Part shown: piece after piece, positions 1 to 64,000 of the stretch
Layout: each line of letters begins with the position of its first letter
How positions within the stretch are numbered: the first letter of the stretch is position 1
DNA from: Paenibacillus sp. FSL R7-0204
Lineage (GTDB): Bacteria > Bacillota > Bacilli > Paenibacillales > Paenibacillaceae
Assembly: GCF_038002225.1 (NCBI RefSeq)
Contig: NZ_JBBOCA010000001.1
Coordinates: forward strand, 806,001 to 870,000
Reading direction: 5' to 3'
DNA: 64,000 nucleotides
Notes under the pieces: generated by a model
The model's input: only the letters and a program-made list of their open reading frames with translations
The model's database searches: none
Told to the model about the DNA's origin: nothing
Program-made: the position numbers and the translations under genes

Positions 1-1557
1 GCGGCTATTACGCAGACACTGCAGATCACCCGTGAGGTTCCTCCGTACAGTATTTTGTCGCCAAAGCTTCCGAATGAGAGCATCATTAAACAGAACTTCC
101 TTGATGTGAGTATTCAGGCTGAAGGGGCTACAAGCATTGTAATTGGTAAAGAACCAATGATTAAAGGGGCGAAGGACATATTCCGTCTCGAATTAAAGGG
201 TCTGAAAAAAGGGAAGAATACAGTTAAATTCACCGTCACGACAGGCACGACGAAATCCAATGGAACGTTTGATGTGACCTACTCAGATGAGATCCTGCAA
301 GGAGCACAGCTGAAAACGACTCTTAACTCATCTGGCAAGCTGACAGCCTTCCAGAATGCAGTTAGTCTCGTTTTCCCAAAAGGAACAATGCTGCGGGATG
401 CAACGCCGACACCAGGGTCAAGTAATACCCGGCAAATCAATCTGTTCAATGAACAATATATCCTGCTTGGTATTGCTGATAAGCAAGATGGACGTACCGT
501 GAAGCAGTATAACCCGGTAGGTGAATTTGATGGAACGAGTTATCAGGACGGCAAGCTGGTTGAAGTTCCTGCCAGCGGCTTGGCTAGTGCTTATATGACC
601 CCAAAACTTCATTACGGATATGCTTCGAATTTGTATTGGATTGATCCGGGTTACTTTGTTTCGGCAACTTCCATTAATGATTATTCAACTGTGGTTGCTT
701 CCCATCCATATAAGAAGGGGAATGAATCCTTCCTCGGTCATATGGGCAGATGGATGGAGCCTACACAACAAGGAAAGATTACATTGAAATATGATCCGAC
801 AATCGTTAATGCAGCAACCTCTAACATCTCTGTTTGGAAGAATGTTGACGGTACCTGGTATAACATGGGCGGTGTAGTCAATACAGGCAGTAAGACGATT
901 ACGGCCACATTTGACGGTTTTGGTTATTACACAGTAATGAGCTTACGGTACAGTTACGATGATATTGTCTCCCACACCTACGCACGCAGCGAGTTGGAGA
1001 CTATTTTATCCCGAGGGATTATGAATGCGAAGGATGCTAATGAGTTTGGCGTATATGAGAATGTTACCCGTGGAGAGTTTGCTACTATGCTAGTCAAAAT
1101 TATGGGTATACAGCTTGATTACGAACCAAACAATCTGACATTCTCAGATGTGGTTAAGTATAGTGATTATCACTGGGATTACCGTTATATAGAAACAGCG
1201 GTCCGCAAAGGGATTATCCGCGGAACGGCACCAAGAATTTTCTCTCCTAACCGTACCTTATCCAGAGAGGATGCAGCGGTCATGATCGCCCGTGCAATGA
1301 GCTTGAAGCTTGGAAACAATGCCACCGATTTGGCGGCCCTGCAGAAGCTGTTTACGGATACGGGATCTATTGTGTCAGTTTACTCAGCACCTTCTATCCT
1401 TGCAGCCTACAAGGCTGGTGTGATTTCCGGAATTGAGAACAAGCTGGTGGCTGGGCAAAAGAAGGCAACATTCCGTTTCGATCCGCAAGCCAATTTTACG
1501 AGAGCGGATGCAGCAGTAATGGCACAGCGTATTATGGCTAAGATGAAGAGGTTGTAG
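1..1557 (+). CDS. C-terminal part of an SLH-domain surface protein (5' end outside window)
   Basis: The frame is open from base 1, so the gene starts upstream; the TTG at 55 is only an internal codon. The visible 518 residues hold an N-terminal part of beta-rich, Ig-like character that I cannot name, then three S-layer homology repeats in about the last 200 residues (hallmarks GEFATMLVKIMG, REDAAVMIARAM, RADAAVMAQRIM). SLH repeats bind pyruvylated secondary cell-wall polymer, so the protein is expected on the cell surface with its long N-terminal part outward. A terminator follows at once. The SLH call is secure; what the rest does is unknown. Confidence 0.85.
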   Translation, partial: AAITQTLQITREVPPYSILSPKLPNESIIKQNFLDVSIQAEGATSIVIGKEPMIKGAKDIFRLELKGLKKGKNTVKFTVTTGTTKSNGTFDVTYSDEILQGAQLKTTLNSSGKLTAFQNAVSLVFPKGTMLRDATPTPGSSNTRQINLFNEQYILLGIADKQDGRTVKQYNPVGEFDGTSYQDGKLVEVPASGLASAYMTPKLHYGYASNLYWIDPGYFVSATSINDYSTVVASHPYKKGNESFLGHMGRWMEPTQQGKITLKYDPTIVNAATSNISVWKNVDGTWYNMGGVVNTGSKTITATFDGFGYYTVMSLRYSYDDIVSHTYARSELETILSRGIMNAKDANEFGVYENVTRGEFATMLVKIMGIQLDYEPNNLTFSDVVKYSDYHWDYRYIETAVRKGIIRGTAPRIFSPNRTLSREDAAVMIARAMSLKLGNNATDLAALQKLFTDTGSIVSVYSAPSILAAYKAGVISGIENKLVAGQKKATFRFDPQANFTRADAAVMAQRIMAKMKRL

Positions 1558-1584
1558 AAATAAATGTATATATGAAGTGAAAAT

Positions 1585-1626
1585 AAGCCTCTGACTCCCT
1601 GTTTACGGGAAAGAGGCTTCTCTTTT
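1585..1626 (+). terminator. Rho-independent terminator after the SLH gene
   Basis: Arms AAGCCTCT and AGAGGCTT with an inner TCCC/GGGA pair, followed by a T-rich tail (CTCTTTT). It lies 28 bases after the stop. Confidence 0.75.
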
Positions 1627-1647
1627 ACATTTTCCATATACAAATCT

Positions 1648-1676
1648 TTGAATTGTGTGGTACTTTGCGTTACAAT
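1648..1676 (+). promoter_or_regulatory. Sigma-A-type promoter of the 1730 gene
   Basis: -35 TTGAAT (1648-1653), 17-base spacer, -10 TACAAT (1671-1676). The ribosome site AAGGAGA and the ATG follow about 40 bases downstream. Confidence 0.6.
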
Positions 1677-1729
1677 GACCTAAGAAGCTGTAAGCACAAA
1701 CATTTAATGCAAGAAGGAGAAAGCTATCG

Positions 1730-2071
1730 ATGAAACCGATTTTATCAAAAGCACAATTGGATTACACGAAAGCAAAGAATATGTTTGAGAATAGAGCAAA
1801 GGTTATGGAGAAGGAAATTGCAGCGAAGCGGGCACTGCAGGAGATCACTCAGGAAGTAATGGAAGAGCTTGTACAAGCAACTGGCTTCCATGATGCTTAT
1901 AATGAACTGGTTATTGCTGAGAATGCTTTGATTGAATGGTCTCATAGCACAATCAAGCATGAGAAGAGCTACCGCGAGAACCGTGCAGCGATCGATGCCA
2001 TGTACGAGAATGTTAATGCAAGTCCTGAGAAGCGCCAGGAATTGATACAGCTATCGATGAAGATACGATAG
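1730..2071 (+). CDS. Small helical cytoplasmic protein of unknown function
   Basis: 113 residues starting at ATG 1730 behind AAGGAGA. There is no signal peptide or membrane segment. The sequence is charged and almost wholly predicted helical, rich in Lys, Glu and Ala. Its general look (helical, about 110-115 residues) is reminiscent of YlbF/YmcA-type proteins, but I see no diagnostic motif and do not assign it. It has its own promoter and terminator, so it is monocistronic, sitting between two surface-protein genes. Confidence 0.7.
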   Translation: MKPILSKAQLDYTKAKNMFENRAKVMEKEIAAKRALQEITQEVMEELVQATGFHDAYNELVIAENALIEWSHSTIKHEKSYRENRAAIDAMYENVNASPEKRQELIQLSMKIR

Positions 2072-2094
2072 TCCCGGATATACTAAGTTAAAGG

Positions 2095-2128
2095 AAAGGC
2101 TGCTGAGGTTAACTCAGCAGCCTTTCTT
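2095..2128 (+). terminator. Rho-independent terminator
   Basis: A perfect 13-bp stem (AAAGGCTGCTGAG / CTCAGCAGCCTTT) with loop GTTAA, followed by CTTTA. Confidence 0.85.
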
Positions 2129-2263
2129 TATGTAAATCATTATCCGTGAACGTGTTAACTCTGTTGTAATGTGGGTATATACTTATTAGCTCGAATGCTG
2201 ATCAACAAATATCATCGCTTTTAATATGTAATAATTGCTTATAAACTTAACAAATATTGTTTA

Positions 2264-2293
2264 ATGACGTTCGGATTGCCTCTATGCTATACT
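2264..2293 (+). promoter_or_regulatory. Distal promoter of the S-layer gene
   Basis: -35 ATGACG (2264-2269), 18-base spacer, extended -10 TGCTATACT (hexamer 2288-2293). Assigned by eye. Confidence 0.45.
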
Positions 2294-2508
2294 GATTCCC
2301 GTAGCCACCCAACATTAACAATAGTTAGTAGAACATACATATTGTATCTTCTAGAGTTTAGGGGCAGGGATACAGCAGGGCAGAAAAAGTTTTTTTAACC
2401 AAAGCGCAACTTTTTTGAAACTACTGCGTTTAAGGTGTAGAGTCACTTGCACAAGGCAATTGCGGAATGCCCTGAAGGCACTGCCCATTGCTAAATGGAA
2501 AAATTAGC

Positions 2509-2537
2509 TTTACGTGACTAGAGGCACATTGTATAAT
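2509..2537 (+). promoter_or_regulatory. Proximal promoter of the S-layer gene
   Basis: -35 TTTACG (2509-2514), 17-base spacer, perfect -10 TATAAT (2532-2537). It would give a leader of about 115 bases to the upstream start or 190 bases to the downstream start. Confidence 0.55.
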
Positions 2538-2733
2538 ACTTAGGTAGAATTAGGAATCTAGTATTACTATGCCTTGAAGCTGTTTACAAGTTTCTGTGAT
2601 ACCCGTCACAGACATTATTTATACTTAATCTGCTCAACTCGGGAAAGGGGGTGCTCGACAAATGAGTGATATGAGCTACACAACTAAAGAAAAATCCCAG
2701 TTTATGAATGTCCAAGGAGGAGAAAAAAAGGTT

Positions 2734-5433
2734 ATGAAGAAAATTTTATCCGTAGCATTATCTACAGCAATGGCATTCTCGATGTTTGCCTCTGTAGCGT
2801 TTGGTGAAACAGCAAAGGTAACTCCACAACAAGCATTTGATGCTTTGGCAGCAAAAGGCGTTGTTAATGGGTTCCCTGATGGTAAGGCTCATCTTGAAAA
2901 AGATCTGACTCGCGGTGAATTTGCTAAGATCGTTACTAAATTGTTCGGTCTTACTGAAGTAACTGGCAAACTGTCTTACAAAGACAAAGGTTACACAGCT
3001 AATAACTGGACTGTTCCTTACGTAGAAGCTGTTACAGCTGCAGGCTTGATGCAAGGTCAAGATACAGTTAAAGGACTCTTCAACTACAACGGTAAAGTAA
3101 CAGTTGAAGAAGTTGCTAAAGTATTGGCAATCGCTCTTAAGCTGGACCAACCAACTACAACTGACAACGGTGCATCTGTATGGGCTAAAGGCTATGCTCA
3201 AGCAGTAATCAACGCTGGTCTAGTTGCTCAGAATACCAACTTCAAAGCTAATGCTACTCGCTCTTTGGTAGTTGAAACAGCTTACTATGCTGAACAAATC
3301 GGTAAGGTTCCTACCTTGACTGTAGCTTCTGCTGAAGCAGTAAGCCCAACTCAAGTAGTTGTTACCTTCTCTGATAAGACAACTGCAAACGTTGAGTTGA
3401 CAACTGCCCTGGTAGAAGGCGTTGAACAAACAATCAACTTCAAACACCTTGAAAAGGACTACACTGCAAAAGTAACTCTGCAGGCGCCTAAGGTAGTAGC
3501 TGTTGAAGCTCCAAACTCCAAGCAATTGGTTGTTAAATTCAACCGTGCTATCAGCACTGATTCCTTGATCTCTGAAGATAAGGTTATCGCTGACACAATC
3601 AAAGTGGTTACCGTAACTGGAACTAATAACGTTACTGTTGCAGGTGCTCATGCTACTGTGAATGCTGGCGGAAATGAAGCAACTATCACTTTCCCAAGCA
3701 CTGAGTTCATGAAGGGTCAGTACTCCGTTGTAGTTACTGATGCAGTTAAGACTTCTACAGGAACTGCTTTCGCTACTTACACTACGCTGTTGAATGTTGC
3801 TGACACTACCGCTCCTACAGTTGTTAGTGCAACAGCAGTAGCTAAGACTAATACTAATACTGTAACTGTAAAAGTAAGCGAGCCAGTGAAAAAAGCTGGA
3901 ATTATCGCTTATGTAAACGGTGCGGCTGCATCTGCTACTGTATCTGATGATACTTATGACACGATTACACTCACTACTGGCGCTGCTCTGAACAGTGGTT
4001 CCAGCTATGATGTATCCCTGTTGAACGTATCTGACTTTGCAGGAAACGTTGCTAACCCTAACCCGATCAAAACTACTGTTGCTGTAACTTCTGATACAGC
4101 GGCTCCAAGTATCGCTAAGATTGTCAATGTAAGTGACAAGTACTTCGATATCACTTTCAACAAAAAAGTTAACTATCAGTCCTTTGTTGCTAATGTTCGC
4201 TTGTTGAATGTATATGGTGAAAGCCAAGGTACATTGTCTGTGGTCACAACTAAAGACAGCGACACAATTAGACTGCGAGTTCCTGCAGGCTTCAAGGTTC
4301 CTGATACTGCTGCATTCACTGGAAACCTGGTATTCGGTGCATCCGTTAAGGATACACTTGGTAACACTCTGGGAACTGCACTGACTCAGCCAGTAACAAT
4401 CACTAAGGACACAGTTGCTCCAACAGTTGTAAGTGCTGTTTACGGCAGCAAGGGTCTGGTTGTTACCTTCTCTGAGAATATCCTTTCTCTGTCCGGTGCT
4501 CCAACATTGATCAATGAATCCACTGGTCAGTTGGTAAATGCAAACTTTGGATCTCCAGCAATTGATGGCGCGAAAGTAACGTATCCTAACGTAACTGCTT
4601 TGAGCGGAAGCTACACACTTCGTCTGCCAGCTTCATTCGTTGTTGATGATTCCCTCACTGGAAACAAATCTGCAGCGACTACAGTTACTGTAACTGCTGC
4701 TGCTGCTTCGACAACTGATACGGAGAGACCTGTTGTAACTAATGTTCGTTACAATGAAAATGTAGTTAACGGAAAGAAAGAAAGTGTTACCATTGTTGTA
4801 TATGCTCAGGATAACAAAGGCTTGAATGTTGCCAGCCTTCGCGACCTTAACAGCTACACATTGGATGGAAAGGCTCTGCCAAACACTGCCTACTCTTTCA
4901 TCACCAAGACAACTGGTGACAATTCTTCTGCACCACTGTCAGCAGAACTTACAATCACTATTCCTAGCTCGTCGATCACTGAGTCTAAGACTTATAACTT
5001 CGTAGCTTCCGGTATCGTGGATACTGCAGGAAATGGAATTGTTGCATTCCCTCAAAACATGAGCCTGACTGATGGAGTTGCACCTACACTGACTGGAGCC
5101 ACTGTTTCCACTGGTGATACTCAAGTTCTGGTGTTGAGCTTCTCTGAAAAACTGGAAAGTGCAACTGTTCAGAAGGAAGACTTCGAATTCTATATCAATG
5201 GCACTGCAACAACTGCCCAAGATTCCCTGTACACTGCAAACACTGTAAATGCTGGTGCAGGTAACGATTCCGGTAAATACTATGTAACGTTCACTGTGAA
5301 GGCAACTGGTAAGCTTCTTGACCTTAACGCTAACAACATCAACACAATTAAGGTTAAAGTTAATACCACTTCTAACATCACAGATACTTCCAACAACGTT
5401 ATCGTTACTGGAACAGAAGTTGACGCTAAGTAA
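2734..5433 (+). CDS. S-layer-type protein: SLH domains plus Ig-like (SbsA/Big_5) domains
   Basis: 899 residues from ATG 2734. Residues 1-24 are a signal peptide ending SVAFG before ETAKV. Two to three SLH-type repeats follow over about residues 25-200 (LTRGEFAKIVTKLFGL is clear), then several tandem Ig-like domains of SbsA/Big_5 character with the recurring pattern PxVVSA...VTFSE. SLH-first and Ig-later is the usual S-layer layout: cell-wall polymer binding at the N-terminus, lattice or exposed part after it. Codon use is strongly biased (GTT, ACT, AAC), as expected for an abundant protein. An in-frame ATG at 2662, with its own AAAGGGG site, would add 24 residues ahead of the signal peptide; ATG 2734 is preferred because the signal peptide starts there and AAGGAGG lies 13 bases upstream. 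Confidence 0.88.
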   Translation: MKKILSVALSTAMAFSMFASVAFGETAKVTPQQAFDALAAKGVVNGFPDGKAHLEKDLTRGEFAKIVTKLFGLTEVTGKLSYKDKGYTANNWTVPYVEAVTAAGLMQGQDTVKGLFNYNGKVTVEEVAKVLAIALKLDQPTTTDNGASVWAKGYAQAVINAGLVAQNTNFKANATRSLVVETAYYAEQIGKVPTLTVASAEAVSPTQVVVTFSDKTTANVELTTALVEGVEQTINFKHLEKDYTAKVTLQAPKVVAVEAPNSKQLVVKFNRAISTDSLISEDKVIADTIKVVTVTGTNNVTVAGAHATVNAGGNEATITFPSTEFMKGQYSVVVTDAVKTSTGTAFATYTTLLNVADTTAPTVVSATAVAKTNTNTVTVKVSEPVKKAGIIAYVNGAAASATVSDDTYDTITLTTGAALNSGSSYDVSLLNVSDFAGNVANPNPIKTTVAVTSDTAAPSIAKIVNVSDKYFDITFNKKVNYQSFVANVRLLNVYGESQGTLSVVTTKDSDTIRLRVPAGFKVPDTAAFTGNLVFGASVKDTLGNTLGTALTQPVTITKDTVAPTVVSAVYGSKGLVVTFSENILSLSGAPTLINESTGQLVNANFGSPAIDGAKVTYPNVTALSGSYTLRLPASFVVDDSLTGNKSAATTVTVTAAAASTTDTERPVVTNVRYNENVVNGKKESVTIVVYAQDNKGLNVASLRDLNSYTLDGKALPNTAYSFITKTTGDNSSAPLSAELTITIPSSSITESKTYNFVASGIVDTAGNGIVAFPQNMSLTDGVAPTLTGATVSTGDTQVLVLSFSEKLESATVQKEDFEFYINGTATTAQDSLYTANTVNAGAGNDSGKYYVTFTVKATGKLLDLNANNINTIKVKVNTTSNITDTSNNVIVTGTEVDAK

Positions 5434-5452
5434 TCTCCGATTACTGCAGTTC

Positions 5453-5486
5453 AAGAATAGCCTCTTCGGAGGCTATTCTTTTTTTA
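5453..5486 (+). terminator. Strong terminator after the S-layer gene
   Basis: 12-bp perfect stem AAGAATAGCCTC / GAGGCTATTCTT closed by a TTCG tetraloop, then a T tract. Confidence 0.92.
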
Positions 5487-5520
5487 TAGCCATTTATCCC
5501 ACCATAAGGAGGAATCACAT

Positions 5521-6090
5521 TTGAAGACCGCTTGGAAAGTTACGATGTCAGCAGTACTGCTGGCGGGTGGCCTGTGGGCAGGCTCCATGCTTAACTTAAG
5601 GGCTGAAGGCGCCGGTGTCGGATCACAGCCAGGAACGGCAGAGGACCCGGTGGTGACTAAGAGCTATGTGGACCAACAAATTCAGAAGGCTTTACAGGGT
5701 GGGGCAATAAGTCCACCTACTCAGGCTCCTGTCGCTACAGCAACTAATGCACCGGCTGCAACTACAGCTCCTACCAAAGCGCCGGCTTCCGGTTCGGGCA
5801 ATACAGGCAATACTGGCAATGCCAGTGAAATTGTTGATGTGAAGCCTGGACAGACCCTTATTGCTGGAGCAGGTGCAGAATTCATTGTTCGTGCCGGCAA
5901 AGCGGTTATTTATTCCCAGGATGCTAATGGGGTAGCTGACTTGACGGATGGTATCGATTTGGCGAATGGTGTCGCTGCGCCTACGAATCATCTGTTATCT
6001 TTCCCGCGGGATGGCCGTGGGATCGCTGTACAGGACGGTCAGACGATGAAAATCGTTGTTATGGTCCGTGGTGCATATACTCTGAAATAA
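5521..6090 (+). CDS. Small secreted protein with Pro/Thr-rich linker, function unknown
   Basis: 189 residues starting at TTG 5521, behind AAGGAGG with a 7-8 base gap. A signal-like hydrophobic segment (SAVLLAGGLWAGSMLNL) is followed by a short charged part, a low-complexity Ala/Thr/Pro/Gly linker (about residues 65-100) and a compact C-terminal domain of about 85 residues starting EIVDVKPGQTLIAGAG. I do not recognise that domain. It lies directly behind the S-layer gene but past a strong terminator, so it would need its own promoter or read-through. Extracytoplasmic location is an inference from the signal segment. Confidence 0.75.
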   Translation: MKTAWKVTMSAVLLAGGLWAGSMLNLRAEGAGVGSQPGTAEDPVVTKSYVDQQIQKALQGGAISPPTQAPVATATNAPAATTAPTKAPASGSGNTGNTGNASEIVDVKPGQTLIAGAGAEFIVRAGKAVIYSQDANGVADLTDGIDLANGVAAPTNHLLSFPRDGRGIAVQDGQTMKIVVMVRGAYTLK

Positions 6091-6280
6091 ACTACAATTC
6101 GTGTTAAAGATCACTTCAATCGACATTTTTCTTTCTATATAAAGAATGCCCTATATTGGACTTCAATATACCCCGGAACTCATTCCCACAGCTGACAAAC
6201 ATTGAGCCGACTTAGGCCTTTGGAATTCGTACACAATACCACCTGTAATCTTAAAAAAAATTCGCAGGAGGTGCTGTAAC

Positions 6281-6553
6281 ATGGCACGTACAAATCGCAC
6301 TGTGGTACCAGAGAGCCGGGCAATGCTGAAACAAATGCAATATGAAATTGCTTCTGAATTCGGATTATATGGAGCTTCGTACGGCGGTGGAATGGATACG
6401 GAGTTTGCTTCTGAGCTGGGGACGATTGGCGGAGCAAGCGTTTCTGGAGGAACTCCATATCTGGGACATTTAAGCTCCAGAGATAATGGATCTGTTGGCG
6501 GGGAAATCACAAAGAGGTTGATCAAACAGGCAGAGCAGTCTCTTTTCGCATAA
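6281..6553 (+). CDS. Alpha/beta-type small acid-soluble spore protein with an internal insertion
   Basis: 90 residues, ATG 6281 behind CAGGAGGTG. Alpha/beta SASPs coat DNA in the dormant spore, protect it from UV and heat, and are degraded by the GPR protease at germination. Both family signatures are present: YEIASEFG (21-28), containing the GPR cleavage site E-I, and NGSVGGEITKRLI (69-81). These two blocks are normally about 12 residues apart; here about 40 residues separate them because of a Gly/Ser-rich insert. The insert carries a second GPR-like site, TEFASELG (40-47), resembling the TEFASE site of gamma-type SASPs. Forespore sigma-G expression is expected, but I could not place a convincing sigma-G promoter. 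Confidence 0.9.
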   Translation: MARTNRTVVPESRAMLKQMQYEIASEFGLYGASYGGGMDTEFASELGTIGGASVSGGTPYLGHLSSRDNGSVGGEITKRLIKQAEQSLFA

Positions 6554-6563
6554 CTGGCTTCAA

Positions 6564-6592
6564 TTGACAGCACCCGGTAAATAAGATAATAT
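6564..6592 (+). promoter_or_regulatory. Promoter-like site ahead of metK
   Basis: Perfect -35 TTGACA (6564-6569) with a -10 such as TAATAT (6587-6592, 17-base spacer) or GATAAT (15-base spacer). Its transcript would run into the hairpin at 6614-6644 before reaching metK. Confidence 0.5.
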
Positions 6593-6613
6593 GACCTTTG
6601 AGGAAGGCCGTAG

Positions 6614-6644
6614 ACCTTTTCCATTCGGAAAAGGTTCATTTTTT
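6614..6644 (+). terminator. Terminator-like hairpin in the SASP-metK gap
   Basis: Arms ACCTTTTCC / GGAAAAGGT with loop ATTC, then TCATTTTTT. It ends SASP transcripts and may also attenuate transcripts from the promoter at 6564. Confidence 0.75.
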
Positions 6645-6648
6645 GAAT

Positions 6649-6698
6649 AAAACAGGCATTGGCCATTATTATTCTACTACTTATATTTGGCCTGTTTT
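6649..6698 (+). other. Inverted repeat in the metK leader
   Basis: AAAACAGGC (6649-6657) can pair with GCCTGTTTT (6690-6698), a 9-bp stem ending in T residues just before the metK ribosome sites. It could act as a second terminator-like structure. There is no recognisable SAM riboswitch core. Confidence 0.4.
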
Positions 6699-6756
6699 CT
6701 ACTAGGGAGCCCCCTTGAATACAGTGTCAGATCAACAATATGGGAGGTTGTTGTAT

Positions 6757-7959
6757 ATGTCGATCAAAGGGCGTCATCTGTTTACTTCTGAATCCGTAAC
6801 GGAGGGACACCCCGATAAAATCTGTGATCAGATATCCGACGCGGTACTAGATGCATTTCTTGCTAACGATCCTAATGCCCGTGTAGCTTGTGAGGTAGCT
6901 GTAGCAACAGGTCTCGTGCTTGTCATCGGGGAAATTAGCACCAAGTCTGAATATGTGGATATTCCGGCCATCGTACGTAATACTATTAAGGAAATTGGTT
7001 ATACCCGCGCGAAGTTTGGTTTTGACTATAATACTTGTGCTGTTCTTAGCTCGTTGAACGAGCAATCGGCAGATATTGCCCAAGGTGTAAATGCTGCTCT
7101 TGAGCACCGTGATCCTGCATCATTAGCTGAAGAGACTGCTAACATTGGTGCCGGTGACCAAGGTCTGATGTTCGGGTTCGCTACGAATGAGACGCCTGAG
7201 CTCATGCCTCTTCCGATTGCCCTGTCCCACCGGATTGCCCGTCGTCTGGCGGAAGTCCGTAAAGATGGAACTTTGAAATATCTGCGTCCGGATGGCAAAA
7301 CCCAGGTTACGATTGAGTACCAGGGCGACAAGCCATTGCGTGTGGACACGATCGTTGTATCTACCCAGCATGCAGAAGAAATCACCCTTGAACAAATTCA
7401 GGCAGACATCAAAGAGCATGTCATTCTTCCGGTTGTTCCAGCTGAACTATTGGATGAAGCCACTAAATATTTCATTAATCCTACTGGGCGTTTTGTTATT
7501 GGTGGTCCTCAGGGAGATGCCGGTCTGACTGGACGTAAGATTATTGTGGATACATATGGCGGTTATGCCCGTCATGGCGGCGGAGCCTTCTCCGGTAAAG
7601 ATCCGACCAAAGTGGACCGTTCTGCAGCCTATGCTGCCCGTTATGTAGCGAAGAATCTGGTCGCTGCCGGCCTTGCTGACAAGTGCGAGATTCAATTGGC
7701 GTATGCTATCGGTGTTGCAAACCCTGTATCGATCAATGTAGATACATATGGAACGGGGAAGATTAGTGAGGAGAAGCTGGTTCAGCTGATCAGCGATAAC
7801 TTTGATCTTCGTCCGGCAGGAATCATCTCGATGCTGGATCTGCGTAAGCCTATCTATAGACAGACAGCAGCTTATGGACATTTTGGCCGTACTGATGTGG
7901 ACCTTCCTTGGGAACGCGTGGATAAGGCGGATTTGCTAAAAGCCCAGTCCGGAATCTAA
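6757..7959 (+). CDS. metK: S-adenosylmethionine synthetase
   Basis: 400 residues. It makes S-adenosylmethionine from methionine and ATP in the cytoplasm, a homotetrameric enzyme needing Mg and K. Family signatures are the start [20 protein letters not shown], the ATP-binding [12 protein letters not shown] and the P-loop-like [19 protein letters not shown]. Length matches the usual 395-400. The chosen start is ATG 6757 with GGGAGG 9 bases ahead; an upstream in-frame TTG (6715) would add 14 non-conserved residues. A terminator follows, so it is monocistronic. Confidence 0.98.
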
Positions 7960-8002
7960 GAGTTAATTAAGCGAATAGAGCTTGCTTAATACCATCAAAG
8001 TT

Positions 8003-8049
8003 AGCCCAAACAGCACCCTCTTCATGAGGGTGCTGTTTGGGCTTTTTTT
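8003..8049 (+). terminator. Terminator after metK
   Basis: A perfect 18-bp stem (AGCCCAAACAGCACCCTC at 8003-8020, complement at 8026-8043) with loop TTCAT, then seven Ts. Confidence 0.95.
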
Positions 8050-8166
8050 GTGAAAAGAGCAAGCGCATGTGCCTTCAGCCGTCATCTTCTAAACTTTGGA
8101 AGCCCTTTAGCCGAATATAACAGTATACAAGAAACGCTCGAGGGGCTGAAGGGAGCATTATCAAGA

Positions 8167-11100
8167 ATGAAAAAGAAGGTAAGAATAGGCACAGCTATTA
8201 TTATTGCAGGTCATCTGCTGCTTGGTCTGGGCAGTCCGGCTATCGGTATACATACATCAGCGGTATACGCCGCTTCGGAATTCGGAATCAGCATTTCTCC
8301 TGCGAACGGGTCTGCTTTTGTAAATACCGGGGCTTCGCTAGGGCTTAGCTTTGACCGCCAGGTGATCCCGCAAGCCGGGAAAATCACCATTACAGATGTA
8401 AAGGCCGAAACGGTATTTACGGAAATTGCAATCGGGAGTGCAGGGCTAATCGGAAACTCGTCAAGCTACGAGATCAAGCTGGGCTCCAGTCTAAAATTTG
8501 CTCCCTACAAAACATATAGCGTAAGTGTGCCTAAGGGGCTGTTCAAGGATAGTGCAGGCAATGAATCAGCAGCAACAAGCTGGAAGTTCACGACAGCCCC
8601 GGAGGTGAATCCGGCGATTATAGCAAGCAGTATGTCTCCGGCCATCAATTCCAGAGTAGAGGCTGCGAGCTTAACAGAGCTGAGTATACGCTTATCTGGA
8701 GTGCTTACAGCCGGGGGAGGCAGCGTCAGGCTGCTCTCATCAGCGGATAACGCGGTTATACAGGAGTTTGCGATCCGGGAGGGAGAAGCTGGGGTAGCCT
8801 TCCAGAGGGCAGATTCCTCGACAACGGTTACGCTGACGCTGGCTAATAAGCTTCCGTCCGGCGGAAATTATTATGTGCTTATTGATGCGTATGCATTCAA
8901 GGATGCCAATAATACTACTTACCAGGGGATAGCCAGCGGCAGCGGCTGGAGCTTTTCCACGATCGGCACGGGGACTATCTCTGCATCTACGGCTCCGGCC
9001 AACGCCTCTTTTGGTGCATCGGTTAGTGGAGCCCTTAAGCTGTACTTCGACCGCCCGGTGAGTCCGGCTTCGGGAGTGATCTCAGTCTCTCCAGGTGCAT
9101 TAGGGGACCCGGGAACAAGATGGCTGAATGTCAATTCAACGAACGTTACCGGTGGGGGAAGCTCGACAATAACACTATTGCCGGCCTCCGCGGCCTCGCC
9201 GCTGTTGAGCGGTACGCTATATACAGTTACTATACCGCAGGGTGCTTTTTATGATCAGGATGGCCATCTCTTTCCGGCTTCAGGCCCATATTCCTGGACG
9301 TTCACAACAGCTTCGCTGACAACTCTGTCTGTAGCCGCCTTATCACCAGCGGACCGCAGTGAGTCGGTGGATATCTCCAAAACGATTGCGGTTAATTTCA
9401 ACCGGGAGGTTGTCTATAATAGCAACGTCGCGAACGGGGTTGTTTTATACAAGAGCAATGGAGCTAAAGTGACAGCGACAGTTCAGCAAGGACTCTCAGC
9501 CAAAGAATTTATTATTAAACCGTCTGCTGCGCTGGAATCAGATACGATCTATTATATCGACATTGCCAAAGGCGCGTTCACGGATGCCGCAGACCCTAGT
9601 GTACTGTATGAAGGATTAAGCGGTACCAAGTCCTGGAGCTTCCGCACTGTAGCCATAGATAAGACCCCGCCATCGCTGACGAGCGCAGTGCTGGAGAACA
9701 ACCGGACAATCCGCCTGAGGTATAATGAGTCGCTTAATGCTTCTGTGGCTCTGCTGGCTTCCAGCTTCGGGGTGACCGTCAATGAGGAAACCAGGAATAT
9801 TGAGAATGCCTATATTCAAGGAGACAGTGTATTTGTAGTGATTAGCACAGGCATCGCTGTAGGCCAAAATGTAAAAATCAGCTATACCGGCGGTGTGCGG
9901 ACCATTCAGGATACAAGCGGAAATGCTGCGGCTACCTTTTCTGGACAGCAGATCACCAACACTATAGAATCGGCGCTCCCTACGCCCAAAGAAGGCAGAA
10001 TTACAGGCAAAACAGTGACACTGACCTTCAATGATACACTCAAACCGGTCTCTCCATATGCCTATGAACAGTTTGTGGTCACGACTGACGGGTATTCGCT
10101 TGGGGTGAATTCTATCAGTGTCAGCGGCAACACCGTATATTTAACTGTAGGCTCTGAGGTGGGCAATTCGGAGTCGGTCCGGGTGTCCTATTACGCCGGT
10201 TCGTACCCGCTGGTTAGCTCTCTGGGACAGAATATCGCAAACTTCGCTGAGTATAACATTCGCAATAGTAAGGATAATGTTCCTCCCGTGTTCCAGAATG
10301 CGACGGGCGGAGGAAAGAAAATTACAATGAACTACAATGAGGGGTTATCTGACAGCAACCTTCCGATGAACAGCCAGTTCTCGGTCCTGGTGGGCGGCAG
10401 CCCCAATTACGTCACAAATGTTGCAGTACGTGGAAGCAGTGTGACATTAACGCTTCAAAATAACCTGGCAGCTGGTCAAATTGTAACAGTCTCCTATGTA
10501 CCCGGCGTAAAAGGCTTAACTGATCTTAACGGCAACCGGGCTGTGTATGTGGACCTGAAGCCGGTTGATCTGAGCGATATCACAGTATCGGAGATCAGCA
10601 GTGCAACAGTGAACGGTAATGAGCTGACGGTAACTTTTGTCCAAAGTATGTTGACTTCTTCTGCACTGAGCACTTCGCAGTTTGCAGTCAGGTTGAATAG
10701 TACCACTACTCTGGTTCAGAGCTATACCCTAACAGGCAACGTCCTCAAACTAATGCTGGCAGAGTCTGCGGGCAGCGGCCAGACAGTTGATTTATCTTAT
10801 ACTACGGGGACTTCCTTCATTAAGGATCTTAACGGAAATGCACTCGCTTCGTTCTCGCAGCTTCCGGTGAAGAACCTTACTGGAGGTGTGGCGGCTGCTG
10901 TACCAACAGATGTGAACCGTCCAGCTTATCTGGGTACCTTGGAGGCAAGCGAGTTTGGAGAGGCGATCCCGCTACTGAAGAGTGATTCCGCCGTTATCGC
11001 AGCAGACCGCTCAATTTATAGTCAGGATGTTAAAAGATACAGCCTTAATGCAGATAAGCTGACAGCCAGTTACATGTATTTAAATACACAGGGTACGGCT

Positions 11101-12207
11101 TCACTTGTGTTTGAAGTGCCTTCAACCGAATTGGCTGCTTATGTTACTGTACCTCTACAGCCACTCGTGGATGCGTTCAACCGCAACAAGGCTTCGTCGT
11201 TTGGCATTCGTTATGGGGATCAGATCTATAGTGTTGATCTCGGGAAAATAGACCTCAACGGAATCGTAGCCAGTCTAAATACAACTGGCAGTAATATTTC
11301 TCTTATCTATCGCATTGAGAAAATGCCGTCTGAGGCGTTTGCTCCATTCGTCCAAAGATTTCAGACACAGGGGCTAACCAGTATAACGCCTTTGGCTGAT
11401 CTTCGGCTGGCAGCATCTGTGACAGGAAATTACGCTAATGAGACTGCGCTTAGCTTACCAGGGAAGTATATGATCCGGACAACAAGTCCAAATAGCAGTG
11501 AGCAGACTTCTGTAGCACGGTTAGATCAATCCTATTACGATGCAGCGTATCTGCCTACAACGAGTATTACCAAAGGGAATTACAAAGTAATGCGTGCATT
11601 GACCAGCGGAAATCAGATCGTTGGAGCATTTTCCTCCACGCGTTCTTTTGCAGATATAGCTACTCATTGGAGTAACACGGCTGTTTCTGAACTGGGAGCC
11701 AAGAATATCATCGACAACAGCTATGGCAGCCAGTACAAGCCGGATCAAGCCATCACCCGGGGCGAGTTTTCTGTAATGCTGAGCAGAGGGCTAGGTCTGC
11801 TGGGGGATAGCGTGACGGCGCAACGCTTCTCAGATGTGCAGTCATCCAGTCAAACGGGCAATTATATCGGCGCCGCGGCCAAAGCCGGCATTATCAACGG
11901 TAATACGGACGGGACCTTCCGTGCGGAGGATAAGATTACCCGTGAGCAGATGGCGATTATGATGGTGAGGGCGCTGGAGTATTCCGGACAGTCTGTAACG
12001 CTGAGTGCATCGGTAATGGATACGCTAAGCCCGTTCAAGGACCGGGCGAGAATTCTGAGCCAGAGTATTGAATTTGTAGCCAAGGCGGTCAAGGCGGGGA
12101 TCATTCAGGGAGTCAGCACCACGCAATTTCAGCCGCAAGGCAATGCTACCCGAGGACAGGCTGCGGTCATGCTGCAGCGGATGCTGAAGACAGCAGGCTA
12201 TTTGTAA
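8167..12207 (+). CDS. Large SLH-anchored surface protein with Ig-like and SwmB-like repeats
   Basis: 1346 residues from ATG 8167, which is followed by a signal peptide (residues 1-35, ending AVYAA). The open frame reaches back to a GTG at 8050 inside the metK terminator, which is not a plausible start. About residues 40-500 hold four Ig-like Big_5 (SbsA-type) domains, each ending in a WxFTT pattern. About 510-930 hold tandem SwmB-like repeats (pattern FxVxVN...VxISYTxG...DxxGN), a family named after the cyanobacterial motility protein SwmB. A region of about 230 residues of unknown type and three C-terminal SLH repeats (about 1160-1346) follow. The SLH end should tether it to the wall, with the repeats forming a long stalk. 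An adhesive or structural role is inferred. Confidence 0.85.
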   Translation: MKKKVRIGTAIIIAGHLLLGLGSPAIGIHTSAVYAASEFGISISPANGSAFVNTGASLGLSFDRQVIPQAGKITITDVKAETVFTEIAIGSAGLIGNSSSYEIKLGSSLKFAPYKTYSVSVPKGLFKDSAGNESAATSWKFTTAPEVNPAIIASSMSPAINSRVEAASLTELSIRLSGVLTAGGGSVRLLSSADNAVIQEFAIREGEAGVAFQRADSSTTVTLTLANKLPSGGNYYVLIDAYAFKDANNTTYQGIASGSGWSFSTIGTGTISASTAPANASFGASVSGALKLYFDRPVSPASGVISVSPGALGDPGTRWLNVNSTNVTGGGSSTITLLPASAASPLLSGTLYTVTIPQGAFYDQDGHLFPASGPYSWTFTTASLTTLSVAALSPADRSESVDISKTIAVNFNREVVYNSNVANGVVLYKSNGAKVTATVQQGLSAKEFIIKPSAALESDTIYYIDIAKGAFTDAADPSVLYEGLSGTKSWSFRTVAIDKTPPSLTSAVLENNRTIRLRYNESLNASVALLASSFGVTVNEETRNIENAYIQGDSVFVVISTGIAVGQNVKISYTGGVRTIQDTSGNAAATFSGQQITNTIESALPTPKEGRITGKTVTLTFNDTLKPVSPYAYEQFVVTTDGYSLGVNSISVSGNTVYLTVGSEVGNSESVRVSYYAGSYPLVSSLGQNIANFAEYNIRNSKDNVPPVFQNATGGGKKITMNYNEGLSDSNLPMNSQFSVLVGGSPNYVTNVAVRGSSVTLTLQNNLAAGQIVTVSYVPGVKGLTDLNGNRAVYVDLKPVDLSDITVSEISSATVNGNELTVTFVQSMLTSSALSTSQFAVRLNSTTTLVQSYTLTGNVLKLMLAESAGSGQTVDLSYTTGTSFIKDLNGNALASFSQLPVKNLTGGVAAAVPTDVNRPAYLGTLEASEFGEAIPLLKSDSAVIAADRSIYSQDVKRYSLNADKLTASYMYLNTQGTASLVFEVPSTELAAYVTVPLQPLVDAFNRNKASSFGIRYGDQIYSVDLGKIDLNGIVASLNTTGSNISLIYRIEKMPSEAFAPFVQRFQTQGLTSITPLADLRLAASVTGNYANETALSLPGKYMIRTTSPNSSEQTSVARLDQSYYDAAYLPTTSITKGNYKVMRALTSGNQIVGAFSSTRSFADIATHWSNTAVSELGAKNIIDNSYGSQYKPDQAITRGEFSVMLSRGLGLLGDSVTAQRFSDVQSSSQTGNYIGAAAKAGIINGNTDGTFRAEDKITREQMAIMMVRALEYSGQSVTLSASVMDTLSPFKDRARILSQSIEFVAKAVKAGIIQGVSTTQFQPQGNATRGQAAVMLQRMLKTAGYL

Positions 12208-12228
12208 GAGAATGATATAGATAAGCAG

Positions 12229-12258
12229 AGCATCCGGTCTATGGGCCGGGTGCTTTTT
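12229..12258 (+). terminator. Terminator
   Basis: AGCATCCGG / CCGGGTGCT (one G-T pair), then TTTTT. Confidence 0.8.
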
Positions 12259-12374
12259 CGCAACTTTTCGAGCTGAATTCAGTCTATTAAAGGTATAGTC
12301 TATTACTATGAACTGATATCGGGAGCTTGATAGCGAAGTAGAAGAGTACAAATAGATGGGAGAGTTACACTGAA

Positions 12375-15104
12375 ATGAATGAGTTTTTCATGGGGAAAAA
12401 GAGTACAGAGCACACACGGGGAAATCAATGGTCGCCTGCTAAAAAATGGATTGCTGCATCTCTGGCGGGTGTAATCTGGATAATGCCGGTTGTCGGGAGT
12501 GAAGGTGCAGGATGGCTGGGCGCAAGCACTGCGCCGGTAGCACAAGCAGCAGCGTCCTTCTCGGCGACAAAACTGAGTGAAGAGGTTATCACTTCCGGTG
12601 CGATGATGATGAAATACAAATTTACCACGGTGCGTTCCGGTAAGAGTGCGACAGGACTGGCCAGCGTCATTCGTGTCGATCTGAATAATCCTTATGTCTC
12701 TCTGGATGTAATGACCGGCAAAGGCGGGAATCTGACGACACGGCAGAGCACCGGGGGCATGGCGGCTGAAACAGGAGCCGTCGCGGCGGTGAACGGGGAT
12801 TACTTCAATACCGGCGGCGAAGGTGCGCCGATTGGCGGTCAGGTATCCGGCGGTGTGCTGGTGTCTACTCCTTCACAGCTGAACGGAATGTACGCTTTTG
12901 CAGTAACCAAGGACCGTAAACCTATCATTGATGAATATACGTTTGAGGGGATGCTGACCGCAGAGGATGGCTCCCAGTTCCCGCTGTCCGGCATCAACAA
13001 AGGGGCCTACAATCCCGAAGGCGGCAGTTCGACTTACAGTCACGCTAACGCTGCTTATATCTACACAGATGCATGGACAGCGCTGGAGCGCCCTAAGGGC
13101 AGCTCTACTACACCGACGGAGGTGCTGGTAGAGAATGATATCATCACTCAGATCTCAATGGATTCGGCCCTGCCGATCAAGGTGCCCAAGGGAGCCTATA
13201 TTCTCCGTACACACGGGCTGGCTGCCCAGTTCGTTAAGGCCCATTTAGTTGAAGGGCAGAAGCTAAGCAGCACATACAAGCTCCGTTCCAAAACCACCCA
13301 GCAGGAGCTCGATCCTTCTACGCTGCAGATGATGATCGGGGGGCATACGATTCTGGTCAATAACGGCAAGGCGTCGTCGTTCTCCCGTTCTACAAGCAGC
13401 ATTGGCGGGTACCGGGCGCGTACAGCGCTGGGCTATTCCCAGGATGGCAGATACGTATATGTCATTGCAGCCGAGAAGAACAGCAATAGTGCGGGTCTCT
13501 CGTTGACAGAGCTGCAATCCTTCATGACGAATATCGGGGTGTGGAAAGGGATGAATCTGGACGGAGGGGGCTCTACAACGATGGTAGACCGCCCGCTGGC
13601 TGAAACCTCGACTACACTTACCTTCAATACCGAATACGGCAAGGAGCAGCGCACAATCGTTAACGGCGTGGGGGTATATACTTCTGCTCCGCAAGGTGAA
13701 GTGAAAGGAATCAAGATCAGCGGCAGTTCGGTACTGTTAATCGGACAAAAGGCCACATACTCCCTGAAGGGATATGATACGTACTACAATCCGGTAGATG
13801 TGGCAGCGGCTAATCCGGCCTGGACAGCAAGCGGCGGCAGTGTGACTGTGAATGCGGGCGAAGCAACGGCAGTTAAGCCGGGAACCGTGAAGCTGAAAGC
13901 GACCAGCGGAACAGCGAGTGCGGAGACCGAGGTCACCGTTCTGGGCGGAGAAGACTTGTCCAGCCTGATTGCAGGTACAGCAACTGCTCCGCTGCAAGCA
14001 GGGGCCACTGTATCAGTTCCGGTTAGCGCAGTGTCGAAGAGCGGGGCAACGATTGCTGTTCCGGCAACCGCACTGAAATGGGAGTTTATCGGCTTCAAGG
14101 GAAGTGTGGGTGACGGCAAGCTTAAGGTGGAGGCGGTTGATCCTGGCGTAACTACCGGGTATGCGATTGCCCGCTATGACGGCTTCAGTACGGCGGTTGT
14201 CTTGTCTACTGCGGCTGCTACGGCGTGGGAGGATTTCGAGAATGCCAATTATCCGTTCGCGTTCACTACCAATGCGGCAGGGGTTACCGGAACAGCAGCA
14301 GTAGTACCGGGCAGCGCAGAACGTGCAGGGTCGAAGGTGTTATCGCTTAGCTACGATATGAGTGCAGGCACCGGTAAAATGTACGCATACGCCCAGTTCA
14401 ACGGTACAACGGGCAAGGATATTCCGGCGGCGGCGACCTCAATGTCAGTCGATGTGATGGGAGACATGAGTCTGAACTGGCTGCGTGCCGAGGTGACGGA
14501 TGCCAGTGGAAAGACGGCCTATATTGATCTGGCGAAGGTCATCGACTGGAACGGCTGGAAGACGCTTAATATCGATTTGTCCGGCTCAGGGATTAAATTC
14601 CCAGCTTCCCTTAAGAGACTTTACGTGGTAAATGTAGAAGAAGGCCAGGATGAACGGGCCAAGACGGGGACAGTGGCCTTTGATAATATTTCCTTCGTGA
14701 TGCCATCGCTTTCCAGTGAGGCGGGACTGCCCAAAGGGACAGCGGCGATGAGCATTGGCGGCAAGGCGATGACGGTTAACGGCACCAAGCGGCCGATTGA
14801 TGTCGCACCGATTGTGAAGGACGGCAGTACGTATGTGCCGATAAAATATGTACTGGACGCGTTCGGCGGCAATGCGGTCTGGGATGCGAAGACCAAGAAG
14901 ATTATGGTCCTTCGGGGCGCCAAGGCGCTGGATCTGACCGTGAACAAGAAGGAATTCGTACTGAACGGGAAGCGGCAGAGTGCTGAAGTAGCACCTATGA
15001 TCCTGAATGCCAGGACTTTAGTACCGCTCAGACTCGTGACAGAACAGCTCGGACTCACTGTAAAATGGGAACAGAACACTAAGACCGTAACTATCGAATC
15101 GTGA
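12375..15104 (+). CDS. Secreted phosphodiester glycosidase family (NAGPA-like) protein with C-terminal copper-amine-oxidase N1-like domain
   Basis: 909 residues, ATG 12375 behind GGGAGAG. A signal peptide covers about residues 25-57 (ending PVAQAAA). The NAGPA-type phosphodiester glycosidase domain covers about 95-440, with conserved VAAVNGDYF and NLDGGGSTTMV; this family hydrolyses N-acetylglucosamine 1-phosphodiester linkages, and in Firmicutes members act on teichoic acid or exopolysaccharide. Ig-like and carbohydrate-binding-like beta regions occupy about 440-790. The last about 115 residues are a Cu_amine_oxidN1-type domain (GSTYVPIKYVLDAFGG, ARTLVPLRLVTEQLG), common on Paenibacillus exported proteins and thought to help envelope binding. 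It has no SLH repeats, unlike its neighbours. The substrate is not known from sequence. Confidence 0.85.
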   Translation: MNEFFMGKKSTEHTRGNQWSPAKKWIAASLAGVIWIMPVVGSEGAGWLGASTAPVAQAAASFSATKLSEEVITSGAMMMKYKFTTVRSGKSATGLASVIRVDLNNPYVSLDVMTGKGGNLTTRQSTGGMAAETGAVAAVNGDYFNTGGEGAPIGGQVSGGVLVSTPSQLNGMYAFAVTKDRKPIIDEYTFEGMLTAEDGSQFPLSGINKGAYNPEGGSSTYSHANAAYIYTDAWTALERPKGSSTTPTEVLVENDIITQISMDSALPIKVPKGAYILRTHGLAAQFVKAHLVEGQKLSSTYKLRSKTTQQELDPSTLQMMIGGHTILVNNGKASSFSRSTSSIGGYRARTALGYSQDGRYVYVIAAEKNSNSAGLSLTELQSFMTNIGVWKGMNLDGGGSTTMVDRPLAETSTTLTFNTEYGKEQRTIVNGVGVYTSAPQGEVKGIKISGSSVLLIGQKATYSLKGYDTYYNPVDVAAANPAWTASGGSVTVNAGEATAVKPGTVKLKATSGTASAETEVTVLGGEDLSSLIAGTATAPLQAGATVSVPVSAVSKSGATIAVPATALKWEFIGFKGSVGDGKLKVEAVDPGVTTGYAIARYDGFSTAVVLSTAAATAWEDFENANYPFAFTTNAAGVTGTAAVVPGSAERAGSKVLSLSYDMSAGTGKMYAYAQFNGTTGKDIPAAATSMSVDVMGDMSLNWLRAEVTDASGKTAYIDLAKVIDWNGWKTLNIDLSGSGIKFPASLKRLYVVNVEEGQDERAKTGTVAFDNISFVMPSLSSEAGLPKGTAAMSIGGKAMTVNGTKRPIDVAPIVKDGSTYVPIKYVLDAFGGNAVWDAKTKKIMVLRGAKALDLTVNKKEFVLNGKRQSAEVAPMILNARTLVPLRLVTEQLGLTVKWEQNTKTVTIES

Positions 15105-15146
15105 TATGTTAGTATAAAGGAAAGCCTTTAATACGACTCGATAGAA

Positions 15147-16319
15147 ATGGGGCAAGCATCCGTGGAATTTCAAGCCGATGCAATAGATCGGGTGATTAAG
15201 AACACCATCGACGTGATGGAGAGCAGCAAGTATCAGATATTCGAAATATTGCAGGTGGCACGGGATGAGCTTGCTGCACTCAACAAAGAACTGCAGCGGG
15301 TCATGGAAGAAACGGATGAAACATTGCAAAAGGTAGACAAGCTGGAGCAGCAGTACCACCGCTCCCGGATCCGGCTGACAGAGGTCAGCCGGGATTTTGT
15401 CCGCTACACGGAGAAGGATATCCGGATTGCCTATGAGAAGGCGACGGAGCTGCAGCTGGAGCTGATGATGACCAGGGAGAGGGAAGCTTATCTGCGGAGC
15501 AGACGCGATGAACTGCAAATGCGGGTTCGCAGTGTCGAAAATTCTGTAGAACGTGCCGAATCGATTGGTTCGCAAATGAGCGTTGTCCTGGAATATCTGT
15601 CCGGAGAACTAGGTCAAGTGACGCGAATTGTCGAATCTGCGAAGAACCGCCAGATGATTGGACTCAAAATAATCCTGGCTCAGGAAGAGGAACGGAAAAG
15701 AATTGCCCGGGAAATTCATGACGGTCCTGCTCAAATGCTGGCGAATCTAGTCCTAAGGACGGAAATTGTAGAAAGAATGCTGGTAAAGCAGGAATTTGGG
15801 CTGGTACAAGCCGAAGTAATAGACTTAAAGGGGCAGGTAAGATACAGCCTGGAAGAAATGCGCAAGGTGATTTTCAACCTGCGTCCGATGGCGCTTGATG
15901 ATTTGGGGCTGATTCCGACTCTGCGGAAGTATGTGCATGATTATGAGGAGAAGACGAAGATCCGTACCTCTTTTGAAACCAGGGGGAAGGAGCACCGTTT
16001 GTCCTCAGCGATGGAAGCGGCGGTATACCGGCTGGTGCAGGAGGGTCTGTCCAATGCGGCGAAGCATGCTTATCCGAGCTACGTACTGGTGGAGATTACT
16101 TATCAGGCTCAATTGATCAAGATTGTCGTGAAAGACAATGGCTTAGGCTTCAATGTGAAAAAAATCAGTGAACAAGCCAACCGGGAAAGCTTCGGTCTGG
16201 TGGGTATGCGCGAACGCGTGGAATTGCTGGAGGGAAGAATGGAAATACAGTCAGCCGAGAACCAGGGCACAACAATCGTAATTCACATTCCGACGAATGT
16301 GGAAAAGGGAAAGGAGTAA
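15147..16319 (+). CDS. degS: Sensor histidine kinase DegS
   Basis: 390 residues. Cytoplasmic kinase of the DegS-DegU pair, which controls secreted enzymes, competence, motility and biofilm. The N-terminal about 165 residues are the DegS coiled-coil sensor (no membrane segment). HisKA_3 follows with the phospho-acceptor His191 in REIHDGPAQM, then the diagnostic RPMALDDLGLIPTLRKY and an HATPase with the N box QEGLSNAAKHA and G box DNGLGF. Length matches B. subtilis DegS (385). The start is uncertain: ATG 15147 lacks a strong ribosome site and GTG 15162 is an alternative. It ends 4 bases before degU, as in Bacillus. Confidence 0.96.
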   Translation: MGQASVEFQADAIDRVIKNTIDVMESSKYQIFEILQVARDELAALNKELQRVMEETDETLQKVDKLEQQYHRSRIRLTEVSRDFVRYTEKDIRIAYEKATELQLELMMTREREAYLRSRRDELQMRVRSVENSVERAESIGSQMSVVLEYLSGELGQVTRIVESAKNRQMIGLKIILAQEEERKRIAREIHDGPAQMLANLVLRTEIVERMLVKQEFGLVQAEVIDLKGQVRYSLEEMRKVIFNLRPMALDDLGLIPTLRKYVHDYEEKTKIRTSFETRGKEHRLSSAMEAAVYRLVQEGLSNAAKHAYPSYVLVEITYQAQLIKIVVKDNGLGFNVKKISEQANRESFGLVGMRERVELLEGRMEIQSAENQGTTIVIHIPTNVEKGKE

Positions 16320-16323
16320 TGTG

Positions 16324-17046
16324 ATGGAGAACCAAATCTCTGGCAAAGCGCCCATCAAAGTTCTTTTGGCCGATGATCATCAATTGTTTCGTGAAGGGCT
16401 CAAGCGTATTTTGAATATGGAGGATGACATCGAGGTCATTGGCGAATGCGGTGACGGCATCCAGGTGCTTGAATTCTGTAACGGCAACAAGCCGGATATC
16501 GTACTGATGGATATCAATATGCCCATTGAGAACGGCGTGGAGGCTACGCAAAAGCTCCGTGAAATGTTCCCGGATGTCAAAGTGATTATCCTCTCGATTC
16601 ATGACGATGAAAGCTATGTGTTTGAGACACTGCGCAAGGGGGCGAACGGATATCTGCTGAAGGATATGGAAGCCGAGTCGCTGATTAATGCGATCCGCTC
16701 CGTGTGCGAAGGACATGCTTTTATCCATCCGAAGGTGACCGGCAAGCTGATTAATCAGCTGCGGCGCATGACGTACCTTAACGAGACTGGCGCGATGGCC
16801 GAGACGGCCGTGAAGGAAGCCGGTGTCAAATTCGTTGCAGGCGACAACAATCCGCTGACCCGCCGTGAGGCAGAGGTGCTGCGCTTGATGGCAGAGGGCA
16901 AGAGCAACAAAATGATCGGGGAGTATCTGTTTATCAGTGAGAAGACGGTCAAAAACCATGTCAGCAGTATTCTGCAAAAGATGGAAGTGGATGACCGCAC
17001 GCAGGCTGTAATTAATTCTATCAAATATGGCTGGGTAACTTTATAG
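16324..17046 (+). CDS. degU: Response regulator DegU
   Basis: 240 residues. Receiver domain about 10-130 with acidic pair Asp17/Asp18 and phosphorylated Asp63 (LMDINMP), then a LuxR-type helix-turn-helix at about 175-235 ([35 protein letters not shown]). It accepts phosphate from DegS and binds DNA at exoprotease, competence and flagellar promoters in B. subtilis. ATG 16324 is chosen because AAAGGAG lies 8 bases upstream and the protein then aligns with the family start. Cotranscribed with degS. Confidence 0.97.
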
Positions 17047-17209
17047 CTTCCCTCATAAACTTTTAACTGAGCGTTTTGGAGAATCCTAATGATCCTTATA
17101 AACGGTACATAACTTGTATGCAGCCGTGAGCTGCAGCCATAGTATTGTTTCAGTCCGCACTCTATTCGAATTTTGCAAAATGCTAACTTAAATATGTACC
17201 CTAAGTTAA

Positions 17210-17236
17210 ACTGGCGGGAGAGGCTCCCGCGCCAGT
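17210..17236 (+). other. GC-rich hairpin downstream of degU
   Basis: ACTGGCGGGAG pairs with CTCCCGCGCCAGT, leaving a 2-base bulge. No T tract follows, so it may be a processing or stabilising hairpin, or a poor terminator, in the 250-base gap after degU. Confidence 0.5.
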
Positions 17237-17298
17237 GGGCTGTCACCGTCCTTTTATCACCGGCATATAGTGTGGGTATAAGAGGGAGGTGCATCTTC

Positions 17299-17742
17299 AT
17301 GATCGCCCAGTTAATCTGGATTATCTCTATTTATGCATCCGCAGCAGCCCTTGTTCAACTCCTGCATCATCGGGAAGAGACCCGGGCAGCAGCACGGACT
17401 GGTAAGCGGCTTCACTATATTCTGATTACCCGTAATCATGAGGCCGTGGTGGAGTGGTATCTCAGGGTCTTTGCAGTGCATGCTTGCTGGACCGGCAGGC
17501 CCCTGCAGGTCACCTTGGTGGATGACGGTTCAGAGGACAGGACCATGGCAGTAGCCTCACGGATGGCTTATTACAACTCATCTATTGAATTTGCGCCTGC
17601 GGTGCCGTTCTACGGTCTCGCGGACAGGGATGCACTCCTGCAGGGGGTTACAGTGGATCTGCGGGTTCAGGAGCCGCTGCTGCCGCTGCGGATGATGCGG
17701 CTGCCGGGAAGCGGGAGATTCTCATCCAAGCACGGCGAATGA
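17299..17742 (+). CDS. Short GT2-like (glycosyltransferase A fold fragment) membrane protein
   Basis: 147 residues from ATG 17299 with GGGAGGT 8 bases ahead; the longer frame starting at 17173 has no ribosome site. One N-terminal membrane helix ([21 protein letters not shown]) is followed by a start typical of family 2 glycosyltransferases: YILITRNHE...VEWYLR, then the nucleotide-sugar motif VDDGSEDRT at about residues 74-82. It stops soon after, far short of the about 220 residues of a GT2 catalytic domain, and has no DxD or acceptor-side motifs. It is probably not an active transferase. In B. subtilis this slot, between degU and comFA, holds an unrelated DegV-type gene. Confidence 0.75.
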
Positions 17743-17768
17743 CAGCTAAATATGTATGTTACGGGTGA

Positions 17769-17803
17769 AGCACACTCTCCAGGAATGGGGCGGTGTGCTT
17801 TTT
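17769..17803 (+). terminator. Terminator
   Basis: AGCACAC / GTGTGCT with an inner CTCC/GGGG pairing, then TTTTT. It lies just before comFA. Confidence 0.75.
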
Positions 17804-17829
17804 GGCGTGCTTCTTAAGATAAGGGGGCG

Positions 17830-19761
17830 ATGGGATTGAAGGTGGCTGTGTATGTGGCGGCGCAGGGCGGGGAGTGGCAGGCCCGGATTTCGCTGAATTT
17901 GGCGGTGGACGAATTATGGTGGGCGGGTGAGGGTTGGGGAGGGCGGTTGGAAGAGCAGGAAAACCAAGCGGCAGATCAGGTTGTGCTGCTCTCCCGGTCA
18001 CTGCCATTGGGGTGGGCAGTGAAGCTGGCAGCAGCCTGCCAGTTCAAGAACCAGATGCAGCGCTGGGAGGAGGCAGCCTGGACGAAATACGCCGCCGCTC
18101 TTCTGAAGGCAGAGATCCGGTCGGAGCGGGCTGCTGGAGGTGGCCGGGGAGCGGGTTGGCCTTTTGAGGAGGTTAAGGTGTACAGGCTGCCGGAGGACAG
18201 GGGATGGAGCGGGTATGGGGGATTGCAGGGTGTGTGGGGGGACGAACAGGAAAGCTTATGGAGGAGGGGAATGGAGGTACTTGCAGCGGGAGCAGACCGG
18301 CTGGTTGCGGCGTTGGACGGGCGTTCTCTGCTTCAGGGTGAAGCAGAGGCACTGGTGGCCGAGCAGCTCCCGGAGCTGGCGGAGCATTGGCGGGCTGCGG
18401 CGCAGCTCGCCTATCTCCAGGGACGGCTGCAGCTGGAAGCCGCCGTCCAGGGCAAGGCGGGCGCGCGGCTGGGCCTGCGCCGCCGCGAAGCACTGCGCTG
18501 CCTACGCTGCGGCAGCGTGCCCACGGGCCGCACGGCCTGCGCCGCGTGCGGCCTTGCCGGCTGCGCCTATTGCGAGGCCTGCCTCGCACTGGGGCGCAGC
18601 CGGGCTTGCGCGCTGCTGCTGCGCAGCGCACCGCTGCCGGCCGTGCGCTGCACGGCCGGCGTGTCCCCCACCGTGGCGGCACGCCGGTGGGGGCTTAGCG
18701 CAGCGCAGGCTGCGGCCGCCGCTGCTGCGCTGGGGTTCCTGGCGGAGCCGCGCAGGCGCTCCGCCGCCCCGGGCCCAGAGCGGTTCCTGCTCTGGGCAGT
18801 GACGGGAGCGGGGAAGACGGAGATCACTTTCCCGCTCCTGGACGCGGCGCTCGCGGCCGGAGGCCGGGTGCTGATCGCCACGCCGCGGCGTGACGTCGTG
18901 CTGGAGCTTGCGCCGCGCCTGGCCAGAGCCTTCCCGGCGGATGTCCCCGCCGTGCTGTACGGAGGCAGCGAGGACCGCTTGCGCCGCAGCCGGATCACCC
19001 TGGCGACCACGCACCAGCTGCTGCGGTTTAACCAGGCCTTCGATCTGGTCATCATCGATGAGATCGATGCGTTTCCCTATCACAACGATCCCATGCTGGA
19101 CTACGCCGCAAGGCAGGTCTGCAAGCCCGGCGGACGATTCATCCTTCTCTCCGCCACGCCGCCTGCGGAGCTGCAACGTCTTGCCCGCTCCGGCAGATTG
19201 CCGCATGCAAGGGTCCCGGTCCGCTTTCACGGCCATCCCTTGCCGGTTCCGCGCCATATCCGGATACCGCCGCTCTACCGCTGTCTGAGGCAGGGCAAGC
19301 TTCCGGGGAGACTGCTGTCAGCTTTGCAGCGGTCCCTTGACCGTAAGGCGCAGATTTTCCTCTTTGTCTCCCGAATCGCCCATATTGAGGAGCTGCTGCA
19401 GCTGCTGCGGAGGATATTTCTCGGAGTCTCTATAGAGGGAACCTCCTCTCAAGATCCGGGCAGGGCAGAGAAGGTGCTTAAGTTCCGGGACTGCACTATT
19501 TCCCTGCTGGTAACGACAACGATTCTGGAGCGTGGGGTCACAGTACCGCATAGTGATGTGTTTATTCTGGATGCGGACAGCGGACTTTTTGATGAGGCAG
19601 CCTTGGTGCAGATGGCGGGCCGGGCGGGACGCTCCAAGGATGATCCGGCAGGCAATGTCATCTTCGCTTCGGCAGAGTGGAGCCGCTCGCAGCGCGCTGC
19701 CATATCACAGATCCGCAGTATGAATGCCATTGCCCGCAGACAGGGATATATCAAGTCTTAA
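17830..19761 (+). CDS. comFA: Competence DNA-uptake helicase ComFA, long form
   Basis: 643 residues, against about 460 in B. subtilis. ComFA is a membrane-associated DEAD-like ATPase that helps pull single-stranded DNA into the cell. A zinc-binding cysteine cluster lies at about 224-251 (CLRCG, CAACG, CAYCEAC). Walker A is AVTGAGKTE at about 323-331, then IIDEIDAFPYHNDPM, LLSATPP and a helicase C-terminal TTTILERGV plus QMAGRAGRSKDDP. The first about 210 residues are extra and poorly conserved. Bases of about 18370-18960 are far richer in G+C than the rest (78% in 18481-18540). The ATG at 17830 has a tight AAGGGGG site. comFB is missing; comFC follows after 115 bases. Confidence 0.93.
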   Translation: MGLKVAVYVAAQGGEWQARISLNLAVDELWWAGEGWGGRLEEQENQAADQVVLLSRSLPLGWAVKLAAACQFKNQMQRWEEAAWTKYAAALLKAEIRSERAAGGGRGAGWPFEEVKVYRLPEDRGWSGYGGLQGVWGDEQESLWRRGMEVLAAGADRLVAALDGRSLLQGEAEALVAEQLPELAEHWRAAAQLAYLQGRLQLEAAVQGKAGARLGLRRREALRCLRCGSVPTGRTACAACGLAGCAYCEACLALGRSRACALLLRSAPLPAVRCTAGVSPTVAARRWGLSAAQAAAAAAALGFLAEPRRRSAAPGPERFLLWAVTGAGKTEITFPLLDAALAAGGRVLIATPRRDVVLELAPRLARAFPADVPAVLYGGSEDRLRRSRITLATTHQLLRFNQAFDLVIIDEIDAFPYHNDPMLDYAARQVCKPGGRFILLSATPPAELQRLARSGRLPHARVPVRFHGHPLPVPRHIRIPPLYRCLRQGKLPGRLLSALQRSLDRKAQIFLFVSRIAHIEELLQLLRRIFLGVSIEGTSSQDPGRAEKVLKFRDCTISLLVTTTILERGVTVPHSDVFILDADSGLFDEAALVQMAGRAGRSKDDPAGNVIFASAEWSRSQRAAISQIRSMNAIARRQGYIKS

Positions 19762-19876
19762 TGATTTTGTGAGGATTCCTTAGAAATAGCTGTGAATGCC
19801 CGGCTCCCCTCATTTTGAATGCTATACATGCTGAACTTTTGATCTCCACACACCATATTTTACAAGGAGGATTACC

Positions 19877-20758
19877 ATGCGTAACCTGACGTCATGGATT
19901 AATCAAGCCCGCTCCCTAATCGCGCCTTCGCAGCCGGAATGTCTGTTTTGCGGCCGCAGAGGCCGCCCTTCCCCTGATTGGCCTGAGATCTGCCTGCACT
20001 GCCAGAGCAGCATTCCATGGATTCGCGTTCCCCGGTGCCAGACCTGCGGGCGTCACGTGGGCTGTCCCGATTGCAGCCGGAGCCATGCACCCATACCAAT
20101 TGTGTGCAACCGGAGTGCAGTAGCCTACACCAGTGAAATGCGTGAAATATTAGGCCAGTATAAATACAGAGGGAATGAGCGGCTCGCGCCCCTGCTCGGT
20201 CTGATGCTGGACAGGGCATACGCGCTGCTGCAACAAGAACAGAGTGGACAACAACTGAATGAAGCGCTACAAAGCAACTTTTTTAGTACACCATTCCCGA
20301 TAATGCATTCAAAGCTTCGTATGCGTTCTAACCTATGGCAAGCCGATTTGCTGGTCCCTGTGCCTGTGAGCGCTGTCCGTTTGTCGGAACGGGGCTTCAA
20401 TCAGGCGGAGCGGCTGGCGGAAGTAGTATCCCTGCGCAGAGGAATCCCTCAGCTCCCGCTGCTGGTCCGCACCCATCACACTGCCAAGCAGAGCTTCAAA
20501 AGCAGGAGGGAGCGGCTGGCCGATATGAAGCATGCTTTTGCCGGGAATACAGATTCGGTGGTTCTGCAAAGTCTGAAGGAACACCTACATTCCCGCGCGA
20601 CGCATCAGCTTGAACAGCGTCCTCTGCGAATTATTATTGTCGATGATATCTACACTACCGGAAGTACGATTCGTGCCTGCGCCGAAGCGCTTCAGCAGCT
20701 CTGCCGCAGCCAGAATTGCCTTGCTGAAATCTACTCTCTGACCTGGGCGCGTTCCTAG
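19877..20758 (+). CDS. comFC: Competence protein ComFC (phosphoribosyltransferase-like)
   Basis: 293 residues, ATG 19877 with AAGGAGG 8 bases ahead. ComFC works with ComFA in DNA uptake. The N-terminus has a zinc-ribbon-like set of cysteine pairs (CLFCGRRG, CLHC, CQTCG, CPDC). The C-terminus has the type I phosphoribosyltransferase signature IIIVDDIYTTGSTIRAC. LLVPVPVSAVRLSERGFNQAE is also typical (the first 20 residues are nearly invariant in shape across the family). It lies downstream of comFA in the same direction, with a 115-base gap and no clear terminator. Confidence 0.93.
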   Translation: MRNLTSWINQARSLIAPSQPECLFCGRRGRPSPDWPEICLHCQSSIPWIRVPRCQTCGRHVGCPDCSRSHAPIPIVCNRSAVAYTSEMREILGQYKYRGNERLAPLLGLMLDRAYALLQQEQSGQQLNEALQSNFFSTPFPIMHSKLRMRSNLWQADLLVPVPVSAVRLSERGFNQAERLAEVVSLRRGIPQLPLLVRTHHTAKQSFKSRRERLADMKHAFAGNTDSVVLQSLKEHLHSRATHQLEQRPLRIIIVDDIYTTGSTIRACAEALQQLCRSQNCLAEIYSLTWARS

Positions 20759-20807
20759 CAGTTGCCGCTGTTCCAGAATTCAATAAAACCGCTTCCCTGA
20801 CCGATAC

Positions 20808-20834
20808 TAAACATAGACGGATCTTCGGCGATCA
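20808..20834 (+). promoter_or_regulatory. Possible sigma-D promoter before yvyF
   Basis: TAAA (20808-20811), 15-base spacer, GGCGATCA (20827-20834), which matches the sigma-D -10 GCCGATAT at five of eight bases. An overlapping candidate uses ACCGATAC at 20800-20807. Weak. Confidence 0.3.
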
Positions 20835-20899
20835 TGTAATCTTAGTATCATAAGCGATTCATGAGTTGTGCAGAATGATAGAAGGGAGCCGCGATAGAT

Positions 20900-21307
20900 A
20901 TGAATGTAGACAATTGTCCGAAATGCGGCCGGTTATATGTCAAGAACCTGATGAACCTGTGCCAGCCCTGCATCAAAGAGTTAGAGCAGCAGTATGAAAT
21001 CTGTGTAGAATATTTGCGTAAAAATAGAGGCACCAACATACAGGAACTGTCCGATGCCACCGATATTTCCATCAAAGAAATCACGCGCTTTATTCGGGAG
21101 GGACGGATTTCCATAGCCAATGCGCCCAATATGATGTACCCTTGCGAGGTATGCGGAACCCTGATCCGGGAAGGGCATATGTGCGACAGCTGCCGCAGCC
21201 GGTTAACGAAGGATCTGGCGAATGCCGTTAAGGAGAATATGGACAAAGAGAAAGCCAAGAAATCCCCCGATGCCGCCTACCGCGTTGTAGATAAGTTCCG
21301 TAACTAA
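20900..21307 (+). CDS. yvyF: Flagellar operon protein YvyF (TIGR03826 type)
   Basis: 135 residues, ATG 20900 behind GAAGGGAGC. A pair of zinc-type cysteine knuckles (CPKCGRLY...LCQPC and CEVCGTLI...CDSC) flanks a helix-turn-helix-like middle (IQELSDATDISIKEITRFIREGRI), as in the MerR/YvyF-type regulators. The family always sits at the head of the flgM operon and is thought to modulate flagellar gene expression; its exact function is not settled. Confidence 0.9.
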   Translation: MNVDNCPKCGRLYVKNLMNLCQPCIKELEQQYEICVEYLRKNRGTNIQELSDATDISIKEITRFIREGRISIANAPNMMYPCEVCGTLIREGHMCDSCRSRLTKDLANAVKENMDKEKAKKSPDAAYRVVDKFRN

Positions 21308-21337
21308 TAAAAACCTGCAAAAAAACGCTTGCAGCTA

Positions 21338-21365
21338 TAAAGAATGTTTCAACTGGGGCCGATAA
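21338..21365 (+). promoter_or_regulatory. Sigma-D promoter of the flgM operon
   Basis: TAAA (21338-21341), 16-base spacer, GCCGATAA (21358-21365), seven of eight bases of the sigma-D -10. This is where B. subtilis has its sigma-D promoter for flgM. The -10 element is also the left arm of the terminator at 21358-21391. Confidence 0.8.
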
Positions 21366-21391
21366 ACTTAGTAAAGATTATCGGCTTTTTT
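21358..21391 (+). terminator. Terminator after yvyF, overlapping the flgM promoter
   Basis: GCCGATAA (21358-21365) pairs with TTATCGGC (21378-21385), then a run of Ts. It would stop transcripts coming from yvyF; RNA started by the overlapping sigma-D promoter lacks the left arm and would pass. Confidence 0.8.
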
Positions 21392-21413
21392 ATTACAGAA
21401 GGAAGGTGAAGTT

Positions 21414-21701
21414 ATGAAAATTAACGATGCCGGACGAATCAATGCGATTAATCCATACCAGCGAAGTGCGGAATCGCAAAGGCAGGATCAGATGAAGAAG
21501 AGTACACGCAAGGATGAGGTATCGATTTCGGATGAGGCCATTAAGCTGCTCCAGGCACAGAAGAGCGGCAAGATTGACACTGAACGTGCGAACAAGATCG
21601 AGAGCCTGAAACAGCAAGTATCCGCAGGTACCTACCAGGTTGACGCAGCCAAGCTCGCCGAGACACTCGCCCCCTACTTTAAGCAATCCTCCGAGAATTA
21701 G
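21414..21701 (+). CDS. flgM: Anti-sigma-D factor FlgM
   Basis: 95 residues, ATG 21414 behind GAAGGTGA. FlgM holds sigma-D inactive until the hook-basal body is complete. The N-terminal half is polar and likely disordered; the C-terminal half has the sigma-binding helices (EVSISDEAIKLLQ, RANKIESLKQQVSAGTYQVD). Because the operon promoter is itself sigma-D type, FlgM sits in a negative feedback loop. Translation of flgN begins next to its stop. Confidence 0.95.
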   Translation: MKINDAGRINAINPYQRSAESQRQDQMKKSTRKDEVSISDEAIKLLQAQKSGKIDTERANKIESLKQQVSAGTYQVDAAKLAETLAPYFKQSSEN

Positions 21702-21713
21702 GTGAACACACCC

Positions 21714-22214
21714 ATGGCACTTACAACATTATTAGAATTGCTTGAGCGGCTGGACGAGGCGCATGTGCAGATGCTGGATCTGGCCGCAGTCAAGAAACAG
21801 ACCATTATGGACAACAAGGTAGAGGGTCTCATTGATATCCTGAACCGCGAGTCCAAGCTGATGAAGGTGATCGGACAGCTGGAAGAACGGCGTGCAGAAG
21901 CGGCATTCGAGTTTTTGCAGGGGGTTGGAATCCGTTCCAATCTGAATCTGAATCTTACCGAGCTGTCCCGCCTTGTATTTGATCCCGATGACAAATCGCG
22001 CCTGCTGCATATTCAGCAGAAGCTGTCCGGCACATTGCAGCAATTAAAAAAGGCCAATGAGCTGAACCAGAAGCTGATTGAGCAGTCGCTTACCTTTATA
22101 GATTATTCCCTGGATTTGCTGGTCGGAAGACCAAATCAGGAAATGACGTACCATCATCCGTCCGACAAGGGCAGCAGTGTAACTCGGCCGGGTCTTTTTG
22201 ATGCCCGTGGATAA
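21714..22214 (+). CDS. flgN: Flagellar export chaperone FlgN
   Basis: 166 residues from ATG 21714 (AGGTGA 8 bases ahead); GTG 21702, abutting the flgM stop, is the alternative. An all-helical protein with heptad-like leucines (LLELLERLDEAHVQMLDLA) and a FlgN-family body (LIDILNRESKLMKVI). It binds FlgK and FlgL before export, and its gene precedes flgK and flgL as usual. Confidence 0.92.
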   Translation: MALTTLLELLERLDEAHVQMLDLAAVKKQTIMDNKVEGLIDILNRESKLMKVIGQLEERRAEAAFEFLQGVGIRSNLNLNLTELSRLVFDPDDKSRLLHIQQKLSGTLQQLKKANELNQKLIEQSLTFIDYSLDLLVGRPNQEMTYHHPSDKGSSVTRPGLFDARG

Positions 22215-22271
22215 TCAGGTTATCCGCTGAGCTGCGCCCACCGCAGCAATCACAAGGGAGGTACAAGTAGC

Positions 22272-23873
22272 ATGACATCGACATTTCATTCCATAGAGAC
22301 CGCAAGACGAAGCCTGTTTACCCAGACAGCGGCGCTCAACACCACCGGCCACAACATTGCCAACGCCAACACGGAGGGCTACACCCGCCAGCGTGTGAAT
22401 ATGAGAGCATCTATTCCGATTGAAGCCTATGGCCTTAACAACTCTACAGTTCCAGGACAACTGGGAACAGGCGTAGAATTTGGTTCCATTGACCGGATAC
22501 GGGAGACCTTCCTCGATACCCAATACCGGGGCGAGAACTCGGCGTTGGGGAGTTGGACAATCCAATCGGATACGCTTGATAAGCTGGAATCGATTTTTAA
22601 AGAACCATCGGATACAGGGATAAGTACAGTGCTCGATAATTTTTGGAAGTCTTGGTCGGATCTCAGTAAAAATCCGGAAGACAGCACTTCCCGTAAGATC
22701 GTAGTTCAGACTGCTCAGGCTTTGACCGATGCACTTAATTATATGAGTAGGCAGCTTAGTAACCTTGATACGGATTTGGCCTCCAATGTAGCAGTCAAAG
22801 GTACTGAGGTACAGGGATATTTAACTTCAATCGCAGACCTGAACTCATCTATTTTCAAAATTGAAAGCATGGGTGACAAAGCGAATGATCTACGGGATCA
22901 ACGTGACCTGCTGACGGACAAGCTATCCAAGATTGCTAATGTCAGTGTAATAGATACCGAATATGGCTATAATATATCGCTTGGCAGCCAACAGCTTGTA
23001 CAAGGAGCCGCTGTATCTGCGACCGTGGACAGCGCATTCCTTAACACTGCATTTGCTTCAGGGGATCTAAAAACTGGAGAAGTACATGGTATGATTACTT
23101 CCAGTCAGAAGTATGTTGCGGATTATAAGAAGCAGCTTGATAATATAGCTAACACGATAGCGGTTGGCGAGGTAGAGGTCACGCTTCCCAAGGGTTCGGT
23201 GCTTCCTGAAGGAACGGTGTTAACCAATGAGGCTACCATCACTCAAGCAGACGGCTCAAAGGCCACGCTTAGTGCAGGATCGGCAATGCCGAGAGGTGCT
23301 ACACTGAGTTCAGATGTAAAGACGGTCGTCAAAGGCCTCAATGGACTGCATCAGATTGGCTACACCATGGACGGGACGCTGAATCCCGGAAAGCCACTGT
23401 TTACAATTAGCGGAGAAGGAACGGAGATTACAGCGGGTAGTATTTCGTTTAATGCAGAGATTGCTGCAGATACCAACCTACTTGCTACTTCCCTGCGGAC
23501 CAGTGGAACAGGCACCTCTGAAACAGTTGTAAAAGGCAATAATACATTGGCCTTGCTATTGTCCATCCAGCAGGGCGGCAGTTTTTCTTCACCAACAACA
23601 GGGATAAAAGCAACACCGGGATCATTTTATAAGAGCTTAATTGGGCAGCTTGGTGTTCAGTCCCAGGAAGCTACACGCCAGACAGAAAACTCTAATTTTC
23701 TCGTGGAGCAAGTGAATGCCAGACGGCAATCGGTCAGTGGGGTGTCTCTGGATGAAGAGATGTCCAATATGCTGGTATTCCAGCATGCTTACAGCGCTGC
23801 TGCGCGTTTTATGACGACTTATGATGAAATGCTTGATAAATTAATCAACTCTACCGGAACTGTAGGCAGATAA
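22272..23873 (+). CDS. flgK: Flagellar hook-associated protein 1 FlgK
   Basis: 533 residues, ATG 22272 behind GGGAGGT. It forms the first hook-filament junction ring. The N-terminus carries the rod/hook signature (ALNTTGHNIANANTEGYTRQ). The C-terminus ends with the helical FlgK tail (SGVSLDEEMSNMLVFQHAY...DEMLDKLINSTG). The middle, about 290-470, is the variable exposed part. Confidence 0.97.
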   Translation: MTSTFHSIETARRSLFTQTAALNTTGHNIANANTEGYTRQRVNMRASIPIEAYGLNNSTVPGQLGTGVEFGSIDRIRETFLDTQYRGENSALGSWTIQSDTLDKLESIFKEPSDTGISTVLDNFWKSWSDLSKNPEDSTSRKIVVQTAQALTDALNYMSRQLSNLDTDLASNVAVKGTEVQGYLTSIADLNSSIFKIESMGDKANDLRDQRDLLTDKLSKIANVSVIDTEYGYNISLGSQQLVQGAAVSATVDSAFLNTAFASGDLKTGEVHGMITSSQKYVADYKKQLDNIANTIAVGEVEVTLPKGSVLPEGTVLTNEATITQADGSKATLSAGSAMPRGATLSSDVKTVVKGLNGLHQIGYTMDGTLNPGKPLFTISGEGTEITAGSISFNAEIAADTNLLATSLRTSGTGTSETVVKGNNTLALLLSIQQGGSFSSPTTGIKATPGSFYKSLIGQLGVQSQEATRQTENSNFLVEQVNARRQSVSGVSLDEEMSNMLVFQHAYSAAARFMTTYDEMLDKLINSTGTVGR

Positions 23874-23891
23874 GGAAAGGAGGGCTAAAGG

Positions 23892-24842
23892 ATGCTTAGA
23901 GTAACTTCCAATATGATGAACTCACAGTTGCTCCTTAACCTGAACCGCAATGCACGCACTATGAATGACACCCAGTTGCAGCTGGCAACAGGACGCAAGA
24001 TTAATAAGCCGTCGGATGATCCGGTGGGGATAACTTATTCTCTGCGTTACCGTGCGGAATTGTCCACAAATGAGCAATATAAGGAGAACGTGAGCAGTGC
24101 TGTTTCATGGCTTGAATTTAATGATACCGTTATGACTCAAGCGGGGGAAGTAGTCCAGCGCTTGAGAGAGTTGTCGGTCAAAGGGGCCAATGGTTCTAAC
24201 CCTCAAGAGGCACTCAATAGTATTAACGAAGAGGTAGTACAGCTCAAAGATCAACTAGTTGATATAGCAAACAGCCAATTCAATGGGAAATACATTTTCA
24301 ATGGGCAAAAGTATGATGTCAAACCTTTCGATTTCTCTACCGGAGAGGATGGGAAACTTGATATTTCCGGGGCCGCCCTTGTCGTTACAGATGAAGGTCT
24401 TGTTAATTATTCTGTTGGTGACAGTGTCCAAATGCCCATTAACGTTACGGGGAATGAAGTGTTCGGGGCTTCCTCTATTAACAAAGATGGTACAGTAGAA
24501 CCGGATACAGATAATATCTTTGCAGTCATCGACAGAATCTCTTCCGCTCTTGCATCCGGCGATACAGCTGCAATCTCTTCAGAACTTTCTAACTTGGATG
24601 ATAGAATAAACAAGATGCTGGCAGTACAGGCGAACATTGGGGCCAAGACTAATCGTATAGAATTGATGCAGAACCGTCTAGGTGATCTGGAGGTTAACCT
24701 TACCGATCTTCAATCTAAAACTGAGGACGGTGACTATGCCGAACTGCTTATGCAGTCTAAGATTCAGGAGAATATTTATAATGCTTCTCTGTCCGTAGGT
24801 GCAAAGATTATTCAATCTACCCTTGTTGATTTCATAAGATAA
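23892..24842 (+). CDS. flgL: Flagellar hook-associated protein 3 FlgL
   Basis: 316 residues, ATG 23892 behind AAGGAGGG. It forms the second hook-filament junction ring. Flagellin-like N-terminus (QLQLATGRKINKPSDDPVG) and C-terminus (LLMQSKIQENIYNASLSVGAKII) mark FlgL. The gap to flgK is 18 bases; same operon. Confidence 0.96.
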   Translation: MLRVTSNMMNSQLLLNLNRNARTMNDTQLQLATGRKINKPSDDPVGITYSLRYRAELSTNEQYKENVSSAVSWLEFNDTVMTQAGEVVQRLRELSVKGANGSNPQEALNSINEEVVQLKDQLVDIANSQFNGKYIFNGQKYDVKPFDFSTGEDGKLDISGAALVVTDEGLVNYSVGDSVQMPINVTGNEVFGASSINKDGTVEPDTDNIFAVIDRISSALASGDTAAISSELSNLDDRINKMLAVQANIGAKTNRIELMQNRLGDLEVNLTDLQSKTEDGDYAELLMQSKIQENIYNASLSVGAKIIQSTLVDFIR

Positions 24843-24857
24843 AAGGGAGGATTGTTG

Positions 24858-25421
24858 ATGCAGCCCATTGTACAGATTCGTCAGACTCCTGCTCTAATTG
24901 GTTTGGATACAACAGCGGGCAAACTTTCCATTACTCAGCCCAAAGCTGACCTGCAGATTACGACTACGCCCGGGGAACTGAGTATACAGCAGTTCGAACC
25001 GGAAATGACAATAGATCAGTCGGCAGCGAGAGCAGCCTATACAGGTGGTACCTACCGGGAAATGAGTGAACGCATCTATTCAGGCGTAGAGCAGCTTTGG
25101 CTGCAGGGGATTGCCAAACGGATGGAGCAAGGTGAGCGTATGGCTAACTTTCATAAGCCCGGAAATACCATAGCAGATGTATATGGAGAGGATTGGCGGC
25201 CAGTCTCCTATCCTGAGGTGAGAGGGCCAGCTTCAGTTGATAATGTTCATATTGATGTCAGAGTAGTTCCGCCTCAAATCGAATACCGCAAAGCAGAAGT
25301 GCGCATTGAAGCAACAGCTCATAAAGCGGAAATCAGCTATAATCCAGCAAGTGTTGAGGTGTATCTGAGACAGAAGCCTTCTCTAAGCTTTATTCCTCCG
25401 GAGCTAAATGTACAAATGTAA
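24858..25421 (+). CDS. yviE: YviE-family flagellar-locus protein (DUF6470 type)
   Basis: 187 residues from ATG 24858 with AAAGGGAGG 7 bases ahead (two TTG codons precede it in frame). Pattern: N-terminal IVQIRQTPALIGLDTTAGKL, a repeated beta-like motif (I-x-Q-x-x-x-x-L-x-I), then a conserved C-terminal half (RERIYS-like GVEQLWLQGIAKRMEQGERM, IADVYGEDW). The family occurs only between flgL and fliW in Bacilli; no function is established. A terminator closes this operon. Confidence 0.82.
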   Translation: MQPIVQIRQTPALIGLDTTAGKLSITQPKADLQITTTPGELSIQQFEPEMTIDQSAARAAYTGGTYREMSERIYSGVEQLWLQGIAKRMEQGERMANFHKPGNTIADVYGEDWRPVSYPEVRGPASVDNVHIDVRVVPPQIEYRKAEVRIEATAHKAEISYNPASVEVYLRQKPSLSFIPPELNVQM

Positions 25422-25427
25422 TAGAAT

Positions 25428-25472
25428 AAGGCTATAGAATAGGTTGATAACGACCATCTATAGCCTTTTTTG
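25428..25472 (+). terminator. Terminator between yviE and fliW
   Basis: AAGGCTATAG (25428-25437) pairs with CTATAGCCTT (25458-25467), 20-base loop, then a T tract. It separates the hook-junction operon from fliW-csrA. Confidence 0.85.
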
Positions 25473-25503
25473 CTAGATATGTGAAAGGAAAGGTGTGGAG
25501 AAG

Positions 25504-25950
25504 ATGGTTAAAGAATCACTAAATATGGGAACGATGGATATAAGCGCGGATCAAATTTTTATTTTTCCGAAAGGGATTCCCGGTTTTGAGGAGGAAACAG
25601 AATTTGCTGTTATTGAAGTAGGGGAAGGGCAATTCTCATACCTCCAGTCGCTCAAAACAGAGAGCCTTTCTTTTTTACTAACCGACCCTTTTCTGTTCTA
25701 CCCGGAATATGAATTTGAATTCCCGGATAAGGATGCTGAAGAGTTGGAGATTAAGGATTCATTCCTTATCCGCTCTATAGTGACGATTAGGGAGCAGTTG
25801 GATCAGTCAACAGTTAACCTGCTGGCTCCGATCGTATTGAATCCTATTAATCATACAGGCAAGCAGATTGTGCTGATTAAGTCCGCGTATCAGGTCCGTC
25901 AGCGTTTGTGGAGAGACAATAGTGACGAAGCTCAAAAAGGCGGTGAATGA
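25504..25950 (+). CDS. fliW: Flagellar assembly factor FliW
   Basis: 148 residues from ATG 25504 (a GTG at 25495 lies 3 codons upstream; AAAGGAAAGG precedes both). FliW binds CsrA and flagellin in competition: when flagellin is secreted, FliW is freed and sequesters CsrA, which relieves repression of flagellin translation. Family motif FPKGIPGFEEETEFAVIE, then LLAPIVLNPINHTGKQIVL. Its stop overlaps an ATG of csrA, so the two are translationally coupled. Confidence 0.96.
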   Translation: MVKESLNMGTMDISADQIFIFPKGIPGFEEETEFAVIEVGEGQFSYLQSLKTESLSFLLTDPFLFYPEYEFEFPDKDAEELEIKDSFLIRSIVTIREQLDQSTVNLLAPIVLNPINHTGKQIVLIKSAYQVRQRLWRDNSDEAQKGGE

Positions 25951-25952
25951 AC

Positions 25953-26186
25953 ATGCTGGTATTAACACGCAAAAAGGGCGAATCTATTATCATTCAAGAC
26001 CATATTGAAATCACCATATTGGGTGTTGAAGGGGATAGTGTGAAAGTCGGCATTTCCGCTCCTAAGCATGTAGATATTTTCCGACAGGAAGTCTATTTAT
26101 CCATTAAGGAAGCCAACAAAGAATCAGTGTCAACCAGTGCCGGGGATCTGAGTGCACTCCTGGAGCGGATACGGCCGCAAAAATAA
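25953..26186 (+). CDS. csrA: Carbon storage regulator CsrA, flagellin translation repressor
   Basis: 77 residues from ATG 25953; an ATG at 25947 overlapping the fliW stop adds two residues, but the family begins MLVLTRKKGESI. CsrA is a dimeric RNA-binding protein that recognises GGA in hairpin loops. Core motifs MLVLTRKKGESIII and VKVGISAPKHVDIFRQEVY are present. The flagellin gene just downstream has a matching site in its leader. FliW is the partner that switches it off. Confidence 0.97.
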   Translation: MLVLTRKKGESIIIQDHIEITILGVEGDSVKVGISAPKHVDIFRQEVYLSIKEANKESVSTSAGDLSALLERIRPQK

Positions 26187-26210
26187 TTTCAAAAAATTCT
26201 AAATTAGCTA

Positions 26211-26237
26211 TTAACAATAAAGTGCGGAAGACGATAT
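26211..26237 (+). promoter_or_regulatory. Sigma-D-type promoter of the flagellin gene
   Basis: TTAA (26211-26214), 15-base spacer, GACGATAT (26230-26237), seven of eight -10 bases. It would give a leader of about 85-90 bases with a stable stem (GCACTG / CAGTGC at 26247-26284). Confidence 0.65.
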
Positions 26238-26287
26238 ATATATTAGGCACTGATCGGCAGGGCGGCCGACCTTAACGACAGTGCTTA

Positions 26288-26321
26288 CCACATGGATGTG
26301 GACAAACCAATTTCAGGGAGG
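26288..26321 (+). promoter_or_regulatory. CsrA-binding sites in the flagellin leader
   Basis: CCACATGGATGTGG (26288-26301) folds as CCACA-loop TGGA-TGTGG, which is the CsrA consensus RUACARGGAUGU shape with GGA in the loop. A second GGA lies in the ribosome site CAGGGAGGA (26314-26322). Two such sites, one over the ribosome site, is how CsrA represses hag in B. subtilis. Binding here is inferred. Confidence 0.7.
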
Positions 26322-26330
26322 AAATACACA

Positions 26331-28463
26331 ATGATTATCAATCACAATATCACGGCGCAGAATACTCACCGCCAACTTAGCACTAACACTGCTAACCAAA
26401 GCAAGAACATCGAGAAGCTGTCTTCCGGTCTTCGTATTAACCGTGCAGGCGACGATGCAGCAGGTCTGGCCATTTCCGAAAAAATGCGCGGTCAAATCCG
26501 CGGTTTGGATCAAGCTTCCCGTAACTCCTCGGATGCGATCTCGATGATTCAGACAGCTGAAGGCGCACTGAACGAAACCCACAGCATTCTGCAACGTGTA
26601 CGCGAACTTGCTGTTCAATCCGCGAACGGAACGAACACTGACAGCGACCGTAAGAGCATTCAAGACGAAGTGAACCAATTGGCTGATGAAATCAACCGCA
26701 TTGGTAACACTACTGAATTCAATACACAGAGCTTGATCAATGGTTCCAAGGATAAAACCGAAGCTATTGCTGCTGTGAAAAACGCAACATCACTGGATAA
26801 GATTGGTGCAGGAACAGATAAATTCGTAGTGAGATCAGCTGCAACTGCTGGTACAGGAGTTGGTGCAGCTGTTTCTGCAGCTGTTACTATTCATGACGGT
26901 ACTGTTGGTAAGTACACTAGTGGTCTTGGTGGTGGAACACTTACAAACGCTACAACTACTTTATCAACTGCTGTAGATGCTACTCACAATGAGTTGACAG
27001 TGAAAATTGGTAACTCAGTGCGTACCATTACACTTGCTGCTTCTGCAGATGATGGTGCAGTAGCTACTGATTTGCAGGCTAAATTACAAGCTGCATTTAA
27101 TGCTGCTCCTGCTGGAGGAACTGATTCCGGAGCTGCTACAGCAGGTGCTACAGGAATTTCCGTAGCGATTACTGGTGGTAAATTAGTTATAACTGATGGC
27201 AATGCTGGCAGAGGTGCAGACAGCAAAATCAGTGTAGTCGGTGGTAATGCAGCATCTGCATTGTTTAACAGTGCTACCGATGTAGCAGAGAACGGAAACG
27301 CTGCTAACAACAAAATGACCGTTAATTATACTAAAGATGGCGGCGCTACACCAAAGAGTATCAATATTGTATTAGCTAATGGAACGTACAATACACCGGA
27401 TCTCTTGGCTGCAGAAATCGACTCCCAATTTGACACTGCAGCAGCTGCAGATGCTGACGCGGCAACACTTGCAAACGATGTTACTTTCACATCGGCGGCT
27501 GCACTGGGTAGTTCGATTCAAATTGGTACAGCGGCAGCTGGCAGTGGTAATGGTGTGACCTCTATTACGGGTGTAGCAGCTGGTTTGGCTGGTTTGACTG
27601 ATGCAACACTTACAGCAGGTCTTGCAAAAAATGATGCACTATCGCTGAATGTTGATGGTAACACCTATAGTGTTACTTTGACTGCTGGAGACTACACGGA
27701 CAAGGACATTTTGTCTTCTGCTATTAAGACAGGAATTAACACGCAAATTCAAAACTGGAACCTTGCTAACCCAACTGCTGCTCAAAGAGACTTGGTAGAC
27801 GTTCAGGCACTATCTGTAGCGGATACAGACAGAGTGCGTTTCCAAGTATCCAGTGGTAAAGAAGGCGCAGCCAGCCAAATTACATTTGGTACGGTAGCGG
27901 GAAGTTCTGCTGCATCAGATCTTGGATTTAACACTACATCCGCTGTCGGTGCTGCTGGTGCGGATGCTTCCGTTAACTTCCACATCGGTGCGAACAAAGA
28001 TCAGAACCTGAAGCTGGCCATCGGCGACATGCGTTCCAAAGCGCTGGGTCTTACTTCTGCTACCAAAACTGCAGGACAGACTGTTACCTTGCAAAATGGT
28101 GATGTAGCTGACGTATCATACGGAGATAGTACTGTTAAGAATGGCTCCGCGTCTGAATATGTTATCAACGTTGCTAACAAAGATACTGCGAACAGTGCAA
28201 TCAGCATCATCAACAATGCGATTGAAATTGTTTCCCAGGAAAGAAGTAAACTGGGTGCTAACCAGAACCGTCTGGAGCACACCATCAACAACCTGAGCAC
28301 ATCTTCCGAGAACCTGACTGCCGCTGAATCCCGTGTTCGCGATGTAGACATGGCGAAGGAAATGATGTCCCAGACTAAGAACTCTATCCTTGCTCAGGCT
28401 GCTCAAGCTATGCTTGCTCAAGCTAACCAACAGCCGCAAGGCGTTCTGCAATTGCTTCGTTAA
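26331..28463 (+). CDS. hag: Flagellin, unusually large (710 residues)
   Basis: ATG 26331 with AGGGAGG 9 bases ahead; the in-frame ATG at 26292 lies inside the CsrA hairpin and is not the start. Residues about 1-138 are the conserved D0/D1 helices ([35 protein letters not shown]). The last about 165 residues are the conserved C-terminal half ([37 protein letters not shown]). Between them lie about 400 residues of Ala/Thr/Gly/Ser/Asp-rich sequence with loose internal beta repeats (pattern VTLTAGDYT...I). B. subtilis flagellin is about 300 residues, so the exposed D2/D3 part is greatly enlarged. Strong codon bias fits high expression. Confidence 0.96.
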
Positions 28464-28477
28464 GATCTGTAACACGA

Positions 28478-28506
28478 AGGGCTCTGGTCAATCCAGAGCC
28501 CTTTTT
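28478..28506 (+). terminator. Terminator after flagellin
   Basis: AGGGCTCTGG / CCAGAGCCCT, loop TCAAT, then TTTT. Confidence 0.92.
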
Positions 28507-28553
28507 GTATTTATATTTTATACATATCGGATAAATATATATTGACTATTGTA

Positions 28554-28581
28554 TTAATTTGCAATCGGAAACGGCCGATAT
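28554..28581 (+). promoter_or_regulatory. Sigma-D promoter of flaG-fliD-fliS-fliT
   Basis: TTAA (28554-28557), 16-base spacer, perfect GCCGATAT (28574-28581). Confidence 0.75.
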
Positions 28582-28618
28582 ATAGACTATACATGAGTCG
28601 TGCCGGGGGGGAGCTTTC

Positions 28619-29008
28619 ATGGAGATACAGTCCAATAGTTCGTCTAATCAGTACAATAATTCTGTTCGTTTATCTAAACCAGCTCCACCAGTAGAAAAGA
28701 CTTCAGAAAATTCATCCGTTGATCAGATTAGAAGTGGTAACCAGATGAAGAGACTCGAAAGTCAGGGGATTACCTTTTCTCCAGGAGAAGAACAAGTAAT
28801 CAAAGCATTGGACCGGGCACTGAAGGCACTGGAAGGTCCTGAGAAAAGCTTTGAGGTAAGTGTTCATAAAGAAACCAAGGCGATTATGGTGAAGGTGCTT
28901 AATAAAGAAACGGGAGAGCTCATCCGAGAAATTCCTGCAGAAAAAACTTTGGATATGGTAGCCAATATGATGCATATTGCGGGAATCTTGGTGGACGAGA
29001 GAGTATAA
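28619..29008 (+). CDS. flaG: Flagellar protein FlaG
   Basis: 129 residues, ATG 28619 behind GGGGGGAG. A polar N-terminal half is followed by the FlaG domain (FEVSVHKETKAIMVKVLNKE, GELIREIPAEKTLDMVANM). FlaG influences filament length in several species; it is first in the fliD operon, as in Bacillus (yvyC). Confidence 0.92.
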   Translation: MEIQSNSSSNQYNNSVRLSKPAPPVEKTSENSSVDQIRSGNQMKRLESQGITFSPGEEQVIKALDRALKALEGPEKSFEVSVHKETKAIMVKVLNKETGELIREIPAEKTLDMVANMMHIAGILVDERV

Positions 29009-29033
29009 GCTTCTATACGAAGGGAGTACAAGC

Positions 29034-30530
29034 ATGGCAATTCGCGTAAGTGGGATGTCTTCAGGGTTAGATGTTGAGGGTATTGTTAAGGAAATGATGA
29101 CTGCAAGAAGGCAGCCCTTAATCAAATTAAACCAGAATAAGATCGCTCTGCAGTGGCAGAGGGACAGCTATCGGGAATTAAACAGTAAGCTTATTGATTT
29201 TCGTAATAATAAACTTCTTGCTAAATATGATAATTCTAATTCCATGATTACTCAAAAAGCTGTGGTTACGGGGAATACAGCCGCCTTAAAAGCCGAGGCA
29301 ACTGCGGATGCCAATGGCATCCCCATGACGATCGGCATTACAAGACTTGCTAAACCTGCTACCGTCGAGACAGCCGGAATGACATTAACTAATTCATCGG
29401 GTATAAGATTAAACGGAAGTTCGAAGCTCTCCGATCTTCAGAAATTGAATAACACTGCAGCCCCCTCAAATGGTAAGTACAAAATTACTCTAAACGGTGA
29501 TACCCTGGAGCTTGATGCCGGCCTATCCATTAATGAGACATTAGCAATGATTAATAAGTCGGAGAAGGGCAACGTTACAGCCAAATTTGATGAAGTATCA
29601 GGGAAGCTTACTATTGCCTCCAAGACTTACAATAATACAGGGAAAGTTGAAATGGGAACAACGGATTCCCTCTTATCGCTATTTGGCTCGGGGACTGTAA
29701 CGAAAACTCAATATCAAACCGCTCAAGTGAATATAAATAATAGCCCGAAAGATATGGACTTCGCCAGTAATACGTTCACTATCAATGGTATAAGTATAAC
29801 ACTTCTGGCCGAGACTACATCAACTACCAAAGCTAGTATAGCTACTGAGACAGATGCATCTAAAGCTGTAGAGACGGTAAAGAGCTTTATTCAGGACTAC
29901 AACGAATTACTTAATACATTGAATACCAAAGTGAATGAAGAGCGCTATAAAGATTTTACCCCGCTGACCGATGAACAAAAGCAGGCCATGAAGGAAAACG
30001 ACATTGAACTGTGGGAAAAGAAAGCGAAAAGCGGTTTGCATAAAAATGACGATGTGCTTAAGTCGACCATTTCCTCCATGCGTGCAGTCGTTATGGAGCA
30101 GTTGGGAGCCCTCAGTAATGTTGGGGTAACTACAGGACTCTATTATGAGAATGGCAAGCTTATCTTGAACGAGGAGAAGTTAAAAAAGGCGTTCGAGAGC
30201 AATCCACAAGGCACTGCAGCGATTTTTCAGGGAACCTCAAGCCAGGGCGGGGTGTTCGATAAACTCGCCACAGAAATTAACAGTACATTGGACAAGCTGG
30301 TTCTGAAGGCTGGTACTTCCAAGTACTCGATGGATCTAACAGCTACCTACAAAACCGAAAGTACCATGGGTAAGCGATTGAAGGATTACAATACACGGAT
30401 CAGCAATCTGACAACTAAGCTAGCAACCCTTGAGAATAATTACTACAAAAAGTTCACAGCGATGGAAACAGCGATGTCACAATATAATAGCCAGTCATCC
30501 AGTTTGAGCAGTTTGTTTACGTCTAAATAG
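29034..30530 (+). CDS. fliD: Flagellar filament cap FliD (HAP2)
   Basis: 498 residues from ATG 29034 with AAGGGAG ahead; the open frame reaches back into flaG without a ribosome site. FliD caps the filament and folds incoming flagellin. FliD_N signature IRVSGMSSGLDVEGIVKEMM; FliD_C ends in a helical coiled coil (LKDYNTRISNLTTKLATLEN) with YYKKFTAMETAMSQYNSQSS, the usual cap-forming tail. Confidence 0.97.
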   Translation: MAIRVSGMSSGLDVEGIVKEMMTARRQPLIKLNQNKIALQWQRDSYRELNSKLIDFRNNKLLAKYDNSNSMITQKAVVTGNTAALKAEATADANGIPMTIGITRLAKPATVETAGMTLTNSSGIRLNGSSKLSDLQKLNNTAAPSNGKYKITLNGDTLELDAGLSINETLAMINKSEKGNVTAKFDEVSGKLTIASKTYNNTGKVEMGTTDSLLSLFGSGTVTKTQYQTAQVNINNSPKDMDFASNTFTINGISITLLAETTSTTKASIATETDASKAVETVKSFIQDYNELLNTLNTKVNEERYKDFTPLTDEQKQAMKENDIELWEKKAKSGLHKNDDVLKSTISSMRAVVMEQLGALSNVGVTTGLYYENGKLILNEEKLKKAFESNPQGTAAIFQGTSSQGGVFDKLATEINSTLDKLVLKAGTSKYSMDLTATYKTESTMGKRLKDYNTRISNLTTKLATLENNYYKKFTAMETAMSQYNSQSSSLSSLFTSK

Positions 30531-30563
30531 ATTATTTATTTCATGAAGGAGTGAACTGGAATT

Positions 30564-30953
30564 ATGATTACATCACCATATGAAAAATATCGACAATCGG
30601 CGGTCTCAACATCCAGTCCCGGTCAATTACTGCTAATGTTATATGACGGAGCCATCCGATTTGGAAAAGCCGCTATGGATGGAATAGATGCATCTGATTT
30701 TAATAGTGTCAGCGTGAATGTGGGGAAGGTCCGGGCGATCATTAAGGAATTGAGTTTTTCCCTGGATTCGACCTACGAGGTTTCCAATGGACTGAAGACA
30801 CTCTATGAGTATATAGATCATTTATTTATGGAGACGAATATTAATAAGTCCAAAGTGCAGGCAGAAGAAGCCATCGGCTACCTTCTGGAGCTTCGTCAGA
30901 CCTTCGCCCAAGCTGCTAAAATGACGGCCGGACAAGACCTCAAGCATGGATAA
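30564..30953 (+). CDS. fliS: Flagellin export chaperone FliS
   Basis: 129 residues, ATG 30564 behind GAAGGAG. It binds the flagellin C-terminus in the cytosol. Family start YEKYRQSAVSTSSPGQLLLM and LYDGAIRFGKAA are conserved. Its end overlaps fliT by 8 bases. Confidence 0.96.
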   Translation: MITSPYEKYRQSAVSTSSPGQLLLMLYDGAIRFGKAAMDGIDASDFNSVSVNVGKVRAIIKELSFSLDSTYEVSNGLKTLYEYIDHLFMETNINKSKVQAEEAIGYLLELRQTFAQAAKMTAGQDLKHG

Positions 30954-31281
30954 GCTGCTCCAGGAGCTTGAGCATTTAACATTAGCGATGGTCTCGATCC
31001 TAAATGATTCCTCTTATGAGGAACTCGAAGCTTTTGTAGAACAGCGCCAAATCCTTGTCGATGCCATCGGGCAAGAGGTCGAGAAATGTCAGCCGACCCT
31101 TGCACAAAAGGAAGACATTCGTCGAATCATGGAACATGATCCGGCCATCGTTGCCCGGATGAATGCCCATCGCCTGGAAGCCAAAGACTGGCTGCAGAAG
31201 CGCGGTCAAGCCAAAATTCAACGAAACGCATACGAGACGGCATACACCCCGGACAGCTTCCTGATGGACCGGAAAAAATAA
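30946..31281 (+). CDS. fliT: FliT-like flagellar chaperone
   Basis: 111 residues, ATG 30946 inside the fliS end, so the pair is translationally coupled. All-helical and charged, as expected for FliT, the export chaperone of FliD. Sequence conservation in this family is low; the assignment rests mainly on size, helicity and position after fliD-fliS. Confidence 0.82.
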   Translation: MDKLLQELEHLTLAMVSILNDSSYEELEAFVEQRQILVDAIGQEVEKCQPTLAQKEDIRRIMEHDPAIVARMNAHRLEAKDWLQKRGQAKIQRNAYETAYTPDSFLMDRKK

Positions 31282-31325
31282 TAGAAAAAAATAATAGATT
31301 CCCCCTGTTTCATTGTTTCATTCGG

Positions 31326-31365
31326 GGAGCGGGCGGGTATTTTTAAAACGTCTGCTCCTTTTTTT
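31326..31365 (+). terminator. Terminator of the fliD operon
   Basis: GGAGCGGGCG (31326-31335) pairs with CGTCTGCTCC (31349-31358) with two G-T pairs, then seven Ts. Confidence 0.8.
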
Positions 31366-31448
31366 GTATCCTATTTCACCGAATCTGGCTTTTTCTGAGG
31401 TCAATTAGGGCATGGTAAAATATTGAATGTAACCATTTACTATTCCAA

Positions 31449-31478
31449 TTGACAATAGAGAAGCAGCGGTGGTATAGT
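31449..31478 (+). promoter_or_regulatory. Promoter of the cold-shock gene
   Basis: Perfect -35 TTGACA (31449-31454), 18-base spacer, -10 TATAGT (31473-31478). Confidence 0.65.
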
Positions 31479-31531
31479 CGAATTGTGAGCAAGACTCACG
31501 TTCATCTGATGACGAAGGGAATGTTTAGTCA

Positions 31532-31729
31532 ATGGAAGGTAAAGTTAAATGGTTTAACGCAGAAAAAGGTTATGGTTTCATCGAAACTGCCGATGGTGGC
31601 GACGTATTCGTACACTTCTCCGCGATTCAAACTGACGGTTTCAAGACATTGGATGAAGGTCAATCCGTAGAGTTCGATATCGTTGAAGGCGCACGCGGAC
31701 CACAAGCAGCTAACGTCATCAAATTATAA
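31532..31729 (+). CDS. Cold-shock protein (CspA/CspB family)
   Basis: 65 residues, ATG 31532 with GAAGGGA 12 bases ahead. A single five-strand OB-fold RNA chaperone with RNP1 (KGYGFIE) and RNP2 (DVFVHFSAI) intact; essentially the whole protein is the domain. The leader is only about 45 bases, shorter than the long cold-sensing leaders known for some csp genes. The paralogue letter cannot be fixed from sequence. Confidence 0.96.
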
Positions 31730-31792
31730 TCATCCGGCGCAGCCGACCTACATATATGGTAGATGGTTAGCAATTGAGACAACGCTAGCATT

Positions 31793-31823
31793 AGACCCTG
31801 GGATCTTCCCCGGGTCTTTTTTA
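31793..31823 (+). terminator. Terminator after the cold-shock gene
   Basis: AGACCC / GGGTCT with inner GGG/CCC, then TTTTTT. Confidence 0.85.
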
Positions 31824-31902
31824 TTGTGGTTTAAAATAATGATGACTGTCTGTTAGGGATAAGGTAAGTATGAAGTTGGGATCTTTGAGATCACGTGGGG
31901 AC

Positions 31903-31932
31903 TTTACATATTTCTCATAAATATCCTATATT
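31903..31932 (+). promoter_or_regulatory. Possible promoter of the SLH gene at 32152
   Basis: -35 TTTACA (31903-31908), 18-base spacer, -10 TATATT (31927-31932). It implies a leader of about 210 bases. Confidence 0.45.
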
Positions 31933-31939
31933 TCTAGTC

Positions 31940-32151
31940 GAAAAAAGTCCGAAATTGGACACTTTGTAAAAATTAGTTGCGGAAAAGTGTTATCCCCCTC
32001 CAAATTTTGGGTAATAGGTACCGTTGGGCTTTTTTTGTTGCCTAGTCTGCACTCTCATTATTGCTTAGGCGTATGCTTCCGAAAGATTTTTGGTAAGAAG
32101 ACATGCAGTGAAGCCTATGCCCATCAAACTCACAGGAGGATGAACAAAAGA
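31940..32151 (+). other. Long leader of the SLH gene, possible alternative pairings
   Basis: No gene is seen. A short stem GTCC/GGAC lies near 31948-31961, a T run near 32030. A TAGGC block near 32065-32070 could pair either with GCCTA upstream (about 32041-32046) or with GCCTATG downstream (about 32113-32120), so two mutually exclusive hairpins are possible. I match this to no riboswitch family. Confidence 0.35.
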
Positions 32152-33579
32152 ATGAAGAAATTGTGGCGTGGCCTTACGGCCGGAGTACTTGGTATTTCAA
32201 TGCTGCTCGGATCTCTGGGTAGTGCGTACGCAGCGAAGACACCCAAGGATATTCAAGGACACTGGGCGCAGAAGCAACTGCAGAGCTGGCTGGATAAAGG
32301 ATACCTGGGCGGTTATCCTGACGGAACGGTAAAGCCGAATAAGGCTATTACCCGTGGTGAATATGTGGCATTGATCAATCGCCTGTTCGGGTTCACCGAT
32401 ACGGCTTCCATTAGCTTCACCGATGTGAAGAAATCAAACTGGGTATATAGCGAAGTATCCAAGGCAGTGAAGGCCGGCTACATTGGCGGGTATGAGAATA
32501 ATACCTTCCGGGCCAATAATCCGCTCACCCGGCAGGAAGCAGCAGTCATTGCTGCCAAGCTGCTTAAGCTGAGTACAAGCTCTACTCCGCTTAAGTTCAA
32601 GGATAATGCTCAGATCTCAGCTTGGGCCAAGGTGGCAGTAGCCTCAGCGGCTGAGAAGAAGATCATCAACGGTTATCCTGACGGAACCTTCGGTCCGAAG
32701 AAATCTCTTACCCGTGCCGAAGCGGTTGGAATTATAAGCAACTCGGTTGTGCATAAGCCGAATACCGGTGGTGGAGTAACCCCAATGCCAACACCTACAA
32801 CAACCCCTGCTGCTACAGTAACTCCAGTGCCAACTACTAGCCCAACAGCTACTCCGGTTCCTGGCGGTAGTGGTGGTGGCGGAGGCGGTAGCGCGACCTC
32901 GCCTTCTGTCAGCAACGTAACCTACGGTCATGTAGGTTCGGTTACCGCAGATGTATATGTTAAGCCTTCTGTAACGGGAGCTGTGTATTATGTAGTTGCT
33001 CCTTACAGCATGAACGTAACAGCACCAACTGCAGCACAAGTGAAAGACGGAATGATTAATGCAACAACAGCAGGCGTTCATTCCGGCAAAATCGCTGCAA
33101 CTGGCGACACTGCTGTTGCTTTCTCTGTGTATGGTCTAAGTGCAGGTACTGAGTATACTGTATATGTTGCTCTGGCTGACGCTTCAGGCAATTGGTCGGG
33201 CGTAACACCGCTTCGCTTGAAAACAGCAGCAAGCACTGCCACTTCGCTTACACAGGTTGGAGTGACTAGCATAGGAACGGTAACAGCAGAAGTCTATGCA
33301 GCTTACGGGCAGATGGCCGCACCAGTAACACCTCTGAAATATGTGGTGGTTAAGGCAACAGATGCTGATCCAACCGCATTTCAGATTTCCCAAGCACAGA
33401 ACAGTGCAGGTGCTACAATACCAGCACCTTGGGCTGGAACTCTTTCAGGTGGCCCAGTTGTGAAGCAAAGTATCAACATAACTGGACTCACTGCCGATAC
33501 AGCCTACAAAGTCTTCTTCATCACAGACTCTAATGGCACATTGTCGCCCGTAGAGCTTCTGCGGATTCACACGAAATAA
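32152..33579 (+). CDS. SLH-domain surface protein with Pro/Thr linker and Fn3-like C-terminus
   Basis: 475 residues from ATG 32152, which has AGGAGG 12 bases ahead and starts the signal peptide (ends GSAYAA); ATG 32140 abuts the ribosome site and the longer frame to 31987 is not used. Three SLH repeats occupy about 30-200 (ITRGEYVALINRLFG, LTRQEAAVIAAKLLK, LTRAEAVGIISNSV). A Thr/Pro linker and a glycine run follow (about 205-250), then two Fn3-like beta modules (endings LSAGTEYTVYVALAD and LTADTAYKVFFITD). It is predicted to be wall-bound and surface-exposed. It interrupts the usual fliT-hpf order. Confidence 0.88.
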   Translation: MKKLWRGLTAGVLGISMLLGSLGSAYAAKTPKDIQGHWAQKQLQSWLDKGYLGGYPDGTVKPNKAITRGEYVALINRLFGFTDTASISFTDVKKSNWVYSEVSKAVKAGYIGGYENNTFRANNPLTRQEAAVIAAKLLKLSTSSTPLKFKDNAQISAWAKVAVASAAEKKIINGYPDGTFGPKKSLTRAEAVGIISNSVVHKPNTGGGVTPMPTPTTTPAATVTPVPTTSPTATPVPGGSGGGGGGSATSPSVSNVTYGHVGSVTADVYVKPSVTGAVYYVVAPYSMNVTAPTAAQVKDGMINATTAGVHSGKIAATGDTAVAFSVYGLSAGTEYTVYVALADASGNWSGVTPLRLKTAASTATSLTQVGVTSIGTVTAEVYAAYGQMAAPVTPLKYVVVKATDADPTAFQISQAQNSAGATIPAPWAGTLSGGPVVKQSINITGLTADTAYKVFFITDSNGTLSPVELLRIHTK

Positions 33580-33645
33580 GTAAGCTTGATGAATGCAATC
33601 ATTCATAATCCAGGCTTCAGAGTGAAATAATACAGCAATAGTATT

Positions 33646-33692
33646 CGGTCCGGCTAGGGCGGCTTTATGCTCAAGCCGGGCCGTTTGTTGTT
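33646..33692 (+). terminator. Terminator after the SLH gene
   Basis: CGGTCCGGCT (33646-33655) pairs with AGCCGGGCCG (33674-33683) with one G-T pair, then TTTGTTGTT. Confidence 0.75.
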
Positions 33693-33749
33693 AAGGCAGG
33701 ACTTTTACATGTATTGTTAGATGAATGTAAAGTCTGTCATGATTTGTTT

Positions 33750-33778
33750 TTTACTTAGCCCTGACAATTTGCTATAAT
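33750..33778 (+). promoter_or_regulatory. Promoter of hpf
   Basis: -35 TTTACT (33750-33755), 17-base spacer, extended -10 TGCTATAAT (hexamer 33773-33778). Confidence 0.65.
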
Positions 33779-33806
33779 GGAAAAGTAAACAAAGGAGGAG
33801 TGCCTT

Positions 33807-34364
33807 ATGAAATTCAGCATTCGAGGTCAACAAATTGAAGTGACCGACGCTTTGAGAGAGTATGTTGATAAGAAGCTCAGCAGACTTGAGAAGTATTTCG
33901 AAGCACCCCCTACCTCTGAAGGATTTGTGACGCTTGGCGTCGTTCGCGGCCTTCATACGGTGGAAGTGACAATTCCTCTAGCTGGTGTGACGCTTCGTGC
34001 GGAAGACCGCAGCGATGATATGTATGCATCCATCGATGCCGTAGTGGACAAGCTGGAACGTCAGATCCGCAAGCACAAGACTAAGCTTAATCGCAAGTTC
34101 CGCCAGGAAGGCAGCCTGAAGACCTTGTTCGTTGAAGGTTCGGCCAGCGCCGTAGCTGTTGAAGAGCAGGAACAGGATTATGATGATCTTGAGGTTGTGC
34201 GGAACAAACGGTTCACCTTGAAGCCTATGGATGTGGAAGAAGCGATTCTGCAAATGAACATGATTGGACATACGTTCTTCGTGTTCTCCAACATTGAGAC
34301 TTCCGAAGTTAGCGTAGTTTACAAACGCGATGACGGCAAGTACGGTCTGATCGAACAGAACTAA
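33807..34364 (+). CDS. hpf: Ribosome hibernation promoting factor, long form
   Basis: 185 residues, ATG 33807 with AAAGGAGGAG ahead. It dimerises 70S ribosomes into inactive 100S particles in stationary phase. The N-terminal S30AE/YfiA domain covers about 1-100 (FSIRGQQIEVTDALREYVDKK). The C-terminal dimerisation domain of the long form covers about 128-185 (FTLKPMDVEEAILQMNMIGH, FFVFSNIETSEVSVVYKRDD). B. subtilis YvyD sits in the same place before secA. Confidence 0.96.
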   Translation: MKFSIRGQQIEVTDALREYVDKKLSRLEKYFEAPPTSEGFVTLGVVRGLHTVEVTIPLAGVTLRAEDRSDDMYASIDAVVDKLERQIRKHKTKLNRKFRQEGSLKTLFVEGSASAVAVEEQEQDYDDLEVVRNKRFTLKPMDVEEAILQMNMIGHTFFVFSNIETSEVSVVYKRDDGKYGLIEQN

Positions 34365-34672
34365 CCTGTGGACCGGGAATTGTTGGAATAAGCAAGGGCA
34401 TCGGTTCAGCCTAACATGGACAATTAGACGAGTCCCTATTCGCCTGAAGCGAATAGGGCTCTTGTGCGTATATATAGAAGATTCGGTAAAATGCCATCAT
34501 CTGTCCTCTTGTAAGGGGATTATACAGAATAAGGTTAGGGCGGCTTGTATTGCGGCTTCCCTTACAAACTGTTACAATTTATGAAGCAGCGGAATCGAAA
34601 TCATATATGGCCCTTTCAATCTATGAGGATGGGCTCGGTTCCACCATCTGTGTTGCATGAAAGGGGTTAACC
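34365..34672 (+). other. hpf-secA gap: hairpin and promoter
   Basis: The 308-base gap has no gene. It holds a 10-bp hairpin CCCTATTCGC / GCGAATAGGG (34434-34458), which has a poor T tail, and the secA promoter below. Confidence 0.6.
34550..34578 (+). promoter_or_regulatory. Promoter of secA
   Basis: -35 TTGCGG (34550-34555), 17-base spacer, -10 TACAAT (34573-34578). Confidence 0.55.
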
Positions 34673-37177
34673 ATGCTAGGACTTGTTAAGAAAATATTTG
34701 GCGACACTAATGAACGGGATGTCAAACGTCTCATGAAGACGGTCGAAGTAATTAATGGGCTGGAGCCGGATTTCGTATCGCTTACGGATGAAGAGCTGCA
34801 GGCGAAGACAGCGGAATTCCGCGCCCGTATTGAGAAAGGTGAGACCCTGGAAGAGATTCTTCCCGAGGCCTTTGCTACCGTACGCGAAGCTTCCAAACGG
34901 ACGCTGGGCATGCGGCATTTTGACGTTCAGCTGGTTGGGGGTATGGCGCTGCATGAAGGCCGGATCTCCGAGATGAAGACCGGGGAAGGCAAGACACTGG
35001 TTGGAACACTGCCGGTGTATTTGAATGCGCTGCTGGGTAAAGGCGTGCATGTCGTCACCGTAAATGATTATCTGGCTCAGCGCGACAGTGGGCAAATGGG
35101 ACAAATCTATAACTTTCTGGGCATGAGCGTTGGGGTCAACCTGAACGGCATGGACCATAATGATAAACAAGCGGCTTATGCCTGCGATATTACGTACGGA
35201 ACGAATAATGAATTCGGGTTCGACTATCTGCGCGACAACATGGTGCTTTATAAGGAACAGATGGTACAGCGTCCGCTCTACTTCTGTATTATTGACGAAG
35301 TCGATTCCATCCTTATTGATGAAGCGCGTACTCCTCTGATCATCTCCGGCCAGGCTGAGAAATCGACAGAGCTGTATTATGCAGCAGACCGTTTCGTGAA
35401 GAAACTGACTGCCGAAGAGGATTACACCGTGGATATTAAGGTGAAGTCTGTTGCACTTACCGAGAAGGGCGTGGCTACGGCTGAGCGTGCTTTTGGGATA
35501 GAGAATCTGTATGACCATAGCCATGTTACCTTGAACCATCATATTGTACAGGCCTTGAAGGCGAACGCTATTATGCGCCGGGATGTCGATTATGTGGTGA
35601 ATGAAGACGAGGTTATGATCGTCGATGAGTTCACAGGCCGTCTGATGCAGGGCCGCCGTTACAGCGACGGGCTGCACCAGGCGATTGAAGCCAAGGAAGA
35701 GATCGAAGTTCAGAATGAGAGCATGACGCTGGCTACGATCACCTTCCAGAACTACTTCCGGATGTACCGTAAGCTGGGCGGCATGACGGGTACGGCGAAG
35801 ACGGAGGAAGAGGAGTTCAAGAAGATCTATGGTCTTGAGGTTCTTCAGGTTCCTACGAATAAGCCGAATCAACGGATCGACATGCCTGACGTGGTCTACA
35901 AAAGCGAGAACGGCAAGTTCAACGCGGTCGTTGATGAAATTGTGGAACGCCACAAGAAGAATCAGCCGGTGCTGGTAGGTACGGTATCGATTGAGAACTC
36001 CGAACGTGTATCGGAAATGCTGAAGCGCAAGGGTGTCAGACACCAGGTACTGAATGCGAAGCACCATGCGGCCGAAGCCGAAATTATCTCTTATGCCGGT
36101 CAGCCGGGAACCGTAACGATTGCCACGAACATGGCTGGACGCGGTACGGATATCGTGTTGGGCGAAGGGGTAACCGATGTGGGCGGTCTGCATATTATTG
36201 GTACAGAGCGTCATGAATCGCGCCGTATTGATAACCAGCTCCGCGGCCGCGCTGGTCGCCAGGGCGATCCGGGTTCGACACAGTTCTACCTGTCCCTTGG
36301 GGATGAGCTGATGAAGCGTTTCGGTGCGGATAACGTGCTGAACATGATGGACCGTCTTGGATTCGAGGAAGATCAGCCGATCGAGAGCCGTATGATTACC
36401 AAGGCTGTTGAATCTGCGCAGAAGCGGGTAGAAGGCAACAACTTCGACATCCGCAAAGTCGTATTGCAATACGATGACGTCATGAACCAGCAGCGTGAGA
36501 TTATCTACAAGCAGCGCCGCGAAATTCTGGAGTCAGATAATATCAAAGACATCGTAGTGGAAATGATCAAGCCGGTTATCGACCGCATTGTGAATGCCCA
36601 CTGTAGTGACGATATCCCAGAGAACTGGGAGCTGCAAGAGGTTGCAGATTATGTGAACAGCAAGCTTCTTGAAGAGGATGAGCTGACACGCGATGATCTG
36701 TGGGGCAAAGAAGTGGAAGAAATCATCGAATTCATCTTCGCCCGTGTGCTTGAGAAATATGCTGCCCGTGAAGAGCGTCTTGGCTCGGAGCTGGTACGTG
36801 AATTCGAGAAGGTTATTGTGCTTCGCTCCGTAGACAGCAAATGGATGGATCATATCGATGCTATGGATCAGCTTCGTCAAGGGATTCACCTCCGTGCTTA
36901 CGGCGGTACCGATCCGCTGCGCGAATATCAATTCGAGGGCTTCGAGATGTTCAACGCCATGACAGCGAACATTCAGGAGGAAGTGGCGACCTACATTATG
37001 AAGGCGCACATTGAGACGAATCAGGAGCGGCAATCGGTAGTGGAGGAAGACAAGATCTCCACCAACGCGGAGCCTGCTGAGAAACGTCCGGTGCATGTGG
37101 AATCCACTGTCGGCCGTAACGATCCATGCCCATGCGGCAGCGGCAAGAAATATAAGAACTGCCACGGTCAGGCGTAA
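34673..37177 (+). CDS. secA: Preprotein translocase ATPase SecA
   Basis: 834 residues, ATG 34673 behind AAAGGGG. It drives unfolded preproteins through SecYEG. Walker A MKTGEGKT at about 101-108, Walker [20 protein letters not shown], preprotein cross-linking domain about 220-370, second nucleotide fold with [10 protein letters not shown] and [12 protein letters not shown], helical scaffold and wing, and a C-terminal zinc-binding SEC-C motif ([17 protein letters not shown]). All motifs are intact and the length is typical (841 in B. subtilis). It exports the signal-peptide proteins seen throughout this window. Confidence 0.99.
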
Positions 37178-37297
37178 GATATAGTGAAGCTTCATGGAAG
37201 TTGACGAAAGTTTGGTGAAATAGTGAGCAGGCATTAAGCTGCGAATACTTTTCACAGATGTAGTCTTGCTCTTGAGTTCGTAGGTTATAATGACAAT

Positions 37298-37349
37298 AAA
37301 AAGCGGCTGGGCCCGGGGGACTCCCCGTTTGCGGCCCGGCTGCTTTTTT
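37298..37349 (+). terminator. Terminator after secA
   Basis: A long GC-rich hairpin with outer arms AAAAAGC / GCTTTTT and inner GGGCC / GGCCC and CGGGG / CCCCG pairings, ending in a T run. Confidence 0.85.
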
Positions 37350-37427
37350 GGGCTTGAAGTGGTTTGGGACGCACAGCTGTGCGGCAGACGGGAGCGCTCA
37401 GATGTTTTATGGCTGAGGTGGAAGTAA

Positions 37428-37561
37428 CGGAGGGGAATTTTGGAACTGCAGGAGCGGTAGCGTCCGCCTTTAGGATTGAATTTCTACTGCGATGAGCAGT
37501 TTGAATGAGGAAATTCAATCCTAACAGCGGCCGAAAGTCCAAACATTCCCTGCAGTTACGG
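37428..37561 (+). repeat. Structured repeat element, copy 1 (upstream of prfB)
   Basis: About 134 bases sharing near-identical flanks with 45563-45695. 5' block: CGGAGGGGAATTTTGGAACTG, CAGGAGC, AGCGTCCGCCTT. Middle: a perfect 14-bp stem TAGGATTGAATTTC (37471-37484) / GAAATTCAATCCTA (37510-37523) enclosing a small hairpin ACTGC-GATGA-GCAGT. 3' block: ACAGCGGCCG, AAGTCCAAACATTCC, CTGCAGTTACG. GGAATTTTGGA can pair with TCCAAACATTCC around the whole, and ACTGCAGG with CCTGCAGT outside that helix, giving a possible pseudoknot. It lies about 120 bases before the prfB start. The family is not recognised. Confidence 0.8.
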
Positions 37562-37683
37562 CGTACACCTGGCCATGGGGCAGCTGAAGCAATGCGACAG
37601 CAGCATAGATGTCCGTCCATGCCGGTGAGCCCAAACCGGCAGTCCCGGCGCAATATTTTAATTTGAAAGGTGATGTGATCCAA

Positions 37684-38797
37684 TTGATCGATCCAAATGT
37701 GAAGCAGGACCTGCGTGAAATGGGCAAGAAATTAACCAACCTTAGGGGGTCACTTTGACTTAGACCTGAAGCTGGAGATTATAGCGAACTTCGAAGAGAA
37801 GATGGCGGCTCCCGGGTTCTGGGATGATTCCGAGCAGGCGCAGAGCGTGATTGGCGAGATGAATGCCGTGAAGACGGTGGTTGACCAATTCGAGAAGCTG
37901 CAGCAGGATTATGACGATGCTGCCATGATGGCGGAGCTGGCCGATGAGGAAGGCGACGACGCACTGGCTGAAGAGATAGCCGGAACGATCCGCAGTATAA
38001 GTGCCAGAGTGGATGAGTTCGAGCTGCAGCTGCTGCTCAATCAGCCTTACGATAAGCTGAACGCCATTCTGGAGCTGCACCCGGGTGCAGGCGGTACGGA
38101 GTCTCAGGACTGGGGCCAGATGCTGCTGCGCATGTACACACGCTGGGCGGAGAAGCGGGGCTTCAAAGTAGATGTGCTGGATTATCTGCCAGGCGATGAA
38201 GCGGGGATCAAGAGTGTAACTTTGTTAATTAAGGGCCACAATGTATATGGGTACCTCAAGGCAGAGAAGGGCGTGCACCGGCTGGTGCGCATTTCGCCTT
38301 TTGACTCCTCAGGCAGACGGCATACCTCCTTCGTATCCTGCGATGTGGTACCGGAGATTGCAGACGACGTTGAGGTGGATATCCGTACGGAAGACCTGAA
38401 GATTGATACGTACCGGGCCAGCGGCGCGGGCGGCCAGCACATCAATACTACCGACTCGGCGGTGCGGATTACGCATATGCCAACCGGCGTGGTGGTCACG
38501 TGTCAGAATGAGCGTTCACAGATCAAGAACCGGGAGCAGGCAATGAAGATGCTGCGTTCCAAGCTCTATGAGCGCAAAATTCAGGAGCAGCAGGCACATC
38601 TGGACGAGATCCGCGGAGAACAATCCGAGATTGCCTGGGGCAGCCAGATTCGTTCCTATGTATTCCATCCTTACAGCATGGTGAAGGATCACCGCACTTC
38701 GGTAGAGACCGGCAACGTTGGTGCAGTCATGGACGGCGATCTGGACGGGTTCATTGACGGATATCTGCGCAGCCAGATCAAGACGGAAGCTGAATAA
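37684..38797 (+). CDS. prfB: Peptide chain release factor 2, with programmed +1 frameshift
   Basis: 370 residues made by joining 37684-37755 and 37757-38797. RF2 reads UGA and UAA stops and triggers peptide release. The first frame ends at an in-frame TGA (37756-37758) after LTNLRGSL; slipping +1 on CTT T continues as DLDLKLEI and matches other RF2 proteins. GGQ ([12 protein letters not shown]) catalyses release and SPF ([12 protein letters not shown]) reads the stop; both are intact. The start is taken as TTG 37684 (MIDPNVKQ), AAAGGTGAT lying 10 bases ahead; GTG 37675 is possible. It follows secA as in B. subtilis. Confidence 0.96.
37744..37759 (+). promoter_or_regulatory. prfB: RF2 autoregulatory frameshift site
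   Basis: Shine-Dalgarno-like AGGGGG (37744-37749), 3-base spacer TCA, slippery CTT followed by TGA C. This is the conserved arrangement in which low RF2 lets the ribosome shift +1 at the UGA. Confidence 0.95.
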
Positions 38798-38808
38798 AGG
38801 TAATCACA

Positions 38809-38842
38809 TTCCTACGCGTCTTCGGAGGTGTAGGGATTTTTG
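38809..38842 (+). terminator. Terminator after prfB
   Basis: CCTACGCGTC / GAGGTGTAGG around a TTCG loop (one mismatch, one G-T), then GATTTTTG. Confidence 0.75.
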
Positions 38843-38869
38843 TCTGAACATAAAGGAGTCCGGCCAACG

Positions 38870-39754
38870 ATGCAAAAAATCAATTCACGCAACAAACCTC
38901 CGCTTATTCCCCTGAACGGGCCGCTGCGTCATACGGTGGACATTGCTCTTATTCTGATCGGCTCGCTGATCACAGGGTTGGCGTTCAACCTGTTCTTCCT
39001 TCCTAACCGGATTGCATCCGGCGGGGTGTCGGGGCTGTCGGTACTGGCTGAGGCCTGGTTTGGGGCAGAGCCTGCTTTTACCCAGTGGGCGCTTAATATT
39101 CCGCTCTTCATCCTCGGCGTGATCTTCCTCGGCAAACAGTATGGCATCCGTTCTCTGCTGGGAAGCTTTGTGCTGCCGCTGTTTATTTTCCTCACGAAGG
39201 ACGGACCTGTGCCGACCACGAATCCGCTCCTGGCTTCTATCTATGGAGGAATTGGTGTGGGTCTCGGCCTGGGCCTCGTCTTCCGGGGGCGCGGCTCTAC
39301 AGGCGGACTGACCATTGCGGCTCAGATTATTCAAAAGCTAACCGGCTTCAGCTTCTCGCTGTCTGTCGTGCTGCTGGATGGTACGGTGATTACCTTGGCG
39401 GCTTTTGTGCTGGGGATGGAGCAGGCGATGTATGCACTGATCGGGCTGTTCGTCACCGGCCGGGTGATCAACGCGCTGGAGGTGGGCTTCAGCACCACGA
39501 AGGTGGCGTATATCATCTCGGATCAGACCGAGGATATCTCGCAGGCGATTCTGAATGATCTGGACCGCGGGCTGACCAAGCTGAATGCGCAAGGCGGCTA
39601 TACCGGTGACAACCGTACGGTGCTGATGGTCGTCGTAGGCCAGAATGAAATTACCAGGCTGAAGGCGATTGTCCGCTCGGTGGACCCGGGTGCTTTTGTG
39701 ATTATAACCGAGGCTCATGAGGTGCTGGGCGAAGGGTTTAAAAGAGAAGCGTAG
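38870..39754 (+). CDS. YitT-family membrane protein (DUF2179)
   Basis: 294 residues from ATG 38870 with AAAGGAG 13 bases ahead; the upstream TTG lies in the prfB terminator. About five membrane helices over 25-200 (IALILIGSLITGLAFNLFFL first; NRIASGGVSGLSVLAEA typical), then the C-terminal soluble DUF2179 domain (KVAYIISDQTEDISQAILND, TVLMVVVGQNEITRLKAIVR, DPGAFVIITEAHEVLGEGF). B. subtilis YpjC/YitT/YvjA belong here (yvjA follows prfB in B. subtilis); the function is not established. Confidence 0.9.
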   Translation: MQKINSRNKPPLIPLNGPLRHTVDIALILIGSLITGLAFNLFFLPNRIASGGVSGLSVLAEAWFGAEPAFTQWALNIPLFILGVIFLGKQYGIRSLLGSFVLPLFIFLTKDGPVPTTNPLLASIYGGIGVGLGLGLVFRGRGSTGGLTIAAQIIQKLTGFSFSLSVVLLDGTVITLAAFVLGMEQAMYALIGLFVTGRVINALEVGFSTTKVAYIISDQTEDISQAILNDLDRGLTKLNAQGGYTGDNRTVLMVVVGQNEITRLKAIVRSVDPGAFVIITEAHEVLGEGFKREA

Positions 39755-39784
39755 ACTCCCTTAAGGGAGCTCTGCGCTTCTTTT
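39745..39784 (+). terminator. Terminator overlapping the end of the YitT-type gene
   Basis: AGAAGCG (39745-39751) / CGCTTCT with inner CTCCC/GGGAG, then TTTT. It begins within the last codons. Confidence 0.8.
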
Positions 39785-39857
39785 GATATACTGCAGCGAA
39801 TAGGATAACCCTGCGTTTCTTCTTGTGCGCCAGCTGAATAAAGTTAACGCAACATGT

Positions 39858-39886
39858 TGTATTTATATTAATTCGGTCGTATAATA
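39858..39886 (+). promoter_or_regulatory. Promoter of the argCJBDF operon
   Basis: -35 TTGTAT (39858-39863), 17-base spacer, perfect -10 TATAAT (39881-39886). The spacer and flanks are AT-rich and could hold an ArgR/AhrC site, but no clear ARG box is visible. Confidence 0.65.
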
Positions 39887-39950
39887 ATACATATTTGCAG
39901 GACGGTTATGCATGAGCGATAATGATAGAAATGAGAAACGGGAAGCGGGG

Positions 39951-41006
39951 ATGACAGTGACAGACAAGCTGAGAGCGGCAATTGTCGGATCAACGGGTTA
40001 TGGGGGCGTGGAGCTGATCAGGCTGCTGCAGGGCCACCCTGATATAGAGATTACTTCAGTGATTTCCTCTTCGAGTGCGGGTGCGCCGATTGAGGAGGGT
40101 TTTCCGCATTTAACGGGAGTGGTGCAGCGTAAGCTGGACGGTGTAGATGCAGCAGAGATTGCAAGCAGAGCAGATGTTGTATTTACTGCTACCCCGTCGG
40201 GAGTGAGCGCGAAGCTGGTGCCCGGGCTGCTTGAGGCAGGACTCAAGGTTGTCGATCTGTCGGGGGACTTCCGGTTGAAGGATGGCGCGGAGTATGAGCA
40301 GTGGTATAAGCATCCGGCTCCTCCGGCAGCGTATCTGGAGCAGGCGGTATACGGTTTATGCGAGGTGTACGGCGAACGTGCGGCCGGAGTGGATTTCATC
40401 TCGAATCCGGGATGTTACCCGACAGCTACGCTGCTGGGGCTGATTCCGGCGCTTGAGGCAGGCTGGATTAAGCCGGACAGCATCATTATTGATGCGAAAT
40501 CCGGGGTGTCCGGGGCAGGGCGGGGAACGAGCCTGATGGTGCATTTTGCCGAGATGAATGAGAACTTCAAAGCCTACAAAATCAACAAGCATCAGCATAT
40601 CCCGGAAATTGAGCAGGTGCTGACCGATATCGCGGGGGAGAAGGTTACGGTAACGTTCACTACGCATCTGGTGCCGATGACCCGGGGAATTATGAGCACG
40701 ATGTATGCCGGACTGAATGGCGAACACAGCGAGCAGGATCTGGTGGAATTATACCGTAACTATTATGCAGGCAGGCCTTATGTGCGGGTGCGTGAGCCCG
40801 GAGTGGTTCCGGCGACAAAGGAAGTCAGCGGATCGAATTACTGTGATATCGGCTTCGTCACAGACGCGCGTACCGGACGGGTTACCATTGTGTCGGTCAT
40901 CGACAATATCGTTAAAGGCGCCGCAGGGCAAGCGATTCAGAACCTCAATTTGATGATGGGATGGGAGGAAACCCGCGGGCTTGGTTACACACCAGTGTAT
41001 CCATAA
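39951..41006 (+). CDS. argC: N-acetyl-gamma-glutamyl-phosphate reductase
   Basis: 351 residues from ATG 39951. ATG 39912 adds 13 residues not typical of the family; both have only modest ribosome sites. It reduces N-acetylglutamyl phosphate to the semialdehyde with NADPH, step 3 of arginine synthesis. NADP-binding IVGSTGYGGVELIRLL near the start; catalytic Cys in SNPGCYPTATLLGLIP. First gene of the arginine operon; argJ starts 23 bases after its stop. Confidence 0.96.
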   Translation: MTVTDKLRAAIVGSTGYGGVELIRLLQGHPDIEITSVISSSSAGAPIEEGFPHLTGVVQRKLDGVDAAEIASRADVVFTATPSGVSAKLVPGLLEAGLKVVDLSGDFRLKDGAEYEQWYKHPAPPAAYLEQAVYGLCEVYGERAAGVDFISNPGCYPTATLLGLIPALEAGWIKPDSIIIDAKSGVSGAGRGTSLMVHFAEMNENFKAYKINKHQHIPEIEQVLTDIAGEKVTVTFTTHLVPMTRGIMSTMYAGLNGEHSEQDLVELYRNYYAGRPYVRVREPGVVPATKEVSGSNYCDIGFVTDARTGRVTIVSVIDNIVKGAAGQAIQNLNLMMGWEETRGLGYTPVYP

Positions 41007-41028
41007 GCGCAAGCGGTCAAACAATATC

Positions 41029-42261
41029 ATGAGTGAGCAACCACTATATACCGTCGTAGAAGGCGGAAGCATTACTGCACCTAAGGGCTTCACCTCCGGT
41101 GGCCTGCACTGCGGTCTCAAAAAAACAGAGCGCAACGACCTCGGCGCGATTCTCTGTGAGGTGCCGGCTACGGCGGCTGCGGTGTATACGACCAATGTGT
41201 TTCAGGCGGCTCCGCTGAAGGTTACGCGGGAGAGTCTGGCGGACGGGACGCTGCAGGCGGTGATCGTGAACAGCGGCAATGCCAATGCTTGTACAGGGGA
41301 CCAGGGCGAGGCGGATGCGTATGAGATGCGTGCGGCGGCTGCCCGTTATTTGGGCGTGAATGAGCTGGATGTCGCTGTGGCCTCCACGGGCGTAATCGGG
41401 GAACTGCTGAAGATGGACTGTGTGCGCAGCGGGATTGCCGGACTGCCGGAGAAGATGGATGCGGGCGCTGCCGGTGCGGAGGAATTCAGCCAGGCGATTC
41501 TAACCACCGATCTGGTCAAAAAAGAAAGCTGCGTGAAAGTAACGGTAGGCGGTACTGAGGTTATTATTGCCGGAGCGGCGAAGGGTTCCGGGATGATTCA
41601 CCCGAACATGGCGACGATGCTGGGCTTCATGACCACTGATGTGCTCATTGATGGCGAGGATCTGCTCAGTCTGCTGCGCACAGCTACTAATTCAACTTTT
41701 AATATGATTACAGTTGATGGTGATACCAGTACGAACGATATGCTGGTTACCATGGCCAGCGGACTTGCCGGCAATGAGAAGCTGACGCGTCTGCATGCGG
41801 ACTGGGAGGCTTTTGCAGCGGCGTTCACTCATGTGTGCCAGAGTCTGGCGATGGCGATTGCCCGTGACGGCGAAGGGGCCACGAAGCTGATTGAGGTGCA
41901 GGTGAATGGGGCGGTGCATGATGAGGCTGCGGCGGCGATTGCCAAGACCGTGGTCGGCTCAAGCCTGGTGAAGTCGGCGATCTTCGGCGCAGATGCCAAC
42001 TGGGGGCGGATTATTGCGGCCGTAGGGCGCGCGGGCGTTCCGGTATCGCCGGAGCAGGTAGATATTAAGCTGGGTGAGATCGAGGTGCTGCGCGGATCGC
42101 GTCCGGTGGCTTTTGATGAGGAGCAAGCGCTGCAATATCTGCAAAAAAGCGATACCGTGCTGATCACGGTAACCTTATCAGACGGCAGCGGGCAGGCTAC
42201 AGCCTGGGGCTGTGACCTGACTTATGATTATGTGCGGATTAATGCGGCTTATCGCACGTAA
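41029..42261 (+). CDS. argJ: Ornithine acetyltransferase / N-acetylglutamate synthase ArgJ
   Basis: 410 residues from ATG 41029. It moves the acetyl group from N-acetylornithine to glutamate, recycling it, and in bifunctional forms also makes acetylglutamate from acetyl-CoA. The self-cleavage motif MATMLGFMTTD provides the nucleophilic Thr that starts the beta chain; EVPATAAAVYTTNVFQAAPL is typical of the N-terminus. No separate argA or argE is in the operon, which fits the cyclic pathway. No strong ribosome site is visible, so coupling to argC is likely. Confidence 0.96.
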   Translation: MSEQPLYTVVEGGSITAPKGFTSGGLHCGLKKTERNDLGAILCEVPATAAAVYTTNVFQAAPLKVTRESLADGTLQAVIVNSGNANACTGDQGEADAYEMRAAAARYLGVNELDVAVASTGVIGELLKMDCVRSGIAGLPEKMDAGAAGAEEFSQAILTTDLVKKESCVKVTVGGTEVIIAGAAKGSGMIHPNMATMLGFMTTDVLIDGEDLLSLLRTATNSTFNMITVDGDTSTNDMLVTMASGLAGNEKLTRLHADWEAFAAAFTHVCQSLAMAIARDGEGATKLIEVQVNGAVHDEAAAAIAKTVVGSSLVKSAIFGADANWGRIIAAVGRAGVPVSPEQVDIKLGEIEVLRGSRPVAFDEEQALQYLQKSDTVLITVTLSDGSGQATAWGCDLTYDYVRINAAYRT

Positions 42262-42305
42262 CCTGTGCAGAGGCATGTAGAAGCTTGTAGTGAGGGGGCA
42301 GGGAG

Positions 42306-43133
42306 ATGACAGTAGAACCGATGGAGTCACAGGCGCAGACGGGGACCGCAGGGTTGTTCGTAATGAAATGCGGGGGGAGTACGCTGGCGGCGCTGCCGGA
42401 TTCGTTCTTCGAGGATCTGCGGGAGCTTCAGGTCAGCGGGATTCAGCCTGTAATCGTGCATGGCGGCGGTCCGGCGATCTCCGGCAATCTGGAGAAGCTC
42501 GGCATTGAGAGCCGCTTCGTGAACGGCCTGCGGGTAACGACGGAAGAGGTGCTGGATGTGGTTGAGATGACCCTGTCCGGCAGCATCAACAAGGCGATTG
42601 TCCGCCGAATTCAGGCCAGCGGGGGGCAGGCACTCGGGTTGTCGGGCGTTGACGGCAACCTGATCATGGCGCACCCGGTGGCCAATCACGATGAAGTGGG
42701 TCTGGTGGGTGAAGTGACCGGTGTTCGAGCGGAGATTGTGACGGGTATCCTCGCGATGGGCTATATTCCGGTGATTGCACCTGTCGGTGTAGACGGCGAA
42801 GGACAGCGGTATAACATCAATGCGGATACCGCCGCCGGAGCAGTGGCTTCTTATATAGGGTCACCAAGTATGATCGTGGTTACGGATGTGCCGGGCATTA
42901 TGCGGACGGTGGACGGGGAGAAGATCGTGCTTCCGTCCGTAACGGTGGCGCAGATCGAAGCACTGATTGAGAATGGCGAAATCTACGGCGGAATGATTCC
43001 CAAGGTGCGTGCCGCCATGGACTGCATCCAGGGCCAGGTGTCCGAGGTTATTATTGTAGATGGCAAAGAGCCGCGTGTCCTCAGCCGGGTGCTGAAGGGC
43101 GAAGCGCTGGGCACGCGGATTGTAAGAGCATAG
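42306..43133 (+). CDS. argB: Acetylglutamate kinase
   Basis: 275 residues, ATG 42306 behind GGGGGCAGGGAG. It phosphorylates N-acetylglutamate (step 2). Motifs FVMKCGGSTLA and VIVHGGGPAISGNLEKLGI bind ATP and substrate; INADTAAGAVASYIGS and VTDVPGIM are conserved. The MKCGG has Cys-Gly in place of the more common KxGG spacing, still within family variation. Third gene of argCJBDF. Confidence 0.96.
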   Translation: MTVEPMESQAQTGTAGLFVMKCGGSTLAALPDSFFEDLRELQVSGIQPVIVHGGGPAISGNLEKLGIESRFVNGLRVTTEEVLDVVEMTLSGSINKAIVRRIQASGGQALGLSGVDGNLIMAHPVANHDEVGLVGEVTGVRAEIVTGILAMGYIPVIAPVGVDGEGQRYNINADTAAGAVASYIGSPSMIVVTDVPGIMRTVDGEKIVLPSVTVAQIEALIENGEIYGGMIPKVRAAMDCIQGQVSEVIIVDGKEPRVLSRVLKGEALGTRIVRA

Positions 43134-43202
43134 ATTGGCTGGAAGAATAATAAGACGCGCTGACGGGAAGCCGGCAGCAGCATGGTGGGAGAGTGACTAA
43201 GA

Positions 43203-44486
43203 ATGAGTGAGCTTACGCAAACGGACAAGAATTCTTTGACAGGGGCGCCGCAGGAGCGTTCAGCAGGAACGAACGGACAGGGGGCCGCTCCTGCCAAGCT
43301 GAGCGCGGTATTCCCGTCGTATAGCAGATATGATATCAGTCTGGTCAAAGGCAAAGGCAGCTGGGTATGGGATGAGCAGGGTAACAAGTATCTGGACTTC
43401 ATGTGCGGACTTGCGGTAACGAGTCTGGGCCATGCGCCGGAGAAGGTCGGTGCGAAGCTGAAGGAGCAGATTGATACGCTGTGGCATGTCTCGAACCTGT
43501 TCCACATTCCGGGTCAGGACCGGGTAGCTGCGCTGCTGACAGAGAATAGCTGTGCAGATCAGGTCTTCTTCTGCAACAGCGGAGCGGAAGCGAATGAAGC
43601 GGCCATCAAGCTGGCGCGCCGGTATCATCAGAAGGTAAGAGGTGTTGACCGCTACGAAGTTATTACGTTCGAGCAGTCCTTCCACGGCCGTACACTGGCT
43701 ACTCTGACGGCCACCGGACAAGCGAAGGTCAAGGAAGGCTTCTTGCCGCTTCCCGCTGGCTTCAAGACGGTGCCGCTGCATGATCTGGACGCGCTGAAAG
43801 GCGCCATTACAGAGTATACGGCAGCGATTATGCTGGAGATGGTGCTGGCCGAGGGCGGTGTGCTTGAGGTGCAGCAAGAGTTCCTGGATGCTGTTGTAGC
43901 GCTGTGCAAAGAGCACGGTCTGCTGCTGATCGTGGACGAAGTGCAGACCGGGATGGGCCGTACGGGCAAGCTGTTCGCTCATCAGCATTATGGCATCGAG
44001 CCGGACATCTTCACCTTAGCCAAAGGGGTGGCGAGCGGCTTCCCGGCTGGTGTGATGCTCGGTAAAGGCTATCTGCGCGAGGCCTTCAGCCCGGGCAGCC
44101 ATGCCAGCACCTTCGGCGGCACCCCGCTGGCGGCAGCGGTGATGGAAGCAACCATTGAGACCATGCTTGAAGACAAGCTGCCCGAGCGGGCTGCGGAGAT
44201 GGGCGAATACTTAAGCGGACAGCTTAGAGCGAAGCTGGCGGACACTTCTTTTGTGAAGGAGATTCGCGGCAAAGGCCTGCTGATCGGCATCGAGTGCCAG
44301 GAGCCTGTAGCCGAGATCGTTCTTGCCGGACAGGAGCGCGGACTGCTGTTCGTTCAGGCTGGACCGGATGTGATCCGGCTGTTGCCTAATCTGTACGTCA
44401 GCAAGGCCGAGATTGATCAGGCGGTGGACATCCTATCGGAACTAATTCATACTTATGCTAACAAAGTAAGCGGGGAGGAAAATTGA
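43203..44486 (+). CDS. argD: Acetylornithine aminotransferase
   Basis: 427 residues, ATG 43203. A PLP enzyme that makes N-acetylornithine from the semialdehyde with glutamate as donor. Class III aminotransferase motifs: CNSGAEANEAAIKLAR, FHGRTLATLTATGQ, VDEVQTGMGRTG and the PLP lysine in FTLAKGVASGFPAG. The N-terminal about 35 residues form an extra, poorly conserved lead. The stop overlaps the argF start by one base. Confidence 0.96.
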   Translation: MSELTQTDKNSLTGAPQERSAGTNGQGAAPAKLSAVFPSYSRYDISLVKGKGSWVWDEQGNKYLDFMCGLAVTSLGHAPEKVGAKLKEQIDTLWHVSNLFHIPGQDRVAALLTENSCADQVFFCNSGAEANEAAIKLARRYHQKVRGVDRYEVITFEQSFHGRTLATLTATGQAKVKEGFLPLPAGFKTVPLHDLDALKGAITEYTAAIMLEMVLAEGGVLEVQQEFLDAVVALCKEHGLLLIVDEVQTGMGRTGKLFAHQHYGIEPDIFTLAKGVASGFPAGVMLGKGYLREAFSPGSHASTFGGTPLAAAVMEATIETMLEDKLPERAAEMGEYLSGQLRAKLADTSFVKEIRGKGLLIGIECQEPVAEIVLAGQERGLLFVQAGPDVIRLLPNLYVSKAEIDQAVDILSELIHTYANKVSGEEN

Positions 44487-45454
44487 TGAGTCACGGAACA
44501 CCAGGCGTAACAGAGACGATTGCCGCACAGCTCAAAGGCCGTGATTTGCTGGAGCTGAATGATTACAGCCCGGAGGAAATCACGTATTTGATTGACCTCG
44601 CGATTGAGCTGAAGCGCAAAGCTAAGAACGGTGAGGTCTACCAGCCGCTGCTGGGGAAGACGATCGGCCTTATTTTTGAGAAATCCTCTACCCGTACCCG
44701 GGTGTCGTTCGAAGTGGGGATGTATCAGCTGGGCGGACATGCACTGTTCCTGAGCAAGAATGATATTCAGCTGGGCCGCGGCGAGACGGTTGGTGATACG
44801 GCCCAGGTTATGTCGCGTTATCTGGACGGTATCATGATCCGTACGTTCGGCCATGATAAAGTGGAAGATTTGGCCCGGTATGCCTCAGTGCCTGTAATCA
44901 ACGGCCTCAGCGATCTTGCACATCCCTGCCAGGTGCTGGCAGACTACCAGACTGTATACGAGCACAAGGGCAAGCTGAAGGGCTTGAAGCTGGCGTACAT
45001 CGGTGACGGCAATAATATGGCCCATTCTCTGCTGATCGGCGGCGCCAAGCTGGGTGTGCATGTCTCTATTGCCGGACCTGAAGGCTACGAGCCGGACGAG
45101 GCTGTCGTGGCTGAGGCGCGCGAGATCGCCAAGGAGACAGGCTCGGTCATCACTGTGACCCGCAGCCCGCAGGACGCAGTACAGGACGCAGATGTCATCT
45201 ACACGGATGTCTGGGCGAGCATGGGCTTCGAGGCCGAGCAGCTGGCGCGTGAAGCGGCGTTCAAGGACTATCAGGTCAACGAGGAGCTGGTGAAGGGCGC
45301 GAAGAGCGATTATCTGTTCCTGCACTGCCTGCCGGCTCACCGGGAGGAAGAGGTCAGCACCGGCGTCATCGACGGCCCGAACTCCGTGATCTTCGATCAG
45401 GCGGAGAACCGCCTGCATGCGCAGAAGGCGCTTATGGCGGCTTTGATGGGCTAG
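44486..45454 (+). CDS. argF: Ornithine carbamoyltransferase
   Basis: 322 residues, ATG 44486 overlapping the argD stop (TGATG), GGGGAGG ahead. It makes citrulline from ornithine and carbamoyl phosphate. Carbamoyl-phosphate loop SSTRTRVSFEVG, ornithine loop DVWASMGFE and HCLPAHREEEV (the catalytic Cys) are intact. Last gene of argCJBDF. Confidence 0.97.
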   Translation: MSHGTPGVTETIAAQLKGRDLLELNDYSPEEITYLIDLAIELKRKAKNGEVYQPLLGKTIGLIFEKSSTRTRVSFEVGMYQLGGHALFLSKNDIQLGRGETVGDTAQVMSRYLDGIMIRTFGHDKVEDLARYASVPVINGLSDLAHPCQVLADYQTVYEHKGKLKGLKLAYIGDGNNMAHSLLIGGAKLGVHVSIAGPEGYEPDEAVVAEAREIAKETGSVITVTRSPQDAVQDADVIYTDVWASMGFEAEQLAREAAFKDYQVNEELVKGAKSDYLFLHCLPAHREEEVSTGVIDGPNSVIFDQAENRLHAQKALMAALMG

Positions 45455-45497
45455 GCCGGCCGCACCTAACCTTCAAGCAAGCGCTGGGTTAAAGTAA

Positions 45498-45526
45498 TTG
45501 AATTATATATACACAACACATATATA
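45498..45526 (+). promoter_or_regulatory. Possible promoter upstream of the repeat and argGH
   Basis: -35 TTGAAT (45498-45503), 17-base spacer, -10 TATATA (45521-45526). If used, the repeat element at 45563-45695 would be part of the argGH leader RNA. A second -10-like TATAAT lies at 45729-45734, downstream of the repeat, with only a weak -35. Confidence 0.4.
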
Positions 45527-45562
45527 AGATCAACAGGCACTTAGATAGGAGGGTTGGAGGAT

Positions 45563-45695
45563 CGGAGGGGAATTTTGGAACTGTAGGAGCTTCAGCGTCC
45601 GCCTTTGTCTACGGATTTCAACCGCGAACAGCGGTATAAATCAAGAAATCTGTAGACAACAGCGGCCGGAAGTCCAAATATTCTCTGTAGTGACG
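45563..45695 (+). repeat. Structured repeat element, copy 2 (upstream of argG)
   Basis: About 133 bases, same orientation and order of parts as 37428-37561. The first 21 bases are identical; AGCGTCCGCCTT, AACAGCGGCCG and AAGTCCAAA are shared. The central stem is different in sequence, GTCTACGGATTTC (45607-45619) / GAAATCTGTAGAC (45645-45657), but again 13 bp, again enclosing exactly 25 bases, again with a 5-bp hairpin (ACCGC-GAACA-GCGGT) and a 9-base tail. It ends 72 bases before the argG start. The rest of the 313-base argF-argG gap has only the promoter-like sites noted. Confidence 0.8.
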
Positions 45696-45767
45696 TCCAA
45701 AACCCGTTTTTAAAGCCGAAGTTGATCTTATAATCACCCTCCACACCGAAAGGAAGCTAAACACCCC

Positions 45768-47003
45768 ATGCCAAAAGAAAAAATTGTACTCGCCTATTCC
45801 GGCGGGCTGGATACCTCAGTCATTCTGAAATGGCTGAAAGAAACGTATGATGCGGAGATTATTGCTTTTACAGCGGATATTGGCCAAAAGGAAGAACTGG
45901 ACGGCCTGGAGGAAAAAGCACTCGCTACCGGCGCATCCAAGGTCTACATCGATGATCTGCGCGACGAGTTCGCAAATGACTTCATCTACCCGATGTTCCA
46001 GTCGGGAGCACTGTATGAGGGACAATATCTGCTGGGCACGAGCATTGCCCGTCCGCTAATCGCCAAGCGTATGGTCGATATCGCCATCGCCGAAGGCGCA
46101 ACAGCCATTGCCCATGGAGCTACAGGTAAAGGGAATGACCAGGTACGCTTCGAGCTGAACGCTGCTGCATTATCGCCGAGCATTAAGGTAATCGCGCCTT
46201 GGCGTCTGGAAGAGTTCCGCAACCAGTTCCCGGGCCGCGCCGAGATGATCGCTTACGCGGAAGCCAACGGTATTCCGGTACAAGCCTCTGCGGCCAAGCC
46301 GTATTCGATGGACCGTAACCTGCTGCATATCAGCTATGAGAGCGGCGTGCTGGAAGATCCGTGGTTCGATCCAAGCGCACCGGAGAACAAGGAAATGTTC
46401 CTGCTCTCCAATGCCCCAGAGGATGCTCCGGATGAAGCCGAGTACCTGGAGCTGGATTTCCTGAAGGGTGACTGCGTAGCGCTGAACGGCGAAGCGTTAT
46501 CCCCGCTGCAAGTGATGGAGAAGCTCAATGAGCTGGGCGGCAAGCATGGCATCGGACGTGTGGATATGGTCGAGAACCGTTTTGTCGGCATGAAGAGCCG
46601 CGGCGTGTATGAGACTCCGGGCGGAACCATTCTGTTCACCGCTCACCGCAAAATGGAATCGATCACCATGGACCGTGAAGTGATGAACCTGCGTGACAGC
46701 CTGATCACCCGTTACAGCACGCTGGTGTATAACGGCTTCTGGTTCGCACCGGAGCGGATTGCGATGCAGGCCCTGGTGAAGGAGAGCCAGAAGAACGTGA
46801 CTGGTACGGTACGTGTGAAGCTCTACAAGGGGAACATCATCGGCGCCGGAGTCAAGAGTCCGGTCAGCCTGTACAACCCGGATATCGCCACCATGGAGGC
46901 AGATCCTACCCAGGCCTATGACCAGGGCGATGCGACCGGCTTCATCCGTCTGAATGCCCTTCGTCTGAAGGTATCGGCAGGCGTAGCTGAATCCAATAAG
47001 TAG
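45768..47003 (+). CDS. argG: Argininosuccinate synthase
   Basis: 411 residues, ATG 45768 with AAAGGAAGC ahead. It joins citrulline and aspartate using ATP. N-terminal PP-loop [33 protein letters not shown] binds substrate; [20 protein letters not shown] is typical (first 20 residues shown). It forms a second arginine unit with argH. Confidence 0.98.
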
Positions 47004-47024
47004 CACTATATAAAAGCGGACACA

Positions 47025-47064
47025 AGAAGGCCGTTCCTCCCAACTGGACAGGGGCGGCCCTTCT
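47025..47064 (+). other. Hairpin between argG and argH
   Basis: AGAAGGCCG pairs with CGGCCCTTCT with one bulge. No T tract follows; the argH ribosome site is 11 bases downstream. It may tune argH expression relative to argG. Confidence 0.5.
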
Positions 47065-47089
47065 AACGTCTATCAAGGAGGAACAACAG

Positions 47090-48502
47090 GTGAGCAAGCT
47101 GTGGGGCGGACGTTTTACCAAAGGGACGAACAAACTGGTAGAGGAATATACGGCTTCTATCGAATTCGATAAAGTGCTGGCGGAAGAGGATGTGCAGGGC
47201 AGTCTGGCGCATGTCATGATGCTGGGCAAATGCGGAATTCTGCCGCAGGAGGATGTCGAGACGATCAAGAACGGGCTCGCGAAGGTACTGGACAAGGTAC
47301 GTGCGGGGGAGATTGTGTTCTCGGTTGCCGATGAAGATATCCACATGAATATTGAAAAGAACCTGATCGAAGAGATCGGCCCGGTCGGCGGCAAGCTGCA
47401 CACCGGACGCAGCCGCAACGATCAGGTGGCTACAGACATGCACCTCTACCTGCGTAACCGCGTGGTGGAGCTGGTAGCGCTGCTGCATGAACTGCAGGGT
47501 GCGCTGATCGGGCAGGCCAAGGATAACCTGGAGACCATCGTTCCAGGATATACCCACCTGCAGCGGGCACAGCCGATTCTGTTCGCGCATCATCTGCTGG
47601 CTTACGTGTCGATGTTCCGCCGCGATGCGGAGCGCCTGACGGACAGCTACAAGCGGATCAACGTGCTGCCGCTGGGTGCCGGGGCGCTGGCGGGAACGAC
47701 GTTCCCGATTGACCGCCACTTCGTGGCTGAACAGCTTGGCTTCGATAGCGTCTATGAGAACAGTCTGGATGCGGTCAGTGACCGCGACTTCATCGTTGAG
47801 TTCCTGGCGAATGCATCGCTCGTGATGACTCACCTGTCCCGTCTCAGCGAAGAGCTGGTGCTGTGGAGCAGCACCGAATTCAGCTTCGTGGAGCTGGACG
47901 ATGCCTTCTGCACCGGCAGCAGCATCATGCCGCAGAAGAAGAACCCGGATGTACCGGAGCTGGTACGCGGCAAAACCGGCCGTGTCTACGGCAACCTGAT
48001 CGGACTCCTGACCGTGCTGAAGTCGTTGCCGCTGGCCTATAACAAGGACATGCAGGAAGATAAGGAAGGCATGTTCGATACCGTTGCTACCCTTACAGGG
48101 GCCTTGCAGCTGTTCGCACCGATGATCTCCACCATGAAGGTGAACAAGGCGCGGATGCGCGAAGCGGTGAATACCGACTTCTCCAACGCGACCGATATTG
48201 CCGACTTCCTGGTAGGCAAAGGCCTGCCCTTCCGTCAGGCGCATGAGGTGATCGGCAAGACCGTCCTGTATTGCATCAACGAAGGCAAGTTCCTGCTGGA
48301 TCTGACGCTGGACGAATTCAAGCAGTTCTCGCCGCTGTTCGACGACCAGATCTATGCGGTGCTCCAGCCGGAGGCCGTGGTGAACGCCCGTAATGTTTAC
48401 GGCGGTACCGCCACGGTTCAGGTACAGGCTGCCATCCAGCGGGCCGAAGCGGACCTGACGGCTGCGGGTGAATGGGTGAAGCAGCATGGCGGAGCCGTGT
48501 AA
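47090..48502 (+). CDS. argH: Argininosuccinate lyase
   Basis: 470 residues, GTG 47090 with AAGGAGG 8 bases ahead. It splits argininosuccinate to arginine and fumarate. Fumarase-superfamily signature [20 protein letters not shown] (catalytic Ser in the flexible loop), [14 protein letters not shown] and [15 protein letters not shown] are intact. Last step of the pathway. Confidence 0.98.
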
Positions 48503-48559
48503 CTATACGCAGATCGTCTGCATTGCCAGCTAGAGGCACAGGATTGCTGAAAGCATTAG

Positions 48560-48604
48560 AGACTGTCATTTGCAGCGGAAGCTGCAGAAGGGCAGTCTTT
48601 TTTA
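48560..48604 (+). terminator. Terminator after argH
   Basis: AGACTG / CAGTCT outer and TGCAGC / GCTGCA inner arms with loop GGAA, then a T run. Confidence 0.9.
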
Positions 48605-48628
48605 CAATAAAGTGAGAGGGGGGAAGGT

Positions 48629-50524
48629 ATGGTTTGGAAAGCCCACATAGAAGGCTGGGGCCGTACTGCGGTCAGGCTGCTGGAGGTTCAATTATTCGCT
48701 GCGCAAGCTGGAACGGTGCCTGAGTATGATGTGGCAGCTTCGAGTTTTTTCCTGCTGAGTGTGCAGGGCGAGGCGACTGTAAGTCTATCGGGGACGATCT
48801 ATTCCACCCGGTCTGCGCCTCTTCTGCATGGCGGCATGGAAACGGAGCTGAGGCTGACGCCGCTGGACAACGAATTTGTCTGTTATTTCATTCGCTACCA
48901 AGCTGACAGTGTATTGCCGGAGGACCGGGAGAGCTTCCATATGCCGTATGCCTTCGCTCCCTATACCCTGCTGCCCTTGCAGGAGATGGGCCAGACAATG
49001 GATCGTCTGTGGCAGCATACCGCCCCGCTGGACAAGCTGCAGGCACAGACGGTTTTTCATCGATTTGTATATGAGCTTATGCGGCAGATTCACACCTCGG
49101 CTCAGGAGACCAGCAGACCGGGTGTAGTCACCGAGGCCATTCACTATATTCATGAGCATTACAGTGAGCCGATTACCGCAGAGGTATTGGCCGGCATGTG
49201 TAGTTGCAGTACGAGCTACTTGTTCCGCATGTTCAAGAATCAGCTGGGGTTCGGTCCGATCGATTACCTGATCCATGTACGAATCCGCAGATCCAAGCAG
49301 CAGCTGCTCCAATCCAATGCCCGAATTCAGGAAATCGCAGCCAGTGTGGGTTATGCCGATGTCTATTATTTCAGCCGTTTGTTCAAAAAGCATGCTGGCT
49401 GCTCGCCCCAACGATTCCGGGAGAATAACAAGCACACCGTTCAGAATAATCCATTACATCTGCTGAAATCGTCTATTGTAACTGGTAAGCCTGTTTCTCA
49501 TAATGATAATGAGAATTATTATCAATGTAATGAGGAAGGGGACACACCGATGTTCGGATTTTCAAGACCGGCCTTAGGGGCCACGCTGCTGTTATGTTCA
49601 GCTTTATTTCTAAGCGCATGTCAGTCAGGCAACAACGCTGGAAAGGCAGGCTCTGAGCCTATTCCCACCAGTACGGCTGCAGACAGCGAGGCCGCAGATA
49701 CACGTATTTACAAGCATTTGAAGGGGGAGACGGAGATTCCCGTGAAGCCCAAACGGGTCGTCAGTCTTTTTCATCTGGGGGAATTGATGGCGCTTGGAGT
49801 GAAGCCGGTGGGAGCAACAACCTTCATTCTGAACAATCCGCTGTTAAGCGATGTGTCGGATATTGAAGATGTAGGTTCTACGCCTGATGCGGAGAAGATC
49901 CTGTCGCTTGCGCCTGATCTGATTATTACAACAGCCCCGTTCGCGGAGGTGGTCGAAGGAGGATACGAGGCTCTGAGCCAGATTGCACCAACCCTTGTGG
50001 TGGAGCAGTATAATGATCCGGTCAAGGATGTCGAAATGTTCGGAGATATTCTGGGCAAGCAGGCGGAAGCGAAGCAGTGGAACGAGGATTTTGCAGCCAA
50101 AATAAAAGAGTCCAAAGAAAAGATCACCCCCTACATCGAACCGGGCGAAACCTTCTCCATTCTGAATGTGCGGTCCGGTTCAGTCTTCGTTTACGGGGAT
50201 ACCAATCTGGGCGGGAATATCTTGTACAAATATCTGGGTCTGAAGCCGACCGAAAAAGTGGACAAAGAGGTGATCCACGGAGAGACCTGGGAGATCTCCA
50301 ACGAGGTCATTCCCGAGTTCATCGGCGACCGGTTATTTCTCGCAGTGAATGAAGGGGCGGAGGCAGAACTGAAGAAAGTGGATAAGCTCATTCAGAATTC
50401 ACCGGCAGGGAAAGCGGGCAAAATCTACAATATTGACTTTAATGAATTCCTGTTCAGTGATCCGATTTCGGTTGAACAACAAATGGATATCATCGTTAAC
50501 CTGCTGGCTGGGAGCGGCACGTGA
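48629..50524 (+). CDS. AraC-type regulator in frame with a ferric-siderophore-binding protein
   Basis: One uninterrupted 631-codon frame, ATG 48629 behind GAGAGGGGGGAAGG. Residues about 1-150 are an AraC-like sensor with cupin-like features. Residues about 165-270 are a complete AraC double helix-turn-helix (VLAGMCSCSTSYLFRMFKNQ, IQEIAASVGYADVYYFSRLF, CSPQRFREN). About 35 linker residues follow, then Met308 starts a full lipoprotein with lipobox LSAC (Cys331) and an FeuA/FepB-type periplasmic-binding fold. There is no stop between the parts. B. subtilis Btr (YbbB) has the same order of domains but lacks a signal peptide. Here the signal peptide, a ribosome site and a Fur-box promoter are inside the frame, so the protein could be made as the AraC part with a trailing domain, as a membrane-anchored fusion, or mostly as two products. 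Confidence 0.8.
   Translation: MVWKAHIEGWGRTAVRLLEVQLFAAQAGTVPEYDVAASSFFLLSVQGEATVSLSGTIYSTRSAPLLHGGMETELRLTPLDNEFVCYFIRYQADSVLPEDRESFHMPYAFAPYTLLPLQEMGQTMDRLWQHTAPLDKLQAQTVFHRFVYELMRQIHTSAQETSRPGVVTEAIHYIHEHYSEPITAEVLAGMCSCSTSYLFRMFKNQLGFGPIDYLIHVRIRRSKQQLLQSNARIQEIAASVGYADVYYFSRLFKKHAGCSPQRFRENNKHTVQNNPLHLLKSSIVTGKPVSHNDNENYYQCNEEGDTPMFGFSRPALGATLLLCSALFLSACQSGNNAGKAGSEPIPTSTAADSEAADTRIYKHLKGETEIPVKPKRVVSLFHLGELMALGVKPVGATTFILNNPLLSDVSDIEDVGSTPDAEKILSLAPDLIITTAPFAEVVEGGYEALSQIAPTLVVEQYNDPVKDVEMFGDILGKQAEAKQWNEDFAAKIKESKEKITPYIEPGETFSILNVRSGSVFVYGDTNLGGNILYKYLGLKPTEKVDKEVIHGETWEISNEVIPEFIGDRLFLAVNEGAEAELKKVDKLIQNSPAGKAGKIYNIDFNEFLFSDPISVEQQMDIIVNLLAGSGT
49476..49524 (+). promoter_or_regulatory. 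Fur-box promoter inside the AraC frame
   Basis: -35 TTGTAA (49476-49481), 17-base spacer, -10 CATAAT (49499-49504). The Fur box GATAATGAGAATTATTATC (49505-49523) matches the classical 19-base box at 17 positions and abuts the -10. It would repress the lipoprotein when iron is plentiful. Confidence 0.85.
49550..50524 (+). CDS. Ferric-siderophore ABC transporter substrate-binding lipoprotein (nested start)
   Basis: 324 residues from ATG 49550, with GAGGAAGGGG 8 bases ahead. A signal peptide ends at lipobox LSAC (Cys24), then a Ser/Thr/Ala linker and the binding fold of the FeuA/FhuD type (KRVVSLFHLGELMALGVKPV, LAPDLIITTAPFAEVVEGGY, ISVEQQMDIIVNLLAG). It should deliver ferric siderophore to an ABC importer, but no permease or ATPase gene follows; the next gene is on the other strand. 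It shares its frame with the AraC gene. Which siderophore is bound cannot be told from sequence. Confidence 0.88.
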   Translation: MFGFSRPALGATLLLCSALFLSACQSGNNAGKAGSEPIPTSTAADSEAADTRIYKHLKGETEIPVKPKRVVSLFHLGELMALGVKPVGATTFILNNPLLSDVSDIEDVGSTPDAEKILSLAPDLIITTAPFAEVVEGGYEALSQIAPTLVVEQYNDPVKDVEMFGDILGKQAEAKQWNEDFAAKIKESKEKITPYIEPGETFSILNVRSGSVFVYGDTNLGGNILYKYLGLKPTEKVDKEVIHGETWEISNEVIPEFIGDRLFLAVNEGAEAELKKVDKLIQNSPAGKAGKIYNIDFNEFLFSDPISVEQQMDIIVNLLAGSGT

Positions 50525-50542
50525 ATAGGTGGGAGCCTAATA

Positions 50543-50581
50543 AAAAGGGGACGCTGGATGATTTGTCCAGGTCCCTTTTAT
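50543..50581 (+). terminator. Terminator, possibly bidirectional
   Basis: AAAAGGGGAC and CTGGA pair with TCCAG and GTCCCTTTT around loop TGATTTG, between two genes that converge. Confidence 0.8.
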
Positions 50582-50710
50582 GTAAAGATAAGAATGTATA
50601 TGCTTCGCGCTAAAATCATCCTTATCTTTCTCGCTGAAACGGTACCGACCTTTAAAAGGACGGCAATGCCGTTTCCACTTGTGAATTTATCCGCTTACAT
50701 ATGAAATTCT

Positions 50711-51496
50711 CTACTTGTTTAGCGGCAGCCACTTCAGCACATCGCGGATCTTGGCATCCCAGTATCCCCACTCATGCTGCCCCGGCCCTTCCTCATAGGT
50801 CAAAGACAGCTTGGTCTTGGAGCAGGCCTTGCGGAAGACCAGATTGTCCTCATAGAGGAAATCCTCGGTTCCACAGCACTGGTAGAGCAGCGGCTTCGGC
50901 CCTTTGGAGCGGTTCACTTCTTCAAGCAGCCATAGCAGATCTTCCGGAGTACCAGCAATGTCCTTGTCCCCAAAAATCTGCAAATAATCCTTGGTCTTCT
51001 GCGATGGATCTTCAAAGTTTAAGAAATTATGCGCCATGTCCAGTGCTCCCGACAGACTTGCAGCGGCGGCCCAGTCCTGCGGCTTGCGCAGTCCCAGCTT
51101 CATTGCCCCGTATCCGCCCATCGACAATCCCGCCACGAAGTTATCCTCGCGCTTGGCCGACAAAGGGAAGAAGGAACGGGCCAGCGCCGGTAACTCCTCA
51201 CTAATGAACGTCCAGTACTTGCCGCCCGCCTCCATATCCGTATAGAAGCTGCGGTGGACCTGCGGCATAACAACAGCGATGCCCAGCTCTGCCACATAAC
51301 GCTCAATCGAGGTCCGGCGCAGCCAGATCGAATCATCGTCAGACAAGCCGTGCAGCAGATACAACGTGGGGTGTAAGGTCCCTTTGGAGACATTACTCAT
51401 TCCGATCTGCGTCGTGGTCTGCTGCGGCAGAATGACAGTCATCGAAGTACTGAGCCCCAGCACCTCCGAATAAAATTTACATTCAATTAAAGCCAT
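50711..51496 (-). CDS. Esterase-D-type alpha/beta hydrolase
   Basis: 261 residues on the reverse strand, ATG at 51496 with AAAGGGG ahead; the open frame continues upstream to 51700 without a start signal. The putative esterase family (esterase D / S-formylglutathione hydrolase / mycolyltransferase-like fold). The nucleophile Ser lies in [14 protein letters not shown], the oxyanion region in [14 protein letters not shown], and the acid and base in [11 protein letters not shown] and GQHEWGYWD. There is no signal peptide. Ferric-siderophore esterases (Fes/IroE) are in this wider fold, so a link to the neighbouring binding protein is conceivable, but the sequence alone fits a general acyl esterase. 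Confidence 0.88.
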
Positions 51497-51760
51497 TTGC
51501 GTATCCCCTTTCTGCCCACATGATAGCACAGCCCCTACCTGATATAAACTGTAGATTTCTCCAGATTTATTGACCGCAAGCATTGCTGCTGCCGGAGGAG
51601 AAAGAATATAATGGAAGTAGGTAGAAAGATTCATAGAAACACGCAAGGACACAGGACTGAAGACATGGATGTGCTCCGGGCAGCGGGTGAGAGAAGCCAT
51701 TATTCTGCTGCGCGGAAACTATCTATAATGGAATCCAATAGAGTATAGGGAGCGAACATA
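51497..51760. other. Divergent gap between esterase and pilus genes
   Basis: About 264 bases between two gene starts pointing apart. A TATAAT lies at about 51725 on the + strand, some 35 bases before the first prepilin. I see no further gene. Confidence 0.5.
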
Positions 51761-52339
51761 ATGTCATGGAAAGACCCATGGAACCGCAGCCGCGAGCGGG
51801 GCAAGGAAGCGGGCTTCACCTTAATCGAGGTGCTGGCCGCCATCGTCATTTTGTCGATAGTGTCCCTGGTGCTGACCTCATACTTCACCCACGCGCTGTC
51901 CTACTCCAAATCCAACCAGAACAAGACGATCATGGTCAATCTGGCGCGGAACGCTTTGTTTTATATGGAGAAGCAGGATTTTGAAGCGATGAGTAATTAT
52001 TTCAATATAAATGATACAAATCCCAACGCTGCACACCCTAGTATTGAAGCTAAGCAGTGTACAAGTACTTCTTGTATGTATAGTAATGATGATTTCATCA
52101 ATTCATCGGTTTTGCCTGAAGTGCTGAATCCGGTAATTAATAATATTCTCTATCAGGTGAACATAACATACCAGGCAGATTTGCATCGGGACATGCTGAC
52201 AGGGGGAGACAACCGCAAACAGGAAATGGCTCCTTATCTGATCCCTGTACAGATAGAGGTCACCGGCCCGGGCGGCCCGAATGCGAATACAGCCAGCACG
52301 GTAGTGGAGGGTTATATTACTGATGAGAAAATACGTTGA
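51761..52339 (+). CDS. Type IV prepilin-like protein (minor pilin)
   Basis: 192 residues, ATG 51761 with AGGGAG ahead. A 16-residue positively charged leader ends at the prepilin peptidase site G|FTLIEVLAAIVIL, with Glu at position +5, followed by the usual hydrophobic helix. The rest is a short globular part with two Cys (CTSTSCMY), typical of minor pilins of the PilV/GspI type. Its last 17 bases overlap the next prepilin gene. Confidence 0.9.
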   Translation: MSWKDPWNRSRERGKEAGFTLIEVLAAIVILSIVSLVLTSYFTHALSYSKSNQNKTIMVNLARNALFYMEKQDFEAMSNYFNINDTNPNAAHPSIEAKQCTSTSCMYSNDDFINSSVLPEVLNPVINNILYQVNITYQADLHRDMLTGGDNRKQEMAPYLIPVQIEVTGPGGPNANTASTVVEGYITDEKIR

Positions 52340-52871
52340 ATGCCTAAAATCACAGCAGGGCTTCACACTGATTGAGCTGATCGCCGCCATAACTATATTT
52401 TCAATGGTTGTGGGCATTATCTCCATGGTGACTATGTTTGGTTTTCGCAGCTATCATAAGATAACTATTGAGAATTCACTTAGAGATGAAGCAGACATCA
52501 TTATGTCTTCGATTATAAATGAGTTATACATATTTGCTCCTGAGCGGGTAGAGAGAACAATCGATAATGACGGAATTTTGCTAAAAAAGAAAAAAAGCGA
52601 TACCGACTCTACGCTTGAAGTGATTAAGATTGCTTTCACTCAGGGGAAATTGGTCATCGGTGCTGAAACGGATGCGCCTTCTAATGACTCCCGGACAGCA
52701 GTGAAATCAGACCTGACAGGTTCACTCATTTCTTCGGCGACACCTGACGGAAGATTTTGCACTGGTACATCTCCTTGTGATAGCGGACTAATTGAAATTA
52801 CGCTCAAATTGGCTCGGGAGTATGATGGCAGGGATTATACCATGGAGATGAAAAGTAAATTTGGATTTTAG
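52323..52871 (+). CDS. Type IV prepilin-like protein (PilW/GspJ-type minor pilin)
   Basis: 182 residues, ATG 52323 inside the end of the previous gene, so coupled. A 13-residue leader (MRKYVECLKSQQG), then FTLIELIAAITIF with Glu +5 and a hydrophobic helix. The body contains an exposed Cys pair (CTGTSPCDSG). Position and size fit the PilW/GspJ slot. Its stop (52869-52871) lies in the ribosome site of the next gene. Confidence 0.9.
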   Translation: MRKYVECLKSQQGFTLIELIAAITIFSMVVGIISMVTMFGFRSYHKITIENSLRDEADIIMSSIINELYIFAPERVERTIDNDGILLKKKKSDTDSTLEVIKIAFTQGKLVIGAETDAPSNDSRTAVKSDLTGSLISSATPDGRFCTGTSPCDSGLIEITLKLAREYDGRDYTMEMKSKFGF

Positions 52872-52884
52872 GAGGATGCTGCCC

Positions 52885-54669
52885 ATGCCTGGAGCTGGAC
52901 CATCACTGCATCATGAGAGAGCGGGGAAATGGAAGGGATTCGCCGGACGCATCCGGGAAGAACGTGGATCAGCACTGGTGCTAGTGATGTTTATTGTGCT
53001 GCTACTAACGATTTTGGGCCTAAGTGTACTTTCGGCAGCTGTTGGGGGCGCCCAGCGAACGGAGACGCGTAAGAACGATGTGCAGAGCCTGCATCTGGCG
53101 GAGAAGACGCTGGATGAGGCGGTGGCCTACATTACGGCCGAACTGAATGATATAGTGGACAAAAGTGTTTATTCGAGCCAGAAAGAGCTGCGAAAGGCTT
53201 TGGATGATGAAGTGGATACTATTCTGAATAACATAAACGGCAGCGATGATCCACTGATTGCGAGTACGAAGCTGAATCAGGGCAGCGCGGACAAGGCAAT
53301 CGGCAGAATTGTAAAGGTGACTAAGGCTGCTAACTCATCTAATAGCACGCCCTCTAATAGCAAGGAGCCCATCAACTACACCTTGACTCTGAGCGCTCAG
53401 GCTGAGGTCAATGGAGTCATCCGTAATCTATCCAAGAGCATGAGCATCGATACTTATCCGGATTTTCTGAAATATACCCTAGGCTCTGAGAGCGATCTCG
53501 TTATCAATGGATCACCTTATATTGAAGGGAATATCTATGCAGGCAATACGCTGAGGATCAGCGATAGGGCTCTATATATGTACAATTTTAATCCCTTTTT
53601 CTTCTCATCCCCTGGCTTTGAATTAAAGGGCGATGCGTATATCCAGTCGCTTGACAATCTGTTCTATACAGAAAATGACCAGGAATTCACTGGGAATCAG
53701 ACTATTGGTAAAAAAATCATCGACGCAGCTAATGTCAAAATCAAAAGCCGCCGGAGCTTCGTTGAAGTCAATGTGGAGTCCTCATTCATCGATAAGGTAG
53801 AGGAGGCAATAGGGCCTGGAGCTAATAGGGAAGAGATTCTAACCCATATTAATAATGGCAGCCTGGGTGAGTACCTTAGTAGTAACTACGATGCGATCTT
53901 CGACCACCCGGTTCCTCCAGCCGAGCCTCCTGATCCTGAGGATACCCTGGAGGAATGGGAGAATGCTAAGCAGGAGTATGAGAAAGCGGTGACACATCCC
54001 AAGCAATCCCTGGTGTACAAGGGGAACTTAACAATAGACGGGCAGACACTCAAAGGGATAAATTATACACAAAAAAGTATCCCAGGTGATACCGATAGAG
54101 GATACTGGTATATTGTAGATGGAGATTTAACCATAAATAATTATAAAAACTCTTCTTCTATAGACATCTGTGCCAATATTCTGGTGACGGGCAAGGTTCA
54201 GATTAGAGGTGAGGTGCAGTTTGACTCTACCATGTATATATGGAAAGCAAGTCCGGACGATGGTACGGAGGACTTTACAACAGTATTGGAGGATGCCTCG
54301 ATTCGAGGGCTGAACGGCAAGGAACTGGTTCTAATTTCTAAGGGGCAGATTTTGATTAATCGTGTGGAATCGTTCTCTCAAACGGCGTTTCCGCTTGATG
54401 CGTTCTTTTACACAGATTCTTCCGCTAAGTTGTATGGGGTAGGATCGATCTTCTCACTTAGCGGCGGCTTCTTCGCCAAGGGTAACCTGACGATCAATGC
54501 GGTTCGCGGCACAGCCATCGGTAGAGCGGAGGAGATTGATATCCAGCCCAATAATGACCTACCCCGCTTCAAGGCGGTTTATAACGATCAGGTCTTTGCC
54601 CACCAGCAGGCAGGGCTTCCCCGGGTGAAGACCGTTAATATACGGGTGGGGGACTTGAAGCTGGAGTAG
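52885..54669 (+). CDS. PilX-like type IV pilus accessory protein with long beta-rich domain
   Basis: 594 residues from ATG 52885, with AGGAGG 9 bases ahead (ATG 52876 abuts it). An N-terminal membrane helix after EERGSALVLVMFIVLLLT is of the PilX type; the prepilin Glu +5 is absent. About residues 60-190 are polar and helical. From about 190 to the end is a beta-rich, repetitive region (NGSPYIEGNIYAGNTLRI, ILVTGKVQIRGEVQF, GGFFAKGNLTINA) resembling a beta-helix or polymer-forming fold. Third gene of the pilin operon. It is probably a pilus tip or assembly factor; that is inferred from position. Confidence 0.78.
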   Translation: MPGAGPSLHHERAGKWKGFAGRIREERGSALVLVMFIVLLLTILGLSVLSAAVGGAQRTETRKNDVQSLHLAEKTLDEAVAYITAELNDIVDKSVYSSQKELRKALDDEVDTILNNINGSDDPLIASTKLNQGSADKAIGRIVKVTKAANSSNSTPSNSKEPINYTLTLSAQAEVNGVIRNLSKSMSIDTYPDFLKYTLGSESDLVINGSPYIEGNIYAGNTLRISDRALYMYNFNPFFFSSPGFELKGDAYIQSLDNLFYTENDQEFTGNQTIGKKIIDAANVKIKSRRSFVEVNVESSFIDKVEEAIGPGANREEILTHINNGSLGEYLSSNYDAIFDHPVPPAEPPDPEDTLEEWENAKQEYEKAVTHPKQSLVYKGNLTIDGQTLKGINYTQKSIPGDTDRGYWYIVDGDLTINNYKNSSSIDICANILVTGKVQIRGEVQFDSTMYIWKASPDDGTEDFTTVLEDASIRGLNGKELVLISKGQILINRVESFSQTAFPLDAFFYTDSSAKLYGVGSIFSLSGGFFAKGNLTINAVRGTAIGRAEEIDIQPNNDLPRFKAVYNDQVFAHQQAGLPRVKTVNIRVGDLKLE

Positions 54670-54702
54670 GCAGCAATATGCAGCGTCAATTCAGGCGAAC
54701 AT

Positions 54703-54746
54703 AAGGAAGCGGATGTCCTCCATAGTGGAGAAACATCCGTTTCTTT
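54703..54746. terminator. Shared bidirectional terminator
   Basis: CGGATGT with CTCCA pair with TGGAG and ACATCCG; the flanks are A-rich on one side and T-rich on the other. It sits between converging genes. Confidence 0.8.
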
Positions 54747-54754
54747 GTGCTCAG

Positions 54755-57700
54755 CTAGTAGCGGTCTTCGTTGATAACATTGACTACAGCTGAAACCTTG
54801 ATCTGAGGGTTCTCTGTAGAAGTCACCGTAATTTGCGTGGAGCCTTTCACCAGACCGGTGATAACCCCAGCCTGGGTGACGCTGACCACAGCTTCATTAC
54901 TGCTGCTCCATGTTAGCTTGCCGCGCAGATCCTTATGTTCAATTGAGGCAGGAGACACTGACAGATCATTAATATTGAACAGGTCATGTTTAGTACCTAC
55001 TCTGATATTGATGGGGTCCCTCAATTTGAGCCCTTCCAGGCGGGTTCCTACCGTGACATTGAAGGTGGCTTCAACAGGGTGCTCAGCGGGCGCTCCCTCT
55101 AAGGAGGCTTTTACAACTACCGGCCTGTTAAGGTCGGTAATCTTGAGGCCCAATAGTTCAATCTGGCTGCTGTCAGCGGACGGAACGATTTCTGCATATT
55201 GGCCGCCGTCGGCTTCCAGAGTCCATTCATAATCTGCCGGATCAGCGTCCAGCGGTTGAAGCACGACTACTTTTAATCTAATGCTCTTAGTAACGTTCAC
55301 TTTATTCGGCCCGCTGATGGCAATTTCCCGCACTGGATTGATAAAGGTGACCGTAACCTCCTCTGGAGGTGTACCTCCTTTAAATGCCTTGGTCTTAGCG
55401 ATGGCGGTCAGGGTCACTTTTCCGGACTTCTGTGCCAGGAGTGACGCATGATCCCTTACAGGAAAGGCCGAGTCAACGGTAAGAATTGCCCCTGCGGTGT
55501 TGCTGCCCTCTTTAATGGCCCACTCATATTGTTGAACGATATCGTCTACAGTATCGTAGCTGGCCAAGTAGTCTGTTGGAGTACCTACGTATGAAGCAGC
55601 AGGACCGCTGATATTCAGTTTTGGGGTTTTAACGGTAACTTCTGCACTAGCTGTGAAGGTTTGACCTGCTGCATCAACAGCCGTAAGTCTTATGGTGGCT
55701 ACCCCAGGTGCAACCCCCCACACTACACCTGTATCAGAGATGGTAGCAATCCTGGAATTTAGAGACTCCCATTTGAGTGCTGGAGTGTTTGCATTATTAG
55801 GCATGATTTTTTTCAGCAAGTCCATACTTAGTTCGGTGTTGATCCGGATGGTCGCCCCTTGTAAGGTCAGGCCGGTCATCTTGACGTATGCGGTGAACGA
55901 TAACTCTGCAAAATCCAGCGTGGTTCTCTCCAGGACTGGCGCAGGTGTCTGGCTTGGCGTTGGCGCAACGGTCGGTGTTGGCGTTGGCGCTATAGTTGGT
56001 GTGGCGGCAGGTGCTGTAGGCTGTGGCAGCCCCGTCTCTCCGCTGAACTTCACATTCATTGGAGTCCCTCCACCATTCAGAGAAGCGCCGATAATGTTGC
56101 CATGGACCCTACCGCTATTGAATTCAATGTCAGCCCGTGGGGCAAGAATAGTCCCTTCGATGTCGATCGAGCTGATGGTGAGTCTGGTTGCAGCATCTAT
56201 GGAGCCGTTTGTTTTATTGTAAAAATTATAGATTACCTTCGAGCGTTGCTGCTCCAGTTCACTGCTTGAATATTTGTCGTCAATTTTGCAACTGTCCATA
56301 CTGTACTTGTAATCCTCAATCGTTTTGTTACTTGAGCAGAATACAAAGGACGTGTTCTGTAATGTCGCAGTAGGACCTGTGACATTGAGAATGACGGTCG
56401 AACCTTTGGGGACATCAATTCCGACCGTATTTGTAATGGTCTGGCCGTTAATTGTGAAGATATTAATAGCCTTCGTTCCCTTGAGCAAGGTCTCGCCCCA
56501 GTTGTACCGTGTGGACTGGCCATTGTCAGAGAGGGCAGCAAGCGCGTCGGATTGTTCCTGCAGGTACTTGAATTCTGCAGCGAAATCAATCGGACTCCCC
56601 TGTTTAAAGTCCCCTTTGATATGCACATTGCTTGCAATTGACGCAGTTCCCCCCACAATTACATTACCATTAACGGAATCGTTGCTGATATTCAGGTTGC
56701 CACCGACGACCAGCGCATCCAGCGTATGCGGATCACCGGTGAAGCTGCTGGCAATCCCGCTGCTGCTGGTCGTGACATTGCCACCCGCAGCAATCGTTCC
56801 TTCGATTCCGCCTGTCCGGTTAATGTCCCCCCGAATGAATAGGCTGAAATCCTTAGCTATTCCAAGCGGCGGCATTCGGATGACCTGCGGTGGCGCTGGT
56901 GTCTGGCTGACTGTTGCAGCAGGTGTCACAGTTACGGTTGCAGTAGCCGTGGCTGCAGCCGTATTACCGGGTGTTGCAGACGCCAAATCTTCCTGCTCAG
57001 CATGAAGGTCCACGTAACTTATTTTCGAATGGTCCAGCGTATAATCCTGTTTCGCGGTAGCAATTGCCTTAATTTCGAAGCTGATTCCCTCTGCTGCATC
57101 AGGCACATAAGTCAATCCATCTGATGACAGCTTATAGGTGAACTTGCCAAGCTCCTTGGTAAGAGTGATACCGGAATCCTCACCACCGTTTTGTGTAAAG
57201 CCACTTGCGGCCAAATCACTGAACTTAAGGCTTGGCGGAAAAACCTCGGAATATTGGACATCGGAGATCACCGGCTCCTTGGAGCCAAGATCTAAGCTAA
57301 GTGCTGGAATAGGTTTTGGAATGATTTTATACGTGATCGTAAACGTTTCTCCCCGCTCCACCTTATCCTTGGATAACGACCTGCTAATAGACAGATTCGC
57401 TTGTACCTTCTCCACGTTGACTGTAATGATCTTGGAATCTAGCGCACCCTGTTTGTCCCTGGCCGTAATTTCAATCTGAAGTACGCCGTTCTCATGCAAT
57501 GGATTATCAAAGGTATGGGTGACAGTCTCACCGGATAGAATTGTCTTCTTGTTCATAGCATCAACCTGTACATAGTTACCTGTCTGTTTGTCGCCAACCC
57601 ATTTCCTGACGGTAATATCGGTAATCAGTTCTTTATCCTTGAGATCCAGGTCGGTAGCTGAATAGCTGACCGTTAACTTGTCATGATAAGAAGGCTTGGT

Positions 57701-59533
57701 GCTCATATTCTGCGGTGTATGCACAGTGATCTTCGGAGCGTGGTTGGCGCCGATGAAAGCACGGTACATGGTGTTGACGAATAACATCTGCTCCCAGTCC
57801 GGAAAGCCTGTGCTAGTGTGTCCCGTACCCGAGAAGGTGATATTGCCGACAGAATAGGTATAAAAGTGATTATAGCTATCATCCGTATCCCGTTCTGAAC
57901 CTGAGATGTTGTACCACGGGATGACATCCGCCCGTTCCAGGTTAAGCGGGAAGAACTGGTCATGTGTCGTAGCAACGGTATACCGGCTGGAGTTGCTTCC
58001 ACTCTTGTCTAGGATGAATGGGTATTGCGTCATTAGCCCCTGGTTGACGGGCACTACCTTAGTGGACGGGTAAATCGCATTACCGCCCAGATAAGTCCGT
58101 GGCAGAGCTTGTCCAACCATGTCATGGAAATAGTAACTCCAGTAATTCAGGTTATTGGCGCTTTCTTTGTAAGGCGCATCCTGTTCACGGAAAATGGTAT
58201 CGTGCGTCAGCATCAGACTTTGCTTTGTTTCCTCAGCGAAGGCCTTGACTGCCCGGGCAGCCGCTTCGGATAGCATCGGTGTCGTGGCCCGGTCATACAT
58301 GTCCAGGAAGCCAAATACGACCATGTCAAAGCTCCCGTTAAGTCCTGAGGTTCTGTCATCAGCACTGGTATGCTCGGCAATGTAGTTATTGAACCAGGTC
58401 ATGTCATGAGGTGTAATGGTTAGTTCGTAGTAATCAGGATTTTTCAGATAAGCTGCTTTCATGTTTTTGGTGTTGAGCAAGTTACTATCGGTCTTGCCGG
58501 CAGGCATTATCTGTAGCACCTTGATCTCACGCTTAACGCCTTTGTAGAGAATGTTGCCGGTGTCGAAATCCTTCAGTCCACTTAAGGTACTTACTTCCAT
58601 TCTCCAATACAGAGGCCCGGAGAAGGTGGAAGGTAAAGTGTAGCTTAAGGTATCGGTACTTGAGGTTACTTCTTTGGTGGCAACCGCAGTCTCCTCTGTC
58701 ATCGGCAGGGAGGAATCCACATTTATATAAAGCTTGATGCGTACAGTATTAGTTCTTAAGTCAGGGATATTGTTGAGTTTAATAGGAAATTCAAGGATAT
58801 CTCCGGCTTGATATAAGGTTGTAGAGCCTTTGCTGTAACTGTCCGGCTTGTGAGTAATGGTTAGTCTCGGCCGTTGTTTAAATGCCGACATTTGCGGCCA
58901 GCTTTCATTCTTAACCCCTGTTGTAAAAGTATCGAGTTCATTCTTGTTCTTCAGAAAAACTACATTGGGGCGGGTCGAAGTGCGGTAAGGGTTGAACGTT
59001 TCGTAGAGAACACCTTCAGTACCTTTTGCTTTCTGCTCAGTGAAAGTCTCTTCACGAAGGATAACATTCAAGCCTTTGTTAATATAGTAATCGGTGATCT
59101 CTTGGGCCTTAAGGTGTGTAATATCATTCTCAACATTGATAGTCTTATGTGCCGACTTGCGTTCGTCTTGGGTAGAATTGCTGTTACTGTTTACGAGATT
59201 TTTGCTAAAAGCTCCCTTGCCGATGTAAATGGCATCATATTTGCCGTCCCAATTATCACGCAGAGATACAAAGCGCTTCATAGTCATTGTATCAATCTCG
59301 ATGCTTTCTACCCCTTGAAGACTATCGAGTTCACTCAAGGGGTACTTGTCATTGGCATCCAGTTCTAAGCTTGCAGTACTGGTGGGATCTGTGATCTCCA
59401 GAATACGGATCGTGTATGTATTATCAACTGCATTAACGGATAAAACAAAAAAATGAATGCTTAAAGCGATTAGCAGCGCAACGAATATCCCCCCTGAGAA
59501 ATAAAACCATGTTCTCCGCCGGAATAATTTCAT
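54755..59533 (-). CDS. Giant surface protein, DUF5057-type start with choice-of-anchor A and Big_2 domains
   Basis: 1592 residues on the reverse strand, ATG at 59533 behind GGGGGAGA. One N-terminal membrane segment or signal anchor at about 12-33. Residues about 38-640 look like the DUF5057 region found on long Paenibacillus surface proteins; this name is from memory and moderate. Then beta domains to about 845, a Pro/Thr linker (about 848-885), and a choice-of-anchor A-type domain at about 890-1165 (GIEGTIAAGGNVTTSSSGIA, DALVVGGNLNI). A second Pro/Thr linker (about 1168-1205) and Ig-like domains follow, the last a clear Big_2 (LTWSSSNEAVVSVTQAGVIT). No SLH or sortase motif. It lies inside the pilus locus, pointing against it. 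An adhesin role is inferred. Confidence 0.75.
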   Translation of the reverse strand: MKLFRRRTWFYFSGGIFVALLIALSIHFFVLSVNAVDNTYTIRILEITDPTSTASLELDANDKYPLSELDSLQGVESIEIDTMTMKRFVSLRDNWDGKYDAIYIGKGAFSKNLVNSNSNSTQDERKSAHKTINVENDITHLKAQEITDYYINKGLNVILREETFTEQKAKGTEGVLYETFNPYRTSTRPNVVFLKNKNELDTFTTGVKNESWPQMSAFKQRPRLTITHKPDSYSKGSTTLYQAGDILEFPIKLNNIPDLRTNTVRIKLYINVDSSLPMTEETAVATKEVTSSTDTLSYTLPSTFSGPLYWRMEVSTLSGLKDFDTGNILYKGVKREIKVLQIMPAGKTDSNLLNTKNMKAAYLKNPDYYELTITPHDMTWFNNYIAEHTSADDRTSGLNGSFDMVVFGFLDMYDRATTPMLSEAAARAVKAFAEETKQSLMLTHDTIFREQDAPYKESANNLNYWSYYFHDMVGQALPRTYLGGNAIYPSTKVVPVNQGLMTQYPFILDKSGSNSSRYTVATTHDQFFPLNLERADVIPWYNISGSERDTDDSYNHFYTYSVGNITFSGTGHTSTGFPDWEQMLFVNTMYRAFIGANHAPKITVHTPQNMSTKPSYHDKLTVSYSATDLDLKDKELITDITVRKWVGDKQTGNYVQVDAMNKKTILSGETVTHTFDNPLHENGVLQIEITARDKQGALDSKIITVNVEKVQANLSISRSLSKDKVERGETFTITYKIIPKPIPALSLDLGSKEPVISDVQYSEVFPPSLKFSDLAASGFTQNGGEDSGITLTKELGKFTYKLSSDGLTYVPDAAEGISFEIKAIATAKQDYTLDHSKISYVDLHAEQEDLASATPGNTAAATATATVTVTPAATVSQTPAPPQVIRMPPLGIAKDFSLFIRGDINRTGGIEGTIAAGGNVTTSSSGIASSFTGDPHTLDALVVGGNLNISNDSVNGNVIVGGTASIASNVHIKGDFKQGSPIDFAAEFKYLQEQSDALAALSDNGQSTRYNWGETLLKGTKAINIFTINGQTITNTVGIDVPKGSTVILNVTGPTATLQNTSFVFCSSNKTIEDYKYSMDSCKIDDKYSSSELEQQRSKVIYNFYNKTNGSIDAATRLTISSIDIEGTILAPRADIEFNSGRVHGNIIGASLNGGGTPMNVKFSGETGLPQPTAPAATPTIAPTPTPTVAPTPSQTPAPVLERTTLDFAELSFTAYVKMTGLTLQGATIRINTELSMDLLKKIMPNNANTPALKWESLNSRIATISDTGVVWGVAPGVATIRLTAVDAAGQTFTASAEVTVKTPKLNISGPAASYVGTPTDYLASYDTVDDIVQQYEWAIKEGSNTAGAILTVDSAFPVRDHASLLAQKSGKVTLTAIAKTKAFKGGTPPEEVTVTFINPVREIAISGPNKVNVTKSIRLKVVVLQPLDADPADYEWTLEADGGQYAEIVPSADSSQIELLGLKITDLNRPVVVKASLEGAPAEHPVEATFNVTVGTRLEGLKLRDPINIRVGTKHDLFNINDLSVSPASIEHKDLRGKLTWSSSNEAVVSVTQAGVITGLVKGSTQITVTSTENPQIKVSAVVNVINEDRY

Positions 59534-59893
59534 TCAGCATCTCCCCCGATAAGAAGTGGAATAATTGGTTGATAGATTTATCGAAAATTTTCGCTAAAAT
59601 TGTCTAACAATTGGAAATCATAATTGTAAAAAAAACAGTTATGTGCTATATATCATTCTAGGACAATTTACCTTCATAGGCAATAATAACATATGTAAAA
59701 GATACCTTAAATTTAAGCAATTAGAACTATAAAATCAATGAATTATCAGAAAAACACTTCTGTAACACGCAAAGTCCTGGGCAAGATAGATTTCGATTTT
59801 TTTCGGAAAAATGGAAATTTACTTTCCACTTCTGCTAAATGTTATGAGGTTCGAATATTGAGGAATTTAAGTGAGAGCTGGGGATGAGCTACT
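59534..59893. other. Divergent AT-rich promoter region between the giant protein and pilB
   Basis: 360 bases with no gene. It is very AT-rich, suited to divergent promoters, but I place no single promoter with confidence. An inverted repeat TGGAAA-TTTAC-TTTCCA lies at 59812-59828 on the pilB side. A stretch ACGCAAAGTCCTGGGC near 59766-59781 recalls one conserved box of the c-di-GMP-I riboswitch, but the other boxes are missing. Confidence 0.5.
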
Positions 59894-61558
59894 GTGCCAA
59901 TCATAAAAAAAAGACTTGGAGATTTGTTGGTAGACAACAGCATTATCTCGCAGGAGCAGCTGACTGAAGCACTGGCGGAACAACGCAAAACCAAACGAAA
60001 GCTTGGTGACTTGCTGATCTCGCAGGGCTACATTTCAGAACAACAATTAATCGAAGTATTGGAATTTCAGCTTGGTATACCACACGTTAGTTTGTTCAAA
60101 TATCAGATTGATCCGGCTATCACACAAATTATTCCGGAGAGCATGGCCAAACGCTATCAAGTGCTTCCCTTCATGAAGGAAGGCGGCAAGCTGATGGTCG
60201 CTATGGCTGATCCGCTGGACTATTTTGCTATTGAAGATTTGCGGATGAGTACAGGATTCAGAATTGAACCTGCGATCTCTACCAGGGATGAGTTGCAGCG
60301 GGCGATTGCCCGTCATTATGGTATGCGTGATTCTATGAGCCAAATGATGGTAGAGTTGCCCACTCAGGAAGAGATTGAAGAGACCGAGATTACGGATGAG
60401 GATTCACCAATAGTCCGGCTGGTCAATCAGATGATTCAGCAGGCAGTAGCCTTGCGCGCATCCGATATTCATGTAGATCCGGGAGAGAACAACCTCTCCA
60501 TCCGATACCGGATCGATGGAACACTACGGACAGAACGTGTAATTCCCAAACAGATGCAGGGCTTTATCACCGCGAGATTGAAGATTATGGCGAAGCTTAA
60601 CATAGCAGAGCGCAGGCTTCCGCAGGACGGACGCATCAAGATGCAATTTGATTACAAGATGGTTGATATCCGTGTGTCGTCCCTGCCGACTATGCATGGA
60701 GAGAAGATCGTGCTACGGCTGCTGGATCTCAGCACTGGCGTCAAATCCGTAGACAGTCTTGGCTTCAGTGAGTCGAATGCTGCTGTATTTAGAGAAATGA
60801 TTGCCAGACCGTACGGAATTTTGTTGATTACAGGGCCAACGGGAAGCGGGAAAACAACGACCTTATACTCTGCCTTGAACCAACTAAATGTGGAGAGTAC
60901 GAACATTATAACCGTCGAGGACCCGGTAGAGTATCAGCTTGAAGGGGTCAATCAAGTGCATGTGAATGCTGCGGTCGGTCTCACCTTTGCGGCTGGATTG
61001 CGATCGATTCTGCGTCAGGATCCCAATATCGTTATGGTCGGGGAAATACGTGATACTGAAACAGCAGAGATAGCTGTCAGAGCATCGTTAACCGGACATC
61101 TTGTTCTATCTACATTACACACCAATGATGCTATCAGTACCATTTCGCGCCTTAGGGATATGGGAGTTGAGCCTTATTTGATTGCCTCGTCCCTTATAGG
61201 AGTAGTTGCCCAGCGGCTTGTGCGTAAAATCTGCCCGGACTGCAAAGAAAAGTACACGCCGTCGGAGCAGGAAGCGATCATGCTGCGGAAATACGGTCTG
61301 CCTACAGACTATTTGCACCGTGGACGGGGCTGCGGGAGTTGCAGCACTACAGGATACCGTGGGCGAATGGCCATTCATGAAGTCCTGACGATAGACGACC
61401 ACATGCGGCAATTAATTACCAATCTGGCATCTGTTGATGAATTGAAGGCTGCTGCCCGGCAACGCGGGCTTGTACAACTAATGGAGGATGGCTTTCTTAA
61501 GGTTACACAGGGAACTACAACACTCCAAGAGGTCCTGAGAGAGACTGTATCGCAATAA
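59894..61558 (+). CDS. pilB: Type IV pilus extension ATPase PilB with MshEN domain
   Basis: 554 residues, GTG 59894 with GGGGATGAG ahead. It powers pilus extension. The N-terminus has two tandem MshEN-type motifs (RLGDLLVDNSIISQEQLTEA and KLGDLLISQGYISEQQLIEV), a form that binds c-di-GMP in MshE. The GspE/PilB ATPase core has Walker A GPTGSGKTT, Asp box TVEDPVEY, Walker B-type GEIRDTETAEIA and His box STLHTNDA. A tetra-cysteine zinc site (CPDC ... CGSC) sits near the C-terminus. The presence of pilT beside it points to a retractable type IVa-like pilus rather than the competence ComG system. Confidence 0.95.
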   Translation: MPIIKKRLGDLLVDNSIISQEQLTEALAEQRKTKRKLGDLLISQGYISEQQLIEVLEFQLGIPHVSLFKYQIDPAITQIIPESMAKRYQVLPFMKEGGKLMVAMADPLDYFAIEDLRMSTGFRIEPAISTRDELQRAIARHYGMRDSMSQMMVELPTQEEIEETEITDEDSPIVRLVNQMIQQAVALRASDIHVDPGENNLSIRYRIDGTLRTERVIPKQMQGFITARLKIMAKLNIAERRLPQDGRIKMQFDYKMVDIRVSSLPTMHGEKIVLRLLDLSTGVKSVDSLGFSESNAAVFREMIARPYGILLITGPTGSGKTTTLYSALNQLNVESTNIITVEDPVEYQLEGVNQVHVNAAVGLTFAAGLRSILRQDPNIVMVGEIRDTETAEIAVRASLTGHLVLSTLHTNDAISTISRLRDMGVEPYLIASSLIGVVAQRLVRKICPDCKEKYTPSEQEAIMLRKYGLPTDYLHRGRGCGSCSTTGYRGRMAIHEVLTIDDHMRQLITNLASVDELKAAARQRGLVQLMEDGFLKVTQGTTTLQEVLRETVSQ

Positions 61559-61601
61559 ACAAGAATTGATGTATCTTATCATGCGTTGAGGAGGATAGCC
61601 A

Positions 61602-62651
61602 ATGTCTACTTTCACGAGGAACATCATAGAACTGCTCCATAGGACCTATACCTCCAAAGCTTCGGATTTGCATATCTCCGTAGGGTCTGCACCTGTAATC
61701 AGAATTGATGGAGTCCTGCACCCTGTTGAAGGAGACCGGGTCACGGCTGCGGAATCACAGGCAATGGCAGAGGTGCTTATGGGGAAAGGGAATAGCGGTA
61801 TTTTCAATACTGCTGGAGAAATTGACTTCTCTTATCCGCTAGATAACGGAGTACGTTACAGGGTCAATGTGTACCGGCAGCGGAGCGGGGTAAGCATTGC
61901 AGCCCGTTCTATTCCTGCGGAGATCCCGTCACTACAGCAACTATCCATGCCGCTCATTCTGGAGAGCTTGGCCAAGAAGCCGCAAGGTCTGATCCTGGTG
62001 ACAGGCCCTACGGGCAGCGGCAAGTCCTCCACACTGGCAGCAATGATTCATTCAATCAATCAATCGGAGAGCAAACATATCGTAACGCTGGAGGATCCCA
62101 TTGAGTTCTTGCACAGTCATGGTAAGTGCTTAGTGGATCAACGTGAAGTCGGGAGTGACACCCACAGCTTCGCCAGCGGTCTGCGGGCGGCATTGCGGCA
62201 GGATCCGGATGTTATCCTGGTCGGTGAAATGCGTGATCTGGAGACGATCTCGGCAGCCGTTACTGCGGCTGAGACAGGGCACCTGGTACTGGCAACTCTA
62301 CATACAACGGATGCACCACAGACGATAGACCGGATTATCGATGCTTTTCCAGGCCATCAGCAGAATCAGATTCGTTCGCAGCTGGCTTCAGTGATGCTAG
62401 CCGTAGTCAGCCAGCGTCTATTCCCAAGAGCCACAGGCCGGGGGCGGGTATGTGCAACGGAGATTCTGGTGAATACACCGGCCGTGGCCAATTTGATCCG
62501 CACGGAGAAGACACATCAACTAAAGAACGTCATGCAGACCAGCAGGGCGCTGGGGATGCACACACTGGAGATGAACATCCGTGAACACCTTGCGGGTGGT
62601 CTTATAACTCCTGCGGCAGCCAAAGCCTATATGAGCGAGGTGAACGGCTAA
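61602..62651 (+). CDS. pilT: Type IV pilus retraction ATPase PilT
   Basis: 349 residues, ATG 61602 behind GAGGAGG. It drives pilus retraction and twitching. N-terminal PAS-like part (KASDLHISVGSAPVIRIDG), Walker A GPTGSGKSST, Asp box TLEDPIEF, GEMRDLETI, ATLHTTDA, and a C-terminal VANLIRTEKTHQLKN that corresponds to the AIRNLIRE-type retraction motif. Its stop overlaps the pilC start (TAATG). Confidence 0.95.
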   Translation: MSTFTRNIIELLHRTYTSKASDLHISVGSAPVIRIDGVLHPVEGDRVTAAESQAMAEVLMGKGNSGIFNTAGEIDFSYPLDNGVRYRVNVYRQRSGVSIAARSIPAEIPSLQQLSMPLILESLAKKPQGLILVTGPTGSGKSSTLAAMIHSINQSESKHIVTLEDPIEFLHSHGKCLVDQREVGSDTHSFASGLRAALRQDPDVILVGEMRDLETISAAVTAAETGHLVLATLHTTDAPQTIDRIIDAFPGHQQNQIRSQLASVMLAVVSQRLFPRATGRGRVCATEILVNTPAVANLIRTEKTHQLKNVMQTSRALGMHTLEMNIREHLAGGLITPAAAKAYMSEVNG

Positions 62652-63856
62652 TGGCATTATTTGAGTACCAGGTTAAGACACCGGCAGGCAGACCAATCAA
62701 GGGGAAGCTTACCGCTACGGATAAACCAGCTGCCATGGACGAGCTCCGTAAGCGTGGTCTTACCGTATTCTCACTGGTCGAACGTAAAACCTCCCTTCTG
62801 CAGATGGATATTTACATAGGAAATCCTGTTAAGACGATTCACTTTATTATTTACTGCCGCCAATTCGCTACGCTAATGAGGGCTGGAGTATCTATCGTAG
62901 ACGCCACGCGGATTCTGGCAGAGCAGACGGACAGCAAGCCGCTACGCAAAGCACTTCAGGATGTAGGTTCCAGCCTGCTGCGGGGGATTCCGTTCTCCCA
63001 AGCCGTGCAGGATCACAAGCGGATCTTCCCGCCGCTGTTTGTCAGCATGATCCGTGCAGGTGAGGAATCGGGAAATATGGAAGGGACGCTGGAGCGGCTG
63101 GCGGTATTTTTTGAGAAACAGCATACAACGACTGAAAAGATAAAATCCGCGCTGACTTACCCCATCACCGTTGGCGTCATGGCTGTCGGGGCAGTTATTT
63201 ACCTGCTGTGGGCGATTGTGCCGCAGTTTGTCACCATGTTCGAATCAATGAATGCAGAGCTTCCTGCAATTACTAAGATGGTGCTGGCGCTCAGTAAGAG
63301 TATTCAGGGCCAATGGTATTTCTGGATATTGGGAGTACTCCTCTTGGTGGTTGCTTATCAAATAACGAAACGTACCGAGAAAGGTGCATACGCGCTTGAT
63401 TATGCCAAGCTGAAGGTACCCGTTTTCGGTAAGCTCAATCAGAAGGGCTCGATCGCGCAATTTACCCGGACCTTCTCATCACTCTATGCAAGCTCTGTAC
63501 CGATTCTGCAATCCCTTGCCATTGTTGAAGAGGTGGCAGGAAATAAGGTGATTGGTCGTTATATCCGCAGTGCAAGTGATTCGCTGAGACAGGGAAATCC
63601 GCTCTCTGATCCGCTTAAGAAGGCATGGGTATTTCCGCCGCTGGTGACACAGATGATCGCCATCGGTGAAGAGACAGGGGCCCTAGATACGATGTTATCA
63701 AAGGTCGCTGATTTCTATGAGATGGATGTGGAGAATACAGTGGACCGATTGAAATCATTGCTGGAGCCACTTTTGATAGCCTTCCTGGCAGGAATCGTTG
63801 GGGTAATTGTAGCAGCTATTATGCTGCCGATGTTCAGTCTGTACGGTAATATGTGA
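62651..63856 (+). CDS. pilC: Type IV pilus inner-membrane platform protein PilC
   Basis: 401 residues, ATG 62651 overlapping the pilT stop, so coupled. N-terminal YQVKTPAGRPIKGKLTATD, two GspF domains (FCRQFATLMRAG-like ICRQFATLMRAGVSIVDATR form, and FTRTFSSLYASSVPILQSLA), and three membrane helices at about 170, 220 and 375. It is the platform on which PilB and PilT act. Typical length. Confidence 0.95.
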   Translation: MALFEYQVKTPAGRPIKGKLTATDKPAAMDELRKRGLTVFSLVERKTSLLQMDIYIGNPVKTIHFIIYCRQFATLMRAGVSIVDATRILAEQTDSKPLRKALQDVGSSLLRGIPFSQAVQDHKRIFPPLFVSMIRAGEESGNMEGTLERLAVFFEKQHTTTEKIKSALTYPITVGVMAVGAVIYLLWAIVPQFVTMFESMNAELPAITKMVLALSKSIQGQWYFWILGVLLLVVAYQITKRTEKGAYALDYAKLKVPVFGKLNQKGSIAQFTRTFSSLYASSVPILQSLAIVEEVAGNKVIGRYIRSASDSLRQGNPLSDPLKKAWVFPPLVTQMIAIGEETGALDTMLSKVADFYEMDVENTVDRLKSLLEPLLIAFLAGIVGVIVAAIMLPMFSLYGNM

Positions 63857-64000
63857 ACCTTGCGGTTCCTTGAAGATATTGAGAGGGGTGACGCCGGACA
63901 GACGGCGCAGAGGCCGAAGCTAGGCAGCGGGAAAGTTGCAATACAGGATTTAATTTCTGTCGGAATATCACATACTACTAAATTCAAGGGGGACACGAAA
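63857..64000 (+). other. Leader of the next, truncated-off pilus gene
   Basis: 144 bases after pilC with possible hairpins (CGCCG / CGGCG near 63893-63908; ACAG / CTGT near 63941-63959) and a strong ribosome site AAGGGGGAC near 63986-63994. A start codon should lie just past base 64000. By pilBTC convention it is probably the major pilin, which I cannot see. Confidence 0.55.

Follow-up and report, generated by a model that had tools for sequence, protein, structure and literature searches.

Two short elements that share their flanks and differ in the sequence of their central stems lie on one 64,000-nucleotide stretch of the Paenibacillus sp. FSL R7-0204 genome (hereafter the window), one before prfB and the other before argG. 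They raise the question of whether selection acts on a folded RNA or on folded single-stranded DNA, and whether such an element is a structured RNA, a cis-regulator or a non-autonomous transposon.

Two copies of one element

A sequence-only reading of the window had reported two copies, and both were recovered, their boundaries differing by a few bases from the cores delimited here by covariance-model matches (37422-37560 and 45557-45695, converted from genome coordinates). The model, R1, was built from 37 of 47 host copies aligned structure-free (alignment A2), leaving out seven copies with an insert module, L037 and L050 (just under the length limit) and L055 (no 3' block). The features of the two copies are as follows.

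37422..37560, + strand: copy 1, structured core of 139 nt between secA and prfB (R1 match G000:C1:843422-843560, 154.9 bits)
37432..37444, + strand: copy 1, 5' strand of P2, partner 37538-37551 (structure used in the covariation test, converted)
37464..37467, + strand: copy 1, 5' strand of P4, partner 37527-37530 (covariation test)
37470..37484, + strand: copy 1, 5' strand of the central stem P5, partner 37510-37524 (covariation test)
37486..37490, + strand: copy 1, 5' strand of the inner hairpin P6, partner 37496-37500 (covariation test)
45521..45534, + strand: copy 2, left terminal inverted repeat TATATAAGATCAAC (sequence; 12-base inverted match)
45557..45695, + strand: copy 2, structured core of 139 nt between argF and argG (R1 match G000:C1:851557-851695, 152.2 bits)
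45721..45732, + strand: copy 2, right terminal inverted repeat GTTGATCTTATA (sequence; inverted-match search)

The 5' and 3' flank blocks described as shared each have two matches in the window at up to three mismatches and none in 100 shuffles, and the middle block CAGCGTCCGCCTTTG gives a weaker signal (two window matches versus 0.24 expected). As had been read from the letters, the central stem differs in sequence between the copies and is paired throughout in both, with 15 pairs and one or two breathing positions here rather than the 13-14 pairs counted earlier. It does enclose 25 bases (37485-37509 in copy 1, with the same gap pattern for copy 2 in A2), and the inner 5-bp hairpin is indeed swapped from ACTGC/GCAGT to ACCGC/GCGGT. 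Folding energies of both copies fell below those of all 200 shuffles (z = -7.57 and -4.12). The suggested pairing of the outer blocks is likewise supported, being partly invariant in the 37 host copies and replaced by other paired sequence in divergent copies. A pseudoknot between the 5' and 3' CTGNAG blocks was rejected: other copies in A2 carry CTGGAG on both sides, or CTGKAG versus CCGCAG, and these variants are unable to pair as drawn. The terminal inverted repeats of copy 2 were absent from the earlier reading.

A terminator-like hairpin with a T run follows secA at window positions 37297-37348. Because this hairpin precedes copy 1, the copy is probably in the prfB leader.

Distribution of the repeat

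The prediction that more copies exist in the genome was borne out. Scoring the best 150 of 2408 candidates gave at least 89 R1 matches in the host genome (7.71 Mb, three contigs), with 86 on contig C1 and three on the 107-kb contig C2. A blastn search gave at least 42 matches to copy 1 (40 of 79 candidates scored), and the 21-base 5' block has 73 matches at up to three mismatches versus none for the reversed pattern. R1 matches were present in all 100 sampled genomes of the genus, at least one in each, in 161 of 197 sampled genomes of the Paenibacillaceae (13 of 19 genera), and in 6 of 299 genomes of a phylum sample; of these six, three belong to the genus, two to the family and one elsewhere, the last being a single weak hit (E = 1.4e-4). 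Per-genome match numbers in these three surveys are lower bounds, based on the best 10-32 candidates scored; in the genus survey many genomes had at least 32 scored candidates, and some had few matches (one in G062, two in G012). Searched alone, G056 of the same genus gave 90 matches and G433, of another genus, gave 25. The repeat family is also present in named Paenibacillus species.

Copy 1 had no match in the phage collection or the plasmid collection. No Rfam family fits either the window, which is without any match in Rfam 15, or 12 loci, for which searches at E ≤ 5 or 1 returned three weak matches, all far below the gathering score. We found no description of the repeat family in the literature covered, which mostly excludes subscription journals, where a report may exist.

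Conserved secondary structure

As RNA, the 139-base core is predicted to adopt a single conserved fold, composed of P1, P2, a junction with a two-pair hairpin, P4, the central stem P5 and the hairpin P6. The conserved junction consists of CUGNAGGAGC, a loop that is mostly GNNA (TTCA in window copy 2) and CCGRAAG. A covariation test, recommended in the sequence-only reading, gave a strong signal beyond both shuffled and slid controls. Pairing was found in 91.2% of 1625 cells of A2, both sides had changed at 22 of 44 pairs versus 10.7 when shuffled, and the covariation score was 0.233 versus 0.118 for shuffles (reached by 0 of 500) and at most 0.070 for slid structures; a weaker measure, the number of further pair types, was 53 versus 46.5 shuffled and was reached by 10 of 500. 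Most double changes among the 37 host copies fall in P5, and at one pair of P4 a C-G has become U-A on both sides in three of the 37. P1 is a weak helix (74.6% paired) that is not formed as drawn in type-A copies. Internal loops are conserved in sequence in A2, and the core hardly varies in length: most copies lacking the insert module have one of 138-140 nt.

The same architecture was recovered beyond A2. In alignments fitted to the model, both-side changes were seen at 34 of 44 pairs among 25 matches of G433 and at 39 of 44, P2 included, among 91 matches from argG loci and two further loci. A divergent host subfamily keeps the architecture with a different P2. Pairing was 0.891 in copies without ends and 0.907 in copies with ends (88 of 89 host copies), and 0.894 in antisense (n = 9) versus 0.901 in sense (n = 45) host copies.

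An extra hairpin module (CTGAAAGCTTTCC...) precedes P5 in L034, L044, L056, L058, L059, L060 and L408-L411. Copies of two genera share this insert, and related species differ in whether they have it at one and the same prfB-side position.

The strand under selection

A G-U pair on one strand is an A-C mismatch on the other, so selection on a DNA hairpin predicts equal frequencies of the two. Core counts of G-U to A-C were 92:16 in A2, 193:26 in alignment A5 and 42:20 in alignment A7, these being raw counts inflated by shared ancestry; a sign test per pair column gave p = 0.052, 3e-5 and 0.005, respectively. Within the same 21 copies with ends the core showed 51:4 versus 9:6 in the arms (p = 0.005), and at the argG site 27:5 versus 9:12 in the outer arms (p = 0.0025), shared ancestry inflating both comparisons. 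The contrast between core and arms was not seen in G433, because the outer arms there stand at 20:11. A-C pairs take a higher share in copies without ends (138:40 versus 51:4 with ends, 88 copies), as decay after immobilisation would give; among the best 70 of the 88 copies the counts were 101:20 versus 51:4 (p = 0.15).

Because G-U outnumbers A-C in the core and does not do so in the arms of the transposon, the core of the element is, on the evidence of these substitution patterns, selected as RNA, in the sense of the written strand. The sequence-only reading had offered folded RNA or folded single-stranded DNA as the selected form; the former is supported and the latter is disfavoured.

Terminal repeats and mobility

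Under a strict test, 21 of the 89 host copies keep IS630-type terminal inverted repeats, and because of these ends we conclude that the element moves, or moved, like an IS630-type MITE. The ends are of two main types, CTATATAAGACGCACTAAAG and CTATATAGATTGAACTTAA, found in inverted orientation about 30-45 bases beyond the core, and ends such as CTATATARRTTGAAC and CTATATAGAACGCA adjoin TA. The element is short, is without coding capacity or a transposase gene, and also exists in shortened copies. The sequence-only reading had taken a clean match to known insertion-sequence ends as a point against its proposal; the ends do resemble those of IS630, but no IS630 sequence was seen in the core. Its alternatives of structured RNA or non-autonomous transposon appear to hold at once, in a transposon-type element with an RNA-selected core.

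Mobilisation in trans by IS630-family transposases is likely. An IS630-type transposase fragment (DDE_3) followed by an element-type end is located at L241:2482-2994 (G000:C1:5600108-5600620) and is open for 171 residues, and relatives of this fragment gave matches in 42 of 100 genus genomes. At 11 of 22 transposase loci examined, an inverted pair of element-type ends was found 1134-1173 bases apart; three of these 11 (L245, L248 and L252) have an open frame of at least 344 residues, that of L248 being NF033545, IS630 family transposase. The comparison of filled and empty sites suggested in the earlier reading was informative at the argG-argH spacer, where the core is found in L283 and L286 and is absent from the other 16 of L280-L296 and L303. 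A TA target-site duplication would fit, by eye, at a nested copy in L136 and at the filled L283 spacer; the empty-site flanks had diverged, and no clean duplication was recovered. In that L136 locus, around 1501-1639, the P5-P6 region of one element is apparently interrupted by a second element, which adjoins TA. In the copies at G000:C1:2918917-2919056 and C1:7149503-7149684, the outer arms consist of long inverted repeats with no relation to either main type of end.

Each copy's 45-base arms on the two sides of the core pair better with one another than with the arms of other copies. A copy's own arm partner was the best in 13 of 23 cases in G433 (1 expected), in 10 of 21 host copies with ends, in 15 of 68 host copies without ends and in 6 of 30 copies of G056, and in each case 0 of 5000 permutations were as low; a control with the G433 flanks shifted 100 bases outward gave nothing (2014 of 5000). 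Arm-to-arm copying or selection for pairing could both give such copy-specific arms.

Genomic context and orientation

Gene context was taken from a simple custom gene caller. None of the 89 host copies overlaps a called gene; tandem genes flank 54 of them, convergent genes 20 and divergent genes 15. In the tandem spacers 45 copies are sense versus 9 antisense (p = 7e-7). Corresponding counts were 13 versus 3 for the best 30 loci of G056 (4 of the 30 loci unclassed) and 15 versus 5 for 29 loci of other genomes; the 25 copies of G433 show no sense bias (11 versus 9). All 80 argG-region matches between tandem genes are sense, and these have ancestry and region in common.

Replication strand was examined for the 86 copies on contig C1, of which 62 are on the inferred leading strand. 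Tandem copies number 39 sense versus 5 antisense on the leading strand and 4 versus 4 on the lagging strand, and outside the tandem spacers, between convergent or divergent genes, no replication bias was seen (19 of 34). Because of the even lagging-strand split and the 62 of 86 on the leading strand, replication-driven orientation as a source of the sense bias is not fully separated from transcription. A custom scan found intrinsic terminators upstream of 18 and downstream of one of the 45 tandem sense copies, a pattern that insertion behind the upstream gene's terminator would also give. A leader peptide starting TTG GAA CTG was considered and dropped, as the loop bases, inspected by eye, do not keep a stop codon.

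The argF-argG spacer of 15 genomes, including the host, holds the element in seemingly one place, and because the flanks agree in most genomes (they differ in L292, L294 and L295) this probably represents one old insertion. In the alignment of this site (A4) both sides changed at 22 of 58 pairs and the covariation score was 0.235 versus 0.130 shuffled; further pair types were not above shuffles (206 of 500). Left out of A4 were four loci that likewise have matches close to this site (L281, L284, L287 and L293) and eight with divergent forms (L315, L324, L325, L327, L337, L340, L343 and L347). The spacer in other species lacks the element or has divergent forms of it. Over 80 argG loci, 86 matches were obtained at E ≤ 1e-10, 85 of them on the strand of the arginine genes, and, judged by coordinates, many are in the secA-prfB, argJ-argB, argB-argD and argF-argG spacers and some elsewhere. 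In the argF-argG spacer of L349 (about 9850-9950) we observed a short core-less element with similar ends and a longer duplication; the spacer is otherwise like that of L352 and L353.

Possible roles of the folded core

We propose, with a probability of roughly 0.5, that this is a Paenibacillaceae repeat with an RNA-folding core that is moved by IS630 transposases in trans and acts in cis in host mRNAs. The element would be a MITE carrying a selected mRNA structure, presumably transcribed, and would likely act in cis inside the mRNAs where it is inserted. Under this proposal it would insert into operon spacers and leader regions, and its sense transcript would fold into P1-P6 around the conserved junction. 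The compact fold would keep an untranslated insert from interrupting the operon, with less termination or decay at the insert, and sense copies would be retained while antisense copies are lost more often. Copies without recognisable ends keep the fold about equally well, which would be expected were the element useful at its site or tolerated there only in folded form. Against the cis role, G433 has no sense bias, antisense and sense copies pair equally well, and the lagging strand shows an even split.

Two of these observations also bear on the main rival of a cis role, namely that the RNA works for the element itself, in its spread or its control, for instance as the binding site of a trans-acting protein, the host position being incidental and sense copies being favoured through transcription from host promoters. 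The fold that persists in antisense copies, the lack of a sense bias in G433 and a G-U excess that is strongest in copies with ends (51:4) all suit it, but pairing is also kept where ends are no longer recognisable, and double changes occur at one site in 15 genomes, a pattern that gene conversion from mobile copies could mimic; we consider this explanation possible though unlikely. A plain MITE with long palindromes, whose complementarity arises by arm-to-arm copying in replication with no selection on the fold and whose antisense copies would be lost for other reasons, is improbable. It would account for outer arms that match copy by copy, as in G433 (13 of 23; 0 of 5000 permutations), and many of the about 64 host copies without strict ends do keep paired arms. 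Arm-to-arm copying, however, gives no preference for G-U over A-C, and the core shows one; the conserved internal loops and the narrow range of core length (138-140 in most copies that lack the insert module) also speak against this reading.

We also considered a REP-type element acted on by a REP-associated tyrosine transposase (RAYT), since the 5' block CTGTAGGAGCG resembles the Pseudomonas REP core and 10 matches to the Y1 transposase family PF01797 were obtained in the host genome. The element ends fit IS630 instead, and all 10 PF01797 matches are more than 8 kb away from every one of the 89 copies; this highly improbable candidate was rejected.

Comparison with known repeats

The closest counterparts are the bcr repeats, other bacterial MITEs and IS630-family insertion sequences. 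Like bcr1-bcr18, the family is a set of short intergenic repeats of a Bacillales group. In the Bacillus cereus group, bcr1-bcr3 are described as MITE-like and often located in UTRs or operon spacers, and bcr10 and bcr18 as having conserved secondary structure and a possible RNA function (PMC3446304). Compared by description only, the Paenibacillaceae element differs in that transposon ends and an RNA-selected core occur together in one repeat family, and this repeat family ranges across a bacterial family. It also resembles the Correia/NEMIS, ERIC and RUP MITEs in its small size, TA-associated ends, inverted repeats and folded transcripts, the folding being predicted here; RUP is proposed to be moved by an IS630 element and NEMIS transcripts to be cut by RNase III (PMC2229807). 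Unlike those MITEs as described there, it has a core of fixed architecture with strand-specific covariation, and outer arms that differ between copies and match within a copy. With IS630-family insertion sequences it shares ends such as those noted above next to TA, and it differs from them in having neither a transposase gene nor a recognisable IS630 sequence in its core.

A bolder version of our proposal, which we regard as doubtful, sees a mobile RNA device spread over the whole family, in which an ancient structured RNA travels on borrowed transposon ends and, in the mRNA at its site, serves as a portable insulator or antiterminator that maintains operon expression across the insert, each copy's fold and outer arms being renewed by compensatory change. 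If the proposed reading is true, a structured RNA new to Rfam 15 would be present in every sampled genome of the genus, in operon spacers such as the one before prfB and those of the arginine operon, and annotation would gain a family that Rfam 15 lacks. It would represent a mobile element selected for its RNA fold, not for its sequence or a DNA hairpin, and its numerous copies would serve as natural replicates in studies of what a folded RNA contributes to an mRNA.
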